A stretch of DNA of 64,000 bases. Origin: Porphyra umbilicalis. Its lineage: Eukaryota; Rhodophyta; Bangiophyceae; Bangiales; Bangiaceae. The stretch's first letter is position 1. The number at the start of each line of letters is the position of its first letter. The stretch spans positions 102,493-166,492 of the forward strand of contig KV918923.1 in assembly GCA_002049455.2 (NCBI GenBank). The letters are read 5' to 3'. Of the stretch, positions 1 through 64,000 are shown in pieces. The notes beneath the pieces were generated by a model that was not told the DNA's origin, made no database searches, and saw nothing but the letters and a program-made list of their open reading frames with translations. The translations under genes were made by a program, and so were the position numbers.

Positions 1-1
1 G

Positions 2-406
2 ATCACTCAACCCCCGCCCGGCCAGTCGTCTGTTGATTTTTTAGTGTTTGTGTTGGCCCATCTTTTACCCAGTATGAACGCCTATGACCCTGCTTTACCC
101 TGGGCTGACCAACCCGACCGTTGCGTTTTGATTTTAGACAATGCTCGCGTTCACGACGAGCTTGCTTTGGCTGTGATTGAGGCTGCTGGCGTCTTTGTTT
201 GTCGCCTCCCGCCGTACAGCCCGGACTTCAATCCGATTGAGGATGTCTTCTCAGTCGGCAGCAGTTGGTTGCGTCGCAACGTAACTCCGGAGCAGTTCAA
301 CGACTGGCCCTTCCTGAGTATTGCAGCAATGCTATCACACATCACCCCGGCGATGTGCACTGGCTTCGTCCGGGCGGCCGTCAAAAACTACTGCTTCTAC
401 ATCTGA
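2..406 (+). pseudogene. DDE transposase, C-terminal part (IS630/Tc1-mariner type), cut by window edge
   Basis: This reading frame is already open at the first base, so the gene begins outside the window; it stops at 404-406. The translation carries LDNARVH, the second catalytic Asp region of DDE transposases, followed by LPPYSPDFNPIEDVF, the third-acidic-residue block (P-x-Y-S-P-x-x-N-P-I-E) typical of IS630/Tc1-mariner and DDE_3 enzymes. The RNase H-like fold would cut and join transposon DNA ends. Only the last ~130 residues are visible, so whether the element is intact is unknown. The satellite array starts about 250 bp downstream. The family is clear; subfamily is not. Confidence 0.8.
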
Positions 407-660
407 GGGCCGAACATGGTACGTGATCGACTCTATCTTGCTTGCGCGTGCTCATCCCCCACTAACAAGTCCCAATGCACAACGTCTCCCAACACAAAGC
501 CAGGCACCAGACGGAACACGGAACTCAAAGACCGCGTACGACGTGTCCAAGATTAGAACCGATGAGGTCGACACAGCCCCACCAATGCTGCGGTGTTGGT
601 TCTTCTGCACCACCCCAATCGACAGGTATTGACATGCAGTCGTTTGCGGTCGCAAGCGCT
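407..660. other. Spacer between transposase fragment and satellite array
   Basis: No gene recognised. The sequence is of moderate GC, unlike the GC-rich satellite that follows. It could be the end of the transposon that carries the upstream DDE gene, but no terminal repeat was identified. Confidence 0.3.
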
Positions 661-2400
661 GAATGTTTCCATGCATCCATCGGTCTGTGCTGTCACCTTC
701 GATTTCCTATGGTCTGTGACTGTTTTGACCCCCCCGGTGAACTCCCCGCCGAACAATAGGTCGGAGACTCGTGGGGTGGCGACGGCGACGGCGGCGGATT
801 GCGTGCAGCAAAACATTGCACGCCGTCAGGAGCCGTGCGCGCCGCCCCTGGTTCTGGGGGGCGCGTTTGAGTGGCGGGGGCGCCGCCTTGGAGGGGGCGT
901 GGGGGGTGGTATGGACAGCGGTGCGGCTGGACGGCTGATGCGTGCGCGACGGACGGGTACGTGCTTTGCGTAGGGTGCGCTGTCGCTTGATTGACTTGCT
1001 GTGTGTGTGGTCTTTGTGTGCTTGCATCTCCGTGTAGGGACACAGCGGGTGCACGCACGACAGCAGGCGGCATGGCGCGCCGGAGGAAGCCGGAACGGTG
1101 GCGCCGCCGTCGCTGGGGTTGGTGTGTACATGCGAAATGAAAAGGAACTGACGTGCTGTGGTTGGTGATGGCGTTTGCTCTCCTTTTGACTGCCTCCCTT
1201 GGTCTGTGCTTCTTTCTTTGTATTCCTATGGTCTGTGCCTGTTTTTGACCCCCCCGGTGAAATCCCCGTCCAACAATAGGTCGGGGATTGGGGCAGTGGC
1301 GCCGGCGACGGCGGCGGACTGCGTGCAGCAACACGTTGCACGCCGTCGGGTGGCGTGCGCGCCGCTCCTGGTTCTGGGGGGCGCGTTTGAGTGGACGGGG
1401 CGCCGCCTTGGAGGGGGCGTGGCGGGTGCTGTGGACAGCGGTGCGCCTGGACGGTTGATGTGGGCGAGACGGACGGGTACGTGCTTTTTGTGGGGTGCAC
1501 TGTCGCTTAATTGACTTGCTGTGTGTGTGGTCTTTGTGTGCGTGCATCGCCGTGTAGGGACACAGCGGGTGCACGCACGACAGCAGGCGGCATGGCGCGC
1601 TGGAGGAAGTCGGGCCGGTGGCGCCGCCGTCGCTGGGGTTGGTGTGTACATGCGAAATGAAAAGGAACTGACGTGCTGTGTTTGGTGATGGTGTTCGCTT
1701 GCTTTTTCACTGCATCCCTTGGTCTGTACTTTTTTCTTTGTATTCCTATGGTCTGTGCCTGTTTTTGACCCCCCCGGTGAACTCCCCGTCCAACAATAGG
1801 TCGGGGATTGGGGCAGTGGCGCCGGCGACGGCGGCGGACTGCGTGCAGCAACACGTTGCACGCCGTCGGGTGGCGTGCGCGCCGCTCCTGGGTCTGGAGG
1901 GCGCGTTTGAGTGCACGGGGTGCCGCCTTGGAGGGGGTGTGCGGGTGCTGTGGACAGTGGTGCGCCTGGACGGTTGATGTGGGCGAGACGGACGGGTACG
2001 TGCTTTGTGTGGGGTGCGCTGTCGCTTGATTGACTTGCTGTGTGTGTGGTCTTTGTGTGCGTGCATCGCCGTGTAGGGACACAGCGGGTGCACGCACGAC
2101 AGCAGGCGGCATGGCGCGCCGGAGGAAGCCGGAACGGTGGCGCCGCCGTCGCTGGGGTTGGTGTGTACATGCGAAATGAAAAGGAACTGACGTGCTGTGT
2201 TTGGTGATGGTGTTCGCTTGCTTTTTCACTGCATCCCTTGGTCTGTACTTTTTTCTTTGTATTCCTATGGTCTGTGCCTGTTTTTGACCCCCCCGGTGAA
2301 CTCCCCGTCCAACAATAGGTCGGGGATTGGGGCGGTGGCGACGGCGACGGCGGCGGATTGCGTGCACAAACACGTTTCTGACGGCCTCACGGCAGGCGCA
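660..2400. repeat. Tandem satellite, ~520-bp unit, three units plus a partial one
   Basis: The phrase CCTATGGTCTGTG recurs near 706, 1225, 1745 and 2264, giving a period of 519-520 bp. Each unit contains a run of C before GGTGAA, a GC-rich block, and a moderate-GC tail ending in a CTTTGTATT stretch. Long ORFs on both strands repeat with the unit and have no recognisable domain, so I treat them as by-products of the repeat. The first unit is the most diverged. Copies reappear inverted at about 5020-6190 as part of the large palindrome. Confidence 0.9.
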
Positions 2401-3680
2401 AGCCCTTGATTTGGGCAGGCGTCATCCAGTTGCGTCATCGGACGCGACGCGTTTTGCTTGTCGTGCTGTCGTGACGGCTTCGCATGGGTTTTGTGTTTTG
2501 TCGTTGTGCCTTTGTTTTGTTTCCCTTTGCTGCCGCTAGTGGGCATGGGACGATGGTACTTTCAGTGGGTTGGCCACCTGTTCTTTTGCCACGCACGGGC
2601 AGGTCTTTCCTTTTTTTCATCGAGAGTTGTTCCTCGGTGTGTTACCGTGTTCCTTTGCTTCTCCTGTGTGTGTTTTCTTTCTTTTCTACCTTGTCGCCGT
2701 GGTTGGTCTTTTGTGTTTCATCAAACGGTCGCTGTCTTTGTTTTGTATCCACTTTGCGACACAGAACAGTTGGCTAAGGAAAGGCTTGTGACATGTAATC
2801 ATGTCATGGCTCAAGTGAGACGCCGCAAGGGGCTGTGCAAGCGACGCAAAGCTGTTGAGCAGAAGACAGAGGCTTAGGTGCGTCTGACAGAGGGCACGGA
2901 GGTGGGTGGGGGGAGGCATAGTGAGTAGGGGGCCCCCATTTGCAAAAATGGTTCCGAGGACGTCAGTGCGGTGGGTGTGTTGCGGAAGGGCAACTGTGAG
3001 GCTTCTTGACTGTTGCCGGAACGCGCGAACAGCTGGGAGCGTCAGAGACGCCTAAAATGCGCAAGGTGGTCAGCACCGGCCATAATGGGGGGACATGTGC
3101 GAGAAAAGCGGCATCCGGAATGTTGGGGGGGAGGGAGGAGATAGAGGGCAGAATGCTGGAGGGGGGGTGGGGCCGTGCGAGCAGTCGACAGCTGGCGGTT
3201 TTACTGCTGGCAATGACCGCGGCGGTGTAAACGCTGCGGTGTGCTGCTAAAAGGGTGAGGAGTGGGAGGGGGAGATGCTCTGACGAGGAAGCATCCATAC
3301 ACCGGCCAACTGCGGCGGACAGGTTGGCGCATCCCGAGCGCGGTCCGCGGCGTGCCCGCCGCGGCCGCTGGCTGCCGCAAGAAGACCGAAAGTGGCCAAG
3401 TCCAGAGAGACGCCACCTCCATCATTGTTGGAGCGAGTGTCGATCGTCCGCCATGTGGACCAATCAGAAGGCAATGTCAGATGCGAGAACCGCATTGCAA
3501 AGCCCCCCCCCATTTATCCGCGTGGATCGGGGGTGGGGACGGCACCCGCTGCCATCGCGCCTCAGGCGCGTTTCCAGCCGCCTTCGTGCTCTTGACCTGT
3601 CTGTTGGGAAATATTTGATCCCACGGCCCGATCGTGGTCTTCTTGGAGGTGACATCTGGCGGTGCTCACTCCGAAACTGT
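1240..3680 (+). repeat. Left arm of a ~4.9 kb inverted repeat
   Basis: Position x in this arm mirrors position 7422 minus x in the right arm. Mirrored ORFs have identical translations over the inner ~1.4 kb (for example 2458-2877 plus and 4545-4964 minus). The outer part, made of the 520-bp satellite, differs by scattered substitutions, and similarity fades near 1240. A 61-bp unpaired spacer lies at the centre. A foldback element, a palindromic duplication and an assembly chimera are all possible. Confidence 0.92.
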
Positions 3681-3741
3681 TCTTGCCGCTCAAAAAGAAC
3701 CGACTTTGACTGACAAAAGACCAGACACAGAGCGACAAGAC

Positions 3742-6183
3742 CAGTTTCAGAGTGCGCACATCCAGATGTCACCTCCAAGAAGACCACGATCGGACCGTGG
3801 GATCAAATATTTCCCAACAGACAGGTCAAGAGCACGAAGGCGGCTGGAAACGCGCCTGAGGCGCGATGGCAGCGGGTGCCGTCCCCACCCCCGATCCACG
3901 CGGATAAATGGGGGGGGGCTTTGCAATGCGGTTCTCGCATCTGACATTGCCTTCTGATTGGTCCACATGGCGGACGATCGACACTCGCTCCAACAATGAT
4001 GGAGGTGGCGTCTCTCTGGACTTGGCCACTTTCGGTCTTCTTGCGGCAGCCAGCGGCCGCGGCGGGCACGCCGCGGACCGCGCTCGGGATGCGCCAACCT
4101 GTCCGCCGCAGTTGGCCGGTGTATGGATGCTTCCTCGTCAGAGCATCTCCCCCCTCCCACTCCTCACCCTTTTAGCAGCACACCGCAGCGTTTACACCGC
4201 CGCGGTCATTGCCAGCAGTAAAACCGCCAGCTGTCGACTGCTCGCACGGCCCCACCCCCCCTCCAGCATTCTGCCCTCTATCTCCTCCCTCCCCCCCAAC
4301 ATTCCGGATGCCGCTTTTCTCGCACATGTCCCCCCATTATGGCCGGTGCTGACCACCTTGCGCATTTTAGGCGTCTCTGACGCTCCCAGCTGTTCGCGCG
4401 TTCCGGCAACAGTCAAGAAGCCTCACAGTTGCCCTTCCGCAACACACCCACCGCACTGACGTCCTCGGAACCATTTTTGCAAATGGGGGCCCCCTACTCA
4501 CTATGCCTCCCCCCACCCACCTCCGTGCCCTCTGTCAGACGCACCTAAGCCTCTGTCTTCTGCTCAACAGCTTTGCGTCGCTTGCACAGCCCCTTGCGGC
4601 GTCTCACTTGAGCCATGACATGATTACATGTCACAAGCCTTTCCTTAGCCAACTGTTCTGTGTCGCAAAGTGGATACAAAACAAAGACAGCGACCGTTTG
4701 ATGAAACACAAAAGACCAACCACGGCGACAAGGTAGAAAAGAAAGAAAACACACACAGGAGAAGCAAAGGAACACGGTAACACACCGAGGAACAACTCTC
4801 GATGAAAAAAAGGAAAGACCTGCCCGTGCGTGGCAAAAGAACAGGTGGCCAACCCACTGAAAGTACCATCGTCCCATGCCCACTAGCGGCAGCAAAGGGA
4901 AACAAAACAAAGGCACAACGACAAAACACAAAACCCATGCGAAGCCGTCACGACAGCACGACAAGCAAAACGCGTCGCGTCCGATGACGCAACTGGATGA
5001 CGCCTGCCCAAATCAAGGGCTTGCGCCTGCCGTGAGGCCGTCAGAAACGTGTTTGTGCACGCAATCCGCCGCCGTCGCCGTCGCCACCGCCCCAATCCCC
5101 GACCTATTGTTGGACGGGGAGTTCACCGGGGGGGTCAAAAACAGGCACAGACCATAGGAATACAAAGAAAAAAGTACAGACCAAGGGATGCAGTGAAAAA
5201 GCAAGCGAACACCATCACCAAACACAGCACGTCAGTTCCTTTTCATTTCGCATGTACACACCAACCCCAGCGACGGCGGCGCCACCGTTCCGGCTTCCTC
5301 CGGCGCGCCATGCCGCCTGCTGTCGTGCGTGCACCCGCTGTGTCCCTACACGGCGATGCACGCACACAAAGACCACACACACAGCAAGTCAATCAAGCGA
5401 CAGCGCACCCCACACAAAGCACGTACCCGTCCGTCTCGCCCACATCAACCGTCCAGGCGCACCACTGTCCACAGCACCCGCACACCCCCTCCAAGGCGGC
5501 ACCCCGTGCACTCAAACGCGCCCTCCAGACCCAGGAGCGGCGCGCACGCCACCCGACGGCGTGCAACGTGTTGCTGCACGCAGTCTGCCGCCGTCGCCGG
5601 CGCCACTGCCCCAATCCCCGACCTATTGTTGGACGGGGAGTTCACCGGGGGGGTCAAAAACAGGCACAGACCATAGGAATACAAAGAAAAAAGTACAGAC
5701 CAAGGGATGCAGTGAAAAAGCAAGCGAACACCATCACCAAACACAGCACGTCAGTTCCTTTTCATTTCGCATGTACACACCAACCCCAGCGACGGCGGCG
5801 CCACCGTTCCGGCTTCCTCCGGCGCGCCATGCCGCCTGCTGTCGTGCGTGCACCCGCTGTGTCCCTACACGGCGATCCACGCACACAAAGACCACACACA
5901 CAGCAAGTCAATCAAGCGACAGTGCACCCCACACAAAGCACGTACCCGTCCGTCTCGCCCACATCAACCGTCCAGGCGCACCGCTGTCCACAGCACCCGC
6001 CACGCCCCCTCCAAGACGGCGTTTCGTCCACTGAGACGCGCCTACCAGAACCAGGAGCGGCGCGCACGCCACCCGACGGCGTGCAACGTGTTGCTGCACG
6101 CAATCCGCCGCCGTCGCCGGCGCCACTGCCCCAACCACCGACCTATTGTTGGTTGGGCAGCTCACTGGGGGAGTGAAAATGAG
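3742..6183 (-). repeat. Right arm of the ~4.9 kb inverted repeat, with inverted 520-bp satellite
   Basis: This is the reverse complement of 1240-3680. It contains a full satellite unit (about 5157-5676) that matches its mirror almost exactly and a second unit (5677-6183) that is more diverged, including substitutions near 5819 and 5876. The arm ends about 90 bp before the stop codon of the unknown minus-strand gene. The central spacer (3681-3741) contains no feature I recognise. Confidence 0.92.
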
Positions 6184-6270
6184 GCCCCGACGTTCGGAAC
6201 ACGGAAAATTGGACAAAGGACAACGAGCGGTGTGAAGCAGCGAGCGGGCTTCCCCGCCACGGGCCTCGTG

Positions 6271-7952
6271 TCAGTGCATTCTGCGTGGTTCGTCTTGAAT
6301 GATCTGGGTCATTGCGTACAACCCGCCGTTGCGAATGAGACGCAAAGAGACGACATCCTGTTGAGCTGTGGCAACAATGTAGGCGTGCGAGTAAACATAC
6401 CTTCGAGAAGTGAACAGAGAGGCCCTCATTGCTCCGACGCAGCTCCAAGATGTACTGTTTCACCGCCGTTAGTGCGGCAATGTTGGTCAGCTTTGCCTCG
6501 GAGGCGCAAGTCGTGAGGATCTCCATCAGTGCTTCGGTCGTGACTGTTTCAGCAGTCAGAGAGGACCCACTAAAGTAGTAAGGCTCGTCGAAGAAGGCCT
6601 TAAAAGTAGAGCGCACCTGGGCAGCGAGCTCACCAGTGGAGATGTTTGCAAACCTCATACCTGCGGTGCGAAGCTGCATGCCCGTGCGCCCCGAAAAATA
6701 GTTGCACGAGCCATAAATCTCGGTGTTGGCCCCCATGCGCGTTGCGCGCATCTTGACCTCCCCGAGCACGTCCTTCATAGACTTGCGCTTGGCGGGGCTA
6801 TACTTCGGCTGCTCTAAAGCCCGGAAGGCCCCGTCAAATGTGGCCAAAGCAGCCGCCCGGGCCTCCTCCACCGTAGAACCTGCCACGCTCCCAGCCGACA
6901 TGATGCCCACCGGCGGGGCCGACACGTCCCGTCCGCCGTGCATGCTTCGATCGGCCGCCATGGCACCGGCGATTCGAGCGCCCCCGACCGAGGCCCCAGC
7001 ATCCTTGGCAGCAGCGATGGCGGCGTCGGCGCGGCGAGCACGGGGATGGGCCGCCGCCCCGCCGAGGCCCCACTCGTCGACGATCGTGGCTTGGGCGACG
7101 TGCATAGCCAACGTGCTCGGGACCGGGCCAGCAGGGGCCTCTGCAAGGGCCTTCTTTCCGGCAGCCCGCTTGAGCTTCTTCTGGCGCACTGTCGGCGGGC
7201 GCTCGGCCATGTCCTCAAGCACACGCGACTGCATGTCGGACACCGAATATTGGAGGCAAACAAATACCGCCGCTTTGCCGGATTTGTCGGGTATCTTGGG
7301 TACCTGCATGTCACAGGTGTGACCACGCTCATGGCAGGTCTCACAGGACACCATACAGGTCGTGCAGGTATCTTGGCCGCATTCGCATAGGTATACCCCT
7401 GTCAGCACGAGCGGGCAAACGTCGGCTCTGTGATCTGCGAGGCGGCACGCGCTGCAACGCCTGATCGCTTTGGGCGACGATCCTGCCTCGGAGAAGAACA
7501 AGAAAGGGCATGCAGTGATGATAACAAACACGCCCCCAAAATCAAAGACAGCGCCATGTGCAATAGTCAGAATAATGCTGGTCATCGGAGGCACATGAAA
7601 CAGGCCAATTGATGAACTGGTTGGTATGGCAAGAGTATCATCAGTGCGTACCTGCAGGGCTCGCCGGGTTCGACGAGGGGCTCCCGCTGCTCGACGGCGA
7701 CGAGCGCGCGGCCACCGGCGAGTCAACCTCCATGATGATGTGCTCGACTAAGCACCCACCAGCGCGGCAGGTCGTACGTGGCAACCGGGCCGTAACTGGC
7801 GGCTGTGGCGTCGAAGAGGAAGCTCGTAATGATGATGGATCCAACGACGGTGGGGTCGACGACGATGAGACTCTCGTGGAACCCTCTCCCCCGTCTGAGA
7901 GCCTGGGAGGCACAAAAAGGGCAGTTTTCCGGCCCAGAAAAGGGCGGTTCAT
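6271..7952 (-). CDS. Unknown 489-aa protein with Cys-rich zinc-binding region, three exons
   Basis: I assemble complement(join(6271..6357, 6401..7482, 7652..7952)), 490 codons with stop and no internal stop. The 169-nt first intron has donor GTACGC after CCCTGCAG and acceptor GAGGCAG; splicing joins two different frames as SPAG-SSPKAIRRC. The second intron is only 43 nt (GTATGT to CAACAG) and leads into DVVSLRLIRNGGLYA. The start ATG at 7952 follows an in-frame stop. Exon 1 is Ser/Pro-rich. Exon 2 opens with CSACRLADH, then LCECGQDTCTTCMVSCETC and HERGHTC, Cys/His spacing suggesting zinc ligands, then a Lys-rich segment, an Ala-rich middle and a helical C-terminal part. I recognise no family. 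It could be a transposon-encoded protein or a lineage-specific gene. The intact, splice-consistent frame argues that it is real. Confidence 0.6.
7483..7651 (-). other. Intron 1 of the zinc-binding protein gene (169 nt)
   Basis: On the minus strand the intron begins GTACGC directly after CCCTGCAG and ends CCGAGGCAG. Removing it restores one continuous frame of phase 1 across the two exons. Reading through it gives a hydrophobic, unrelated segment. A second candidate intron is 6358-6400 in the same gene. Confidence 0.65.
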
Positions 7953-9195
7953 TGGCAACGCTGCCAGGCGGTACTGCTCGAGCCGTAATTAACAACGACG
8001 CGGGGACTTCTTTCAAGATGTGCATGCCACATCCATATAAGTGCCTTCCTTTTTCGCTAATGATTCGAAGCATTTTCAGTTAAGATTCATTGGGTGTTCC
8101 CGTCACCCAGAACCGTTCCGGGGCCATGAGGACAAAATTGGGGGATCAGCAATATTGTGAAGGGGATGCCAGTGAGTTCTTACAGTCGAAAATGTGCGGA
8201 TTTGCTGCCATCGGGCGCCCACGCTTGAAGAGCATCTTCACAAAGGGAGGCCTTCGTAAATACCATGCACACACATCGTTTGGACTTTGATTGCAGCCGT
8301 GATGGAAAGAAGGGGGGCTACTACATGTCTGGCCAAATATTTTAGAAGGTCAATCGAGGGGTCTCGTCGGCCAATTGGGGCACAGCAACAAAACGAAGTT
8401 TTTCCAATGTTTGTGTCCGCACGTGGGCAGGCGGCAGCTTTTTGGCGCCAACCTGGACGAGGGGAAGAGAATATCCGCATGATTGCCGTGATGTCCTACT
8501 ACTCATATAAGCGGATGAGAGAGCTCATCACTCCTCCAGTGCATGCTCTGCTGCAAGTATTCAAATTATTTGCAGTGTTGTGCTCGTGTTGTAGGTCCTT
8601 TTCATGAGGCACACCCCTGCGGTGGGAAGTGAACTCCAATATTCCCATTGGCTGGGAAGTGGCGACTTCCCAGGGTACCCTTCCTTGGCTGAATGAGGTG
8701 TAACGCTCGTTCCCAGAAATTGAAGTACATAGTACTTCGATAGTTCTGTACACCTGCTTCATGCAGGATCTATTTCTTTCGAGAAATACAGACTGTTGGG
8801 GAGCTCTCATCGTGCCAAGTTCGCTGCGCAGCTGGTGGCCGTGACATGCTGTCGTGGGCATGTCTGGCGCTTCCGGTTCGAGATGAACTCCCGCCATCGA
8901 AGTTTTTTGGTAGCTTGGTATTCGCGCGTCTGGTTGGTGCCACGCCGCAGAGCCCAACGATGGCGCTTCTCTTGTTTTCAGAGAGCGGTAAGAGTGGTTC
9001 GCGCCCATTTTTGGGTCGTAGGTCCACGGTTGTCGCGCAGTTTTGAGCCCTACAATGATAAATAGTGACTCAAAAGCAGGTCAGCGCTTCTGGCGCGCGT
9101 CGCCGACCACCGTAGAGGTCACCCGTACAGCGTCGGTCCCTTGCTTCCAGGACTTTGCTGTGACCCTGCGGCCTCTTTGCTTGCCCCTACAGACC
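7953..9195. other. Intergenic, moderate GC, no gene recognised
   Basis: This stretch is less GC-rich than its surroundings. ORFs up to 169 aa exist (8499-9008, minus) but show no domain. One short perfect inverted repeat, GAAGTAC-ATA-GTACTTC, lies near 8723. The right end should hold the promoter and leader of the tyrosine recombinase gene. Confidence 0.4.
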
Positions 9196-10868
9196 ATGGA
9201 CGCGGCGCTCCTGCTGCATGCCGTTGATGATGCCGCGGGTGGCCTGCAGCACGCGGCTGATGTGGACACTGACGATGAGAGCAACGAGGTTGAGGACTTC
9301 GGCCCTGGTGCTATCGATTTCGCTCGTATGCCGCCCGCAGGCGTCCCGGAGGTGGGACCACTTGCTTTTGAGAAAGAGAGCGCAGCAAGGGCGGCCCGAC
9401 GGGCTTCGCCTAGTAGCGCCGCTTCTAGTGCACTGGGCTCGCACACGTGGAGCGCTATTGAGAGTGCCACCTCCGCTTCATCCGATTTCTTGCCCTTGCT
9501 TACGGTGTGGTCGACGACGCCGGGGGCGGGGACCTGGCGGCACAGGGCAAGCGTATGGCCGTGACGTTGGACGGTGCGCTTCCTTTCCGCCTTCATCGTT
9601 GCTTGGCGTTGTTGCGGGAGGGGGGGCGCAAGCACCTTGTCGGTGGACGGATCGTTCCTTTGGCGATGATGTCCGTGCGCAACATTGCTTCGTCGCTGGG
9701 CTACTTTTTTGCTTTCTCCACCCGTGATTTTGCGGGGAAGACGCCTTATGTGGCTGGCTGTGGCGACCGCGACGAGCCGTACAAGGCGTTGCCGCTGGCT
9801 GACCGCACACCCGCTCAGGTCGCCAACGGCGAAACGCATTGCGGCTGCCCGCTCAAGTCCCAGGTCGTCGCTGGATGGCTCCAAGGCTCGAAGAAGCAGG
9901 CGACCAGATTGGGTGAGGCATCGGCCCAGACCCCCCTTGTGACGGCGGACAACATGGCTGTGGCGTGCGACTTGGCGACGGACGGGGTCGACATTGATGA
10001 TTTTGACGAGCCGCTCACCGCGCTGCAGTACGAGCGTCTCACCGTGTACGTTATCATGGTGTTCAGCTTCTGCACAATGTTGCGCCCTGAAAACCTTTTG
10101 AAGCTCACGGCGCGGGACGTCTTCTTCCCTCCAGACTTCGGGGAAAACGCGGCATTTTTACAAGAACACGGCTGCCCTAGGTGGGTCAAGGTACGCTATT
10201 CGCAGTTGAAGACCAACGTTGCGGGAACTGCGCCCGCTCCGGCCTACTACGTTTGGTCTTCAGATGCCACCGACGAGGAGACGTGCGCCTCACCGGAGAA
10301 CGACTCTGCGAGTGTGTGTGTCCGTTGCCCAGAGCTTTGGTGCGACCTGCCCTACTTTGTGTACCTCTTTGTGCAACTTCGGGCAGAGGACCCGTGCTTT
10401 GACATGACCGCCTCGGTGCCCTGCTTTGTGGTGCCTGTTGCCGGTAATCCTGGCGGGGTGGGTGCTATGGGCAACATCCCAGTGACGAAGACATGGTGGC
10501 AGCAGCGGCTTTCGTCTTTCGTCTTGGTATTTGACCCATTGCTGAGCGCGCGTGGGGTGGGTGGTCTCTACGGGTTTCGCCGGGGGGCGACGCAGTTTTG
10601 GTTGAGTTACACGGGGAACGTGGAGATGGTCATGCGGATGGGAGTATGGAAGCCCAACTCCACGCGCTTCCTTTTTTATGTTCTCAACTACCGCTGCAGG
10701 GGGACGTTTAGAGCCCGCATCGTAGATTACTATCGAGCGGACCGGCAGGACCTGGTGGAGCGTCTCGAGGAGATGGTGAGCGGGTTCAGGGAGTGGTTTG
10801 AGACACGCTTGTTTGACTTGTACGAAGAGAGGCAGGGAAACTTCTTTGCGGGGGGCTTTGCGGTTTAA
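9196..10868 (+). CDS. Tyrosine recombinase of a mobile element, one apparent frameshift
   Basis: The start ATG at 9196 sits in ACCATGG and follows a CCCCTACAG acceptor-like site. After an acidic N-terminus, the frame changes near 9459, where TWSAIE should continue as CHLRFIRFLALAYG, the N-terminal core-binding helix of tyrosine recombinases; a 2-base insertion (GAGAG for GAG) explains it. The catalytic domain shows LRPENLLKLTARDV (first Arg, 10083), YGFRRG (the H-x-x-R box at 10569-10580, with Tyr in place of His), GVWKP (Trp at the His/Trp position, 10647) and the candidate nucleophile Tyr at 10677. Such enzymes cut and join DNA through a phosphotyrosine in Crypton and DIRS elements. No reverse transcriptase lies beside it, which favours a Crypton-like element. 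It is probably inactive if the frameshift is real. Confidence 0.72.
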
Positions 10869-11434
10869 GTGGCGACCAAGGTGATGACCATGGTTGATGT
10901 GCTCCTGCGGACGCACGCCGGCATGGTTGAGGGGGGTGTTGCATAGTTATTCTCTACTTTAAGAAGGTTCTATCCTCCCTCACTTCTCACCGCTCGAAGT
11001 GTACACGCCCGACACCGAAAACTGGGGTCCGTATGCAAAGATGAATGAACAGACGCCAGAACCAGAGCCTCTCAATGGGGACTGCGTCCGGATGCTTTCG
11101 CTTTGAGCGCACACCCACAGCACCCTCCGCCGCAGGGCGTGGTGGACGATCACACAGGAAGCGACTCGGAGTCTACTACCCGCACTTCCACTTCGCTTCC
11201 GATACCCCCCCCACATACTTGGCGCCGCGCGCGAAAACGCGGCCACCAACAGATGCAGCCGCGCCGAATGAGGTGTACAACGTCTTCCGCGGCGCCGTGA
11301 GTAGCCGCGACGGCTAGCCGGTACGGCGGCGGCAGCGGCAGAGGCAGAGACCAACTCTCGTACGCTGGTGTGCTTGTAGCATGGATGCCGCCTGTCATGG
11401 CGCCCGTGGCGGCGACGTCAACCACCCACGGCGG
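10869..11434. other. Gap after the recombinase; no gene recognised
   Basis: There are short ORFs only, without domains. The element end of the recombinase-bearing transposon should lie here, but I could not find a repeat that pairs with a sequence upstream of 9196. Confidence 0.3.
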
Positions 11435-13747
11435 CTATGGAGACGACTGGCCGCCGCCCAGAATGTTATCGGTGGTGGCTAAAGTATAGAAGACCACCCG
11501 GCACCCTCGAGCCGGCGCTGTGGTGAGGGTAAGGCTGCTGCCTGCGTCACGGTCTCCGTCTGAGAGCTGCGCCAACATCCACGCCACCGCCGCCACTGCC
11601 GCCAGCTCCGAATTCATGACACCTTCTAAGACGCCCCCCCCCGCCCCCTTCCCCCCGGCGGTGCCTCGCACTTGAGAAATGTCTAGGATTGTCCGCGTGA
11701 CCGCTTTCACAGCCTTCAACGACTCAACCATCACGGAAACATTCCTGGCAGCCGCCGACCCCGCAGTCGCCGCTGCTCCCCCCGCCGCACTGACGGTGGT
11801 AGTGACGCTGCCGCCATTGATGAATGCCCGGGAGCTGGGAACCGGCTGCGGCGGGGGCGACCAGAGGTGGCAGACCACGCTCTACGCACAGCAGCCCTTT
11901 TGCGCGACGAACGCAGCCACCACCACTTGCCCCGCTGCAATAAGAAGCGCTGTCGTTCCTGTGCTGGGTGTGACACGAGGGAGTTGAGTCCAAGGCAGTG
12001 TCTGTTGAAGCTGTCTACGAAGAGGTCCGCAGCGGCGAGGAGAGTGGGGAGGGAGGGACACGCCCAATGGGGATGCGTCAGTATCGGCGGCGGAACCCCC
12101 GACGGTGCATACGATAAGCGTGTCGGCAGCGCGGTTTCTTGCGTAGCGCGCAATAAGTACGCTCCCCCTGAGAGGGTGGCCATGTAAACGCAAAGAACGC
12201 ACCGGCCATGTACCATGGAGCGGTTGAGCCGGGGGCGCGACGCCGCCCGCAAGCATATGCCGCCGTTGCCGTCGTGGCGGCCGCAATCGCATGCCCAGAG
12301 TCCGGCTGGTGTGGAGGGCGCGGCGGCGACGGTCCCGACGCTCGGTGCTGCTGTTTGGGGAACACGAGGCCGACATAAAGGCAGCAGCTGCGGCACCGGA
12401 AGCCCCCCAAGCATCCCGCGACCACTTGTGGTGGCGGCAGCGTCCTTAGCATTGTGAAGTCCTTTCCAACCCCCCACCGGCGAGTCGACGTCGCTGTCTG
12501 GTCCGGCGGCGTGGCCACCGCCACCCACGCAGCTGCGAGCGTCTACGGCGCCCCCCAACACCGCCCTTATTTCACTGTCAGCCCACACTCGTGGCATTTC
12601 GGACGCGTCGAGGAGGAGGCTCCCGTGCCACCTGACCCACAACGGCAGTGATGTCCCTCTCAACGACACGGCATCCGGAATCCCCGGTACGGTGGGGATA
12701 GGCAACTCGGCCGAGGACGGAGAGGTGCCGGCCAGCGGTCGCGCGCGGGGTCGGAACCGTCCCCCGCACGCTCATTGGGAGAAGATGGTACCACTCAAGG
12801 CGCCGGAGGAGCACCCGTAAAGAGCGGTGGCGGTAGAGGCGGCCACCGCAGAGAAATCAGCAAAGAAAATACAGCGGGTGGCGGACGGCAGTGTCACAAT
12901 ACAGGCATACGCGGGGTTGGAAGCGTTGGAAGCGGCGGCGGTGGCGGCGGCGGCATCCGTGCCCTCGCGTCGCTGCCGCCGCTTGCGTGAGGCAGCGGAT
13001 CCCCCCTCCTCCTCCACGCCCGCCTCGGCACGGGCCCCCCGGTGGGCATAACTCGTCACAGACCGTTGCAGACAGCAGGCACTTGGTGGCGGCCGAGCCG
13101 CGTGTCGTGGTGACGGCCAACAGGAGGTAGCGCTCGCGGAGCCTGGCAGAAAGGGTGCCAGCGCGCGGCTGGGGCTGTTGGAGGGGCGCCGTACCCACGG
13201 AGTTCGTGAGTATGCTGCTGCGTGGAAGAGATGAGGGCGCCCGCAGTAGAGGCGGGGGCGGGGGGGGAGCCGCGACGCGCGGGGAGGCAGTCACGGCAGC
13301 GGCGTCACCCCAGCAGCCGCCGCTGCCGATGCGTTCGTCACCGCCACCGCACTGAGCCGCCACTGCGGCCACTGCCGCCGGGAGCTCGCAGCCCCCCTGA
13401 ACTCCAGACGTGAGCTCGAATCGAGGGGCTACGGCAGGGAGCCACACGATCACTAAGCGCTCCCACATGTCCGCTGCCGCGGCCGAGATCGTTCCCCCCC
13501 GCCCTGGCCGCCGGCAGCAGCGGCAGCAGCAGCAACGATAGCCACAGAATGCCCCTCCCAAGTGATGCCCGCCACGCGGGGGCCCACGGTGAGCATCTGC
13601 GGCGCCTCGCTTCCACACGTCTGAGACGTGGCGGAGCGGGCAAAGCCGCGGCGGTTGGCGTTGTGGGCATAGAGGGCAGCGATGCGGCAGGCACCGACTT
13701 GGGAGCCCCCTTTCGTGCCGGGCCTCGTGGCGCGCTAGTGCCCGCAC
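11435..13747 (-). pseudogene. Fragmented coding region of unknown function
   Basis: Several minus-strand frames, none complete, give protein-like segments one after another: RERYLLLAVTTTRGSAAT (near 13130), AYACIVTLPSATRCIFFADF (near 12880), LPLWVRWHGSLLLDASEMP (near 12630), LFVDSFNRHCLGLNSLV (near 12000) and SVMVESLKAVKAVTRTILDI (near 11700), ending at a stop at 11435. Alternating hydrophobic patterns and Ala/Gly-rich linkers suggest one gene read from 13747 towards 11435 and broken by frameshifts or by short introns like those elsewhere in the window. I recognise no family. It may equally be several unrelated chance ORFs. Confidence 0.35.
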
Positions 13748-14158
13748 GACCGACTAGCCACGTGCCTCCAGCGGCGCGTTGATGCGGAGTGCGCTAAACG
13801 GCGCAGCACCGCGCTGCTGATCGTCGTCCCCGCGCCGATGGCGGCCGTCACCGCGCCGCCGGCTGCCGTCGCAGCTCTGCTCGGGTCCGGGCGGCGAGCC
13901 AAGCGCAGGCCTTGCGTCTTGGCGTGTTTATTACGAAGGCACGACAGCTGGTGGCATCAGGAAGCAGCCAAGGTGGGCGCCATCCATGGCTCATTCCCAG
14001 GTGTAGAGCAGAGGCCCGACATCGTGAGCAGCAATCCGCACAATCAGAGGCTGGGAAATGTCCTACTCTGGAAAGCGGCACGCTATTGGAGGGAGCCGCC
14101 GGCTTACATTTTCATTTGCTTTGTCGTCTTGTGCGGTTCCCCCCCCGAAGCGGTTCAC

Positions 14159-15366
14159 ATGCAGCAGCAATTTTCTCCTGTTTCCACTCCACTCCTCAAC
14201 AAGATGACGCGGGGCGGCCGAAGGCCGAGCACGAGCTCGCTTTCCCCCGAGGAGCAGGCTGAGCTGAAGATGGCCCGTAATACGGCGTCAAAGCGCGCGT
14301 CGCGCGCGCGCGAAGCAGCCGAGAGGTGAACACGTCGTCTGGATCACGGTGGCATCTTTCTTGCCGTGACAGGCGCCACCCCCCCCCTCCCCGCCCCCCC
14401 GCCTCTTTTCTGAGCCTTCCCGCAGGATCTGAGTCCCAACCTGCCCTTGTTGGTGACGGCGCCTTTTTTCCCTTCGTTAACGACTACATGGACATCTTTG
14501 GCGCTGAGCGCCGCGAACTCGATCGCATTGTCGTCCGGTGCTGCCACGAGTACTTGGCGCAAGCCAGGGGGGCGGATCTTCTGTGGGTATCATCTTCGGC
14601 TGTTGGAGGGCCTTTGCGAACCGCGCAGGTCGCCCTCTCTACGGGCGGCCGTGGATTTGAAGTTTTTAGGACCGGTGTGACGGTGTCGACGATGGCCCGC
14701 GCGCTGGTTGAGCTCCGTGGCGTCGTGGCCGCCGGGCTGCCCAGCACCATTTTCAACTCGACGGCCGTTTCAACCATTGTGCGCTTCGGTCGGAAGGGGG
14801 ATTACGGTCGAGCAATGCTGTCGCTGTCGATGGAGGCGCTCTCGTCTATTGGAGGAGCATCTGCGTTGGCGGAGGTCCTCGAGGCGTTTGCGTCACTTTG
14901 TCGGCTTTTATCGTCGGCTTTCGGGCTCAACTTTGCACCCTTCAAGCCGATTGCACCCATCTCTTCCCCTGGCGCAGCCGAGCAACGGCCACACACCGAT
15001 GGTTGCCCACCCTCGCTCGTTATGGACCCACCTCGCATGCTGGGCGCGTTTCTTGCCATTGAGCCCAGCATACATCTCCCGGCATGGCCGAGGTCCCACG
15101 TAGCGGTGCAAGGCGAGGCCAAGACGGGCGGGGGGATTGGTGCGGTTGTCCATCTGAGTGTGTGTGAGCTTCTGGTGTTCAGAGGGGACACAGCGCACTG
15201 TGGTACCTCGAACCCGTCTGCGTCCGCGCACCACCAGCTTCATTCCTACATCATCAGCAATGCACACCGCAGCACGTTTGACGTGGAGCTCACGTACCCA
15301 CTTCCCAAGTGGTCGCTCCCCCTCCCCAAGCCGCGGCGTCGCCGCTCCAGCCCATGGGCTGCCTAG
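14159..15366 (+). CDS. 2OG-Fe(II) oxygenase-like protein with a basic N-terminal exon
   Basis: Exon 1 starts at ATG 14159 (or 14204) and encodes a polar segment with ARNTASKRASRAREAAER, resembling the basic region of bZIP proteins but with no leucine zipper. A GT-AG intron of only 47 nt (14326-14372) would join it in frame to the long second exon. That exon has RPHTDG (H-x-D iron ligands, 14992-15000), LLVFRGDTAHCGTSN (third His at 15196, 65 residues after the Asp) and HHQLHSYI, the layout of double-stranded beta-helix dioxygenases that use iron and 2-oxoglutarate. Substrate is unknown; nucleic acid is possible given the basic segment. The main alternative is that exon 2 is a pseudogene fragment starting without an ATG. 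The protein ends in a Pro/Arg-rich tail. Confidence 0.5.
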
Positions 15367-15639
15367 GACGCAAGAAGCTGCCGCCAGATTGTAAGACGGG
15401 GAGAGCCGGTGTGACGGAAAGTGCGGTGGCGGGTCATCTTTCGTGTTTATTCATTCTACAGAGAGGGTAGAAACGAGGTTGTGGGCGCGTGGTTTGGCGC
15501 GTGGCCGCTGCACTCTCCCCCTCGTTCGTACCCCTCCCTCTCCGCGTCCTGTCGTTTTCCCCTGGCCCGCACATATAGTTTCCGCAGTGAGTCGGGTTGG
15601 GCGCCTCTCGAGCACACACGCGCGGCCTTCCCCTCGTAG

Positions 15640-16700
15640 GACCGCACGCCCACCGCACATCTAGCAGGGCAGTGAGGGGGAGAGCCGGTAGGAAAAAAAT
15701 CTGCCCCGAGACGAAGGCGCTGCAGCGGCAGATTCGAGTGCGGAAGCTGGGGACGGCGGTCAGTCAGACCCCCCGACAATACCGGCGGCGACCGCGGCGG
15801 CGGCCACGTCCACCGGTAGCGCCGGCGGGCTGGGGCCGCCTCAGGCGGCGGGCCGGAGCGGCCGCCGGCCAATGTGCGGCCGTTGCCGCGGCCGCCCGCC
15901 GCCGACGGGTCGCGGGGATTTCAGCGGCGGCGGGCCCGCGCCTTCGGCGGTGCCGCGGCCATTATCGACGCCGCTGCGGCGGGTGTGGCGCCGCTTTCGG
16001 TGCACGGCGTCGATGGGACTGCCGCGGCCGCCTGCGCGGCAGACCTCGGCGGTGGCGGCGGCGGCGGCGGCGGCGCCGGCGATGCGGCCGCCGGCGACGT
16101 GGCCGCCGGCGCGGGCGCCACCGCCGCCCGGCGAGGGGATCCGCCGCGAAAGCCGACCGCCGCCCGCGACACGGCGTGGGCGCAGCGGGACGAAGATTTT
16201 GCCGACCCAGACTTTGAAAGCCGCTACCCGGGGTGGGCGGCGCCGTCGGCCGCGGCGGGGCAGGCGCCGCCCTCAGTCCCTGGGCGCGTCAATGGTGGCG
16301 CCATTGGGCGGCCGCACCTGCACAGTTTCGAGGCAGCGACGGCAGCGGTGGCTGCGGGAACAGCCGCTGCCGCCAGCGCCGCCGCCCACGCGCAGCAGCA
16401 ACATCATTCGGCCGTGTCGGCCGGGCCGATTCGCCGCTGCTGCCGCCAACGCCACCGCGAGAGCCGCCCTCGACATCGCGCCATCCACGTCACCACTCGG
16501 CGCCACCGAATACTTAGCAGTGGCCGACGCTGGGGTGGCGGGGAAGCCCCTCTCCCGGGAAGGCGTTGTGAGAAGCAGGGCGGGACGCTGAACTGGGATT
16601 ACCTTGCGGCTCGGGCACCTGCGAGCTTCCTGAAACTCGCTGTTGCCCTTCCGGCTGGTGCACGCGCCATCACTGACGCCGTCTGAGTACAGGGGGCAAG
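15640..16700. other. Very GC-rich low-complexity stretch
   Basis: Ala/Gly/Pro/Arg-rich ORFs run in several frames on both strands, for example 15874-16686 plus (270 aa) with AWAQRDEDFADPDFESRYPG in its middle. None shows a recognised domain. The plus-strand ORF could be a real low-complexity protein, but composition alone produces such frames at this GC content. Confidence 0.35.
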
Positions 16701-17480
16701 CGGCAGCCGCCCGATGTCTTCGCCGCCGCAGTCGCACCACCGCCGGCGCGCCTGTCGCGCGGCGTACATGTGCCGTATTTTTGCATGCTGCCGCCCCTGC
16801 CCGACCAGGCAGTGGTGGTGTCGACCTCGTCGCTTGCTTCAACTGTAAGCCCAGATCGAGAAAGCCTAATTCCAGTTCAGAGAACGACTTAATCGTGTCT
16901 GTTTTCCGAGCAGGACACATACGTGAATGCTGCCGAGATTGAATTGCTACTGCGGTATCTGCCAGTTCCAAAAGAAAGAGAAAGTCTTGCTACACTTTCT
17001 ACATGTGCCAATTTTCCCTCTCAGTCATCCACTTCGCCCAGCCAGGTTCGAAACCGCCTGGTGCGCCTACAGACTGGCGGTTACCTTCTAGGAAGCGCCT
17101 TCCATGCTAGCAGCTGCCAATGCTATTCTTGCCAACGCTCGTGGTGTGGCATGCGCGGGCATGGTCTGTGAAAACAACCTCCAGTCAAAATAAAAAAAGA
17201 ACTGGCGCCGGTCATCCCGGCCGCCCTGTCACCAACTATCTATCCGCCAGGTCAGACCAAAGAAACAGTCGCCGTCGCCAGCATCGTCACACTTCCGTCC
17301 CCCCTCTTCAACGCGGCTAGAGCGAAGCTGGCCGCGAGCCGTTCTCTGCCGCCGACTCGGCGCGCGCCGATGCCCACCGCCCGCACCCGGACCAGAGGCA
17401 CCAGTAGCATCATACCGCCCCTGTCCAGACACTACCCCCCCAACGTCCCCGTCCCGCACCCCTCGCGCTCGTCAACGGCC
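16701..17480. other. Moderate-GC spacer, no gene recognised
   Basis: There are no ORFs with domains. A short hairpin (CCAGG ... CCTGG) near 17050 surrounds a TTCGAAA sequence that looks like a tRNA T-arm, but no other tRNA arm is present. Confidence 0.3.
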
Positions 17481-18650
17481 GAGGCAGCCTGTTTGGCCAC
17501 CTCGGCGCGGCACTCAGGCCGCGCGACCCCTGAAGAAGCTGAAACGACAATCAATTCGCCTCTGGCGGCGCCGCCGCGCGCCTCTCCGTGGCACTCACAG
17601 CGTTGGAGGTGGCGCGCCACCCCAGTGCCTTCCCGATCAGCCGCCGCCGCGGAGGGAAGTCTGCGAGGGTCGTGGTCGGCGACTGGCACCAACACGTGGC
17701 CAGGGCACCGCCGGCCGGAGGCGGTGACTGCTCCGCCATGCGCTTGACGCAGCGCCGGAAGCCGCTGCCATCCCGCAAGTCGCCGATTGGCTCAGAGTCG
17801 GACCCACAGACAAACAAAGCGCCTCTGCGCAGTACTCTTCCACACGCATCACGCGCGTCAGCGACCGACGCCGCCGACCCGCCCGCCTTGCGGCGGCTCG
17901 CGGTCCGTGCGACCGCCAGAACCACCGACACGCCGACCGCGTCGACGTTCGCGGTGGCGCCGCGCGCCGGAGCTGGGTGGTGACGGCGGTGGAATTGGCC
18001 GGCAACACAGGGGAACGGGCGCGTGGCGCCGCCACCAGAGGGGGAAAGGTCGAGTGTGCTGGTTGGCGGCGGGCGGCACCGACACAGCGCTAGTGGGCTG
18101 CCGGACGTGGGCAGTGGATTCTTCGCCACGCGCTCGGCGCAACGTCGGTGGCCGTCGCCAACGCGCGAGTCGCCGCCAGAGGCAGCGTCGGACCCCCCCT
18201 CTGAAACCAGCACCCCCGAAACGTCTCCTCCCGCGCCCTCCGCACGCCTCGGCAGTCGACGCAGCAGGTCCTCTGCAGTTCGCGCGGCCTGCGGGCCGTG
18301 CGGCCGCCCAAGCCGCCGAGACGCCGTCCACGTCGCCATCCGCAGCTCAGCCGCGCCTGTCATCCCAGTGGAAACAGCGGTGCAGGTGGCGCACCACCGC
18401 GGCGCGGTAGCCCTGCGCCGCCGCCGTGGAGAAAAGGCAGTAGTGGTAGTCGGTTGGAACCGGCGCCGTCACGGCGCCGGCGGGCTGCCGGACATTGGCG
18501 TTGGGTGCTTCGCGACGCGTTCGGCGCAGCGGCGATGGCCGCCGCCATTTTGCGGGCCGCTGCCTGGCACGAGCTCGTAAGAAGCGACATAAGCTGGTGC
18601 CGGCAGTTGCGCAGCTTCTCCAGTTAGGCGAAGACGTCGGAGGAAACTCC
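17480..18650. repeat. Degenerate ~390-bp tandem repeat, three units
   Basis: Related phrases ending in a CGCAGCG-like core occur near 17738, 18128 and 18517, 389-390 bp apart, each after a GGGCTGCCGGAC-like or CCGCCATG-like lead-in. Overlapping Arg/Ser/Pro-rich ORFs on both strands repeat with the same period, so they reflect the repeat rather than genes. Confidence 0.6.
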
Positions 18651-18779
18651 GGTGTCGGGTCACGACGTATGAGAATGGCGCAAAGGACGTTGGGTGAGTG
18701 GGAGAAACTCAAGAAGAGCGACGCTGCATTTTTCGAGTCAATGAGAACGAAAAAAAAGGAGTAGGGACTTATGTCTGGT

Positions 18780-19650
18780 TTTGATGCGACCCGATTTCAC
18801 TGTCAAGAAGCTTGAAGCAAGCATTACGAATGACTCCAGACCCTGCGATTAGAAATGTGGTACCACGGTGTACAGGGCAACGGCCATCTACCCCTTGACG
18901 CGAGCGTCACTGCACCACTTGCCGCAGCACGAGTTTTACGTCGTGGGCGAATCTGTGTTACGGAGCATAGCACCCCAGTATAACGACCCTCTCCTGACAT
19001 ATCTGGTCAGGCCTTCTTAATTCTGAGTCGAAGCAGACGCAACGTTTGAAACCGGGAGGATTGAAAACCACTTATCGCATTCTCCTTGATTCGAACCCAC
19101 GACCACGGAGCTGGGCATTTCCGCACTACGCCACCAGGACCTGTGATGCCAAGTAGGTTCATGTGAAACTCGAAGGCACCATTTTTTGAGACATACCGGG
19201 TTTCATTTCCGTCATGAAGAAGCTCCCAGCTCCGCCTGAGAGGCCGCGTCATTAGGACCTATGATCTTCCTGGGCTTTGTTACCGCCCGTTGCACGTGGC
19301 ACCTCGAACGTCTTTTGTCAGTACAGCAGTCGTGCTCTCGGCAGTTTCGATGCTCACTCCCGTGCAGATCACACCCGGCGCCTCCGCCGGAGATCTCTCC
19401 AAATTCGTGGGAATCACCCATGATGGCGCCGATGTGATCATGGACCACTCCTCTCTGAGGCGTTCGCGGGCATCTTGCGAACGGAATAGAGCGTTTCCAC
19501 CACTTTCTCTGACAGTAGCATGCCAATGGCAGATGCGCTGCTCTGACGCCTGCGAACAATGGTCAGCCTTCCCACTCACGCCTGGATGAAGGTCTCTTTT
19601 CACGCAAAAACCTGCTTTCACTTAGCCAGAAAGAAAACTGCAAGTAAAAC
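18780..19650. other. Moderate-GC region with tRNA-like relic, no protein gene
   Basis: Short ORFs only. The stretch contains the tRNA-like sequence listed separately and leads into a hAT-type terminal repeat at 19663. It looks like old transposon debris. Confidence 0.35.
19085..19140 (-). ncRNA. tRNA-like relic (possible tRNA-derived SINE head)
   Basis: On the minus strand TGGCGTAGTGCGG (19121-19133) matches an RNA polymerase III A box and GGTTCGAATCA (19087-19097) a B box. A D-arm-like GGC/GCC stem is present and the ends show TCCT and AGGA. The two boxes are only about 23 nt apart and no anticodon stem forms, so this is not a functional tRNA. Confidence 0.4.
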
Positions 19651-19662
19651 ACGCATGGCACC

Positions 19663-19900
19663 CAGGGGTTGTCAGAATACGGTATTTTGGCCGTATCCGG
19701 GCCAGAATACGGATATAATCCGGAATATGTCGCAGAATATTCGTCCATGATTGTCCATTGAAGAAACAAATACCAACTACGGGAAGCTCTGGACGTCACT
19801 ATGTCAATATCCCGAGCTGCTGGCGCAAATAGATGTCGAATATTGTCGTTTTGTTTGCAATTACAGTAGCCCAAGATATCGGATATTTATCCTGACAACC
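19663..19900. mobile_element. Short hAT-type element relic
   Basis: The left end is CAGGGGTTGTCA, the same 12-bp terminal sequence that bounds the hAT element at 32682-34138. The right end keeps only TGACAACC, the inner part of the inverse. The interior is AT-rich with repeated ATCCG/CGGAT motifs, as in the larger copy. No target duplication is visible. Another copy of the terminal sequence starts at 19944 and may mark a second fragment. Confidence 0.6.
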
Positions 19901-20089
19901 GATTTAACTCCAGATGAAATCCTGCTGGACTAAGCTTACGTTAAGGGGTTGTCAGAAAACGGCATCCGCCAATGAAGTCTCGTTTTCCAGACCGGGACCA
20001 TTCCTGTCCAACCATCTCCACTCCCGCCTCCCCCCTCTCTCCCTGTTCTCTCCCAGCAAGATAAAACAACCAATACTCATGCTGCGCAG

Positions 20090-22340
20090 CGCGGCGTAGT
20101 GGAATGCGGCTCCGTGATGCCGTGGGGCGCCACCGCCGCCGCCGTAGCCGCCACAACGTGCCGGGCGGCAGCGCTGCGGGCGGCCGGCGGCGGGCAGCGG
20201 GCGTCGGGCGGCGGGCAGTGAATGGTGCGGTGCCTCAGCGGCGGCGGAGGCCGCGCCGGTGGCGGGCCGCGCCAGCGAGAACGGGGCGGCGGCTGCGGAT
20301 TCCGGCGCGTGCGGGAGGTGCCGGCGGGGAACCCTACGAGGGTGTTGATTTAGGACGGGGGGGGAGGACGCTGCTGCTGACGGCGGCCGACGTCCTGGTG
20401 GGGTCCATCGTCCTAGTGCTGAGAGGGCGGCAGAGCGCCGCTCACGGCCGGTCCGACGCTGCATCCACGTCGTCGCTGGCCGCTGCCAACCCGCATCGCA
20501 TCCCCACCAGCATGACGGAAAGCGCAGGAGCCGCACCGCGGTGGTGCGTCCCCGCCGCAAACCACACCGCCGCTAAGAGGCGCTCCGCAGCGCCGTAGAC
20601 GTCGAGTGGCGGGAGGGCAGCGACAAAGAGGTCGGAGCGTCCAAGACGGCTGCTGTGCCGGCGGCCGGAGGGCCGCGCGAATATGAGCGGGTCCGCCGCG
20701 GCGGCCCCGGACGCGTGCGTGGAGAACGGGACGGGTCGGTGCGGGGATGCTGTCTATTTTGGGGCTGGTAGCGGCTGCTCCTAGCGACGGCCCGGGCGCT
20801 AGTGGGGACACCACCGACGCTGACTCCGCCACGACGAGGAGCGCGGCGGCGCCGCGGGTGGCGACGAGGGCGGCGCGTCCGCAGCTCTTGGGGTCGTGCG
20901 ACACTCAAGGAGCGTCAAGGCGGGTTCATCGGCGGCATGGGCCGCGAGACAGAGAGGGGAGGGCAGGGAAGTGGCACTCGGGGCGTGATTCCTGCTTGGG
21001 GGCGAGCCGACGCTGCTGTTCTAGGCGGCCGCGGGGATAGCGGCGGCTGTCGGCCTGGCGCAAACAGAGAGATGGAGGGCTGCGCGGGCCCGACTGCCCA
21101 CTGGTGCCGTCGTGGAGTTCTCCGCGTCATGACACCACGATAACCTTTCCTGCACGGCGGTGGCGGTGCAAGGCGAAACCACGGTGGTGCGCTACCACCG
21201 CCGTCGTCTCCTTCGTGGCAATGCGCGTGGCGGCGCCGGGCGTGGCGACGAGGCGGACGCTTCGGCGGCTCTGCCTTTCGAGCGGCTCTCTGGCCGCTCG
21301 AAGGCAGGTGGAAAGGGGGAATTGGCCCCCCGAAAGCACGGGAGAGGCGGAGCGGGGACGCTGGGAAGGTGCAGTACTTTTGGGAGCAGGCCGACTCGGC
21401 TGCTGCCGGAACGACTCGTACGGACGGCGGCCATCGGCGCGCGCCGAGCGGGTGCCGGAGCGCTGCTCAGGTCAGATTGCTGTATGGAGTCGCGTCGGTG
21501 CCGGGCGCTGCCCACTATAGACCCATTCTTCCCACAATGGCGGGAGCTGTGCGGGTTGGCGCCGTGGTGATGCGCCAACACTGCCGCCCGTATGTTTCCA
21601 TCCCCTACCTCGCGCCTGAGTCGTGGCCGTTGCGGTTCTCACCTCGCTCCTTCTGAACAAATCCTTCTGGCACTGCCATTGCCCCTTATTCGTCGGCAGC
21701 ACCCGTTACTGCTCGCCTGCAACGGGCGCTCGTTTGCCTGTCTTTCTGCCGCCTCGCTGTGCTTTTGTTGCACGCGGGGCGGCTGGTGCCCGGAGCCCGT
21801 GGAAGCAGAGACGGCCCGTTTTGATATTTTCTTTCCGAAACAGTGAAATGGGGGGTATCCTCGTCCCGGTGCCGGCCACCTGCCACCGGCGCCGCCATCG
21901 CCGCCAGGGCAGCAGCAGACGGCTCAGCGGGCGACGGCGGCCACGCTCCCTCCCACCTCCCACTGTGAGTGAGTGGCGCCGCACAACTGTCTCTGATGCG
22001 CGGCCGGTTCTCCGCCACGAGCGCCGCTGTGACGTGGCGACGCCGCGCGGGGGGGCGTGCGAAGAAAGCCTGTTGAAAGGAGGGCAGTTGGTGCGTACCT
22101 GCATGACGCTGGACGTCGAGGCGGGCGGCGGCGACGTTTGGGGCGGGGGGAAGGCTTCGGGGGACGGGAAGTTAAGTGTTAGTCGCCTTGGTGCTATAGC
22201 GGTGGCACGGCCTGCGCCCCAGGTCTGGCAGGTCGGCGGCGTCAGCCGCCGAAGTGTGCGGGGAGGGTGCGGGGATAGGCGCTGTTGGGGGCGCGGTTGC
22301 GGCCGCGTCGCCCACAGGGGTACTCTGTGTGACGTGTGTC
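20090..22340. other. GC-rich region with overlapping ORFs, no gene recognised
   Basis: Many Arg/Gly/Pro/Ala-rich ORFs overlap on both strands (up to 264 aa, 21623-22417 plus). None carries a domain or a balanced composition. Phrases about a CACCACCG-like core near 21180 recall the 390-bp repeat at 17.5-18.6 kb, so part of this may be a diverged relative of that repeat. Confidence 0.35.
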
Positions 22341-22349
22341 GGGGTCATT

Positions 22350-23060
22350 TTATTCCTTGGACAGCAAGTTGTAAGTTGAATGCCAGTGGCGCTGAGCTGC
22401 CGATGCACGAACCTTGAACGTGGGGCGAGGAAGTGCCTCGATGGCAAAGTCCCTGCGGCGCCCGCTGTTCTCGCTTTGCATAATGCCCCGCAGAGTGGAG
22501 TACGTTGCCCTTCGGAACATCTTGCTGTCTTGTTTGGGAGACGGCGGACGGGGGTCAATGAGCGCAAACGTCGCCGCGAGCGCCTCGCGCTGTTCGTGGG
22601 AGAATTCCTCGGGTCTCCGGCTGGCGACGGATACCGGCAGCTGGAGCATCAATGCCGGTGAGTCGCCGAGCACATGCACAGCCCACCCCAGCATTCGCAG
22701 GTACACGTGGTGGCGCAGTTTCAGATTCTCCAACCGCCTTCGCAAGGGTGTCCCGCTCGTTGTCACTGCCAACGCGTCGTCATTGGCGGCTAAGCCCAAG
22801 AAGAGCCCCTTTGCCGCGGGGTCCTTGTGCGCGAAAGTAAAAAGATTCTCCAGCACACAAAGCAGCGGTCCGACAAGGGGGGGCTCAATGGCCGCTGATG
22901 GAACCGAAAGAGGGATGTCCCGGGCCTCGTGGGGGTAGTAGTGCAGTGTAGAGGGGATTGAAGCAGGCGCAAGCGTTGGTAGCACAGTGGTTGCACGAGT
23001 AGTGGAGGTGAAGCGGGCATCTGTAGCAGGGGCTTTGGAATCAGGCACTTTTGGTTGCAT
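22350..23060 (-). CDS. Unknown 236-aa protein, likely transposon-associated
   Basis: The first in-frame ATG is at 23060; the stop is at 22350-22352. Composition is balanced, unlike the GC-driven ORFs around it: a Thr/Pro-rich N-terminus, a middle with VGPLLCVLENLFTFAHKDP and RRLENLKLRHHVYLRMLGW, and a basic C-terminus. I recognise no family. It lies 60 bp from the left end of a 0.7-kb repeat. It may be a DNA-binding accessory protein of a transposon, or an exon of a larger gene with an upstream exon missed. Confidence 0.45.
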   Translation of the reverse strand: MQPKVPDSKAPATDARFTSTTRATTVLPTLAPASIPSTLHYYPHEARDIPLSVPSAAIEPPLVGPLLCVLENLFTFAHKDPAAKGLFLGLAANDDALAVTTSGTPLRRRLENLKLRHHVYLRMLGWAVHVLGDSPALMLQLPVSVASRRPEEFSHEQREALAATFALIDPRPPSPKQDSKMFRRATYSTLRGIMQSENSGRRRDFAIEALPRPTFKVRASAAQRHWHSTYNLLSKE

Positions 23061-23120
23061 CAGGATATAGTCCACATCCCCTCACATGCACTCTGGGTTG
23101 AGTATTTGACGAGGTCATAT

Positions 23121-23833
23121 TCCCTGGCCTTTAGGACGGGGTGCTCTCAAAGTGTATTGGTGCACATATATACTTAGATAAAGGGAATTGATATCTGTTT
23201 CAGAGGTGGCAGTCTGCATTCGTGTCCTCAGGGATCTGAGGGCGTGTCGGCGTTGGAAGGATCGCGAGGACGCTAAAAAGCTAATAGAGTTACGTGACTA
23301 AGAAGGATTCTCCGGCCACAAGGGTCACAGGGCCCGGACGGCGTCTGCCCCTCTGCCCCCACGCACCGCCCCGAGTTGCGCGCGGCGACCGCGCGCAGCG
23401 ACTTGCGGGGATCGACGCGCCCACGATGACCCGCGGGAGATCGTGCGTGCGCGCCGTCTTCTTTTGCGGCGGCGCGTCGGCGGTTGCTGACGCCAGCTAG
23501 CGGCGCGGTTGGAGGCGCCTCATTGCGCGGCGATCAGTCCCACACGCCCGCCCGTGCGCCGTGTCGGCCGCCCTGCCCGCCGTGTGCGGGTGCGCTGCGC
23601 GGCGGAGTGACGGCCCCTCCTGTGGGCGTCGCGCGACGCCGGCGAGCCGCCGCCGCTGCGGTGGCGGCGGCGGCACCCCTTTCCCTGCTCCATATTTTCC
23701 CCGCCACGGCAGCGTGGCTGTACGTGCCCCCGTGCGCGCTCGCGGCTATGGTGCCGGCCGGCGTGTTCGGCGTCGATGCGTCGCCGAGCGCGCCACCGCC
23801 CTGAAGGCCAGGGTATTGCACGCACGTGCCTGG
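23121..23833 (+). mobile_element. 0.7-kb repeat family, copy 1 (Helitron-like candidate)
   Basis: The copy runs from TCCCTGGCCTTTAGG to GTGCCTGG and shares its whole length with 32941-33643 and 58760-59469. The first ~150 bp are moderate GC and the rest very GC-rich. An inner pair, CCCTGGCCTT and AAGGCCAGGG, forms an inverted repeat, with a CCAGG...CCTGG hairpin at the right end. No target duplication is seen. A 5' TC and a 3' CTGG with a hairpin recall Helitrons, but the flanking bases are not A and T. Confidence 0.7.
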
Positions 23834-24220
23834 GATTGAAACGAAATGAAACGAAAGCAGTCATCTCTCCAGGCACAGTCTCACATGTGATTTAAATACG
23901 CGTGTCTCTTCACAAGCTTTTGTCGCGATGAACCGCTGTCAAGTACCATTTGGTTAGTAGAATTGATTGAGGTGGTGCAGCGGTCCTCGTCAGTAGTGAT
24001 CGTTGGAACTCTCGAGTGCTCACCCGGGGGTGCCCGTTCGGAATCTCGCGCGGGCCGTTGACAACAAGGCAAGCGGTTTCAGACACGGAACAGAACCGTT
24101 CGGGAATTTTCCGTCAAGATCGCCGCTTGGCACTGCCAGATGATGGCGGTTGAACAGGGCGGGGAGGCATCCCCGCGCGCCAGCACTGCGGCGCAGAATC
24201 GTCACCGTTCGCTCAAACGG

Positions 24221-25069
24221 GTATCGAAGGCCATTCTCGATACAACCTCGATCAAACAGGAACCGCCAGAACTCTTGTATCGAGCCGGGGTTTCGATCGG
24301 GTCGTCGATACAAACCCCGCACAGTATTCTCGAGACAATACCTCCATCGAGTCAGGGCCTGGCAGATGACGGGAAACTGCTGAGGTCTGTCAGCATGTCG
24401 GTTATTGACCTACAGATGACCAGTTCTGTTGAACCGATTCACCAATGGGACTACTGCTGCGTTCTTTCATGCTTTCGGTCGTCAGTGCTTGCCGACCAAG
24501 TCAACAACCGACACAGTAGGCCCTCTGGACACTACGACCGTGTGCTCTCGCAAGTGGCGACATTCACAGTTTCTCCGAGGTTTATTGCATAGCTTCGCTA
24601 TGTGAGCGTGTTGCGCCGGTTTCGTCAGCTTTTGACGACGTCGCACTATTTAGTGGAGACTTTCCTCCTCAGAGAAGAGACGCCTGCACCCAACGCTAGT
24701 CACCTTATAGTGTACTCGGCATGTGTTGATGACATGTCAGCAATGCCAACGATGCTTGGGTGTTCTTGTCGTCGGGGAGCTCTACAGCTTCGTGCGTTCT
24801 TTACGAGAAGACGAAGACGACTGGATCCGCACAACTTTCCTTGCACCAATGCAGTACAATACTTGTTCGTCGAAAGGGCGATGTGGCAATGTAAGCAGCA
24901 GTGATCTTTGATGGAAACCAGCACTGAGAGGCCCTCGTCCAATGAAAGTCTAGAGCACAAGTGAATGGTCTTAATGGAACGTGAGACAGTCTGCTGTGCT
25001 GCGATGACTGTTTCGCGGTCCTTGGTCGAGATCGTTGACAGTCGCTGTATCGAGAATGGCCTTCGATAC
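24221..25069. repeat. Inverted 23-bp repeats 826 bp apart
   Basis: A 23-bp sequence at 24221-24243, beginning GTATCGAAGG, is found as its perfect reverse complement at 25047-25069. Each copy is itself nearly palindromic because its ends are GTATCGA and TCGATAC. More CGATAC and TCGAT motifs surround both copies. This could be the subterminal part of a transposon. The interior has no ORF with a domain. Confidence 0.6.
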
Positions 25070-25340
25070 ACGCTTCGATGGGGCCAAAAACGCGTATCGA
25101 AACCGGGTCTCGATCACTGATACAACTGATACACGCTGATCACCGATTCAGCGAACGGAGACGATATGTGAGCCGGATCAGGCCAGGTGGAAATTCGATT
25201 CAGATTATATTATATCCGGCCTTTGGAGAGTCATTCAGGCTCAGTATATCCGGCGGTAAACAAACAGAGTACGATATGGATACACGGCTGCGGCATGCAT
25301 TATGGATTATTACGAGTATAAAGTGCGGATGTGTCTGGCT

Positions 25341-26018
25341 CTACTTTATCCACCGCAGGCCCTGATCTGTAGCCAGCAGCGGACCGGCACGGTCCCGGGT
25401 CGCCTCCCACTTGGCCTCGTCCAGCTCGAGGCGGCGGCGTACGAGTGCCGTGTTATCGCGGTGGCGCTCAGTGTCGAGGCGCAGGCGCTCTTGGTGATGA
25501 GACAGCACGGCACGCTCGTACGGCGAAAGGTCATCCCCTGATCGCTCGCATGCATGGGGAAGCCGCAATGTGGAGGTAGAGCGCAGCAGCTGGTTTTCCG
25601 GCCCCACTACGGTAGAGGCAGGCGTCGGCGTGGAGGGGAGTGAACTAGAAGCTCTAAGGCGCCGTCCGTCATGCCCAACGAGCGACGTCAAACCAGAGGA
25701 CTCCTTCGCCGCGTCCCGCTGAGAAAAAAATGCTCTTCGAAAGGCCGACAGGCCTGCGCGCACCGACCGACGGAGGGAACGCTGGTTGCCATCGCGCACG
25801 AGCGTTAGCACCAGAATGCGCTTGACAAGGTAGATGCCCGAGTTGACCAGCTCCCCATTGCTCATGGCAATGAGGCGGGTGAGGCTGGCAGCGGTGGGGT
25901 ATGGTGGAACGCGCAGTCCCCGGATCGTAATCAACTCAATCATGGCAGCACAAAAGGGGTTAGGGGAAAGCTCAATGGGTTCCGGTGTCCTGAGTATGCC
26001 ACGTGTGGGGGGCGGCAT
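25341..26018 (-). CDS. Unknown protein with C-terminal charged helix
   Basis: The first ATG is at 26018 (10 codons inside the longest frame). The protein has a Pro-rich start, a hydrophobic patch (SGIYLVKRILVLTLV), a Ser/Thr/Pro linker, and a final charged segment, ERLRLDTERHRDNTALVRRR followed by LELDEAKWEATRD, predicted as a coiled coil. Such C-terminal coils occur in the DNA-binding partner proteins of plant and algal transposons, but no SANT domain is visible. I cannot name the family. Confidence 0.45.
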   Translation of the reverse strand: MPPPTRGILRTPEPIELSPNPFCAAMIELITIRGLRVPPYPTAASLTRLIAMSNGELVNSGIYLVKRILVLTLVRDGNQRSLRRSVRAGLSAFRRAFFSQRDAAKESSGLTSLVGHDGRRLRASSSLPSTPTPASTVVGPENQLLRSTSTLRLPHACERSGDDLSPYERAVLSHHQERLRLDTERHRDNTALVRRRLELDEAKWEATRDRAGPLLATDQGLRWIK

Positions 26019-26247
26019 GGTGCTCGTGTTTCCGGACAAAGAGGGCAATGTGGGAAGGGGTCACAGCAAGCAAGGACGGTGGGGTGGGAAGCAGGCAACA
26101 GGCGGAACAACGTCGACGATGCTACGGGCTATTGTTGGCGCGGCAAACACGCGCACGAGCCATTTTGGCTGAGAATGACCGGAGCAACACCTCAGTCTTT
26201 GGCGCCAGAGAAAGGCGGGTGACGAATGAGACAGTCCAAGGATGATA

Positions 26248-28886
26248 TTGCTGTTGCCCAATTTTGGCCGATGCCAAGCGCTACGCAGGCAACAGAGGGA
26301 CTTTACATTTCAACAATAACTTCTCTGATTTTCGTGTAACTCCCATGACTGCGTCAAATATTGTGTGTGGACGATTTGCTCTCAAAATTGAGATAGACAG
26401 GTCGGAAGCCCCTGGCTGACGGCGTCGTCGCCGTCGTCACCATCCATGGGCTGTTGATGCGGTCCTCGGCGGGAAGGGGGAGGGGTTCGGGCGGCGGCGG
26501 CGGCGGGGCGGGTGCTATGCAAGCCCGCCCCGCCGCCGCACCCGACGTGCGGCGGCCACCGCGGCGGTGGCGGCGGCGCGATCGCTGCCGCGCCGCCACC
26601 GCAGCAGATCAGGTCGGCGTCGCGGCGGCGGAGCGGCGGCGCGGTGGCGGCGGCAGGGTGGCGGCGGCAAGGCGGCGGCGGCGAGGCGGCGGCGCGGCGA
26701 GGCCGTTGGTGCTTGAGGGCTGTTGGTGCGGTCGTCGCCGGGGGGGGGGGGGGTTCCGTTCGGCGGCGGCGGCGCGGCGGGTGCTGTGAAAGCCCGCCCC
26801 GCCGCCGCACCGGACGTGTGGTGGCGGCCGCGGCGTTGGCGGCGGCGCGATCGCCGCGCCGCCGCCGCAGTTTAGGGCGGCGGCGCGGCGGCGGTGCGGC
26901 GGCGGTGCGGCGGCGGCATGGCGGCGGCAGCAAGGCAGCGGCGCGGCGGCGCGGGGGTGAATGTGGTGCGTGGGGCCTGTCGTTGCGGTCGTCGGCGTGG
27001 GGGCGGGGATTTCCGGGCGGCGGTGGCGGCGGGGTGGGGGCTGAAAAAGCCCGCCCCGCCGCCGCACCCAAATGCGGCGGCCCCCACCGCCGCGGCGGCG
27101 GCACGATCGTTGCCGCGCCGCTACCGCCGCACGCCAGGTCGGCGGCGCGGCGGCGGTGCGGCGGCGTGGCGGCGGCGGCAAGACGGCGACAGCAAGGTGG
27201 CGGCGCGGCGGCGAGGGGGTGAAATCGGTGCCGGAAGGCTGTCGGTGCGGTCGTCGGCGTGGCGGCGGGGGTTTCCGGGCGGCGTCGGCGGCGGGGTTGG
27301 TGCTGAAGAAGCCCGCCCCGCCGCAGCCCCCAAGATGCGGCGGCTGTCGTCGCGATGGCGGTGGCGCGATCGTTGCCACACCGTCGTCGCCGCATGCCTG
27401 GTCGGCGGCGCGGTGGCGGTGCGGCGGCGCGGCGGCGGCGGCAAGACGGCGCCAGAAAGTCGGCGGCGCGGCGGCGCAGGGGTGCATTTGATGCGTGGGG
27501 GATGTTGATGTGGTCGTCGGCGAGGGGGGGGGGGCTTCGGGTGGCGGCGGCGGTGGAGCGGGTGCCGAAAAAGCCCGTCCCGCCGCCGCACCCGCATGCG
27601 GCGGCCCCCACGGCCGCGGCGGCGGCACGATCGTTGCCGAGCCGCCGCCGCCGCACGCCAGGTCGGCGGCGCGGCGGCGGTGCGGCGGCGCGGCAGCGGC
27701 GGCGGCAAGGCGGTGGCGCGGCGGCGCGGGGGGGCTGTCTGTGCGTGTGGGCTGTTGGTGCGGTCGTCGGCGGGGGGGGCGGGGCTTCCGAGCGGCGGCG
27801 GCGGCGGAGCGGGTGCTGTGAAAGCCCGCCCCGCCGCCGCACCCGCATGCGGCGGCCGCCGCCGCTGCGGCGGCTTTGCTATCGTCTTCGCGCCGCCGCC
27901 GCCCCGCACAAGGTCGGCGTCGCCGCGGCGGTGCGGCGGCGCAGCGGCAGCGGCGCAGCGGCGGTGGCAAGGTGGCGGCACGGCCGCGCGGGGGGGCTGT
28001 GTATTATCGGCGGCTGATGGTGCTGTGGTCGGCAGGGCGAGGCCGTTGCTGCACGCGGGCTGTAGCGGCGCTGCCGTCGGTGCCGCCGCCGAGGTGGTTG
28101 GCGACGCAGCCGCGCGGCGGCGCGAGGGGTTGTCAAGCATGCTGGGTTATGGTTCTCTTTGTCCGGAAGCTTACAAATGGGGACAATCTTTGTTGTGACG
28201 GGATATAGAGGTGGTAAAAACGCACAACCATCTCCACGAGGCGCCGACTTGTCTCCAGGGACTTATGGAACCACGACGCTGCAGGGGTTGGGCTCAAAAG
28301 ATGGCGGTGGGTGGATTGGAAGCGGATACTGAGGGGGTGGTGGCGGGGTCGACGAGAAGTGGTGCATCATGCAAGGCAGCGTTGGCAAGACGCAGCGGCC
28401 AAGCCGTTGACGACAGCGATCACTGGCAGGACGCCGAGCTGTGCTCAGGCTGTCCCGCACATTCAGGCACCTGCCGTCAGATTCTCTGCACTCCGAGTCG
28501 CTTCGAAGCCGCAGTCCCTCAATTTGTTGCAACCCGGGTCAGTGCTGGCTCCGTTTGGGTGCGAGGTCCAAGAAGCTTGCGCATCTCACAGCTGAGCCCG
28601 TTCGGGACACCCTCATTGGGAATGACATTGACCACGTCAAGGAATGCATCCCAGACAAATGCGCCCTAAGCAGGACAGCTGTGGTAATGACGTGCCAGCA
28701 GCCGCTGGTGCTCATGAAAATATTCTGAAAAATACGGCCGATCCTGACTTTGAACCAATCAGACGAGCCTGATACTGGCTTGCACGAGCATCTTGAACAG
28801 AAACGCTCATGCAATTTTGAACTGTACAATTGGTCGACACGCCGACGAAGCGCTTGGCATCGGCCAAAATTGGGCAAACAGCAATA
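26248..28886. repeat. Inverted ~37-bp repeats flanking the 260-bp array
   Basis: The sequence around GCCCAATTTTGGCCGATGCC at 26248-26284 recurs in inverse orientation at about 28849-28886. The two copies bracket the GC-rich array. They may be ends of one element or two scattered pieces of the same transposon. Confidence 0.55.
26430..28060. repeat. GC-rich tandem repeat, ~260-bp unit, six copies
   Basis: The phrase GCCCGCCCCGCCGCCGCA or a close variant recurs near 26523, 26789, 27048, 27312, 27570 and 27825, spacing 255-266 bp. Each unit has (CGG)-rich blocks around TCGTTGCC and a TGCGGTCGTCGG core. Very long Arg/Pro-rich ORFs on the minus strand and Arg/Gly-rich ones on the plus strand follow the repeat and are not genes. 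Confidence 0.85.
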
Positions 28887-30906
28887 AGTGGTGTTGAAAG
28901 CTGGGTGCCCAAGTAGTATTACAATGATTGTAGACTTGGGGACTTCCAATGGATTTAAGGGCAATCCCAGCAATGTCGGCCCCATCTTCCATTCAACCCC
29001 ATCTGGAGGTGCAACGTGTGGGTCCCTGAATGGACAGACCATCCTGGGGGCCCCATATCCCAAACGTCGCGATGGACTTTGCTACATGGACCATCGAATG
29101 CTCTCTGGCCGATTGAACGATAGGGTCTACGTTGGTGGGTCCGACGAGGCCCCAATCTGACCTCGCCTCGTATTGCAGGGGACTAGCCGAACGACGCTGG
29201 CTGATGTGTCCAAAACCGATGGCAGATCGTGCAGAGATAGCCACTAGATTCTCTCGAAAATGGGCTCGGGTATGCCACGCGACAAGGAATCGATGCACAG
29301 TATGCGAATGAAGCCCAAACCGACAGGAATCAGGCTCAAGACGCAACAACATGGGGTGAATGCGACGACACCTGGCAGTGCCACGGCACCACGCGCAAGA
29401 ATATTCAATGTCAACGCCTGAAACAGGCGAGGACCTGCGTTGCACAAGGCGCCACACCAGCGATCTGGGCCAGTCTGGTGTACAATCACCTGCCCGAGAG
29501 GACCACGGCACTGTCCGCTCCGCAGAGTGGTCCTCCCAAATAGCTCGCAACACCCATGGACCATCTCTTGGGAGTGCAAGCTTTTAGAATCGATTGCGCT
29601 GTGACGCTCTCGGGTCAGGCTCTCCGGTCCGCGGACGGCAGAGGTGCTCTTTGATTGGCTGTCAATGCAAGATTTCTAAGCCGTGCCCCGGCCTCGAAGT
29701 GTCATTCGTGCAGTCCAGGTATTTTCAAGATGTTCTGTCTCGATCTTGCGGCAATCTGGTCGGGCTGGGCTCCGCCCTCAGTCCTCCTGTGGACGTGATT
29801 GGACGCCGCTTGTCTCAAACGGACGATGTTGCGCGCAGTTGTGACACTGGGTGGGAGATTCGAGAGCGTTGCGCAGAAATGAGTGGTTACGTTATCCCGG
29901 CGCGTGATCGCGATTAGGGCCTCACACACACGTATGTCGACTGATTGCATTGCATGAGCGGACAGCGATGATGGCAGCCACTGCCCTGTCGTCTGTCCGC
30001 GCATCGTGTGCGGTCCAATTGACAGGCATTGTGGGATCGGGGGTGCCTGCGCGGGTGCACCCCGCCTCCCCAGGCAGCGCATTGGAGGACCTCGACCAGT
30101 TTCCCTGCGCGGGTCCGGCGGGTGCCGCCTTTTTTGTGGCGCGAGCGGGCCAGTGCGTGCTTCGACAAGCGCGCTTGCAACGCACACGTGGGTCCGCCGA
30201 GACACGCCTCCCGGCGTGAGCAGTCCGAGGGGACCGACAGGCGGTCGCCTGCCACGCGAGACAGCGATTGGGGGGACCTGTCGCGTTGTTCCCGCGCGTG
30301 GGCTCGGGGGGGTGGGACCTGTCGCGTTGTCCCCTCGCACGAGTCCGACGCTCGACCTCCTTTGGCCTCTTGCAAGCCACCTCAGGTGGGGCGCAGGCTG
30401 CGCCCTCCCACCCAGGCACGCATAGAGAGCATGCGGTGACGTGCCGTGGGCAGGTCAACCACGACTCTTTTTCGCTCTTTGTGGACGGACTTTGGCGCGG
30501 GCGGGCAGCCAACGGTCTCCCAACGTCGCAGGCACGCAGTGTGGGGGCCCTGTGGTGTCTCCTGCGCGCGTCTCCTCCGCGTGCCGTTTGTGTGCGCGCA
30601 ACCCGCCGGCGGCGCCGCGGCGTCCGCCTCCGCACCCCACTCCCACGGCGTTTTTTGCCCGCGCACAACGTCTCCCCTGGTTTTTACGACGCCTCCTCTC
30701 CCGAGCATGACGCGCGGGAAGGGCGCCAACGACTCACAGCGGCGGCGCACGCAGCGCAATCATAACGGTACCCGGTGCCCGCCTCCCCCTCCTAGTCCCT
30801 GCGAGAACGCTTGCGAGCACGCCGACATGCCCCCCCCCCCGCCTCCCACGCCTCCTCCTCCCATGCCGCGCACGGCGCGGGGTGGTCATCGCTCGCCCCC
30901 GGGCTA
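28887..30906. other. Repeat debris, no gene recognised
   Basis: Short ORFs on both strands lack domains. A minus-strand stretch near 29460 reads somewhat like a decayed Copia reverse transcriptase (GVDIEYS) but the match is too short to call. The right part rises in GC towards the Pro/Gly-rich ORF that starts at 30907. Confidence 0.3.
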
Positions 30907-32681
30907 ATGTCTTTCGGCAGAGGGCGGGCGGCCCCGACCATTAAGCGGCCGTACTCACCTCTCGGACGCGGCCGCCGACATGGAGACCACGACGACTGTG
31001 ACCAACAACGGCGGCAAATGCGACACCGCGGCGATTGGGACGGCCCCGGTTTTCACGGAGGCCCTCCAGGCCCTGTGCGTGCGCATCCGCGCGGCGGTGG
31101 CAACAACGACGGCGGGCGACTGCCGAGCCCCCCGCGGGTGCCCTTTGGCGACCCTCCCTGCCCTGAAAGTGGCCCGCCATTCGCATCCAACCATTGTGGT
31201 CGAAGCGCTGGGCGCCTGCCGGCTGGTAGCCCCCTTGGCTCGCCGCGTTTTCCGCAGCATCCACCTTCTCGCGGTCGCGGGTACCGCTCGTGCAGCCCTT
31301 CACGCCTGCCGCGGCCTCTGCCGCCGGGCCCCCCCCCAAGCCAGCCAAGATGTCCGCCCCATTTCAGGGGCGGCACCGATGACTACCGCCCGCGCGATCC
31401 GCCGCGACAGCCGCGGGGCCCACCGCCTGGCCCGCAACCGGCCGACTGGGGCTCGCCAAGAGGCGGCGACTGGGACCAGCCGTGGGAACTGCCGCGCCAC
31501 CCCCCGGGCCCTCCTCCCGGCTGGCGGTGGGCGCCCCCCTACGAGGCGTGGGTCGACGACCAACCCCCCGTCTGGGAGTGTTCACCACCGGCGACTCTGT
31601 GGCGCTCGCCTGACGCGCGCTCGCCCTGGCGGGTAGACAAGCGCGGTGGTCCGGCAGACGCGCAGGACCTCCAGTGGGTGCTGACGAGGACGCCCGCACG
31701 GAACACGTCCGCGCCGTGGACTTAGTGGCACGCGACGTCGCAGCCGTTGCGGCAGCCGACGCCATCCGAGCCTCTGAGCCGTCCGGTGTACATGGTGCAG
31801 GGGACTCAACCATCTCTCGACCCGACGTACAAGCTAGTCCCTGTGCCTCGGCGCCCTCCCCAGCTATTTCCTGCGCACCCTCCGCCTCCGTACCGGCTGT
31901 AACCTACGCGCTACCCAAGAAGATGGGGTCTGCTCTGGGATGGACGGACGCCGACCGTGTGCCACTCTGTGAGGCCTACCTGGAGGTGACGCGTGACCCG
32001 GTGAGGGCGACTGCCCGCACCAAGGAGAACCTGTGGGGGACTGTTCACAAGCTGTGGGCTGAGAAAAGGCTTAAGAAGGGGCCGATGAGAGTGGACCGCC
32101 TACCAAGCGCGCTGGAGAAGCAGTTCAATCGCATCCGAACGGGGGTGAGCACCTCCACGTCGCACTACCTCGCTGTTAAGGCCATGCCGACCACTGGCAA
32201 CCTGTCTGAGGAGGATATCATTAGCGGCGCTGTGGCGCGCTGCTGCTGGCTGGACGTGTACGACGCCATCCGTGCCGACCGAGACCAAGACAAGCGCAAC
32301 GAAAAAAATCGCAAACGCAAGGCCAAGGTCGCACACTGCAAAAGGGTGGCGTGTTGGCTCGTATTGCGGCAGAGTGAAAAGTTCAGCGGCGCCGCCAAAG
32401 GCGGCGACGCCTCTACAATTGACATTTTTGGCGACTCGTCATCGGACGACGACGCGAGTGGCAGCGGCAGCAGCCGCAGCCGACACAACAGCGGCTTCCA
32501 GGGTCGCCCTATTGGCATCAAAGCTGCCAAGACGCAGCGACAAGACGACATCCAGATGGACGCTCAAGTCAAGGACAGTACTGAGGCCCTCCGCAAGCTG
32601 ACGGACGCGCAAAATGATCGCACTGCCCTTTGCTTTCTTGACTCTTCACTGATGCGGCACACCCCTGAAGCGGCTCGGTAC
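30907..32681 (+). CDS. SANT/Myb-like partner protein of a PIF/Harbinger transposon, interrupted by a hAT insertion
   Basis: A Pro/Gly/Arg-rich N-terminal half begins at ATG 30907 (SFGRGRAAPTIKRPYSP). The frame changes near 31670, by frameshift or short intron, and continues as a SANT-like domain: LGWTDADRVPLCEAYLEV, TKENLWGTVHKLWAE and LEKQFNRIRTGVSTSTSHYL (31930-32170). A basic stretch (EKNRKRKAKVAHCK) and a Ser/Asp-rich acidic linker follow. Family knowledge: Harbinger elements encode such a protein to carry the transposase to the nucleus and to bind element ends. The hAT element at 32682 cuts the frame after TPEAARY; beyond it, at 34147, the same frame resumes as RLAITQKMLERAGL, so the true C-terminus was on the far side. 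The gene faces the transposase gene. Confidence 0.7.
32674..32681. repeat. Left 8-bp target site duplication (CTCGGTAC)
   Basis: CTCGGTAC here is repeated exactly at 34139-34146, immediately outside the terminal repeats of the hAT element. Eight base pairs is the hAT superfamily length. Confidence 0.93.
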
Positions 32682-34138
32682 CAGGGGTTGTCATGGATAT
32701 ATCCTCGAGGATTATATCCGCGCATTTTATCCGTATCCACTTCGGATACGAGCCGGGGACGCGTATCCAAAATGCATTATGAGAAAAGGAGGTGAGGATA
32801 CATCTATCCTGTCCGACATAAATTGCAAGATTATATCGGATCCGTATCCCAGATATTAGAGGCAGGATACAGGGATATAAAGAATCATGAGGCTTCCCGC
32901 GCCTGCAGAATTCTGGTTAAACACAGTCGACCTCTCTTTTTCCCTGGCCTTTAGGACAGGGTGCTCTCAAAGTGTAGTGATGCACACATATACTTAGATC
33001 AAGGGACTTGCTCTCCGTTTCAGAGGTGGCAGTCTGCATTCGTGTCCTCAGGGATCTGAGGGCGTGTCGGCGTTGGAAGGGTCGCGATGACGCTAAAAGC
33101 GAATAGAGTTACGCGGCCTCTTTAGGACTGTCCTGCCACAAGGGTCACAGGGCCCAGACGGCGCCTGCCCCCTTGCCCCCCCCCCCACCGCCCCGAGCTG
33201 CGCGCGGCGACCGCGTGCAGCAACTTCCGGGGTTCGACGCGCCCGCGATGACCCGCGGGTGATCGTGCCTGCGCGCCGGCTTCTGTTGCGGTGGCACGTC
33301 GGCGGTTTCTAACGCCATCTCGCGGCACGGTTAGAGGCGCCCCGTCGCGCGGTGGTCGATCCCATCCGCCCGCCCGTGCGCCTTGTAGGCCGCGCGCAGG
33401 TGCGCTGCGCGGCGGGGTGACGGCCCCGCCTGTAGGCGTTGCACCACGCCGTCGGGCCGCCGCCGCCGCGGCGGCGGCGGCGGCACCCCTTTCCCCGCCG
33501 CAGGCCCCCCCCGCCACGGCAACGTGGCTGCACGTGCCCCCGTGCGTGCTCGCGGCCATGGAGACGGCCGGCTTACCCGGTGTCTATGCGTCGCCGAGCG
33601 CGCCACCGCCCTGAAGGCCAGGGTATTGCACGTACGTGCCTGGAATCGCGTGCCGACAATCGAAGGATTAATGTCCGAGCATTTGGCAGCGACAAGCCGC
33701 GATCCAGCCCGACCCGGGTGGAACCGTTCAATTACGCGACTCGACCCAATTGCGTTGTTGTCAAAGTGTAAAACGAGGTTCAGAACGGTCTTTCTGACGT
33801 CCGTTTACACAAACGGCGGGGAACCGCCTCGACGGGCCCGTTGGGGCGTTGAAATCAAGTGTAGATTTCAAGTCGTACTGACGTCTATTTAGCACTCGAG
33901 TAACGGCTAGATGGCGTTCTTCTTGGGCTCTAATTGAGCTGTCCGTCGGACTTGGGGGATTATATTCAAATCCAGTAATCGTATCCGAATACGATTATCA
34001 TCTACATAAATATCCGGTTCCGGCGACAGATATCCTGATCCAGATCTCAGCTGATGGAGTTATCCGTAATCAGATACGAAGGATCGGCATGTATCCGTAT
34101 CCCATTACGGCCCAAAATCCATATCCTGACAACCCCTG
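32682..34138. mobile_element. Non-autonomous hAT element, 1457 bp
   Basis: The element starts CAGGGGTTGTCA and ends with its perfect inverse TGACAACCCCTG, flanked by an 8-bp target duplication. Subterminal DNA is AT-rich with many TATCC/GGATA motifs, candidate transposase-binding sites. No transposase is encoded. Its interior contains copy 2 of the 0.7-kb repeat family. The perfect ends and duplication suggest a recent insertion, by a transposase supplied from elsewhere. Confidence 0.92.
32941..33643 (+). mobile_element. 0.7-kb repeat family, copy 2, nested inside the hAT element
   Basis: The same ends as at 23121 (TCCCTGGCCTTTAGG ... GTGCCTGG) enclose a closely similar 703-bp body. It lies wholly inside the hAT element, about 260 bp from the left end and 495 bp from the right, so it either inserted into a hAT ancestor or is carried by hAT as cargo. 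Confidence 0.75.
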
Positions 34139-35436
34139 CTCGGTACCGCTTGGCCATTACGCAGAAGATGCTTGAGCGTGCAGGTTTGGCGAGCTCTTCT
34201 ACTAATGATTTGTGGGGGAGTGAGGGGACTGATGGTTCTATCGGTGGTGTGAGGAACGGCCGGGAGGCCGCCGCCGGTTCCGATGCGGTCGCCAGGTGCA
34301 GCTCCCCCGGCGGCAGCAGCGCCGCCATCGCCTGGCCCACCATCTTGGGCACCATGAACCCCCGCTGCAGCGGCAGCCTCACCTGCAGGACCTTCACCAT
34401 CACCACCCGCACTCTCACCCCCGTTAGTCCCTCGAGCATGTCTGCGGCGGCTCAGAAACGCGTCACGAAGGGCCTCTACACACATGTTGTGTAGAATGCA
34501 CACCGCTTTGTAGGTCATAATCAGCTGCTTCACGAAGCGGCACCGTCCTGTGTGCAAGGCAATGTGAAACCCCTTAGTCAGGACGCCAAACAGCCGCTCA
34601 ACATCTCTGCGAATCGTGTCCTGCAGACGGTTGAACGTCTTTGCCTCGTCAGTCAATGGCATGGGGTGGGACGACACTAGGAAGGCATAACGAGGGTAGA
34701 TACCATCGACAAGGTAGTATGGTAGCGTGCGAGTTGTCCCGTTGATGGAAAAGGGCACATCCCGCGGCGGCCACCGGCGGGGGGTGACGTCGAGGCGAAG
34801 GGGCGATTGGTTCATAACGTTGATGTCGTTCAAGCTCCCAGGGGCACCGACAAACAGGTGCCAAATCCACAGGTCCTCATCGCAAACGGCCTCGACAAAA
34901 ACGCCGCGCGAGCCCTTCCGGCTCTGATACGCGCCCGCCATGCCCGTCGGGCACTGATGCCACTCCCAGTGCGTGCAGTCCAGCGAGCCCATGCATCCAT
35001 GAAAGCCACGCTCCACATTGCGCTCCATCATGTTCTTCAGCTCCAAATTGTTAGGACGGCGCAGGTAGGATGGTCCCCACCGCCGCACAATGAACTCCAG
35101 CAATAGCTTTGTCGCTTGCGCCATAGTAGAACGAGAGAGGCGCACGTACTCGTCCGCACGGTCGGCCGCCTCGCCGTACGCGATGACGCGGAAGGCGGCA
35201 ACGACCTTCTGAAGAATGTCGGCCTGCAGGCGACCCGTCGCGTTGATGCGCTGCTGGAAGAACGGCTCGTCCTTCACTGCCTGGTAGACGCGACGAGACA
35301 CACTGCGCGGGACGCGAAACCGCGTCTCAAAGTCACGGTCTTCGTAGATGGGAGCCTCCGCGTTGACCCCAAAGTAGTCGCGCTGGATGTTGAAGAGCCC
35401 AGCGGCAAAGTCGCGCCGCTTGATGACACAAGGCAC
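34105..35436 (-). CDS. PIF/Harbinger-type transposase
   Basis: The 443-aa frame matches the plant transposon protein family (DDE_Tnp_4/PF04827 type). The N-terminus has KRRDFAAGLFNIQRDYFG and FETRFRVPRSVSRRVY, a helical DNA-binding region. The catalytic core shows the first Asp in GSLDCTHWEW, the second in GAPGSLNDINVM and the Glu in RRDVERLFGVL, then ILHNMCVEALRD. The acceptor of strand transfer in this family is usually a TWA trinucleotide. The frame opens with GTG and has an in-frame stop just upstream, so the original ATG may be mutated or lie in a short upstream exon. Its last ~14 codons run into the hAT insertion. The C-terminal 130 residues are Gly/Ala/Pro-rich. It converges on the SANT-like partner gene. 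Confidence 0.87.
   Translation of the reverse strand: MPCVIKRRDFAAGLFNIQRDYFGVNAEAPIYEDRDFETRFRVPRSVSRRVYQAVKDEPFFQQRINATGRLQADILQKVVAAFRVIAYGEAADRADEYVRLSRSTMAQATKLLLEFIVRRWGPSYLRRPNNLELKNMMERNVERGFHGCMGSLDCTHWEWHQCPTGMAGAYQSRKGSRGVFVEAVCDEDLWIWHLFVGAPGSLNDINVMNQSPLRLDVTPRRWPPRDVPFSINGTTRTLPYYLVDGIYPRYAFLVSSHPMPLTDEAKTFNRLQDTIRRDVERLFGVLTKGFHIALHTGRCRFVKQLIMTYKAVCILHNMCVEALRDAFLSRRRHARGTNGGESAGGDGEGPAGEAAAAAGVHGAQDGGPGDGGAAAAGGAAPGDRIGTGGGLPAVPHTTDRTISPLTPPQIISRRARQTCTLKHLLRNGQAVPSRGCQDMDFGP
34139..34146. repeat. Right 8-bp target site duplication (CTCGGTAC)
   Basis: Exact copy of 32674-32681, directly after the terminal TGACAACCCCTG of the hAT element. Confidence 0.93.
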
Positions 35437-35510
35437 GGTTTACTTGCCGGCGACGACGGTGCCTCCCACCGTCGTCGCCCTTCGTCCTAAAAGGGCGGAA
35501 ACCGTTGCGT

Positions 35511-35540
35511 GGGCCCAATTCCCCTAATGGGAATTGGCCC
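35511..35540. repeat. Short palindrome upstream of the transposase (possible element end)
   Basis: GGGCCCAATTCCCC is followed by TAA and then TGGGAATTGGCCC, a palindrome with one extra C in the left arm. A TAA at the junction fits the Harbinger target site, so one arm may be the terminal repeat. I could not find the matching left end. Confidence 0.45.
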
Positions 35541-35643
35541 GCGCCGCCGACCAACCAATACAACGAACTACAATGCAAGACAAAGTCCCCCAATGCGGTA
35601 AGTAGATACGAGGGGAAATCGGGACCGGGCGCCCCTACCTGAC

Positions 35644-36375
35644 GTGGCGGCCGGTCGCGCGACCACGCGGGAGCGCTCGCCGCCCGACATAACCGCCGCC
35701 CCGCGCGGGCCCGCCGGCCGCGGCTACGCGCCGCCACGCCGGGTTGCACGCACCGCACGGCCCCAGCCCCAGTGTGGGCGCAATGCCCGTGCCCCGAGGG
35801 GACACCAGGCCCGTGTGTCGGTGGGGATCGTGTCCGCCCGACCCCGGCTCCCCCCGCGCGGTGCCCCGGCACCAACCCCGACCGGGTGGTGCTACAACCA
35901 GCTGTGGACAGACGTTATCGTCGCCGGGTACTTTGAGGGCCTGGGCGTGGACCTGAAGAGCATGACCAAGGAGATGGCCATCGAGCTGCTGGCCAATGAT
36001 GCGTTCTTCTTGACGCCCAAGGGGCGCAAGGCGTGCCTCGATGCCCTTACCAAGCTCTTCATCTTCGTAGGCGCCTCCAGCCGGGTTAATCAGCCGGACG
36101 GGCCGACGGGCGAGCGCACCGTCGCGAGCCGCGGGCCCGCGCGCTCGCTTGCGCCTTCACTCGCTGCAGCCTCAAGCGCCTGCCGAGGCCACCCCCCCCT
36201 CGCAAGCGCCTGCCCTTGCCGACGCCGACCCCCCCCAGCTGCAACCACGGCCGTTACGGCTGGCTACGGCCGAGCCGCTACGGCTCGCTGCGGCTCGCTA
36301 CTACAGCTGGCTACGGCTCGCTCGCTACGGCTCTCCCGCTACGCCCACTACGACCCGCTTCGGCCGGTTCGCTAA
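35644..36375 (+). other. ORF with a short protein-like core, unknown
   Basis: The central part, LWTDVIVAGYFEGLGVDLKS and EMAIELLANDAFFLTPKGRK, with LTKLFIFVGASS after it, has balanced composition and looks like coding sequence (about 35880-36090). The flanks are Arg/Pro/Ala-rich and continue into the 33-bp repeat. It may be a fragment of a transposon gene next to the Harbinger unit. No family recognised. Confidence 0.35.
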
Positions 36376-36525
36376 GGAGAGCTACGTCCCGCTACGGCCG
36401 GATCGCTACGCCCGCTACCCCCCGCTACGGCCGGGTCGCTACGCCTACTGCGCCCCGCTACGGCCGGGTCGCTACGCCTGCAACGCCCCGCTACGGCCAG
36501 ATCGCTACGCCTGCTGCGCCCCGCG
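36230..36525 (+). repeat. Minisatellite of CTACGGC units, 33-bp period at its end
   Basis: Short (GGCTACGGCT)-like units grade into a regular 33-bp repeat built on CCGCTACGGCCGGGTCGCTA (about four copies, 36385-36525). In one plus frame it would encode an 11-residue repeat (PRYGRVATPAT), but no gene context supports translation. Confidence 0.75.
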
Positions 36526-36529
36526 ACTT

Positions 36530-38072
36530 ACCCATATCCGTGCCACGTGTGCGGACACGTTTCGCACAGTTGATCACCCCTCTTGACATCGAAGGCATCG
36601 GCCACAATTGGGAAGACCGTAAGACCACAAAAATATATTTCAACCACACTCCCAGTTGTTGTGGCAGCGGCGGTTCGCGGCGTTTGCGGCCCACATGGAC
36701 CAGACCCCGTGTTTTCATCCCGCGCTTGTGCGGCGCCATGGCTGTCCAATGTGTTCGTGAACGCGCTGAAAATCATGTAAGGAGCGACTGAAGGCCGCAA
36801 TCGCATCCGGAACTGCCAAGTATGCTAAATGTGGAGCTATTTTTAGAACAGTAGTGCGTACCTTTCCTGTGGCTGGCACCTCGTTATGAGACCATTCTCA
36901 AACAGGGATTTTAAAGTTACTTTTTGTTCAAGACAGAGAGTGCGTCAGGGAATTTCGTGCATTACACGCTTTACAGCTAGTCGTCGTTGCCTGCTGCCCA
37001 CCAATGACGTGAAGAAGCTTAGGCTGGAACCGGCGCACCGCCACCCGCAGCCTCCCAGGCTTTTGACAGCTTGAAAAAATTCCCGCGACACTGTCGAAAG
37101 TGACAGCGGCGGTCGCGGCGTTGTGGGGCGCCCCCGCGCGTGCAGACAGGAACGGACAGGGAGGACGGCCACCGCTCGACCGCCCCACGACCCCCCTTGC
37201 CACGGCCCCATACGCGCTGGCGCGCAACGTCAGTGCGCACGGCCGCGTCTGGAGGCGCGCACGCGCCGTGCCCACGCCCGCCGCGTCGGGGACGCCGCCG
37301 CGGGCTCGGTCGGCCACCGGGAGCCGCGGTGCCACGGCGTCCCGCCGCCGGCGCTACCGCCGCCTCCCTACGTCTGCCCACAGCCGCCGCGCCGCGCTCC
37401 CGGTGGGGGTCCCGCTCGCTGCAAGGCGGTGGTTGGGTGACGGGGGGCACCGCGGTGCTTGCTGCGCTTGCGACGCGTGTGTGTGTGTGCAACATTCGAC
37501 GAGCGGGTGGGTCGGACGTCTGGGCGGAGAGGGGAGGGGGTGAGGGAGGCGGTCTGCGCCGTGTCGTTGGGTAGCGCACCGTGGTGTCCGGTCGAGTACA
37601 TCGGTCCGTTGGTGCGAGGTGTTGCCGGTCAACGCACCATCGGTTGATTTGGTGCTGCAGGCCTGTGGTGAGGGAGTGCTGCGATCTACCATCGGGATTG
37701 TCCTCGTGTGGCAGTGACCTGTCAACTCTTCGTCAGCGGTGGTCACCGGAGCTGTGGGGGGAGCTGTACCGCGTGCGTGGTGGTGAATGAACGGCAGGTG
37801 TTGGCGAGCCAGCGGGCGGGTTGGCGTACGAGCTGCCCACGAGCGGCGTTGCGGCTGACCTACACCTCCAGGTTGTCCGATCGGGTGTTGCACCTGCCCA
37901 CCTTGTCCAGCATTTGCAAGGTGTTGCCGTAGCCGCTGGCGGTGTGATCTGCGTCGGTTCGCCCGCGTATCCCGCTCGTTTTGTGGTGTTTTCCTTGCTG
38001 AGGGACGAGCGTGCGTGTTGCCTGTTGGTGCATCGCACGTTGGCCTCGTAGCCGCCGCTGCCCATCTTCGCG
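36530..38072. other. Spacer upstream of the PP2A subunit gene
   Basis: No gene recognised. A moderate-GC part (36530-37080) is followed by a GC-rich part with overlapping low-complexity ORFs on both strands. The last few hundred bases should contain the promoter and leader of the gene that starts at 38073; no TATA box stands out. Confidence 0.35.
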
Positions 38073-41000
38073 ATGGACATCGACAGTGCTGCGGTGACCG
38101 ACGCGCCCGTCTCGGCGCGGAGGCTACCGCCGCCTTTGGCACTGCATCTGGACTTGCCACCACCAGACGACTCCGAGGCGCCAATGGACGTGGACGCTGC
38201 GGCTGCTGGGGCGGCGGCTGCTGCTACGGCTGCCGGCATGGGTGCCATGACCACCTCGGGTCAGGCGGCTGTGGCCACCGCAGCAACAGCCGCCGCTTCC
38301 GTCCCCGCCGCCGTTCCCCACTCCCCCAGTGTCGGAGCGGGCGGGTTGGGCGGCGTCACGGGCGGCAGCGCTGGCGGTGGCCACAGCGGGTCGTCGTCGG
38401 TGTTGAAATCGTTGGCGGCGGCACCGGCAACGATTGGGTTCCTGCCCCCCGCCCCTGGCGCTACGCTGGCTGCAGGCGACTCAGACGCAGCGCCCTACGC
38501 CAAGATCAAGCTGGATGAGCTGTTCTTCACATGGCTCTCCCGGGCAGACATCCGGCTGCTGGTGGCATCGCTGTTGGAAGACGCCGCAGCGGGGCGCCCG
38601 CTGCCGCCGCCGCCGCAGTCCTCCATCCATGGAGCCGTCTCAGGCGGAGGCGCCCACCCTGGTGGGCCCGCCTCGCCGAGCTCCGCCGCACTGCACGGTG
38701 GTGGGTCCGCCGCTGGTCTCGACCCGAATTCAGCAGGCTCCCCGCCACACGGAGCGGCGCATGCGCCCGGCCACGGGCACTCCCCGTCGGCGCTTGGTGG
38801 GACTCCGACGGCGGCATTGTACAGCCGGGGCGCGCTGCCGCTGACACCGTCCTCCCCTGTCTCCCGGTTTATCTCTGCGAATGTCGCGCCGCCGTCGCCG
38901 CGATCCCCCAACCGGTCGGTGTTTAAGCTTACCTCATCGCCGTCGTCGACACCCTCCTCGGCGGCGGGCACACCCAAGCGATCGTCTTCACGGGCGCTGG
39001 TGGATGGGTCAGGCTCACCAAGCCGCGCCGTTGGTTCCGGGGCAACGCCTGATGTGGCGGGCACCGTCGCGGCGTCGCCCGCCTTCGCTGGCGCGCAGGT
39101 CGGTCGGACGGCTTCTTTTGACGCGACTGCGTTAGAGGACGCGGCGGCGGCAGCAGCGGTGACCAAGACGTCTGCCGACGGTGTGGGCGCTGCTGCTGTG
39201 GGCGGCGGCAGCGACGTGACGCCGGTGATCAAGCCGGGCGCTCAGCAGCCAGTTAGCGAGGTCGGTGATGCGCGGATGGAGCAAGAAATGCCGTCGTCGC
39301 GCGGCTCCCCTGCATCCCCTCGCCGCACCGCACTTGATGCCTCAACAGTACCTCCGGTGGTGGTGTCCCCGTTGCTGCCGTCGACGGCGGCGACGGCACC
39401 CGCCAGTGTCACTGGTGCGGCGGCGGCGGTAAACAAGGACGCCACAGCGGCTGCGGAAGATGCTATGGACAGTATAGCCCTTCACGACGCGCCCGAATCT
39501 AGTGTCCCGGCGTCGGGTGCGTCGAGCGACTCGGACATGGCCGACGTTGAATCGGAGGGGGGGGTGACGAGCTCCGTGGAGCGTGCCTCCACCACCGCAG
39601 TCGCCTCGTCGATGGGCGTCCCTGACGACGGTGCGGTGCTGGGCGTACCTGTCGTGGACGGGATTGACATGGATGACGACGACGGGGACCGGTCGGCGGC
39701 GCGCGGCGCGGGCGCAGACGGCGCCGCCACGGCTGGCCCTGTCGCGGCCACAGCGCGCGTGGGTGGGGCGGCGGGGGGGTTGGGGCTTGCTGCCGATCTC
39801 GGCGCCGCCCCCGGTGCTGCCAAGACGGAGCCGGGTGCGACTGCTCCCAGCGCGCCAAACGACGTGTCGACGACCCCGGGCGTTGCGGGCGCTCCATCTG
39901 CCGAGTCGGAGCAGATGGTCGATGACGTCACATTAACACCAGCACAGTCAGAGGACACGGTGATGGCGGGCACTGGCACCGCGGCGGCGGCGACGGTGGT
40001 TAAGAAGGACACGGCGACGGCGACCAAGCCGCCCGTGCCACGGCCACCGGCGTCCAAGCTCGCGGCGCAGGCCGCGTCTAAGGTGGCTCCCCCGCGAGAG
40101 GCGGGCGCGATCCCGCGCTTCTACTACCCCAGCGGCCGCGATGCGGAGGAGCGGGAGGTGCGGGAGCGGGCAGCTTCGGAGAAGTTTTGGGCTGGCCGTC
40201 GGGAGAACCCCGACGCACCCCTGACCGACGGGGAGGTGGCCAAGCTGGTCGTCGAAGTCGGCGGCCTGGCCTCCTTTTTCGCCACGCTCGTCCGCACCCG
40301 GATTATTGCATCCAAGGAGTGGAACTCGGAAGGTTCGGAGGTCCTCACCGAGGAGGCCTTCAAGCGCTGGTACGAAGCCGAGTGCGCGGGCGTGTCGCGT
40401 GACGACCGCATGTTCCGGGCGCTGCGGGGCGACGCGGACCGGGACTACGTGGTCGCGTCGGACTTTAAGGCTGTCCTCGACAGCCTCCTCGCGTGCCACC
40501 CAGGCCTCAACTTCCTCAACGCCACCCCCGAGTTCCAGCAGCGCTACGCCGAGACCGTCGTAGAGCGCATCTTTTACGGCTGTGCGCGCACGCACGCGGG
40601 CCGGTTGACTCTCCGCGACGTGCGGACGGCGCACCTGCTCGACACGCTGCTGCTGGTAGATGAGGAAGACGACATCAACAGGGAGCGGCGGTACTTCTCG
40701 TACGAGCACTTTTACGTGCTCTACTGCCGCTTCTGGGAGCTGGACAGTGACCACGACCTGCTCATCGACCGGGCGGACCTACAGCGCTACGGTGGGCACG
40801 CGCTCTCCTACCGCATCGTCGACCGGCTGTTTAGCGGTGCGGCGCGCCCGCTGGACGCGGCGCGCGAGTCGACCAACGGCAACGGGGGGGGCTTGATGGG
40901 CTATACCGACTTTGTGTGGTTCTGTCTCTCTGAGGAGGACAAGACTTCGGACACGGCGATTGACTTCTGGTTCAGGTGCGTCGACTTGGATGGGGACGGG

Positions 41001-41405
41001 GTCGTCACGCTGTTTGACTGCGAGTACTTCTACAAGGAGCAGCTGCGGCGGATGGAGAACCTTGGCCATGAGCCCGTGTCGGTCGAGGACATCCTCTGCC
41101 AGTTGCTCGACATGATTCGCCCTTCGGTTCGGCCGCCGCAGATCCGACGGCGGGACCTCAAGAGCTGCCGGCTAGCGCCCGCCTTCTTCAACGTGCTCTT
41201 CAACCTGAACAAGTTCTTTGCGCTGGAGAGCCGCGACCCGGTGGCGATCCGGCAGCAGCACGCGTCGCCCGAGCTGACCGACTGGGAGCGCTTTGCGGCG
41301 CTAGAGTACCTGCGGCTGTCGGCGGAAGAGGAGGATGCGGATGAAGAGGACTGGGACGACAACACCCGGGCGGCAGGTGCTATCATGGGGGAAGCTCCTT
41401 TTTGA
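38073..41405 (+). CDS. PP2A regulatory subunit B'' (TON2/PPP2R3 type) with a long low-complexity N-terminus
   Basis: One uninterrupted frame of 1110 aa, ATG to stop. Residues from about 680 to the end match the B'' family: IPRFYYPSGR, then WYEAECAGVSRDDRMFRALR, RIFYGCARTHAGRLTLRD, YFSYEHFYVLYCRFWELD, and two EF-hand loops, DSDHDLLIDRAD (residue 891) and DLDGDGVVTLFD (residue 971), then LKSCRLAPAFFNVLFNLNKF. B'' subunits bring the PP2A core enzyme to specific substrates and bind calcium; plant TON2 organises cortical microtubules. The first ~670 residues are Ala/Ser/Gly/Val-rich and acidic, with no domain, far longer than in plant TON2 (about 480 aa in all). Both EF loops end in Asp rather than Glu. 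Which B'' subtype it is remains open. Confidence 0.93.
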   Translation: MDIDSAAVTDAPVSARRLPPPLALHLDLPPPDDSEAPMDVDAAAAGAAAAATAAGMGAMTTSGQAAVATAATAAASVPAAVPHSPSVGAGGLGGVTGGSAGGGHSGSSSVLKSLAAAPATIGFLPPAPGATLAAGDSDAAPYAKIKLDELFFTWLSRADIRLLVASLLEDAAAGRPLPPPPQSSIHGAVSGGGAHPGGPASPSSAALHGGGSAAGLDPNSAGSPPHGAAHAPGHGHSPSALGGTPTAALYSRGALPLTPSSPVSRFISANVAPPSPRSPNRSVFKLTSSPSSTPSSAAGTPKRSSSRALVDGSGSPSRAVGSGATPDVAGTVAASPAFAGAQVGRTASFDATALEDAAAAAAVTKTSADGVGAAAVGGGSDVTPVIKPGAQQPVSEVGDARMEQEMPSSRGSPASPRRTALDASTVPPVVVSPLLPSTAATAPASVTGAAAAVNKDATAAAEDAMDSIALHDAPESSVPASGASSDSDMADVESEGGVTSSVERASTTAVASSMGVPDDGAVLGVPVVDGIDMDDDDGDRSAARGAGADGAATAGPVAATARVGGAAGGLGLAADLGAAPGAAKTEPGATAPSAPNDVSTTPGVAGAPSAESEQMVDDVTLTPAQSEDTVMAGTGTAAAATVVKKDTATATKPPVPRPPASKLAAQAASKVAPPREAGAIPRFYYPSGRDAEEREVRERAASEKFWAGRRENPDAPLTDGEVAKLVVEVGGLASFFATLVRTRIIASKEWNSEGSEVLTEEAFKRWYEAECAGVSRDDRMFRALRGDADRDYVVASDFKAVLDSLLACHPGLNFLNATPEFQQRYAETVVERIFYGCARTHAGRLTLRDVRTAHLLDTLLLVDEEDDINRERRYFSYEHFYVLYCRFWELDSDHDLLIDRADLQRYGGHALSYRIVDRLFSGAARPLDAARESTNGNGGGLMGYTDFVWFCLSEEDKTSDTAIDFWFRCVDLDGDGVVTLFDCEYFYKEQLRRMENLGHEPVSVEDILCQLLDMIRPSVRPPQIRRRDLKSCRLAPAFFNVLFNLNKFFALESRDPVAIRQQHASPELTDWERFAALEYLRLSAEEEDADEEDWDDNTRAAGAIMGEAPF

Positions 41406-42375
41406 TAATATTTTTCCGGTTTCTTGGTCTCTTGCTTGTTCTTTCTCTTCGTGTCTCTTCCTCTTTTCCTCTTTTCCTCTTTTTCTCCTTTTGTGTCTGT
41501 TGATGTTACGCCAGCCGCGGCGCGTTGGCCACCCCCTCGCACCCTCGCCCCTCGTCTTATCCACTTTGCTGATGATCTCCTTGGTAGAGCCGCTGGGCCG
41601 GCGGCCGCAGCTGGGGGTCCCACTCCTGGCTGCGGCGTGCGACGCGGAAGTGATGGTATCCGTCTTTATCAGGCGGAGTGTCGGCGTGGAGGCGATAGAC
41701 AGGTCTCGCAGACGTGAGACAAAAAAAGTCAACTAGGCTGCTGCTTGGCAGCTTTTGTTTTTACCTGCAGGTTGCCATTGTCTGCGGACGCGGACGCCAC
41801 ATGTTGCTTGGGGGGGCGGGGGGGGGTGGTTGTCATTTGATAACTTCGCTCCTATTCCCGCTGTTTTGCGGGGAATATGGCGCGTCGCCAAAGAATGATC
41901 GGATCCGAGCAAGTTCCACAGCAAGTTGCAGCATGCTGTGACCGTGCTGTGACTGTGTTTTGAAATAAAATTGCATGCTGAGGGCTCCTGGATGGCTCTG
42001 TGGGAGGCAAGGGCGATCACAGCAATTTTGAATTCTATGCTGTGAGCTGCTGTGAACTGCTGTGACTTGCTGTGAGCGTTTCTCAGATCCGATCATTCTT
42101 TGGCGACGCGCCATAGCTGGGTTTTCCCTACAGGTTGCTGCGCAGCAGCAGCTGCCGTCCTGCAACAGTAGTCACGACGTCCGTGTGACGACGACGCGGC
42201 TTACACGTCTCTTCCCGTTGATCCGCACGGCAACGGCAGCCGCCGACCCCACTACTGGCACCCGCCCAACCGCTTCCACCGCGCAGCCTGCCCCCGGGGG
42301 CCCCCGCGCCCGCCGTCGCCGCGGTCGCCTGCTCGACCCACCCCCCGTTCTTGCCCTCTGCCCCTCCCACCCGTA
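41406..42375. other. Intergenic between PP2A B'' and N6AMT1, contains a MITE
   Basis: A T-rich tract just after the stop is probably the 3' untranslated region of the PP2A gene. The rest holds the inverted-repeat element at 41876-42115 and then the promoter of the methyltransferase gene. An AATAAA lies at 41962 but inside the element. Confidence 0.5.
41876..42115. mobile_element. MITE-like element with perfect 30-bp terminal inverted repeats
   Basis: The 30 bp at 41876-41905 (TATGGCGCGTCGCCAAAGAA...) recur as an exact reverse complement at 42086-42115. Between them are at least six GCTGTGA motifs in one orientation and TCACAGC in the other. It is 240 bp long and non-coding. No clear target duplication is visible, so the superfamily is unknown. 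Confidence 0.8.
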
Positions 42376-43631
42376 ATGACCACCCTGGAGACGGCCACCG
42401 TGTACCCCCCCTCGGAGGACACGTACCTCCTCCTCGACGTGCTCGCCGCCGACGTCCCGACGCTCCCCCTCCTCGCCGCCGCCCCCCCGCGGCAGCGGCA
42501 GCGGCGGCGGCGGCGGCGGCGGCAGCGGCAACCCCCACCGTCGCAGCCACCACACTTTGACGTGGCTCCTGCGCGCGCCCCCCCCCCCCCCCCACCCCCC
42601 ACCCCCCGCCGCCGCTGCACGTGCTCGAAGTCGGGTGCGGGTCGGGGGCGGTCATTACAGAGCTGGCGGCCACCCTCGGGCGCTGCACCGCCCGCCCCGT
42701 GGTGGCCGCAGCGACGGATATCAGTCGGGACGCGGCGGCGGCGACGTGGACAGCGTCGGGGGGGGGGGTCGGCGTCGTCCTCGCCGACCTCTTTGGGGGG
42801 TGCTGGCGGCCGCTCGCGGCGGGCGACGGCGGCGGCGGCGGCGGCGGCGACAGTGGCGGTGGCGGTGGCGGTGGCGGTGGCGGTGGCGACCGGGGGGGGT
42901 GTTGGGACTTGGTCGTCTTCAACCCGCCGTACGTGCCAACGTCGGAGGCGGAGTTGGCCGCCGCCACGGCGGGCGGGATTGAGGCTGCGTGGGCGGGGGG
43001 GGCGCACGGGCGGGTGGTGATTGACCGCTTTCTGGCCGTGATGGGCGTACGTTAGGGGGGGGGGGGTCAGCGGGAGGGGGGCGGCTGTGAGGGTTATCGG
43101 CCGAGGACGTGGGTGGGGGTCGGGGCTGCCGCGACCGACGTGAGTGGGGGTGGGGGTGCCCCGGAGCAACGCGGCCTGTGGTGTGGTAGACGGCTGCGCG
43201 CAAGCACACGCAGCGGCCGCCAGGCACCCGCGGCCTCTGCTTGCGGCTGCGGCGTTAGCGGCACCATAGCGGCAACTAACACGTGCGGTCTGCCCGCGTG
43301 CCGCCCACCGGCGGCACCCCTCCATGCCCGCCGCCCTGCTGCAACCCCCCCCCCCCCCCCTCGGCTGCTCGCGCGTTCCCGCACTGCCCCTCCCCCCCCC
43401 CCCGCAGAACGAAGTGACCGACGGCGGCGTCGTCTACCTGCTGCTGCTCGCGGCCAACAAGCCCGCCGAAGTGGCGGCCGTCGCCACGTCCGCGGGCTTT
43501 GACGCCGTCACCGTGGAGAGCCGGTGGGGGGGGGCGGAGCGCCTGTGCGTGCTGCGCCTCACGCGGCGGCCTCGGGGTTGGCGGGGGGGGGGGGGGGGGG
43601 GGGGGGTGCCGGCGCCGAGGCCGACGCGTAG
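42376..43631 (+). CDS. eRF1 glutamine methyltransferase (N6AMT1/HEMK2/Mtq2 type), two exons
   Basis: ATG 42376 gives VYPPSEDTYLLLDVLAAD, the conserved N-terminus of the family. After an Ala/Gln/Pro-rich insert the frame shifts in a C run near 42585, then continues LEVGCGSGAVITELAA (SAM-binding motif I), VVAAATDISRDAAAAT, and VVFNPPYVPTSEAEL with the NPPY active-site motif. A poly-Gly insert (about 42815-42895) interrupts the domain before NPPY. The first exon ends at 43046 and a 361-nt intron (GTACGT ... CCCCGCAG) leads to exon 2 at 43408, phase 0, encoding GGVVYLLLLAANKPAEVAA and ESRWGGAERLCVLRLT, matching the family's C-terminus. The end is uncertain because of a 24-G run at 43578; a TAG at 43629 fits best. 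The enzyme methylates Gln of GGQ in eRF1 with Trm112. Confidence 0.88.
43047..43407 (+). other. Intron of the N6AMT1-type gene (361 nt)
   Basis: Starts GTACGTTAGG and ends in a long C tract and GCAG. Splicing joins DRFLAVMG to NEVTDGGVVYLL in phase 0, where the family is continuous. Several long C and G runs lie inside. Confidence 0.82.
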
Positions 43632-44008
43632 GCAAGTAAAAAGGGTGGGGGCCCGTACGACAGCACCCAACACGCAGTGTCTTTTGTTTCTGGCGCTCGT
43701 GCACGCGGCGGCGGCCGTCGCTGACCGCCCGCCCGCCCATCCCGTGTCGCCCCGACGGGTGGGTGGCCGGCAACCACCAATGCACCCGGCTCCGCGCTCA
43801 CCCGTCTGCGCGGGCATCCACGCATCGGCCCGCCCGCCCGCCCGCCGCGCTCCCATCCCCGCCTCCCCGCGCGGTCGTTACGCACGCCCTCACGCCGCCA
43901 CCCCCGCCCGCCATAAAGAAAAGAAAAACCAAGCACACAAGACAGCACGCAGCACATTCGGCCAGAAGGGTCCCCCCCCCCCCACCCCACGCGCGCTGGG
44001 TTCCCCCC

Positions 44009-44605
44009 TCATGACGCCCACCAGCTCGTCACGCCGAGCCCCGGGGTGCCCAACGACGCGGTAATCGTCATGGCCGGCCACTGCACGCGCGCCCGCTCCG
44101 CCGCCGCCGGGTCGAGGTGCACGCCGACAAAGCTCACGCCGACGACGCGGTAGTAGACGATATCCCCCACGTCCATGTACAAGTCGTTGCCGTCGTAAGA
44201 CCACACCCACCCCCCAACGCCGCCCGTCGCCGCCTCCCCCGCCACGTACCGGCTGGGCGTTTGGAGGTGCGCGGCGGTCACGTAAATGTCTTCAAAAAAG
44301 CCCGTGGAGAGGCGGAGGCCCTTGGCGTCGCACCCGGCAATGCGCGCCATGCCCACCTCCCCGAGGGCGGGCGCGTAGACAATGACGCGAAAGGTGACGG
44401 TCGTGTGGGAGCCCCCATCACCGGGGATGAGCCGCTCATCACCGACCGACGTGATGTCGTGGAGGGCGAGGACGAGGCCGACTTCGGGGAGCACCCGGTT
44501 GGCGTAGCGGGTCGTAATTTCGGTCGTCAGCGCCGCCCGGGGGGGGGCCCCAAAGCGCGTCGGCGGGAGCCGTATGGTGTCTTGGATGTCCACGAGCTTG
44601 AACAT
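44009..44605 (-). CDS. RNA polymerase III subunit RPC8 (Rpc25/POLR3H)
   Basis: The start MFKLVDIQDTIRLPPTRFG at 44605 is the family N-terminus, and the 198-aa length fits the human and yeast proteins (about 200). Conserved blocks follow in order: YANRVLPEVGLVLALHDITS, PGDGGSHTTVTFRVIVYAP, GEVGMARIAGCDAKGLRLS, GFFEDIYV, VWSYDGNDLYMDVGDIVYYR and the terminal LGTPGLGVTSWW. It pairs with RPC9 to form the stalk of RNA polymerase III, where its N-terminal tip domain and C-terminal OB domain contact initiation factors and RNA. The longer frame upstream of the ATG is GC-driven and not part of the gene. It converges on the N6AMT1-type gene, 377 bp apart. No intron. Confidence 0.95.
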   Translation of the reverse strand: MFKLVDIQDTIRLPPTRFGAPPRAALTTEITTRYANRVLPEVGLVLALHDITSVGDERLIPGDGGSHTTVTFRVIVYAPALGEVGMARIAGCDAKGLRLSTGFFEDIYVTAAHLQTPSRYVAGEAATGGVGGWVWSYDGNDLYMDVGDIVYYRVVGVSFVGVHLDPAAAERARVQWPAMTITASLGTPGLGVTSWWAS

Positions 44606-46790
44606 GGTGACGGGAGGGGGGCAGGCGGAGGGAAAGGCAGACGGGAAGCGGGGGGAACAAGCGCAAAGGCGGGCAGCAGCCGCCAGTGGGACGGGGCCAA
44701 CACACGTGTGCACAGGCTGCGGGGACCAGCAACTCCACCAAGGGAAGCTGTGCGGCTGTACGGGAAGAGGTGTGCATCTGCAGAGGTGGGGGGGAGGAGC
44801 ACAGACCAGCAGGCGGTATCCCTCCAAGGGCGACAGCGGCAAACCCGACGCCGCCGCGACGCTGGGAACGCGCCGCTGACGGCGGCGGCGGCGGCGAGCG
44901 TCGCCTTGCGGTGGCGGCGGCTCCAACGAGCACGTCGGCTCGACGTCATGATGGCGGATCACGAGACCGACGTGACCAAATTGAACGGTTCGGGTCGCAC
45001 CAAGACGCCGTTTCGCCGTTTCGCTCGGGCCGCCGCCGCGGCGGCGCGGCGGCGCCGTCGAGTCGAGGCGGGCGCGGCGGGTCGCCCATGCCCGCCTGAA
45101 CAGCAGCGGGGAACAAACACACTCTGGTTTTGCCACGCCGTGCTTGGTGGGGATTCCGTCGCTCTGAAGGGGGTAAGGGAGGAAAGCACAGACCCTGCAG
45201 CGTCCGCCGGCGGCTCGAACAGCACCTCGCTGCAGATCAAACGGCGGGGTGGTGGAGATGGTGCTACCGTGGTGGACGCCGCACGGGTGCGCGCCGCCAG
45301 CCTTGAGTTCCCGGGGCGCTATCCAGTGTTCACGGTGGACCGCCGGTCGACACGTGCGCGGGGGTCTCTGTGCCGCGGCCACGGCGCCGCTTGTCCCGCT
45401 CGTGCGCGATTGCGCGCGGTCGTTGCGTCTGGGCGCGACAACAGTGAGGACTTTCAAGGGATACAACTCTACATGACCCTTACGGCGTGACGCGAAGAAG
45501 GCGGCCCAGCGCTGCGTCGATCGAGCTGGAGAGTAGGCACACCCGAGGTCGGCCAGCGCCGCGATGCACCCAAATCACGCTGCATGTGCACAAGTATTGG
45601 AAACGAGTGACACACCTCCAACGAGAGTCTGAAAGTACACGGCTGCAGCGGGAAGTTGGCCGCGGCAAGAGCACCTCTGTTCCGACGGCCACGTCCCATC
45701 CCCCCACCCTACGTTTGAGGTGAGGCCCGCGGGGCGCTTCCAAAGACGGCCAGAAAATGCCTCGCGGCGGCAGTGTCGCCCGCGACGATGGGGCGTCGTG
45801 GCGCGGCGCCCCCGCTCGAGCACCGCGCGGGCCGGCAACCACCCATTCAATTGAAAGGCGTGGGGCCGAATCATGGCTTCCAAACATGTAGTTTCGCTGT
45901 ATCATTTTCAAGTCGAATGTACGTCCACACCAAAAAGAGCAACCCTCACACCCCCGAGAGCTGTCAGCGGGGGGTCTCGTCCCCCAAACCGCCGACCGCG
46001 AACGCGCGCGTCCACCTGCACCGCCGTTGCAACGTGTCTCGAGCAGTGCTTCCCACCGTCGCGCGTGCGCGGCGGCGCCCCCAAACGGACACCGCGTGGG
46101 CGGGCCGCGGTGGGTGGGCGCGCCCGCGCGCGCGTGTGGGTGGATGGGGGGGGGTGTGTGTGCCCCAACGGGCGGCAGCGGCGCCCGCCCCCCCCCCCCC
46201 CCCGACCCCCCCCACGCCGTGCCGTCCGCGCCGCGTCACGTGTCGCGCGTGCCCCCCCGCGGCAAACAGTGTGGCCGCCGACGGCGCCGCGGCGGGCCGC
46301 GCCGTGCGGGCGGGGCGGCCGGCGCCGCCCGCGCGCCGCGCGGCGGCCGTGCGGCCGACGTGCTGGCACGTCTGCCGCACCCGCCCGCCGCCGCCCCCGC
46401 CGCGCGGCACACGCACCGGCGCACGCACCAGCGCACGCACCGGCGGGCGGGGCGCGGCACCCGCGCCGCCCGCCTCGCCAACGGCGCGACGCGGCAGCGG
46501 CGGCGGCACGAGCCGCGGGCGCGCGGCGGCGACCGGCGGCGGCGGGCTGGCTGGCGACCGGCGGCGTGCCGCCCCGACGCCATTGGTGGCGGCTGCCTCT
46601 CGCACCCCCTGGGTGTGGTCGACTCCCCAGCGCCCGCGCCCGCCGTGTCCCCCCCGCGCCTGTCCGCCCGCGCCCCCCCACCGCCCTCGTCGGTCGGGTC
46701 GAGTCCGCCCCCCCCCCCTCCTCACCTCCGCGCCTTCCCCCTGCGCGCCGCCGCTGCCCCCCCCCCCGCCGGCCCCACGCTCCGCCGACC
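44606..46790. other. Spacer between RPC8 and the motif-repeat gene
   Basis: Long overlapping ORFs on both strands have Arg/Pro/Ala-rich, GC-driven composition with no domain. The segment lies between the RPC8 start (minus) and the next start (plus) and should hold two divergent promoters. From about 46090 it becomes extremely GC-rich. Confidence 0.35.
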
Positions 46791-47021
46791 ATGGCGCCGG
46801 TCGACGCGGCGGCGGGCGCGCCGCGCGGCGCCCCCCCCCCCCCCACGCCCACCCGCGGCCGCGGGCGCTGCCCCGCGCCGCCCGCTTTGCGGGCGCCGCC
46901 CCCGGCGCGCGGCCGCGCTCCACCCCGTCGCGGGGGGTGCCGCCGGTCGTGCCACCGCCGGCGGCAGACGCCGCCGCCGCCGGCCGCAAGCGGTCCGCCT
47001 CACCGCCGCCGCCCCGCAGCC

Positions 47022-47055
<34 letters not shown>

Positions 47056-47661
47056 GACGCCCGCAGCGGCGGCCGCCGCCCGCCGTCGGCGACGGCCGGC
47101 GCCGCCGCCGCCACCAGCGGCGGCCGCCATTGCCGCCGCCGGCGTCGGGCGGCTGGCGGTGCCCCCCCCCCCCCCGCCGCCGCCGTCGCCGCCGCCGCCA
47201 CCCCGTCGGCGGCGGGCGCCACCCCCGCCACCCCGTCGCCGCCCCGCCGCGGCGGCCGCCCGTCCCTGCCGCGCATGGCCGCGCTGCCGCGGGGCGTGCA
47301 CTTTGCGGCGCGGGCGGGGGGGGGGTGGCGGGGGGGGGGGGCGCCGCCGCGCCGGCGGCGGCGGCGCCGCCCGCGCGGCTGACACCCCCGCGACCCGGGG
47401 GGCGGGGCGACGCCCCGCCCTTGGCGGGGGGGGGGGGGACGCGCCGACGCCGCCCCGCCTGGGCGCGCGCCCGCCGTCGCCGCCGCCGCCGCCGCGGCGG
47501 CGGCGGCAGGTGGGTGTGGCCACCGAGGGGGGGGGGGGGGGGGCGCCGACGAGCGGGGGGGGGGGGGGGGGGGGGGGTGCCGGCGGGTGCCGCGCGACCG
47601 CGGCCGGGCGGCCGCCTGTCGCTGGGGGGGGGGCGCGCCGCAGCGGCAGCGGCAGCGGCGT

Positions 47662-47692
<31 letters not shown>

Positions 47693-48291
47693 AGCGTCGG
47701 CGGCGCCCGCCGTGCCCGTGGCGGGTGGCGCCGCCGCCGGCGGCGGCTCACGGGACCGCGGCGGCGGGGGATGGCCCGACGGCGCCGGCGACGGCGGCGG
47801 CGACGGCAACGGCGGCGCGGGGGGCGGCCGGTGGCTCCCCCGGGCGTGAGTGACAGCCTCTCGTGGACCGGGGACGTGGACCTCGCCGGCCAGTCCTTCC
47901 TCACCCCCGCCCCCGCGGCGGCGGCGCGACCGCCCGCCGCCGCCCCGACGGCGGCCGCCGCCGCGCCGCCGTCGCCGCCGTCACCCCGTGCCGCCGACGA
48001 GGCGGCGGCGGCGGCGGCCGCCGCCGCCGCCCCCCCGTCGACCGACGGCGACAGCGATGGCGGCGGCGGCGGCGGCGGCGGCGGCGCGGCGCCACTGGCG
48101 GCGGCGGCGCCGCCGCCGCCGGCAGCGCCGCCGCCGCCCGACGGCGGGCGGCACGCCCCCTCCCCCCCCGCGTGGGCGGGGGGCACCCCCTCCCCCGCGC
48201 CGACACGCTGTCGTGGGTGTCAGAGGGCGCCTGGGCCGCCGCCTCCTTCCTCGCGCCCCCCCCGCCGGGGGGTAAGCGCGGCGGCGGCGGC

Positions 48292-48332
<41 letters not shown>

Positions 48333-49689
48333 GGGGGCCCCGGCGGCGGGTGGCCCCGCCGGCGGGGAGGGGGGGTCGACCGCCCCCGCCGCCCGGGCGG
48401 CGGCGGCGGGCGGCGCCGCCCGCGGGGGGCGCGGCGGCGGCGGCGCCGCCGCCGCCGCCCCCATCCCGGGCCGCATTGGCGGCGGCAAGGCCGCCGCGGC
48501 AGCGGCGGCGGCGGCGGCCACCGCCGCGGCGGCCACGTCGGCGGCGGCCGCGTCGGCGGCGGGGAGGGACCCCGCGACGGGCCACGCGGGCGGGCGGCCG
48601 CGGGTGGTGGGGCGTCTGCCCCCCCCCCTCCTCCGCCGCTCCCCCCTCCCCCCCCGCCCGGTCTTTGGGCGGGGCGGTCCCCCCCCCCCTCGGGCGGTGG
48701 CGGCGGGGGCGGCGGGGGCTCCCCCCCCCCCCCCCCCACCGACGGGGAGCCCGTGTGGCGCGCCCCCGCGCGCTCCGACACCCTCTCGTGGGCGGTCGGG
48801 GCGGACGTTGCGGGCCACTCCTTCCTCGTCGGCCCGACGGCGGGGCCGTCATTGCCGGCGGTGGCGGCGGCGGCAACCGCCGCCGCGTGGCCCCCGTCGC
48901 CGCCGTCGCCGCCAGACGCGCTCTCCCGCTCCGAGTCCCTCTCGTGGGTCGCCGACGGGCGGCTGCAGGGGCAATCCTTTTTGGTCGGCACCCCCGCGCC
49001 GCCGCCGTCGCTCCTGCCCCTGTCAGCCGTCACGGCGGCAGCGGCGGCGGCGGGTGTGGCGGCGGCGGCAGCGGCGGCGGGTGCGGCGGCGGCGGCGGCG
49101 GCAGGGGGCAAACGGGCGCCTGGGGGGGGGAGGAGGATGGGGGGAGCCCGGGCTCCTCGGCAGACTCGGACGTGGGGGGTACTGGCGCGCGCCGCTGCGC
49201 TCCGACACGCTCTCCTGGGCCGGCGACGAGGCGCTGCTCCACCAGTCCTTCCTCGTCCCCGTGGGTGGTGGGGCTGGGGCGGGCGCCACTGGCGGCGGCG
49301 GCGGCGGCAGCGGCGGCGGCGCCGCCGGCACGGGCGGCGGCGGCGGGCGCGGCCCCGCCACGCCCGGCGCCACGTCCGTCGCGGGCACGGAGCGCTTCTC
49401 CCGCCGCTCCTCGGCGCGCACGCTGCCGCCCGTGGCGGAAGACGAGGGGGCGGCGGCGGCGTTTGACGGCGCCGACGACGCGCCGCCGGGGTGGTCGGTG
49501 GCGTCGCTCACGCTCGACGGGTGCGGCGACGGCGGCGGGGGTGGGGACGGCGACGGCGACGGCGGCGGTGTCGGGCCGGGCGGCTGGGGCGCCCGCGCGG
49601 CGGCGGCGGCGGAGGAGCTCGCGTGGGTGGACGACGAGGCGCTGGTGGGGGGGCAGAGCTTCATCACCCTCCCGCCGCGCTCGCGGTGA
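46791..49689 (+). CDS. Low-complexity protein with six copies of a 17-residue motif
   Basis: ATG 46791 lies in ACCATGG; the stop follows ITLPPRSR at 49689. The frame must change several times, always in long C or G runs. Six motif copies are readable: DSLSWTGDVDLAGQSFL (47852), DTLSWVSEGAWAAASFL (48202), DTLSWAVGADVAGHSFL (48777), ESLSWVADGRLQGQSFL (48933), DTLSWAGDEALLHQSFL (49204) and EELAWVDDEALVGGQSFI (49612). Consensus: acidic, S/T, L-S-W, about nine variable residues, S-F-L. Copies 3-5 are preceded by RS. Linkers are Ala/Gly/Pro/Ser-rich and probably disordered; an early GRKRSASPPPP could be a nuclear signal. I know no family. Even spacing of a conserved Trp/Phe motif suggests repeated docking sites for a partner. 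The 3' end converges on the BRCA1-like gene, 235 bp away. Confidence 0.62.
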
Positions 49690-49924
49690 GGGCGCGGGGG
49701 GGGGGGGGCGGCGCGCGGCGCGGGCGTGGGGGAGGGGGTGGCCGTGGGCGGGTACCCGACGGGTTTGTCAATTTGTGGTCACGGCGGGCGCGTCTGCCCG
49801 CGCGCGTCTTTGCTGGGTGGTGGTGCCGTTCGAAAACGCCCCCACAGGGCCACCCGCACACGGCGCCGTGCCCGTACGGCACGGCACGCCGCGCGCGCCA
49901 ACCCCCCTCCCTCCCCCCTCCGCG

Positions 49925-51655
49925 TCACGTCGCCTTGACGGGCGCGACCGCGTCGAGGATCCAACTCCCCGGCACGCGCGTCACGCCCGGCGGGAGGTCC
50001 CCCGCGAGCAGCGCGTCCCCCCCCGACACGCGGACGGAGCGTTGGCTCGACCCCCCCCCCCCCCCCCCCCCCGGCGGCGCCCGCCCGACGGGCGTCCCCC
50101 CGCCTTCCCCCCCCCCCCACCTCCTCATCCACCACCAAATACAGTTGCGTCGCCGTATCCGCCGCCGCCGGCGGGCGCGGGAGCACGCGCGCGGCCCCCC
50201 CAGGCGCACGAGGTCGACGAGCGCCGCCGTTGGGGCACCCGGTCGGTGCGCCCCCCAAAATAAAAGCTGCAGCCGGCAAAGACCCCCCCCCCCCCCGCGC
50301 CGCCCGCGCCGCCGACCGCGCCGCCGAGGAGGCGAGCTCATACCCAACCGGCGACACCCACCGCCCATCCGGGGCGCCCGCGGAGTCCTCCACCCACTGG
50401 TAGGCGACGGCGGGGACGCCCGCGGCGGCGGCGGTGACGAGCTTGAGCGTCCGCCGCGGCTCGTCGGCGGGCCGGATGGCGTTGGTGACCACGTGCGTGA
50501 CGGCGGGGCCCCAGTCGGTGACGACGCGTGTCGGCGGGTGCGCGCGGGCGGCAAAGGCGGCGAGGAGTTCCGCTTGGAGGTCCGACGTGGCGGTGGTGAG
50601 GAGGACGAGGCGGGGGGGAGGCCGGGGGGGGGGGGGGGCGCGCCACCGACGGCGGTCGGTAGGGGTGGGCGGACCGCGACCGCCGCGCGCGTTTGGCGGT
50701 GGGGGGGGGGGGGGGGGGTGAGGGGGGGGGCCGGCGCAGGCGACGCCGTGCCCGCCCCGCTGGTGGGGCTCGCGGAAGGGGGGGACGATGACGGCGTGCC
50801 GCCGCCCGACGCCGACGGTGCCTCCCCGCCCGTCGACGGCGTGGGCCGGCGCTTGCGGCCGCCGCTGCGGCCGCCCGAGGCGCCCGCGGGCGGCGTCGTC
50901 GTTGCTCCCGCCGCCGTGGCGGCGGCGGCAGCCACCCACCGCCCCCGCCGCCCCCTCTTGAACGGGGTGGCGTCAGAGGAGGATGCCCCCCCAAACACCG
51001 CCCGCACCGTACTCCGCGTCGGCCCCGTGGCGCCCGACGTGCGGCTCGCCGACGGGTGCGCGGGCGGGGCGGGGGCGTCCACCCCCCCGCCACGCACCGC
51101 CCACAGTACCAGTCGTCGGCGGGGACGGCGTCGACGCCCGCGCACGGCAGGTGCGCAATCGCGGGGCAGCCGTCGCAGAGGAGGAGCTCCCCGGCGGCGC
51201 CGTCGCACACCCAGCACGCGTCCTCGTGGCTGCCGGGCGCTTCGGTGGGGGGGGGGGGGGGGGGGCACCCGCCGCGCCGTCGGCCGACGCGGTCGCCGTC
51301 GCCGACGCAGCGGGGGACGGGGAGGCCGACGTGGCCGCCCCGCCGGCGGCGCCGTCAGACGCGGTGGGCGCCGCCGCCGCCCCCGACGATGAATCCGTCG
51401 GCGCCGCCGCTGTGGCGGCGCCGCCCGCCTGCCGGGCGGCGGCCACCCCCCCGCCACGCAGCCGCGGCAGTACCACCCATCCGGCGGCACCGTCGACAGG
51501 CCCTCACACGCCAGGTGCGCGCCGCGCGAGCACCCATCACAGAGGAGGAGTTCCCCCCCGTCGCCGCCGCACGTCGTACACGCCCCGTCGTGGTCGGCGG
51601 CGGCGGCCGCGTCCGCGTCGCTCCCCACGCCCGCGTCCGACGCGTCCCCACACAC

Positions 51656-51713
<58 letters not shown>

Positions 51714-53234
51714 CCCCCCGCGCCGTGCCGCCCCGCCCCCACACACACCGCGCAGTACCAATCGTCGAGGGGCACCGCGTGGAGGTCCGCGCACGTCAAG
51801 TGCGCGGCGCGCGTGCAGCCGTCGCAGAGGAGGAGCTCCCCCCCCCCCCACACGCGTGGCACGCCTCCTCGTGGCCCTGCGTAAAGGCCACGCCCGCCGC
51901 CTCGACGGCGGCGCGGCCCGCCTCGGAGCCGCCACTCGTCGGCGACGGCGGCGGCGGCGCGTGCGCCGCCGCGTGCACCCCACAGTAGAGCGTGTAGGTG
52001 GCGGGGTAGAGGGCCACCCCAACCGCCGCGGGGCGGGTCGGCGTGCGATGCCCGCCGCCGCCCGCGGGGGGGCGGCGGCCGCCGCGCGCCGGTCCGCCCC
52101 GCCCCGACGCGCAGCCATAGTGAAAGGTGGCGCGGCACGACCGCTCGAGGCACCCACTCCCCGCGCCCCGCCCGCCGCACGCCGCACACCGCAGGCGGCG
52201 CGCGCGCGCGAGGGCGGCCGCCACGTTTAAGAGGCGCGGCGCCCCCCCCGGCGCGTCGGGCGCCATGCACACCTCGGGCGTCCACAGGGCGCACGCGAGG
52301 TGCACGGGGGGGTGGGTGGGCGCGTGGATGAGGGCGCCCATGGCCGCGTCGCCGCCGCCGCCGCAAAAGCCGCACGCGGTGGGGGGGGGGGGGGGGGGCC
52401 GACGCCGACGAGGGGGTGCTCGAGCCGACCCGCGCCGACGTGGGGGTGGGGGGGGTGGGGGGGGTGCCCCGGGGAGGCGGTCGGTGCGTCCCGCGGGCGG
52501 GGGTGGGCGGCGCCCGCGGCGGCGCCCCCACCCCCACGGGCGACGGCGACGGCGGCGGCGGCGACGGCGGCGGGGTGGTGCCACGGACGCGCCCCCGCCC
52601 GCGCCCGCGCACCCGCCCCCGCCCCCGCCCCCGCCCGCGGGCGCGCGCCCCCGGCGCCGCCGCCGCCGCCGCCGCCTTGGCCGCCCGCCGCGCCTCGGCG
52701 GCCCGCATCTCGGCGGCGCCGCGGGCGGCGGTCGCCGGCGGGAGCCCCCCCCCAGCCCCGCCTGCGTGCACCCGTCGTGCAGCAGGCCGTCTTCGGCGCT
52801 GCCCAGCGCGCCGCCCTCCCCCCCCCCCCCCCGCGCTCGTCATTGGCGGCGTCACCCCCCCCCCCCCCACCCCGTCCATGGCCGCCAGCGCGGCAGCCAG
52901 CCGCCCAATCTCCTCCACGTGCCCCCCAATGGCTTGCACATCCGGCAAGTCGACGGGCCGCAGCGCCCGCTTGGTCGCCGGCGCCTTGCACAGCGGACAC
53001 CGCGGGCGGGTGGCGAGCGCGCGCAGCGCGCACGCCGTGCAGTAGGTGTGGCCGCAGGGGAGGGACAGGGGCGCCGCCAGCCCCGACAGGCAAATGGTGC
53101 ACTGCGCGTCGGCGCGCGCGGCGGCAACGAGGGCGAGCAGCCGCCCGACGGCGGCGGGGGTGGCCACCGCCGTTGGGTCGTGGGGGGGTGGGGGGGGGGG
53201 GGGGGGGGGAGGGGCTATCCACGTCCATGTCCAT
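49925..53234 (-). CDS. BRCA1/BARD1-like protein: RING, extended PHD, three PHD fingers, two BRCT domains
   Basis: Proposed start ATG 53234 (MDMDVDSP); an upstream ATG at 53594 is possible. The frame shifts in several C/G runs. In order: RING (52985-53102), CTICLSGL ... CGHTYCTAC ... CPLCK; extended PHD (51975-52376), CGFCGGGG, LACALWTPEVCMA, ARARRLRCAACGGRGAGSGC, SCRATFHYGCA and YCGVH, close to plant BRCA1; then three PHD fingers (51735-51870, 51455-51582, 51085-51219), each ELLLCDGC ... VP.D.WYC..CV; then BRCT 1 (50335-50615), RVVTDWGPAVTHVVTNA and VPAVAYQWVEDS, and BRCT 2 (49930-50290) ending GSWILDAVAPVKAT. Plant BRCA1 and BARD1 are nuclear ubiquitin ligases in homologous recombination with RING, ePHD and two BRCTs. 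The three extra PHD fingers are unusual. Whether it is the BRCA1 or the BARD1 partner is unclear. Confidence 0.85.
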
Positions 53235-53640
53235 GGCCGCCACGTCCGGCTGGGGGGGGGGGGGGGGGGGAGGGAGGGGGGGCGTGGCGTCGGCGGGGGA
53301 GGCCGCCGCCCAAATGCCGGCGAGGGAAGGGACGACGGGCGGGCGGGCGGCGGCGGCGGGTGCCACGGTCGGCGCGGGTGGGAGGCCACCCGCGGGGAAT
53401 GGCCGCCGACAACGACCGCCGCCCGCGGTGGACGCGGCCGCGGCGCGCAGCGGCGGGCACGGCGGCGGCCGCCGGCGCGGCGGTCGCGGTTGCGTCGCGC
53501 CCGCGGCGGCGCCGCGGCGCCTGCAACGTGGATCCCGGCCACCGCCCCTGGCGGCGGGGCGGCGCGAGGGAGCGTCCCCGCGCAATGGCGCCAACCGGTG
53601 CTTGCACGCACTTAGGGTTGGGAAGAGCGCCCGGGGCGCT
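53235..53640. other. GC-rich region upstream of the BRCA1-like gene
   Basis: Either its promoter and leader or an N-terminal extension: an ATG at 53594 opens a frame that continues into MDMDVD, Ala/Pro/Arg-rich throughout with no domain. Evidence does not decide. Confidence 0.35.
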
Positions 53641-54350
53641 ATTGAGGGGCGTTGTTAAGGCGCTGTTAGGGCGCAGTTGGGGCGCTGTTAACGCCCCTCG
53701 CCTCTCGACGCCGAGGCGCAGATAACTCCGCTATTTCAAGTTATGATTGCCTGGTGCCCAGCACGGCGACAGCAGCCGCTTCGGTCGACCATGGTCGCCA
53801 TGTCACCGCGGACACTGACAAGTTTGCCATGTTCGTACGGTTTAAACTAGGGTCTGGTGCTGCCTCTGCACCCAACGCAGCTCCGGATGATGGAGCTGGG
53901 AGTGGAACGAGTGGTCAAGGGGCCACAGCCTGTGCAGGTGATCCGACGGGGGATGGCGGTCCCCACCGCTACCGTCGCGTCTCGCAGCGCCAGGCCGTGG
54001 GGCTGGGTGATGTCTTTGACGTGGTGTGGTACCTTGCGGTAGCAGAGCGCCTGTACGGTGAAGGGTGGTGTTGTAGGCGTGGTGGTGGTTGGGCTTGATT
54101 GTGCAGGAAACAAAGACTGACGGGGACTCGGCAGTAGCGACCCCAGACTGCCATCATTAAATAGACGATTGGATCAAATGGCGGCTGCTAATACGGAAGA
54201 ATCACGAAACCATAGGGTGCTACCTGTATTGAAAGTATTTATGGGTGCTACTTGGGGTGTTTTCGGGGCGTCGTTAGCCTTCAGGGCGTGGTTAGGGCGC
54301 CATTAGGGCGCTGTTACGCCCCATGCCCCTCACCTTCTAGGGGCGCTACT
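53640..54350. repeat. GGGCGCTGTTA-rich clusters flanking a lower-GC segment
   Basis: Short units such as AGGGCGCTGTTA and GGGGCGTTGTTA recur at 53640-53700 and again at 54265-54345, with inverted forms (TAACGCCCCTC, TTACGCCCC) in each cluster. The ~550 bp between is of lower GC with no gene. The layout recalls subterminal repeat clusters of a small transposon, but no precise ends are found. Confidence 0.5.
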
Positions 54351-56372
54351 GCGAACGTGACACACACTACCGCATGGAGTTGCCGTGTAATTGGTGTGAC
54401 TGGCACGACGCGCACCCGCGACCAAAAACTCCCGTCGCCGCCTCGATCTGCGTCGCGCCCCAACCCCGTGTGCTCGGCGGCCGCACCGGGTCGGGCGCCC
54501 AACGGACCGCCGCGCCGCGCAGCGTTGGCGCCGCGCGCCCACGGTGCGGGTGCGGGCGGCACGGCGGGGCGCCGCTCGCGGGCGGGCGCCCGCTCTGGCG
54601 CGGCACCGACCGACGGGGGCCCGCCGCGGGGGTGGCCCGGCCGGCCCCGCCGCCGCCGCGTCTGGCCGCCCCCCCCCCAACGGACCGCGACGGCGGCGCG
54701 CCGCCGGCCGGCGGGGTGGCCGCCCGCGGCTGCCGGCCGCGCACGCTGGCGGTGCGGGCGATCACCGCTCGCCGGGAGCGACCCGCCGTCCCACGCCGGG
54801 TAGCCCCTTCTCCCCTCCAGCGACGGCGGGGCGGGCGGTGCACTCGCACCAGAGTCGCGACGCCCCAGGCTGCAGCCGACCGCGACGGCTTCCGCCGTGT
54901 CGGGCACCGCCGCGGCCGCCCGTGCTGGTCGCGTCGGACGGGTTGCTGCGGGCGGATCGGGCGGTGCGTTGGCGTCGACAGTCGACCCGACGGCGGCTGC
55001 TCGGCGCGCCGCCGAGTGGCGTCCGTTGTAGGGATATGCAGTCATTCGAAGTGAACACTGACGTCTTTCCTTTCTTTTGGGATGGGCGTCAGGCCGTCAA
55101 AAGTACTCCTTGTGTGTCCGACTCGGGCGATTGCTGATCGACGTGGCCACCCGCCTCCCTGCCTCCCGCCCCCCCCCCCCCGGACTCGGTGACCTCGGCC
55201 CACAGAGCGGCCCGGCCCCTCGGTGCCCCCTCGTGGTCGTGCTCCACTCAGACCGTTGAAGCGAGAGGGCACCCCCGCCAGTGGGGGATGGCACCCCAGC
55301 AGCGGGGGGGGCGGGGGGTGATGCGGCGCAGGCCGTCCGTCGCCCGCAGCGGCGACCGCTGCGCAGTGGTGTTTATCCTGAGTGTGCACACAAGCGGCAT
55401 CTTCGTCTCACAAGAAGCTGCTTACGGAATGCGGAACCCACTTCCACTGTGTTAAAATGGAAGACTTCAGTCGCAAGAACCTGCGACGTGCAAAGTGCGG
55501 TCCTGCGGCGTGCGTGCGTGTCATGCATGGAAAAAGTGAAAAATAATCGTCGAGGAGATCGCTCAATCTATCGATGTATTAATTTTATGCTTTTCTAATC
55601 ATCAATCTCATTTGACAGCTTATTGTTTCTTAAGTTCGCCGCCCTTCGAAGCGGCGCCCGTGTCGCCGCTGCCGGTCGAGGCCGTGGCCCCAGAAACCTG
55701 TTCAAGGCAGCAACAATCATCTCCTGGCAATAAATGAAAAATCGATCAAATTTCCCAGATCGCGGAATGATTGATCGTACAAGTTAACATTTATCATTAA
55801 AACTTTTATACATCATGTACAATCCATGGTGTGTGTTGATCAGGGCTGCGCCACACGCGTCGAGATACTTCTCTTCGTATTGTAGATAGATGCTCCCACC
55901 GCAGGACCGCGGTTTGCGCTTCACAAGTTCTTGCGACTGAAATCGCCGTTTTTTTTTTTGCAGCGGAAGAGGGTTGCGTCGCTTGCGTGGAAACGCAGAA
56001 TCAGCACCACTGCGCTGGCGGCTCGCACCGTGGAGACAACGCGGCGCGGCGGCAGGCGGGACCGATCGGCGAGGGGGGGCAGTGGGGAGGCTGCGAAGAT
56101 CCGCAGGCAGCGGGCGCGGTGGGAACGAGGGCTGATAAAGCGGTAAGCGCAGCTGGCGGTGGTTTGTGGGTCGACCGACTGCGGCGCAGGCGAGCGGTGG
56201 GGCGATCGAACGCGGGCAGCGCCTCCCCCGTGCCCCATGTGTGGCCACTCGGCGAGCAGCGGTGGTAGTGGCTCGACGGTACGAGGCGCGCCCGCCCGGC
56301 CCGCGCGCGCGGCACATCCGCGGCCGGCGGCGACCCCATAAAGCCGCGTCCGCCTGCACGGACGCAGACGCC
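54351..56372. other. Spacer, GC-rich then AT-rich, no gene recognised
   Basis: Arg/Pro/Ala-rich ORFs fill 54370-55140. From 55420 to 55960 the DNA is clearly AT-rich, with no ORF above chance. The last 400 bp should hold the promoter of the phytochelatin synthase-like gene. Confidence 0.35.
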
Positions 56373-56519
56373 ATGACTGCCACTCTCCACTACGCCTTTG
56401 CGTCGTCACTGCCACTGCGCGTGTCGCTCGCTCGCGGTCAGACTCTGGCGGTTGGTCACCCCCCTCCCTCCCCCCCCCACGCCAGGCGTGTCTCGGCCGC
56501 GCGGTCGGTTTCCGTCGCC

Positions 56520-57952
56520 ATGGCGCCCCCCCCCCCACCACCGCCGAGGCGCCGCCCGCGCGCGTGCCGTCGACGCCCCTGACGCGCGCGGAAGCCAGCG
56601 CGCGCCTCGACGACTCCCCCGCCGCCGACGCGCAAGTCGAGGCCATTGCCGCCCTGACCTTTCAGCAATCCATCAACTGCTGCGGCATCACCTCCGTCGC
56701 GTACGCACTGTCAGCGCTCGGCGCGCCGACCTCCGTCGATGACATTTTCCTCACCGTCGGCGTCGACGTCGACTCGGCGGTCGTCGATGGGATGACGCTC
56801 GCCGAAATCTACGACGTTGCCCAACGGTTTGTGGCGCGCCGCGGCCTCCCCGTCTTTGTCGAGTGCTACCACTTTGACGCCACGGCGGTGACGGCCGAGA
56901 TGTTTGCCGCCGCCGCGGCGGCCGAGGCGGCGGCGGGCCTCGACGACCTCCTCATCCTCAACTTCCACTCGGGGATTGCGCACGGGTGGGCGTCGGGGGG
57001 GGGCGGCCACTTTTCGGTCGTGGCCGCCCTCGACGAGGACAGCGGCGCGCCGGGTGGCGGCGACGTGATCATGGCCGACGTGCACGGGGTCAAGTATGGG
57101 GAGTTTTGGGCGTCGCCCGTCGCCCAAATGTGGGCCGCGGCGGCCGACCACGACTCGGTCGGCCGCGCGCGCGGCGCGCTCCGCTTTGGCCGCACCGACC
57201 GGGACGTGGCGCGGCCGCTCGTCGGCCTCACCCCAACGGTGCTCGATTGGGCGTCGCCGCCGCCGCCGTACACCGCTACCGCCCTCCGCCGCCACATCCC
57301 CGAGCGGTGGGACGAGGGCCTCGGCGTGCGGAATATGGAGGGCGCGTCGGCGGTGGCGGCGGGCATGCGGCTCCTCGAGGGCGACGCCTCCCCGCTCGGG
57401 CGCCTCGACGAGGTGATGCGGGCGCTCAACGCCAGCTACAGCCACCACCTTGACACCTTTCTGCCACCGTCCGAGGTGGCGGCCATGGTCAAGGGCCTCG
57501 CCGCCGCCGGCCGCACCGCCGTGCGCGCGTCGGTGGTGACGGTGCCGGCCGTGACGGCCGAGTCGCTGCGCACCGCCCTCGTCGACGCGGGATGTGGGGA
57601 GGAGGGCGTGGCGGTGCTCGCCTCATACGAGTTTAACAGGGCGTACGGGTCGCCGCTGCTCGCCAAGGAGTCGGGCGAGGCGGGGGCGCTCTCCCACGGC
57701 ACCCGCGCGTGGTCGGTGATTGCCGCCGTCGACGCGGCGGCCGACGGCAATGACGTGAAGGGGGTGGTCATTGCGCCGTCGCACCACGTGATTGTGACAG
57801 GGCGCCTGTGGGCCACGTCGATGGAGCGGCTGGCAGTCGGCATGGCGGCCGTGTCGGAGGGGGGGAACGACGTGCAGTTTGTGGTGCTGGATAAGCGTGG
57901 TGTGGCCGACAAAGCGACAGCGGTGGGGGGGGAGGGCGCGACGACCGTCTGA
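56520..57952 (+). CDS. Phytochelatin synthase-like peptidase (C83 family), apparently internally duplicated
   Basis: The long frame begins at GTG 56564; ATG 56520 in GCCATGG would read into it if the 11-C run after it were 12. An ATG at 56373, in frame with 56520, could add a presequence. Catalytic Cys is in INCCGITSVAYAL, His in GWASGGGGHFSVVAAL 109 residues later, Asp in VIMADVHGVKYGEFW 23 residues on, close to plant enzyme spacing. These papain-like enzymes join gamma-Glu-Cys units of glutathione into metal-binding phytochelatins. The C-terminal half is not the usual Cys-rich one: VRASVVTVPAVTAESLRTAL, LSHGTRAWSVIAAVD and KGVVIAPSHHVIVTGRLWAT echo VECYHFDATAVTAEMFAAA, AHGWAS...SVVAALD and DVIMADVHGVKYGEFWAS, so it looks like a duplicate that lost the catalytic residues. 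No intron. Confidence 0.85.
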
Positions 57953-58759
57953 GCGGCGGCGGGTGCGGTGGCAGTAGTGCGCAAGTAGATACTGGAGCGT
58001 GTGGTAGCCGCGCTGCTTGCTGTTGATCCCACGCCCTTGTCCGCGCCGGCCAGATTTCTGGAGGTCGCCACCCCCCCAACTCCGCCGTCCACGTCGTGTC
58101 CTGGTTGGGCACAGCCACGAGAAGCACACGGGCAAGCTGTGATGGCGAGGAGGCCGACACGGGCTGAATGAGACGGGGTCACACAGGGGTCATGGGCCGG
58201 CGAGTCGGGGCGACTTGTAGAGGCGGGCGACGGCGGGGTGCTCGCTGTCAGTGCGCCGCGCGAACGCTGCGCGGTAACGGCGAGTGACTACCTGGACAGT
58301 AGGGATCGCACCGCGCCCCGAATAGTTTCGTTCTCGCACATAGCCACCAGTGTCTCGCACCCACCGCCAGCCCCAACGTAAGCGCCCTCCCAGGAGCCTG
58401 CCGGCCTGCGGAAGCCACGCGACGTCGCCAATGATCAGAAGCGGGCGGGCTTTCTCTGGTCCTCCTCGGTGGAAGAGAAACTGCCCCCTGAGCTCTGCAG
58501 TGTTGAAGCCCACTTATTCTGTTCATTCTCCGATAGCATCTTGCCCCGCCATTCTTCTCTTTCCTTTGATGTATCTGATCCTTGGAGGCTTCGCTGCCCC
58601 GCCGACCCTCGTGGATCGCCTTGCGGACCCCTCGCCTGCTGCGGTTCTCGGCGCGACTCGAGAGATACTGTACCGCTGTTTACGTTGGCGCCGGACGACG
58701 CTCGCACCCACGTTGCACACCCTCACGCCCAGCATTCAAGGAGCGTGCTTCGGGTGTGT
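57953..58759. other. Spacer downstream of the phytochelatin synthase-like gene
   Basis: No gene recognised. Minus-strand ORFs across 57436-58182 overlap the gene and are shadows. GC falls towards the repeat that starts at 58760. Confidence 0.35.
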
Positions 58760-59469
58760 TCCCTGGACTTTAGGACAGGGGGCTCTCAAAGTGTAGTGAT
58801 GCACACATATACTTAGATCAAGGGACTTGCTCTCCGTTTCAGAGGTGGCAGCCTGCATTCGTGTCCTCAGGGATCTGAGGGCGTGTCAGTGTTGGAAGGG
58901 TCGCGATGACGCTAAAAACGAATGGAGTTCCGTGGCTGAGAAGGACTGTCCTGCCACAGGGGTCACTGGGCCCGGACGGCGCCTGCCTCGTGCCCCCTCT
59001 ACCGCCCCGAGTTGCGCGCGGTGACCGCGCGCAGCGACTTCCGGGGCTTGACGCGCCCACGATGACCCGCGGGTGATCGTGCCTGCGCGCCGTCTTCTGT
59101 AGCGGCGGCGCGTCGGCGGTTGCTGACGCCATCTAGCGGCGCGGTTACAGGCGCCTCGTCGCGCGGCGATTAGTCCCACCCGCCCGCCCGTGCGCCGTGT
59201 CGGCCGTCCTGCCCGCCGTGCGCAGGTGCGCTGCGCGGCGGAGTGACGGCCTCGCCCGTGGTCGCCGCGCGACGCCGGCGGGCCGCCGCCGCTGCGGTGG
59301 CGGAGGCGGCACCCCTTTTCCCGCCCGACGCCCCCCCCACCACGGCAACGTGGCTGTACGTGCCCCCGTGCGCGCTCGCGGCCATAGAGCCGGCCGGCGT
59401 GCCCGGTGTCAATGCGTCGCCGAGCGCGCCACCGCCCTGAAGGCCAGGGTATTGCACGCACGTGCCTGG
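58760..59469 (+). mobile_element. 0.7-kb repeat family, copy 3
   Basis: Starts TCCCTGGACTTTAGGAC and ends GCACGTGCCTGG, 710 bp, same layout and orientation as the copies at 23121 and 32941. One base differs in the left CCCTGGCCTT motif. It is followed, like the others, by an (A/G)AT, so the true right end may be 2-3 bp further. Confidence 0.75.
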
Positions 59470-60557
59470 AATTTAATTACTACCGAACTACAAGTCCAAA
59501 GTTCGTGGAGAACATCGCATCCGATATTGGCAGGACATCGGAATACTTCTGGGATACCCATCTTGAGCGACGAACAAATACTTGGTCGTGCACATCAGGC
59601 CGATGCCCATATGACATCGACGCAACACGATGGTAAACGTTCCATGCCACGAGCCAAGCTGACGACGCCAGCAAAGAGAGCAGATCTTGCGCCTTCAGTC
59701 ATGCAGGAGTCCGGAGTCATAGACCCATGCCGCTGTCCCATGGTCATGCCCCTCCATAGTGGTGGCCAATAGAAGCCAGGTGGATGCGCCACGTCCGTCT
59801 GGCAGAATGGCCGAAACTTTAAACCGATGTGGCGATTGGATCATTTATGCACATCGAAAAGCGGGGCTGCGATTCTATTTTTGGGGGAACTACTTCAGAC
59901 GTGAGCGGCGTGCCGATCGAAAAAAAGGGCGCATTTTTGAACGAAGTTTAGAGCGTCACGCCCTCACGCCGGCCAAAATTGGTCGTACTCATCAACCCGA
60001 AAGCTTTAGTATGCAGAAAGCATGGGAAAACTCATACTTCACATTTGATTACGTTTGACGGCCAAATTTATTCACTTGCTGACGGAGCCTTCTTGAAATG
60101 CTGTTCAAGGAGACGCCGTTTTTGGGTTTCGGCCCGGCACGTCCACGCCATGGAGCTGCAGCCAACAGCACACATGCAATTCAGCATGGGTTAGGGCAGA
60201 GAGACGTCAAGACGGCAGCGGCACTGTGAGCGGCGTTGACTGCCAAAGCCGCGGATGTCACAGTCCCGGGACCAGAAGGAGGTGAGAGCGGGCAGATAGG
60301 CCGGGCAGAATCGACGTCGCCTCCACTACCCTATATCTTCACTTCCCCTACCTTGGCACCGACCGCACGGTAGCAGGCGAGGACGAAACTGTGGAGAATT
60401 AAAAAAGTGGCGGCCCCAGCACGGGTCAGTTGGCACGATTCCAGTCGGTACCGAGATGGCCGGTACAGCGGCAGTCGCTACGGCAACAGCCGGCACAACA
60501 GATAGACGTTGACTAAGGAAGTGTGTCTGCGCGCTGTGGCGTGTCCAGGGAGGTTTC
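59470..60557. other. Lower-GC region, no gene recognised
   Basis: ORFs below 110 aa only, none with a domain. Probably old repeat sequence between the 0.7-kb repeat and the inverted tRNA repeat. Confidence 0.3.
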
Positions 60558-60925
60558 AAGTCAATTCCCCAGTGCGGGCAGCGAACGCCGCGGGTCGCGG
60601 CGCACCGATGATAGATACGCTTGATGAAAAAGACTGTACAGGCGCGCGAAACCGGCAAAAACGAATGGATCAGCTGGGGATCGATCCCAGGACCTCTCGC
60701 AGGCTTGCACTGGGATGCTAAGCGAGCACTCTACCACTGAGCTACAAACCCATTTTTCGATGCAGACAAAGATTTTAGGTGCGTATCGAATTCTTGGCAA
60801 AACAGTTATGGTACAGGATGGATGGACGCTTCATGTTCTCCGAAGGATGGGCCCCCGGGTCTGTTCCAGTCGCCTCTCTAAGTTCACAACGCAACTATCC
60901 ATCCCTACTACTCCGCTGGTGACTG
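60558..60925 (-). repeat. Left arm of a 368-bp inverted repeat carrying a tRNA gene
   Basis: Position x mirrors 123989 minus x in the arm at 63064-63431. The arms differ by a few substitutions at the outer and inner edges. Each contains a complete tRNA-Ala gene and about 100 bp or more on either side. Confidence 0.9.
60666..60751 (-). tRNA. tRNA-Ala (AGC) with a 14-nt intron, copy 1
   Basis: Reverse-complement copy of the gene at 63238-63323, with the same arms: D arm GCTCAGTGGTAGAGT, anticodon stem CTCGC/GCGAG, anticodon AGC in TTAGCA, T arm CTGGG/CCCAG. A 14-nt insert sits just 3' of the anticodon, the usual eukaryotic tRNA intron site. The acceptor stem has one mismatch and two wobble pairs, so function is not certain. 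Confidence 0.8.
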
Positions 60926-62854
60926 CGGTGACCAGCTTTGGCGCGTTGCGACTGTTGCATGGTTCCAAGCCGATAATGTTGGAGAACTGTACTCGTCAAA
61001 GGCCATTGCTGCTGTACACTGGAGGCACGCTGAGCAGACATCCTTGTCTCCATTTGTCAACAGAAGGGGACTACAATGTTGAGTCGTCAGCGCAGCGGGC
61101 CCAAAACCGTCGTCAAGAGCACGTCTGCTTTTGCGTGTTTTCGGACGAACAGATTATCTGCAAACCGCCCTGGGGCTCTGTCAAGGCTGGTTTTTTCCAG
61201 AAAAGGCGCCAAAATCATCTGTTCGCCGGGATAGATGCATCTCCACTCGTAAAAAGAGAGACACAGCTTGAGACGTATACACCTCACCCTTCCAGAAAGA
61301 GAGAGAGGCGGAGAAGCATCTATGGCCCTGCTAGCAGGCGCAATGTGTGGAGTGAGGAACGATTCCTGTTCTCGCGAACACAAATATGCAAGGACCTCGC
61401 ATGGGATGGCCTCTGAGAGCCTGTCAAGGGGGGTCGATCTGTTTTTTGCACAGGAATTCTGTTTCTTCAAACAGGAACACGGGCCTCCAAGAGGCTCGAA
61501 ACAAATTAAAGAAGGCGCAAAGCGCAACGAACAGCCTCGGGCGTATGCTTAAGCCTATTGTTAACAACTCGAGCTATAGCTATCAGCTATTGTATCCAAG
61601 CCCTGCAAATCCTGTGCGCGCCTGGGAGGCTGTCACGGCCACTCGAGGTGGAAGTGACAGTTTGCAAAGTCGTCTTGCTCGCCGGCACGCCGACCTGTTG
61701 CAAGATCGCCGCATTCGGGGTCCTTCGTGATCTCTGCCACCGCATGGTCGCCCTCCCACCACCCCCTCTTCGTACACACCTGTAAGGACGTGATACCTGG
61801 TTGGCCCAACACCCTGGTGAAGCGGCGGTGCTCATGAACCATGTTGTCCGGTGGCAGAGGACAGTAAGAGTGCTCTGAGCCACTTCTGCACGTTGTCAAT
61901 TACCCGTGGGGCGTTTGACGAGAACACATGTTCCCCTGCGTCTGAGCACAAGACCGCCGAGCTCCGACGCCGCTTCACTGCCGAGCAACAACCACAACTC
62001 AGGCAGTCGAGCGACGACGAGCATTGCGCCGCTGCTTTGGACGCATGGGAGGCCTCCGTGCGGAAAGTCACGCCGCAGATGCAGCATCATGCCACCAAGA
62101 CCGTCTTGCCTCAAAAGAGGACGTAGTGCACGTGGACGTGGGTAGGTTGGGTTTAGTAGATTCCTTTCAACGACATAGCATACAGCGCGCTCGAATGCCT
62201 CTCCCCATCAATCGTGGCCGACAAAGCACACTTAACTCGCCAGCTGCACGCAATGCCCAACATTCACTGGATTCACTGGCCAAAGGTCGCGTCACGTGAA
62301 ACTAGCGTGACACACACTCTGTTTTGGCCATCACTCCCGGTTCGCCCTTTGAAAGGCATAACAAATCCGCCCAAGTGCGACGATGCAGCCATCGTACTGT
62401 CACAACAATCGTGCAATTCCCGATTTGAAAACAACGATCTCAGCTTGAAAATAGCGTGACACACACCCAGTTTTGGCCATCTTGACCAGTACAGCCGAGT
62501 TCCTCGGCTGAACAGGAACAAGGGCCTCCAAGAGGCTCAAAACAGGCAAAAACAGACGTGCTTTTGACGACGGTTCTGGGCCCGCTGCGCAGCTGCGTCT
62601 GGTGCTGTCGCAGGAGGATTATTACTGCCAATTTCTTGCAAGGCACCTTCTAACATCTATCGTGTAACTCTTGCAGTCGTTGCTGGTGAGTCGACGTAAC
62701 AACAGCTCCTCTCATTTCGTGGGCGGCTGACACCGCCACACGCGAACCCTTCCCGTGATGCTTGTGCTGCAGTTGCGCACTGCGTAGCTTTTGCCATCGA
62801 GTATGAAGCCTTGAGGGCGCTGTCGACAGCAAAGCATAGGCGACCAAGGTGTTT
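60926..62854. other. Spacer of the inverted repeat, with short dispersed repeats
   Basis: No gene recognised; the largest ORF (60715-61416) only overlaps the tRNA arm. A ~55-bp segment at 61089-61141 recurs inverted at about 62546-62600. A segment around GGCCTCCAAGAGGCTC occurs directly repeated near 61488 and 62522, and one around AGCGTGACACACAC near 62306 and 62453. These look like pieces of one or more transposons. Confidence 0.5.
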
Positions 62855-62988
62855 ACAGCCGTTCTCCCAAAAATCCCGCACTCCAACTGTTGCAAAAGAG
62901 TTTCAAATCGGCCTCTGCGGGGTCGTAGAGGCCGATTTGAAACTCTTTTGCAACAGTTGGAGTGCGGGATTTTTGGGAGAACGGCTGT
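62855..62988. repeat. Perfect hairpin: 62-bp arms, 10-nt loop
   Basis: Arms 62855-62916 and 62927-62988 are exact reverse complements around the loop GCGGGGTCGT. The left arm starts ACAGCCGTTCTCCC. It lies just outside the right tRNA-bearing arm. A transcript across it would fold into a 62-bp duplex, in the size range of small-RNA precursors; a foldback MITE is an equal possibility. Confidence 0.95.
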
Positions 62989-63063
62989 AGTGTCAGAATT
63001 GATAACCACAAGCGTGGTGACGCGCCGAGTCGTGTGCCGATGAGTGCCACTGCTTTGTTTTGC

Positions 63064-63431
63064 CAGTCGCCAGCGGAGTTGTAGGGATGGATAGATGCGT
63101 TGTGAACTTAGAGAGGCGACTGGAACAGACCCGGGGGCCCATCCTTCGGAGAACATGAAGCGTCCATCCATCCTGTACCATAACTGTTTTGCCAAGAATT
63201 CGATACGCACCTAAAATCTTTGTCTGCATCGAAAAATGGGTTTGTAGCTCAGTGGTAGAGTGCTCGCTTAGCATCCCAGTGCAAGCCTGCGAGAGGTCCT
63301 GGGATCGATCCCCAGCTGATCCATTCGTTTTTGCCGGTTTCGCGCGCCTGTACAGTCTTTTTCATCAAGCGTATCTATCATCGGTGCGCCGCGACCCGCG
63401 GCGCTCGTTGTCCGCACTGGGGAGTTGACTT
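63064..63431 (+). repeat. Right arm of the 368-bp inverted repeat carrying a tRNA gene
   Basis: Inverse of 60558-60925, see that entry. Outer similarity ends near GAGTTGACTTG and inner similarity near CAGTCGCCAGCGG. Confidence 0.9.
63238..63323 (+). tRNA. tRNA-Ala (AGC) with a 14-nt intron, copy 2
   Basis: GGGTTTG starts the acceptor stem; the D arm is GCTC/GAGT, the anticodon stem CTCGC/GCGAG, the anticodon AGC, the variable loop AGGTC, the T stem CTGGG/CCCAG with loop ATCGATC, and the end CTGATCCA. A 14-nt insert (about 63273-63286) follows the anticodon. Removing it leaves a 72-nt tRNA. A TTTTT run five bases after the end is a good polymerase III terminator. Acceptor position 6-67 is a mismatch. 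Confidence 0.82.
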
Positions 63432-64000
63432 GGCGGGTGAAGCGACACCGACCTCGGTGCGCCCACCAACAGACGGACAATCGCTGAGGAGCTAACAGGC
63501 GTGCCGCGGCGTATGACAATCCAGGGATGATTAGTACAACGTGAAGAGAACACAGGATGACCTGATAGCAGGACGCTGCATTTCTTGCACCGTCAACGAG
63601 GCTCTGATCTGGTGCCCACGGCCCGTAACAAACGACAGTCTTGATGCTGACGAGTTGCACGACGCTTCCATAGCCTTCTTGTTCTCTCCGCGTCGGTCTC
63701 AGTTCTATCCCAGGCGGGGTGCCCATGCCTCCAAGCCACTGGCATTCATGCGTCAGATACACCTCGGCGCGTGCAGTGCGCTTCCGCCACGCCCACCGCC
63801 GCCGGTGTGTGCTTCTGGCGGCCGACGCGGTCCCCGCCGCGACGCACCGCGCCGGCCCCCGTTAATGGCCCGCGGCAGCGTGCTCCGCGGCGCCTCCCCC
63901 CCCTCCCCCACCTCCGACGCGTGCGCACGGCCGCCCATGGCGGCCTGTCTGCTCCCACCGCCGGCGGGCGCGTGTGGCGCGCGGCGGCGGTGGGCGGCGG
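63432..64000. other. Right edge of window, possible start of a truncated gene
   Basis: From 63760 the DNA turns GC-rich again. A plus frame from ATG 63865 (MARGSVLRGASPPSPTSDAC) stays open to the window end, with a second ATG at 63937 in CCCATGG. The Arg/Ser/Ala-rich, acid-free composition would suit an organelle targeting peptide, but 45 residues are too few to call. Confidence 0.25.

Follow-up and report, generated by a model that had tools for sequence, protein, structure and literature searches.

A repeated tryptophan-centred motif in a probably coding, Ala/Gly/Pro-rich locus of the red alga Porphyra umbilicalis

The locus and its motif copies

Six copies of a short motif lie on the plus strand between positions 47852 and 49665 of the window, by which we mean the whole 64,000-nucleotide stretch of Porphyra umbilicalis DNA that was analysed. 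The surrounding DNA (46001-50000) is an extreme island, with a GC content of 84-87% compared with 65.9% for the whole window and with runs of G or C reaching 23. Divergent from the motif gene, on the minus strand at 44009-45571, is the gene for RNA polymerase III subunit Rpc25, whose SHS2_Rpb7-N and RNA_pol_Rbc25 domains share a single open frame. Downstream, also on the minus strand (49782-53611), a neighbour gene encodes a RING finger and at least three PHD fingers. Its RING and PHD signatures are over their cut-offs. One of the PHD fingers is read in a second frame, and a third frame has a BRCT match that falls short of its cut-off. The features of the motif region are as follows.

46791-46793, plus strand: ATG in the context ACCATGG, proposed as the start by the original prediction; putative
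47834-47902, plus strand, frame 2: motif copy 1, APPGVSDSLSWTGDVDLAGQSFL, without Arg at -3
48187-48252, plus strand, frame 1: motif copy 2, PLPRADTLSWVSEGAWAAASFL
48756-48827, plus strand, frame 0: motif copy 3, WRAPARSDTLSWAVGADVAGHSFL, with WRAP upstream, as before copy 5
48918-48983, plus strand, frame 0: motif copy 4, ALSRSESLSWVADGRLQGQSFL
49180-49254, plus strand, frame 1: motif copy 5, YWRAPLRSDTLSWAGDEALLHQSFL, with WRAP upstream, as before copy 3
49423-49446, plus strand: LPPVAEDE word, the first seven residues of which also follow motif copies on contig C74
49612-49665, plus strand, frame 1: motif copy 6, EELAWVDDEALVGGQSFI, divergent and adjoining the C terminus
49687-49689, plus strand: TGA stop ending frame 1

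That the region holds six copies had been predicted, and a pattern read in six frames recovered all of them. They share the form [DE]-[STE]-L-[SA]-W-x(8,9)-[QHA]-S-F-[LI], with cores at 47852-47902, 48202-48252, 48777-48827, 48933-48983, 49204-49254 and 49612-49665 (plus strand). Leu, Trp, Ser and Phe are unchanged in all six, as is the presence of Asp or Glu; the Ser after Leu is found in five (Ala in copy 6) and the final residue is Leu in five (Ile in copy 6). The outlier is copy 6, which reads EELAW and is longer by one residue. The description of the copies as evenly conserved is thus overstated. Across eight copies, comprising these six and two on contig C74, the consensus is RAPxRSDTLSWVxDxxLAGQSFLV; Leu, Trp and the later Ser are unchanged in 8/8 and S-F-[LI] is present in 6/8. 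The motif therefore reaches further towards the N terminus than originally described, with an Arg upstream. Spacing is not even: start-to-start distances are 350, 575, 156, 271 and 408 nt, or 117, 192, 52, 90 and 136 codons, the latter being approximate since frames are broken between copies.

The composition of the encoded chain was assessed on pooled pieces totalling 595 amino acids from 47834 on, with frames chosen by the analyst. In line with the predicted Ala/Gly/Pro-rich linkers, these pieces contain 28% Ala, 20% Gly and 13% Pro (together 60%), and they are acidic (pI 5.05). Judged by this composition, the chain is probably of low complexity and disordered. The motif segments make up 157 of the 595 residues and contain six of the eight Phe, 20 of the 29 Leu and seven of the 13 Trp. 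Phe and Leu are thus concentrated in the motif segments and Trp less so, six Trp falling outside them, two of these in WRAP words.

An Arg stands three residues before the Ser/Thr in 4/6 window copies and in both C74 copies, and R-x-[DE]-[ST]-L-S-W as a whole occurs in four of the six. Copy 1 has the Ser without the Arg, and copy 6 has neither, with Glu in place of Ser/Thr. R-x-x-S/T is the usual consensus of basophilic kinases, so that this element may be a candidate site of that type. The copies share ancestry, and binomial p values for the Arg site are therefore too optimistic. When the genome was scanned for R-x-[DE]-x-L-x-W in GC-type codons, eight matches were obtained, six of them known copies, against six for the reversed control. 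The two further matches, RHERLGW and RWECLAW, are without Ser/Thr at that place and without S-F-L.

Conservation of the copies and a second locus on contig C74

A chance origin of the copies was ruled out by shuffles together with genome-wide pattern counts. The loose pattern L[SA]W.{6,14}SF[LIVM], read in six frames, gave six matches, all within the region; the remainder of the window had none, and none arose in 500 dinucleotide shuffles of the region. A strict pattern at the codon level gave four matches in the genome (83.8-Mb assembly, 665 contigs), all in the motif gene, and none in the reversed control. As a lone query against the genome, copy 3 retrieved copy 5 (E 0.003) and a C74 copy (E 0.007), copy 4 weakly retrieved copy 1 (E 0.13) and a C74 copy (E 0.16), and copy 6 returned itself and no other copy.

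Codon comparisons were made between pairs of copies. Because the seven key columns were picked for being conserved, the telling part of their counts (19, 5 and 28 differences at codon positions 1, 2 and 3, over 105 pairs) is only that third positions there do vary. Five codons to each side of these columns, the corresponding differences were 87, 69 and 78 over 150 pairs. Third-position variation is lower in the key columns (28/105) than in the flanks (78/150), partly because Trp has a single codon. With flanks that differ and third positions that vary, both a recent DNA duplication of a short repeat and a repeat functional at the nucleotide level are disfavoured.

Elsewhere in the 83.8-Mb genome a single further locus was found, on contig C74, where two degenerate copies, PPRGDTLSWVTVVRLAGQSLLVG and PPRPDTLSWAVADGSQSPLVPSG, lie in one shared frame on the minus strand of 5.8-6.1 kb (L055). 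A/T bases in this frame are phased (p = 0.004), and the frame has no ATG upstream of the copies. DTLSW is kept in both copies, whereas S-F-L is replaced by S-L-L and S-P-L, with loss of the Phe. In another frame, HRAPLPPVAEDDANG follows the motif copies; it has LPPVAED in common with the window gene. The A/T phase of this stretch is not significant (p = 0.35), and when the C74 segment was shuffled 500 times, 13 of the shuffles also had a 7-mer in common with the window gene, so we regard the shared word as supportive and no more. Between C74 and the window, blastn returned low-complexity matches alone, on both strands, while tblastx placed the motif itself on top with low-complexity matches beneath.

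The original prediction held that each copy is under selection and named, as what would refute it, homologues in which the copies are not conserved. Residues kept while third positions vary speak for selection. In the one paralogue, C74, the first half of the motif is conserved (DTLSW 2/2) and the second is not (S-F-L 0/2), which weakens the selection claim for the motif's second half.

Upstream of the C74 copies on the same strand (L055:6317-7933), one open frame encodes a SAM-dependent methyltransferase (PF08241, E 7e-15) followed by an aspartate 1-decarboxylase, PanD (PF02261, E 2e-26). This frame ends about 200 nt before the motif copies. As for the fusion itself, we would guess at a role in beta-alanine methylation or betaine.

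A widespread motif family in this genome was considered and rejected. The D/E-x-L-S-W pattern at the DNA level gave 45 genome matches against 40 for the reversed control. Of these, 44 contexts were read by eye (excluding C254:73720): five belong to the motif gene, two to C74, and the other 37 have no S-F-[LI] after the Trp within the stretch shown. The exact 15-base word for D-S-L-S-W gave no genome match. A mixed C74 query gave three weak matches, on C25, C225 and C3 (E 0.2, 0.6 and 3), and the C-terminal block found itself and three weak matches on C39 (E 0.4 to 2). A likeness between the end of the neighbouring BRCT gene and a C74 stretch is, by rough arithmetic, compatible with chance. Two near-identical stretches were also met elsewhere in the genome, ETLSWMAAVRDARW... 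on C9, C18, C25, C47, C115, C120, C141 and C254, and DCLSWLAPTGQLEGPNRDCTRP... on C15, C16, C24, C27, C38, C76 and C83; both probably belong to dispersed repeats that have no connection with the motif gene.

Reading frames and gene boundaries

The region had been presented as a single continuous protein from 46791 to 49689. This was not confirmed, as the copies lie in three frames and no open frame joins all of them. Stop codons within 46000-50300 number three in frame 0, four in frame 1 and one, at 50261, in frame 2. The ATG at 46791 was likewise not confirmed as a gene start, for the A/T bases from there to 47833 show no consistent codon phase; single 120-nt windows in this interval each favour a frame, but differing ones. 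From 47834 on, A/T bases avoid the third codon position in the frame of each motif, with p of 0.05, 0.002, 0.006 and 7e-8 for four segments (against an expectation of 1/3, segment bounds set by the analyst). When the motifs were removed, p became 0.60, 0.035, 0.53 and 0.0005. Coding of the linkers is thus supported in two of the four segments only, with the 3' segment strong in both tests.

There are 18 G/C runs of at least seven in the region, the longest being G23. Intervals in which the frame changes contain two such runs (copies 1-2), six (copies 2-3) and one (copies 4-5); given 18 runs in the region, a run in every interval is weak evidence. The candidate sites of frame change are listed here, together with the boundaries set by segmentation.

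48162-48169, plus strand: C8 run, candidate frame change between copies 1 and 2 (segmentation: 48155/48156)
48619-48737, plus strand: cluster of C runs (C10, C8, C11, C17), candidate frame change between copies 2 and 3 (segmentation: 48665/48666)
49122-49130, plus strand: G9 run, candidate frame change between copies 4 and 5, taken from the run list; segmentation disagrees

The other run listed between copies 1 and 2 is C7 at 48030. By segmentation, the first two changes fall beside G/C runs, whereas the third falls at 49037/49038, with some 85 nt separating it from the closest run of at least seven.

Two readings of these breaks were weighed. One is that the locus makes no functional protein and is simply GC-rich DNA or a decaying gene, the copies being remnants and the frame breaks real. 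The spread of the copies over three frames would be expected of such a locus, as would the missing codon phase upstream of 47834 and, on C74, the loss of Phe and of an ATG before the copies in their frame. It is harder to reconcile with amino acids that are kept while third positions vary and with the codon phase of the 3' segment, which persists when the motifs are taken out. Further, runs of up to 23 G make length errors likely, and the RING/PHD neighbour gene, whose signatures exceed their cut-offs, is broken in the same manner. The frame scatter of that neighbour suggests that both genes suffer from one frame problem. Since the neighbour is also split over frames and G/C runs are present, length errors or short introns are the simplest cause. 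We consider a decayed gene unlikely, and the breaks are most likely homopolymer-length errors of the assembly or short introns.

Possible function and comparison with known systems

The motif matched no described repeat in the sources searched, in agreement with the original prediction. No Pfam family was over its cut-off in four pieces from 47855 on (E up to 10); two weak matches reached 10.6 bits against a cut-off of 27 and 9.9 bits against one of 24.6. The typed motif consensus had no match in the PDB. With copies 3-4 alone as query, 595 pattern stretches in GTDB contigs and 426 in IMG/VR viral contigs were obtained and none was confirmed. The words DTLSW and GQSFL occur in no paper found by word search. 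Papers with DSLSW or ESLSW look unrelated by their titles, several of which concern tag-based protein labelling and none of which names red algae; the S6 tag contains DSLSW. Twenty regular expressions were also run on the eight copies, 18 of them strict or relaxed forms of known motifs and two describing the motif itself. None of the known forms fits all eight. Consensuses for the LIR (ATG8-interacting), PAM2, clathrin-box, PCNA PIP and kinesin W-acidic motifs fit 1, 0, 0, 0 and 0 of 8, respectively, and the nearest partial fits were R-x-x-[ST]-L (6/8) and the relaxed PP2A-B56 form discussed below. A phosphopantetheine site of the carrier-protein type was rejected, as DSL occurs in one of eight copies and Thr or Glu replaces that Ser in six.

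Based on these observations, we propose, with a probability of about 0.5, that this is a nuclear, protein-coding gene and that it encodes a chain which is mostly rich in Ala, Gly and Pro, probably disordered, and furnished with six sticker motifs, typically R-x-[DE]-[ST]-L-S-W-x(8,9)-[QHA]-S-F-L, serving as a multivalent docking scaffold with a candidate phospho-switch. Each motif, a partly hydrophobic peptide, would use its Leu, Trp, Phe and final Leu to fold onto a pocket in a single globular partner, and the chain would bind several partner molecules together as an adaptor or condensate scaffold. Docking might be tuned by a basophilic kinase (AGC/CaMK/SnRK-type) acting, in four of the six copies, on the Ser/Thr that stands three residues beyond the Arg, and copy 6, with Glu and no Arg, could be a permanently on or off copy. 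A scaffold calls for several copies in one chain, and six conserved copies were found, in three frames; on sequence grounds a scaffold function is plausible. The observed copies, their conserved residues and the concentration of Phe and Leu within them fit the multivalent docking role originally put forward; its other parts, a single partner and condensate formation, we infer.

A bolder form of this proposal is a long shot. Here, a sticker code specific to the red-algal lineage would unite the six-sticker scaffold, a two-sticker client on C74 and one partner in a kinase-tuned condensate. In the boldest version, splicing may join the C74 stickers as a tail to the C terminus of the methyltransferase-aspartate decarboxylase, in which case a metabolic enzyme would be recruited by the motif. 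A frame-keeping donor (GTGAGG) and acceptor (CAGAG) can be drawn by hand between the enzyme frame and the C74 copies, making this a putative splice.

Alternatively, the protein could be a nuclear transcription regulator in which the motifs act as repeated acidic/aromatic elements for activation or coactivator binding. Acidic activation domains carry Trp, Leu and Phe among acidic residues and Ser in low-complexity surroundings, and the same is seen here, with Trp, Leu and Phe among Asp, Glu and Ser in a pooled chain that is acidic. Such domains rarely hold a fixed residue order over 17 positions in repeated copies, as this motif does, and the four pieces from 47855 on contain no domain over cut-off and hence no DNA-binding domain. 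We find this explanation distinctly unlikely.

Another possibility is that the motifs bind and condense Rubisco, which would make the protein a linker of the red-algal pyrenoid analogous to EPYC1, CsLinker or PYCO1. EPYC1 is strongly basic, unlike the acidic pooled pieces. An EPYC1-like motif form, W[KR]xx[LIVA], fits two of the eight copies, solely in the WRAP before the motif and not at the conserved Trp, and the PYCO1 word KWSP fits none of the eight. The host, in turn, is a red alga with phycobilisome linkers: PBS_linker_poly has 12 matches in the genome, four on C665 (probably plastid) and eight on other contigs, and among 14 control genomes it matched Synechococcus elongatus alone. In diatom PYCO1, six stickers that contain Trp are spread unevenly along a low-complexity chain (PMC10288592), and EPYC1, PYCO1 and CsLinker are without mutual sequence homology according to a 2026 review (PMC13159521). 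FLIPPer screens for proteins that are disordered over most of their length and carry structured repeats at intervals of 20-120 residues (PMC11570498); three of the five motif spacings fit this range, the counts being approximate. No red-algal linker is named in the pyrenoid literature covered, which takes in few subscription papers and no bioRxiv-only preprints. The motif gene resembles the Rubisco linkers in its proposed working but fails their motif tests, and we do not class it there, the linker reading being in our view very improbable.

We give similarly little credence to the idea that the copies are short docking motifs of a known type, for 14-3-3 or PP2A-B56, occurring in a new protein. 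R-S-x-[ST] does occur in three of eight copies, and five fit L-x-x-[AVTIL]-x-[DE], a relaxed form of the B56 motif. However, none of the eight has the Pro of 14-3-3 mode 1 (R-[SFYW]-x-p[ST]-x-P), the strict B56 form L-x-x-[IVLWC]-x-E fits one, and neither motif explains the conserved S-F-[LI]. A 14-3-3 family search found no match in this genome, but the controls gave none either.

Should the docking scaffold that we favour be expressed as one protein, it would provide a defined docking motif in a red alga that is open to testing. Each copy has a Trp that can be mutated and most have a candidate phospho-site, making the motif a ready bait for its partner. If that partner were Rubisco, the gene would supply a pyrenoid linker for the red algae, for which none was named in the papers covered. 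More generally, the locus illustrates how a gene with many motifs can go unseen in broken frames when an assembly is rich in homopolymers.

Among known systems, adaptors such as Eps15 and epsin bind one folded partner family through DPF, NPF or W-type motifs set along a disordered chain. The red-algal gene is like them in that its probably disordered product has numerous short hydrophobic motifs, and differs in a motif that is much longer and has a second half. With PYCO1 it shares a low-complexity chain, six uneven Trp-centred motifs and the red-plastid lineage; PYCO1, in contrast, has the motif KWSPRGGS and stickers shown to be helical and to bind Rubisco (PMC10288592). EPYC1 with its kinase KEY1 offers a likeness in repeated linker motifs whose Ser/Thr sites coincide with the binding regions or adjoin them; there, phosphorylation at these regions disrupts Rubisco binding and favours condensate dissolution (PMC13086578). 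Such a phospho-switch therefore exists in an alga, which offers the motif gene an analogy rather than membership; the kinase site of the motif gene is a consensus match, and the EPYC1-like form lies off the conserved Trp. CsLinker and other FLIPPer candidates were found, like the present gene, by architecture and not by homology, with probable disorder and spaced repeats in common (PMC11570498). By comparison, two of the five spacings in the motif gene exceed 120 residues, and its pooled pI is acidic. In our judgement the motif is real and probably coding, and it represents a new motif within a known kind of architecture.
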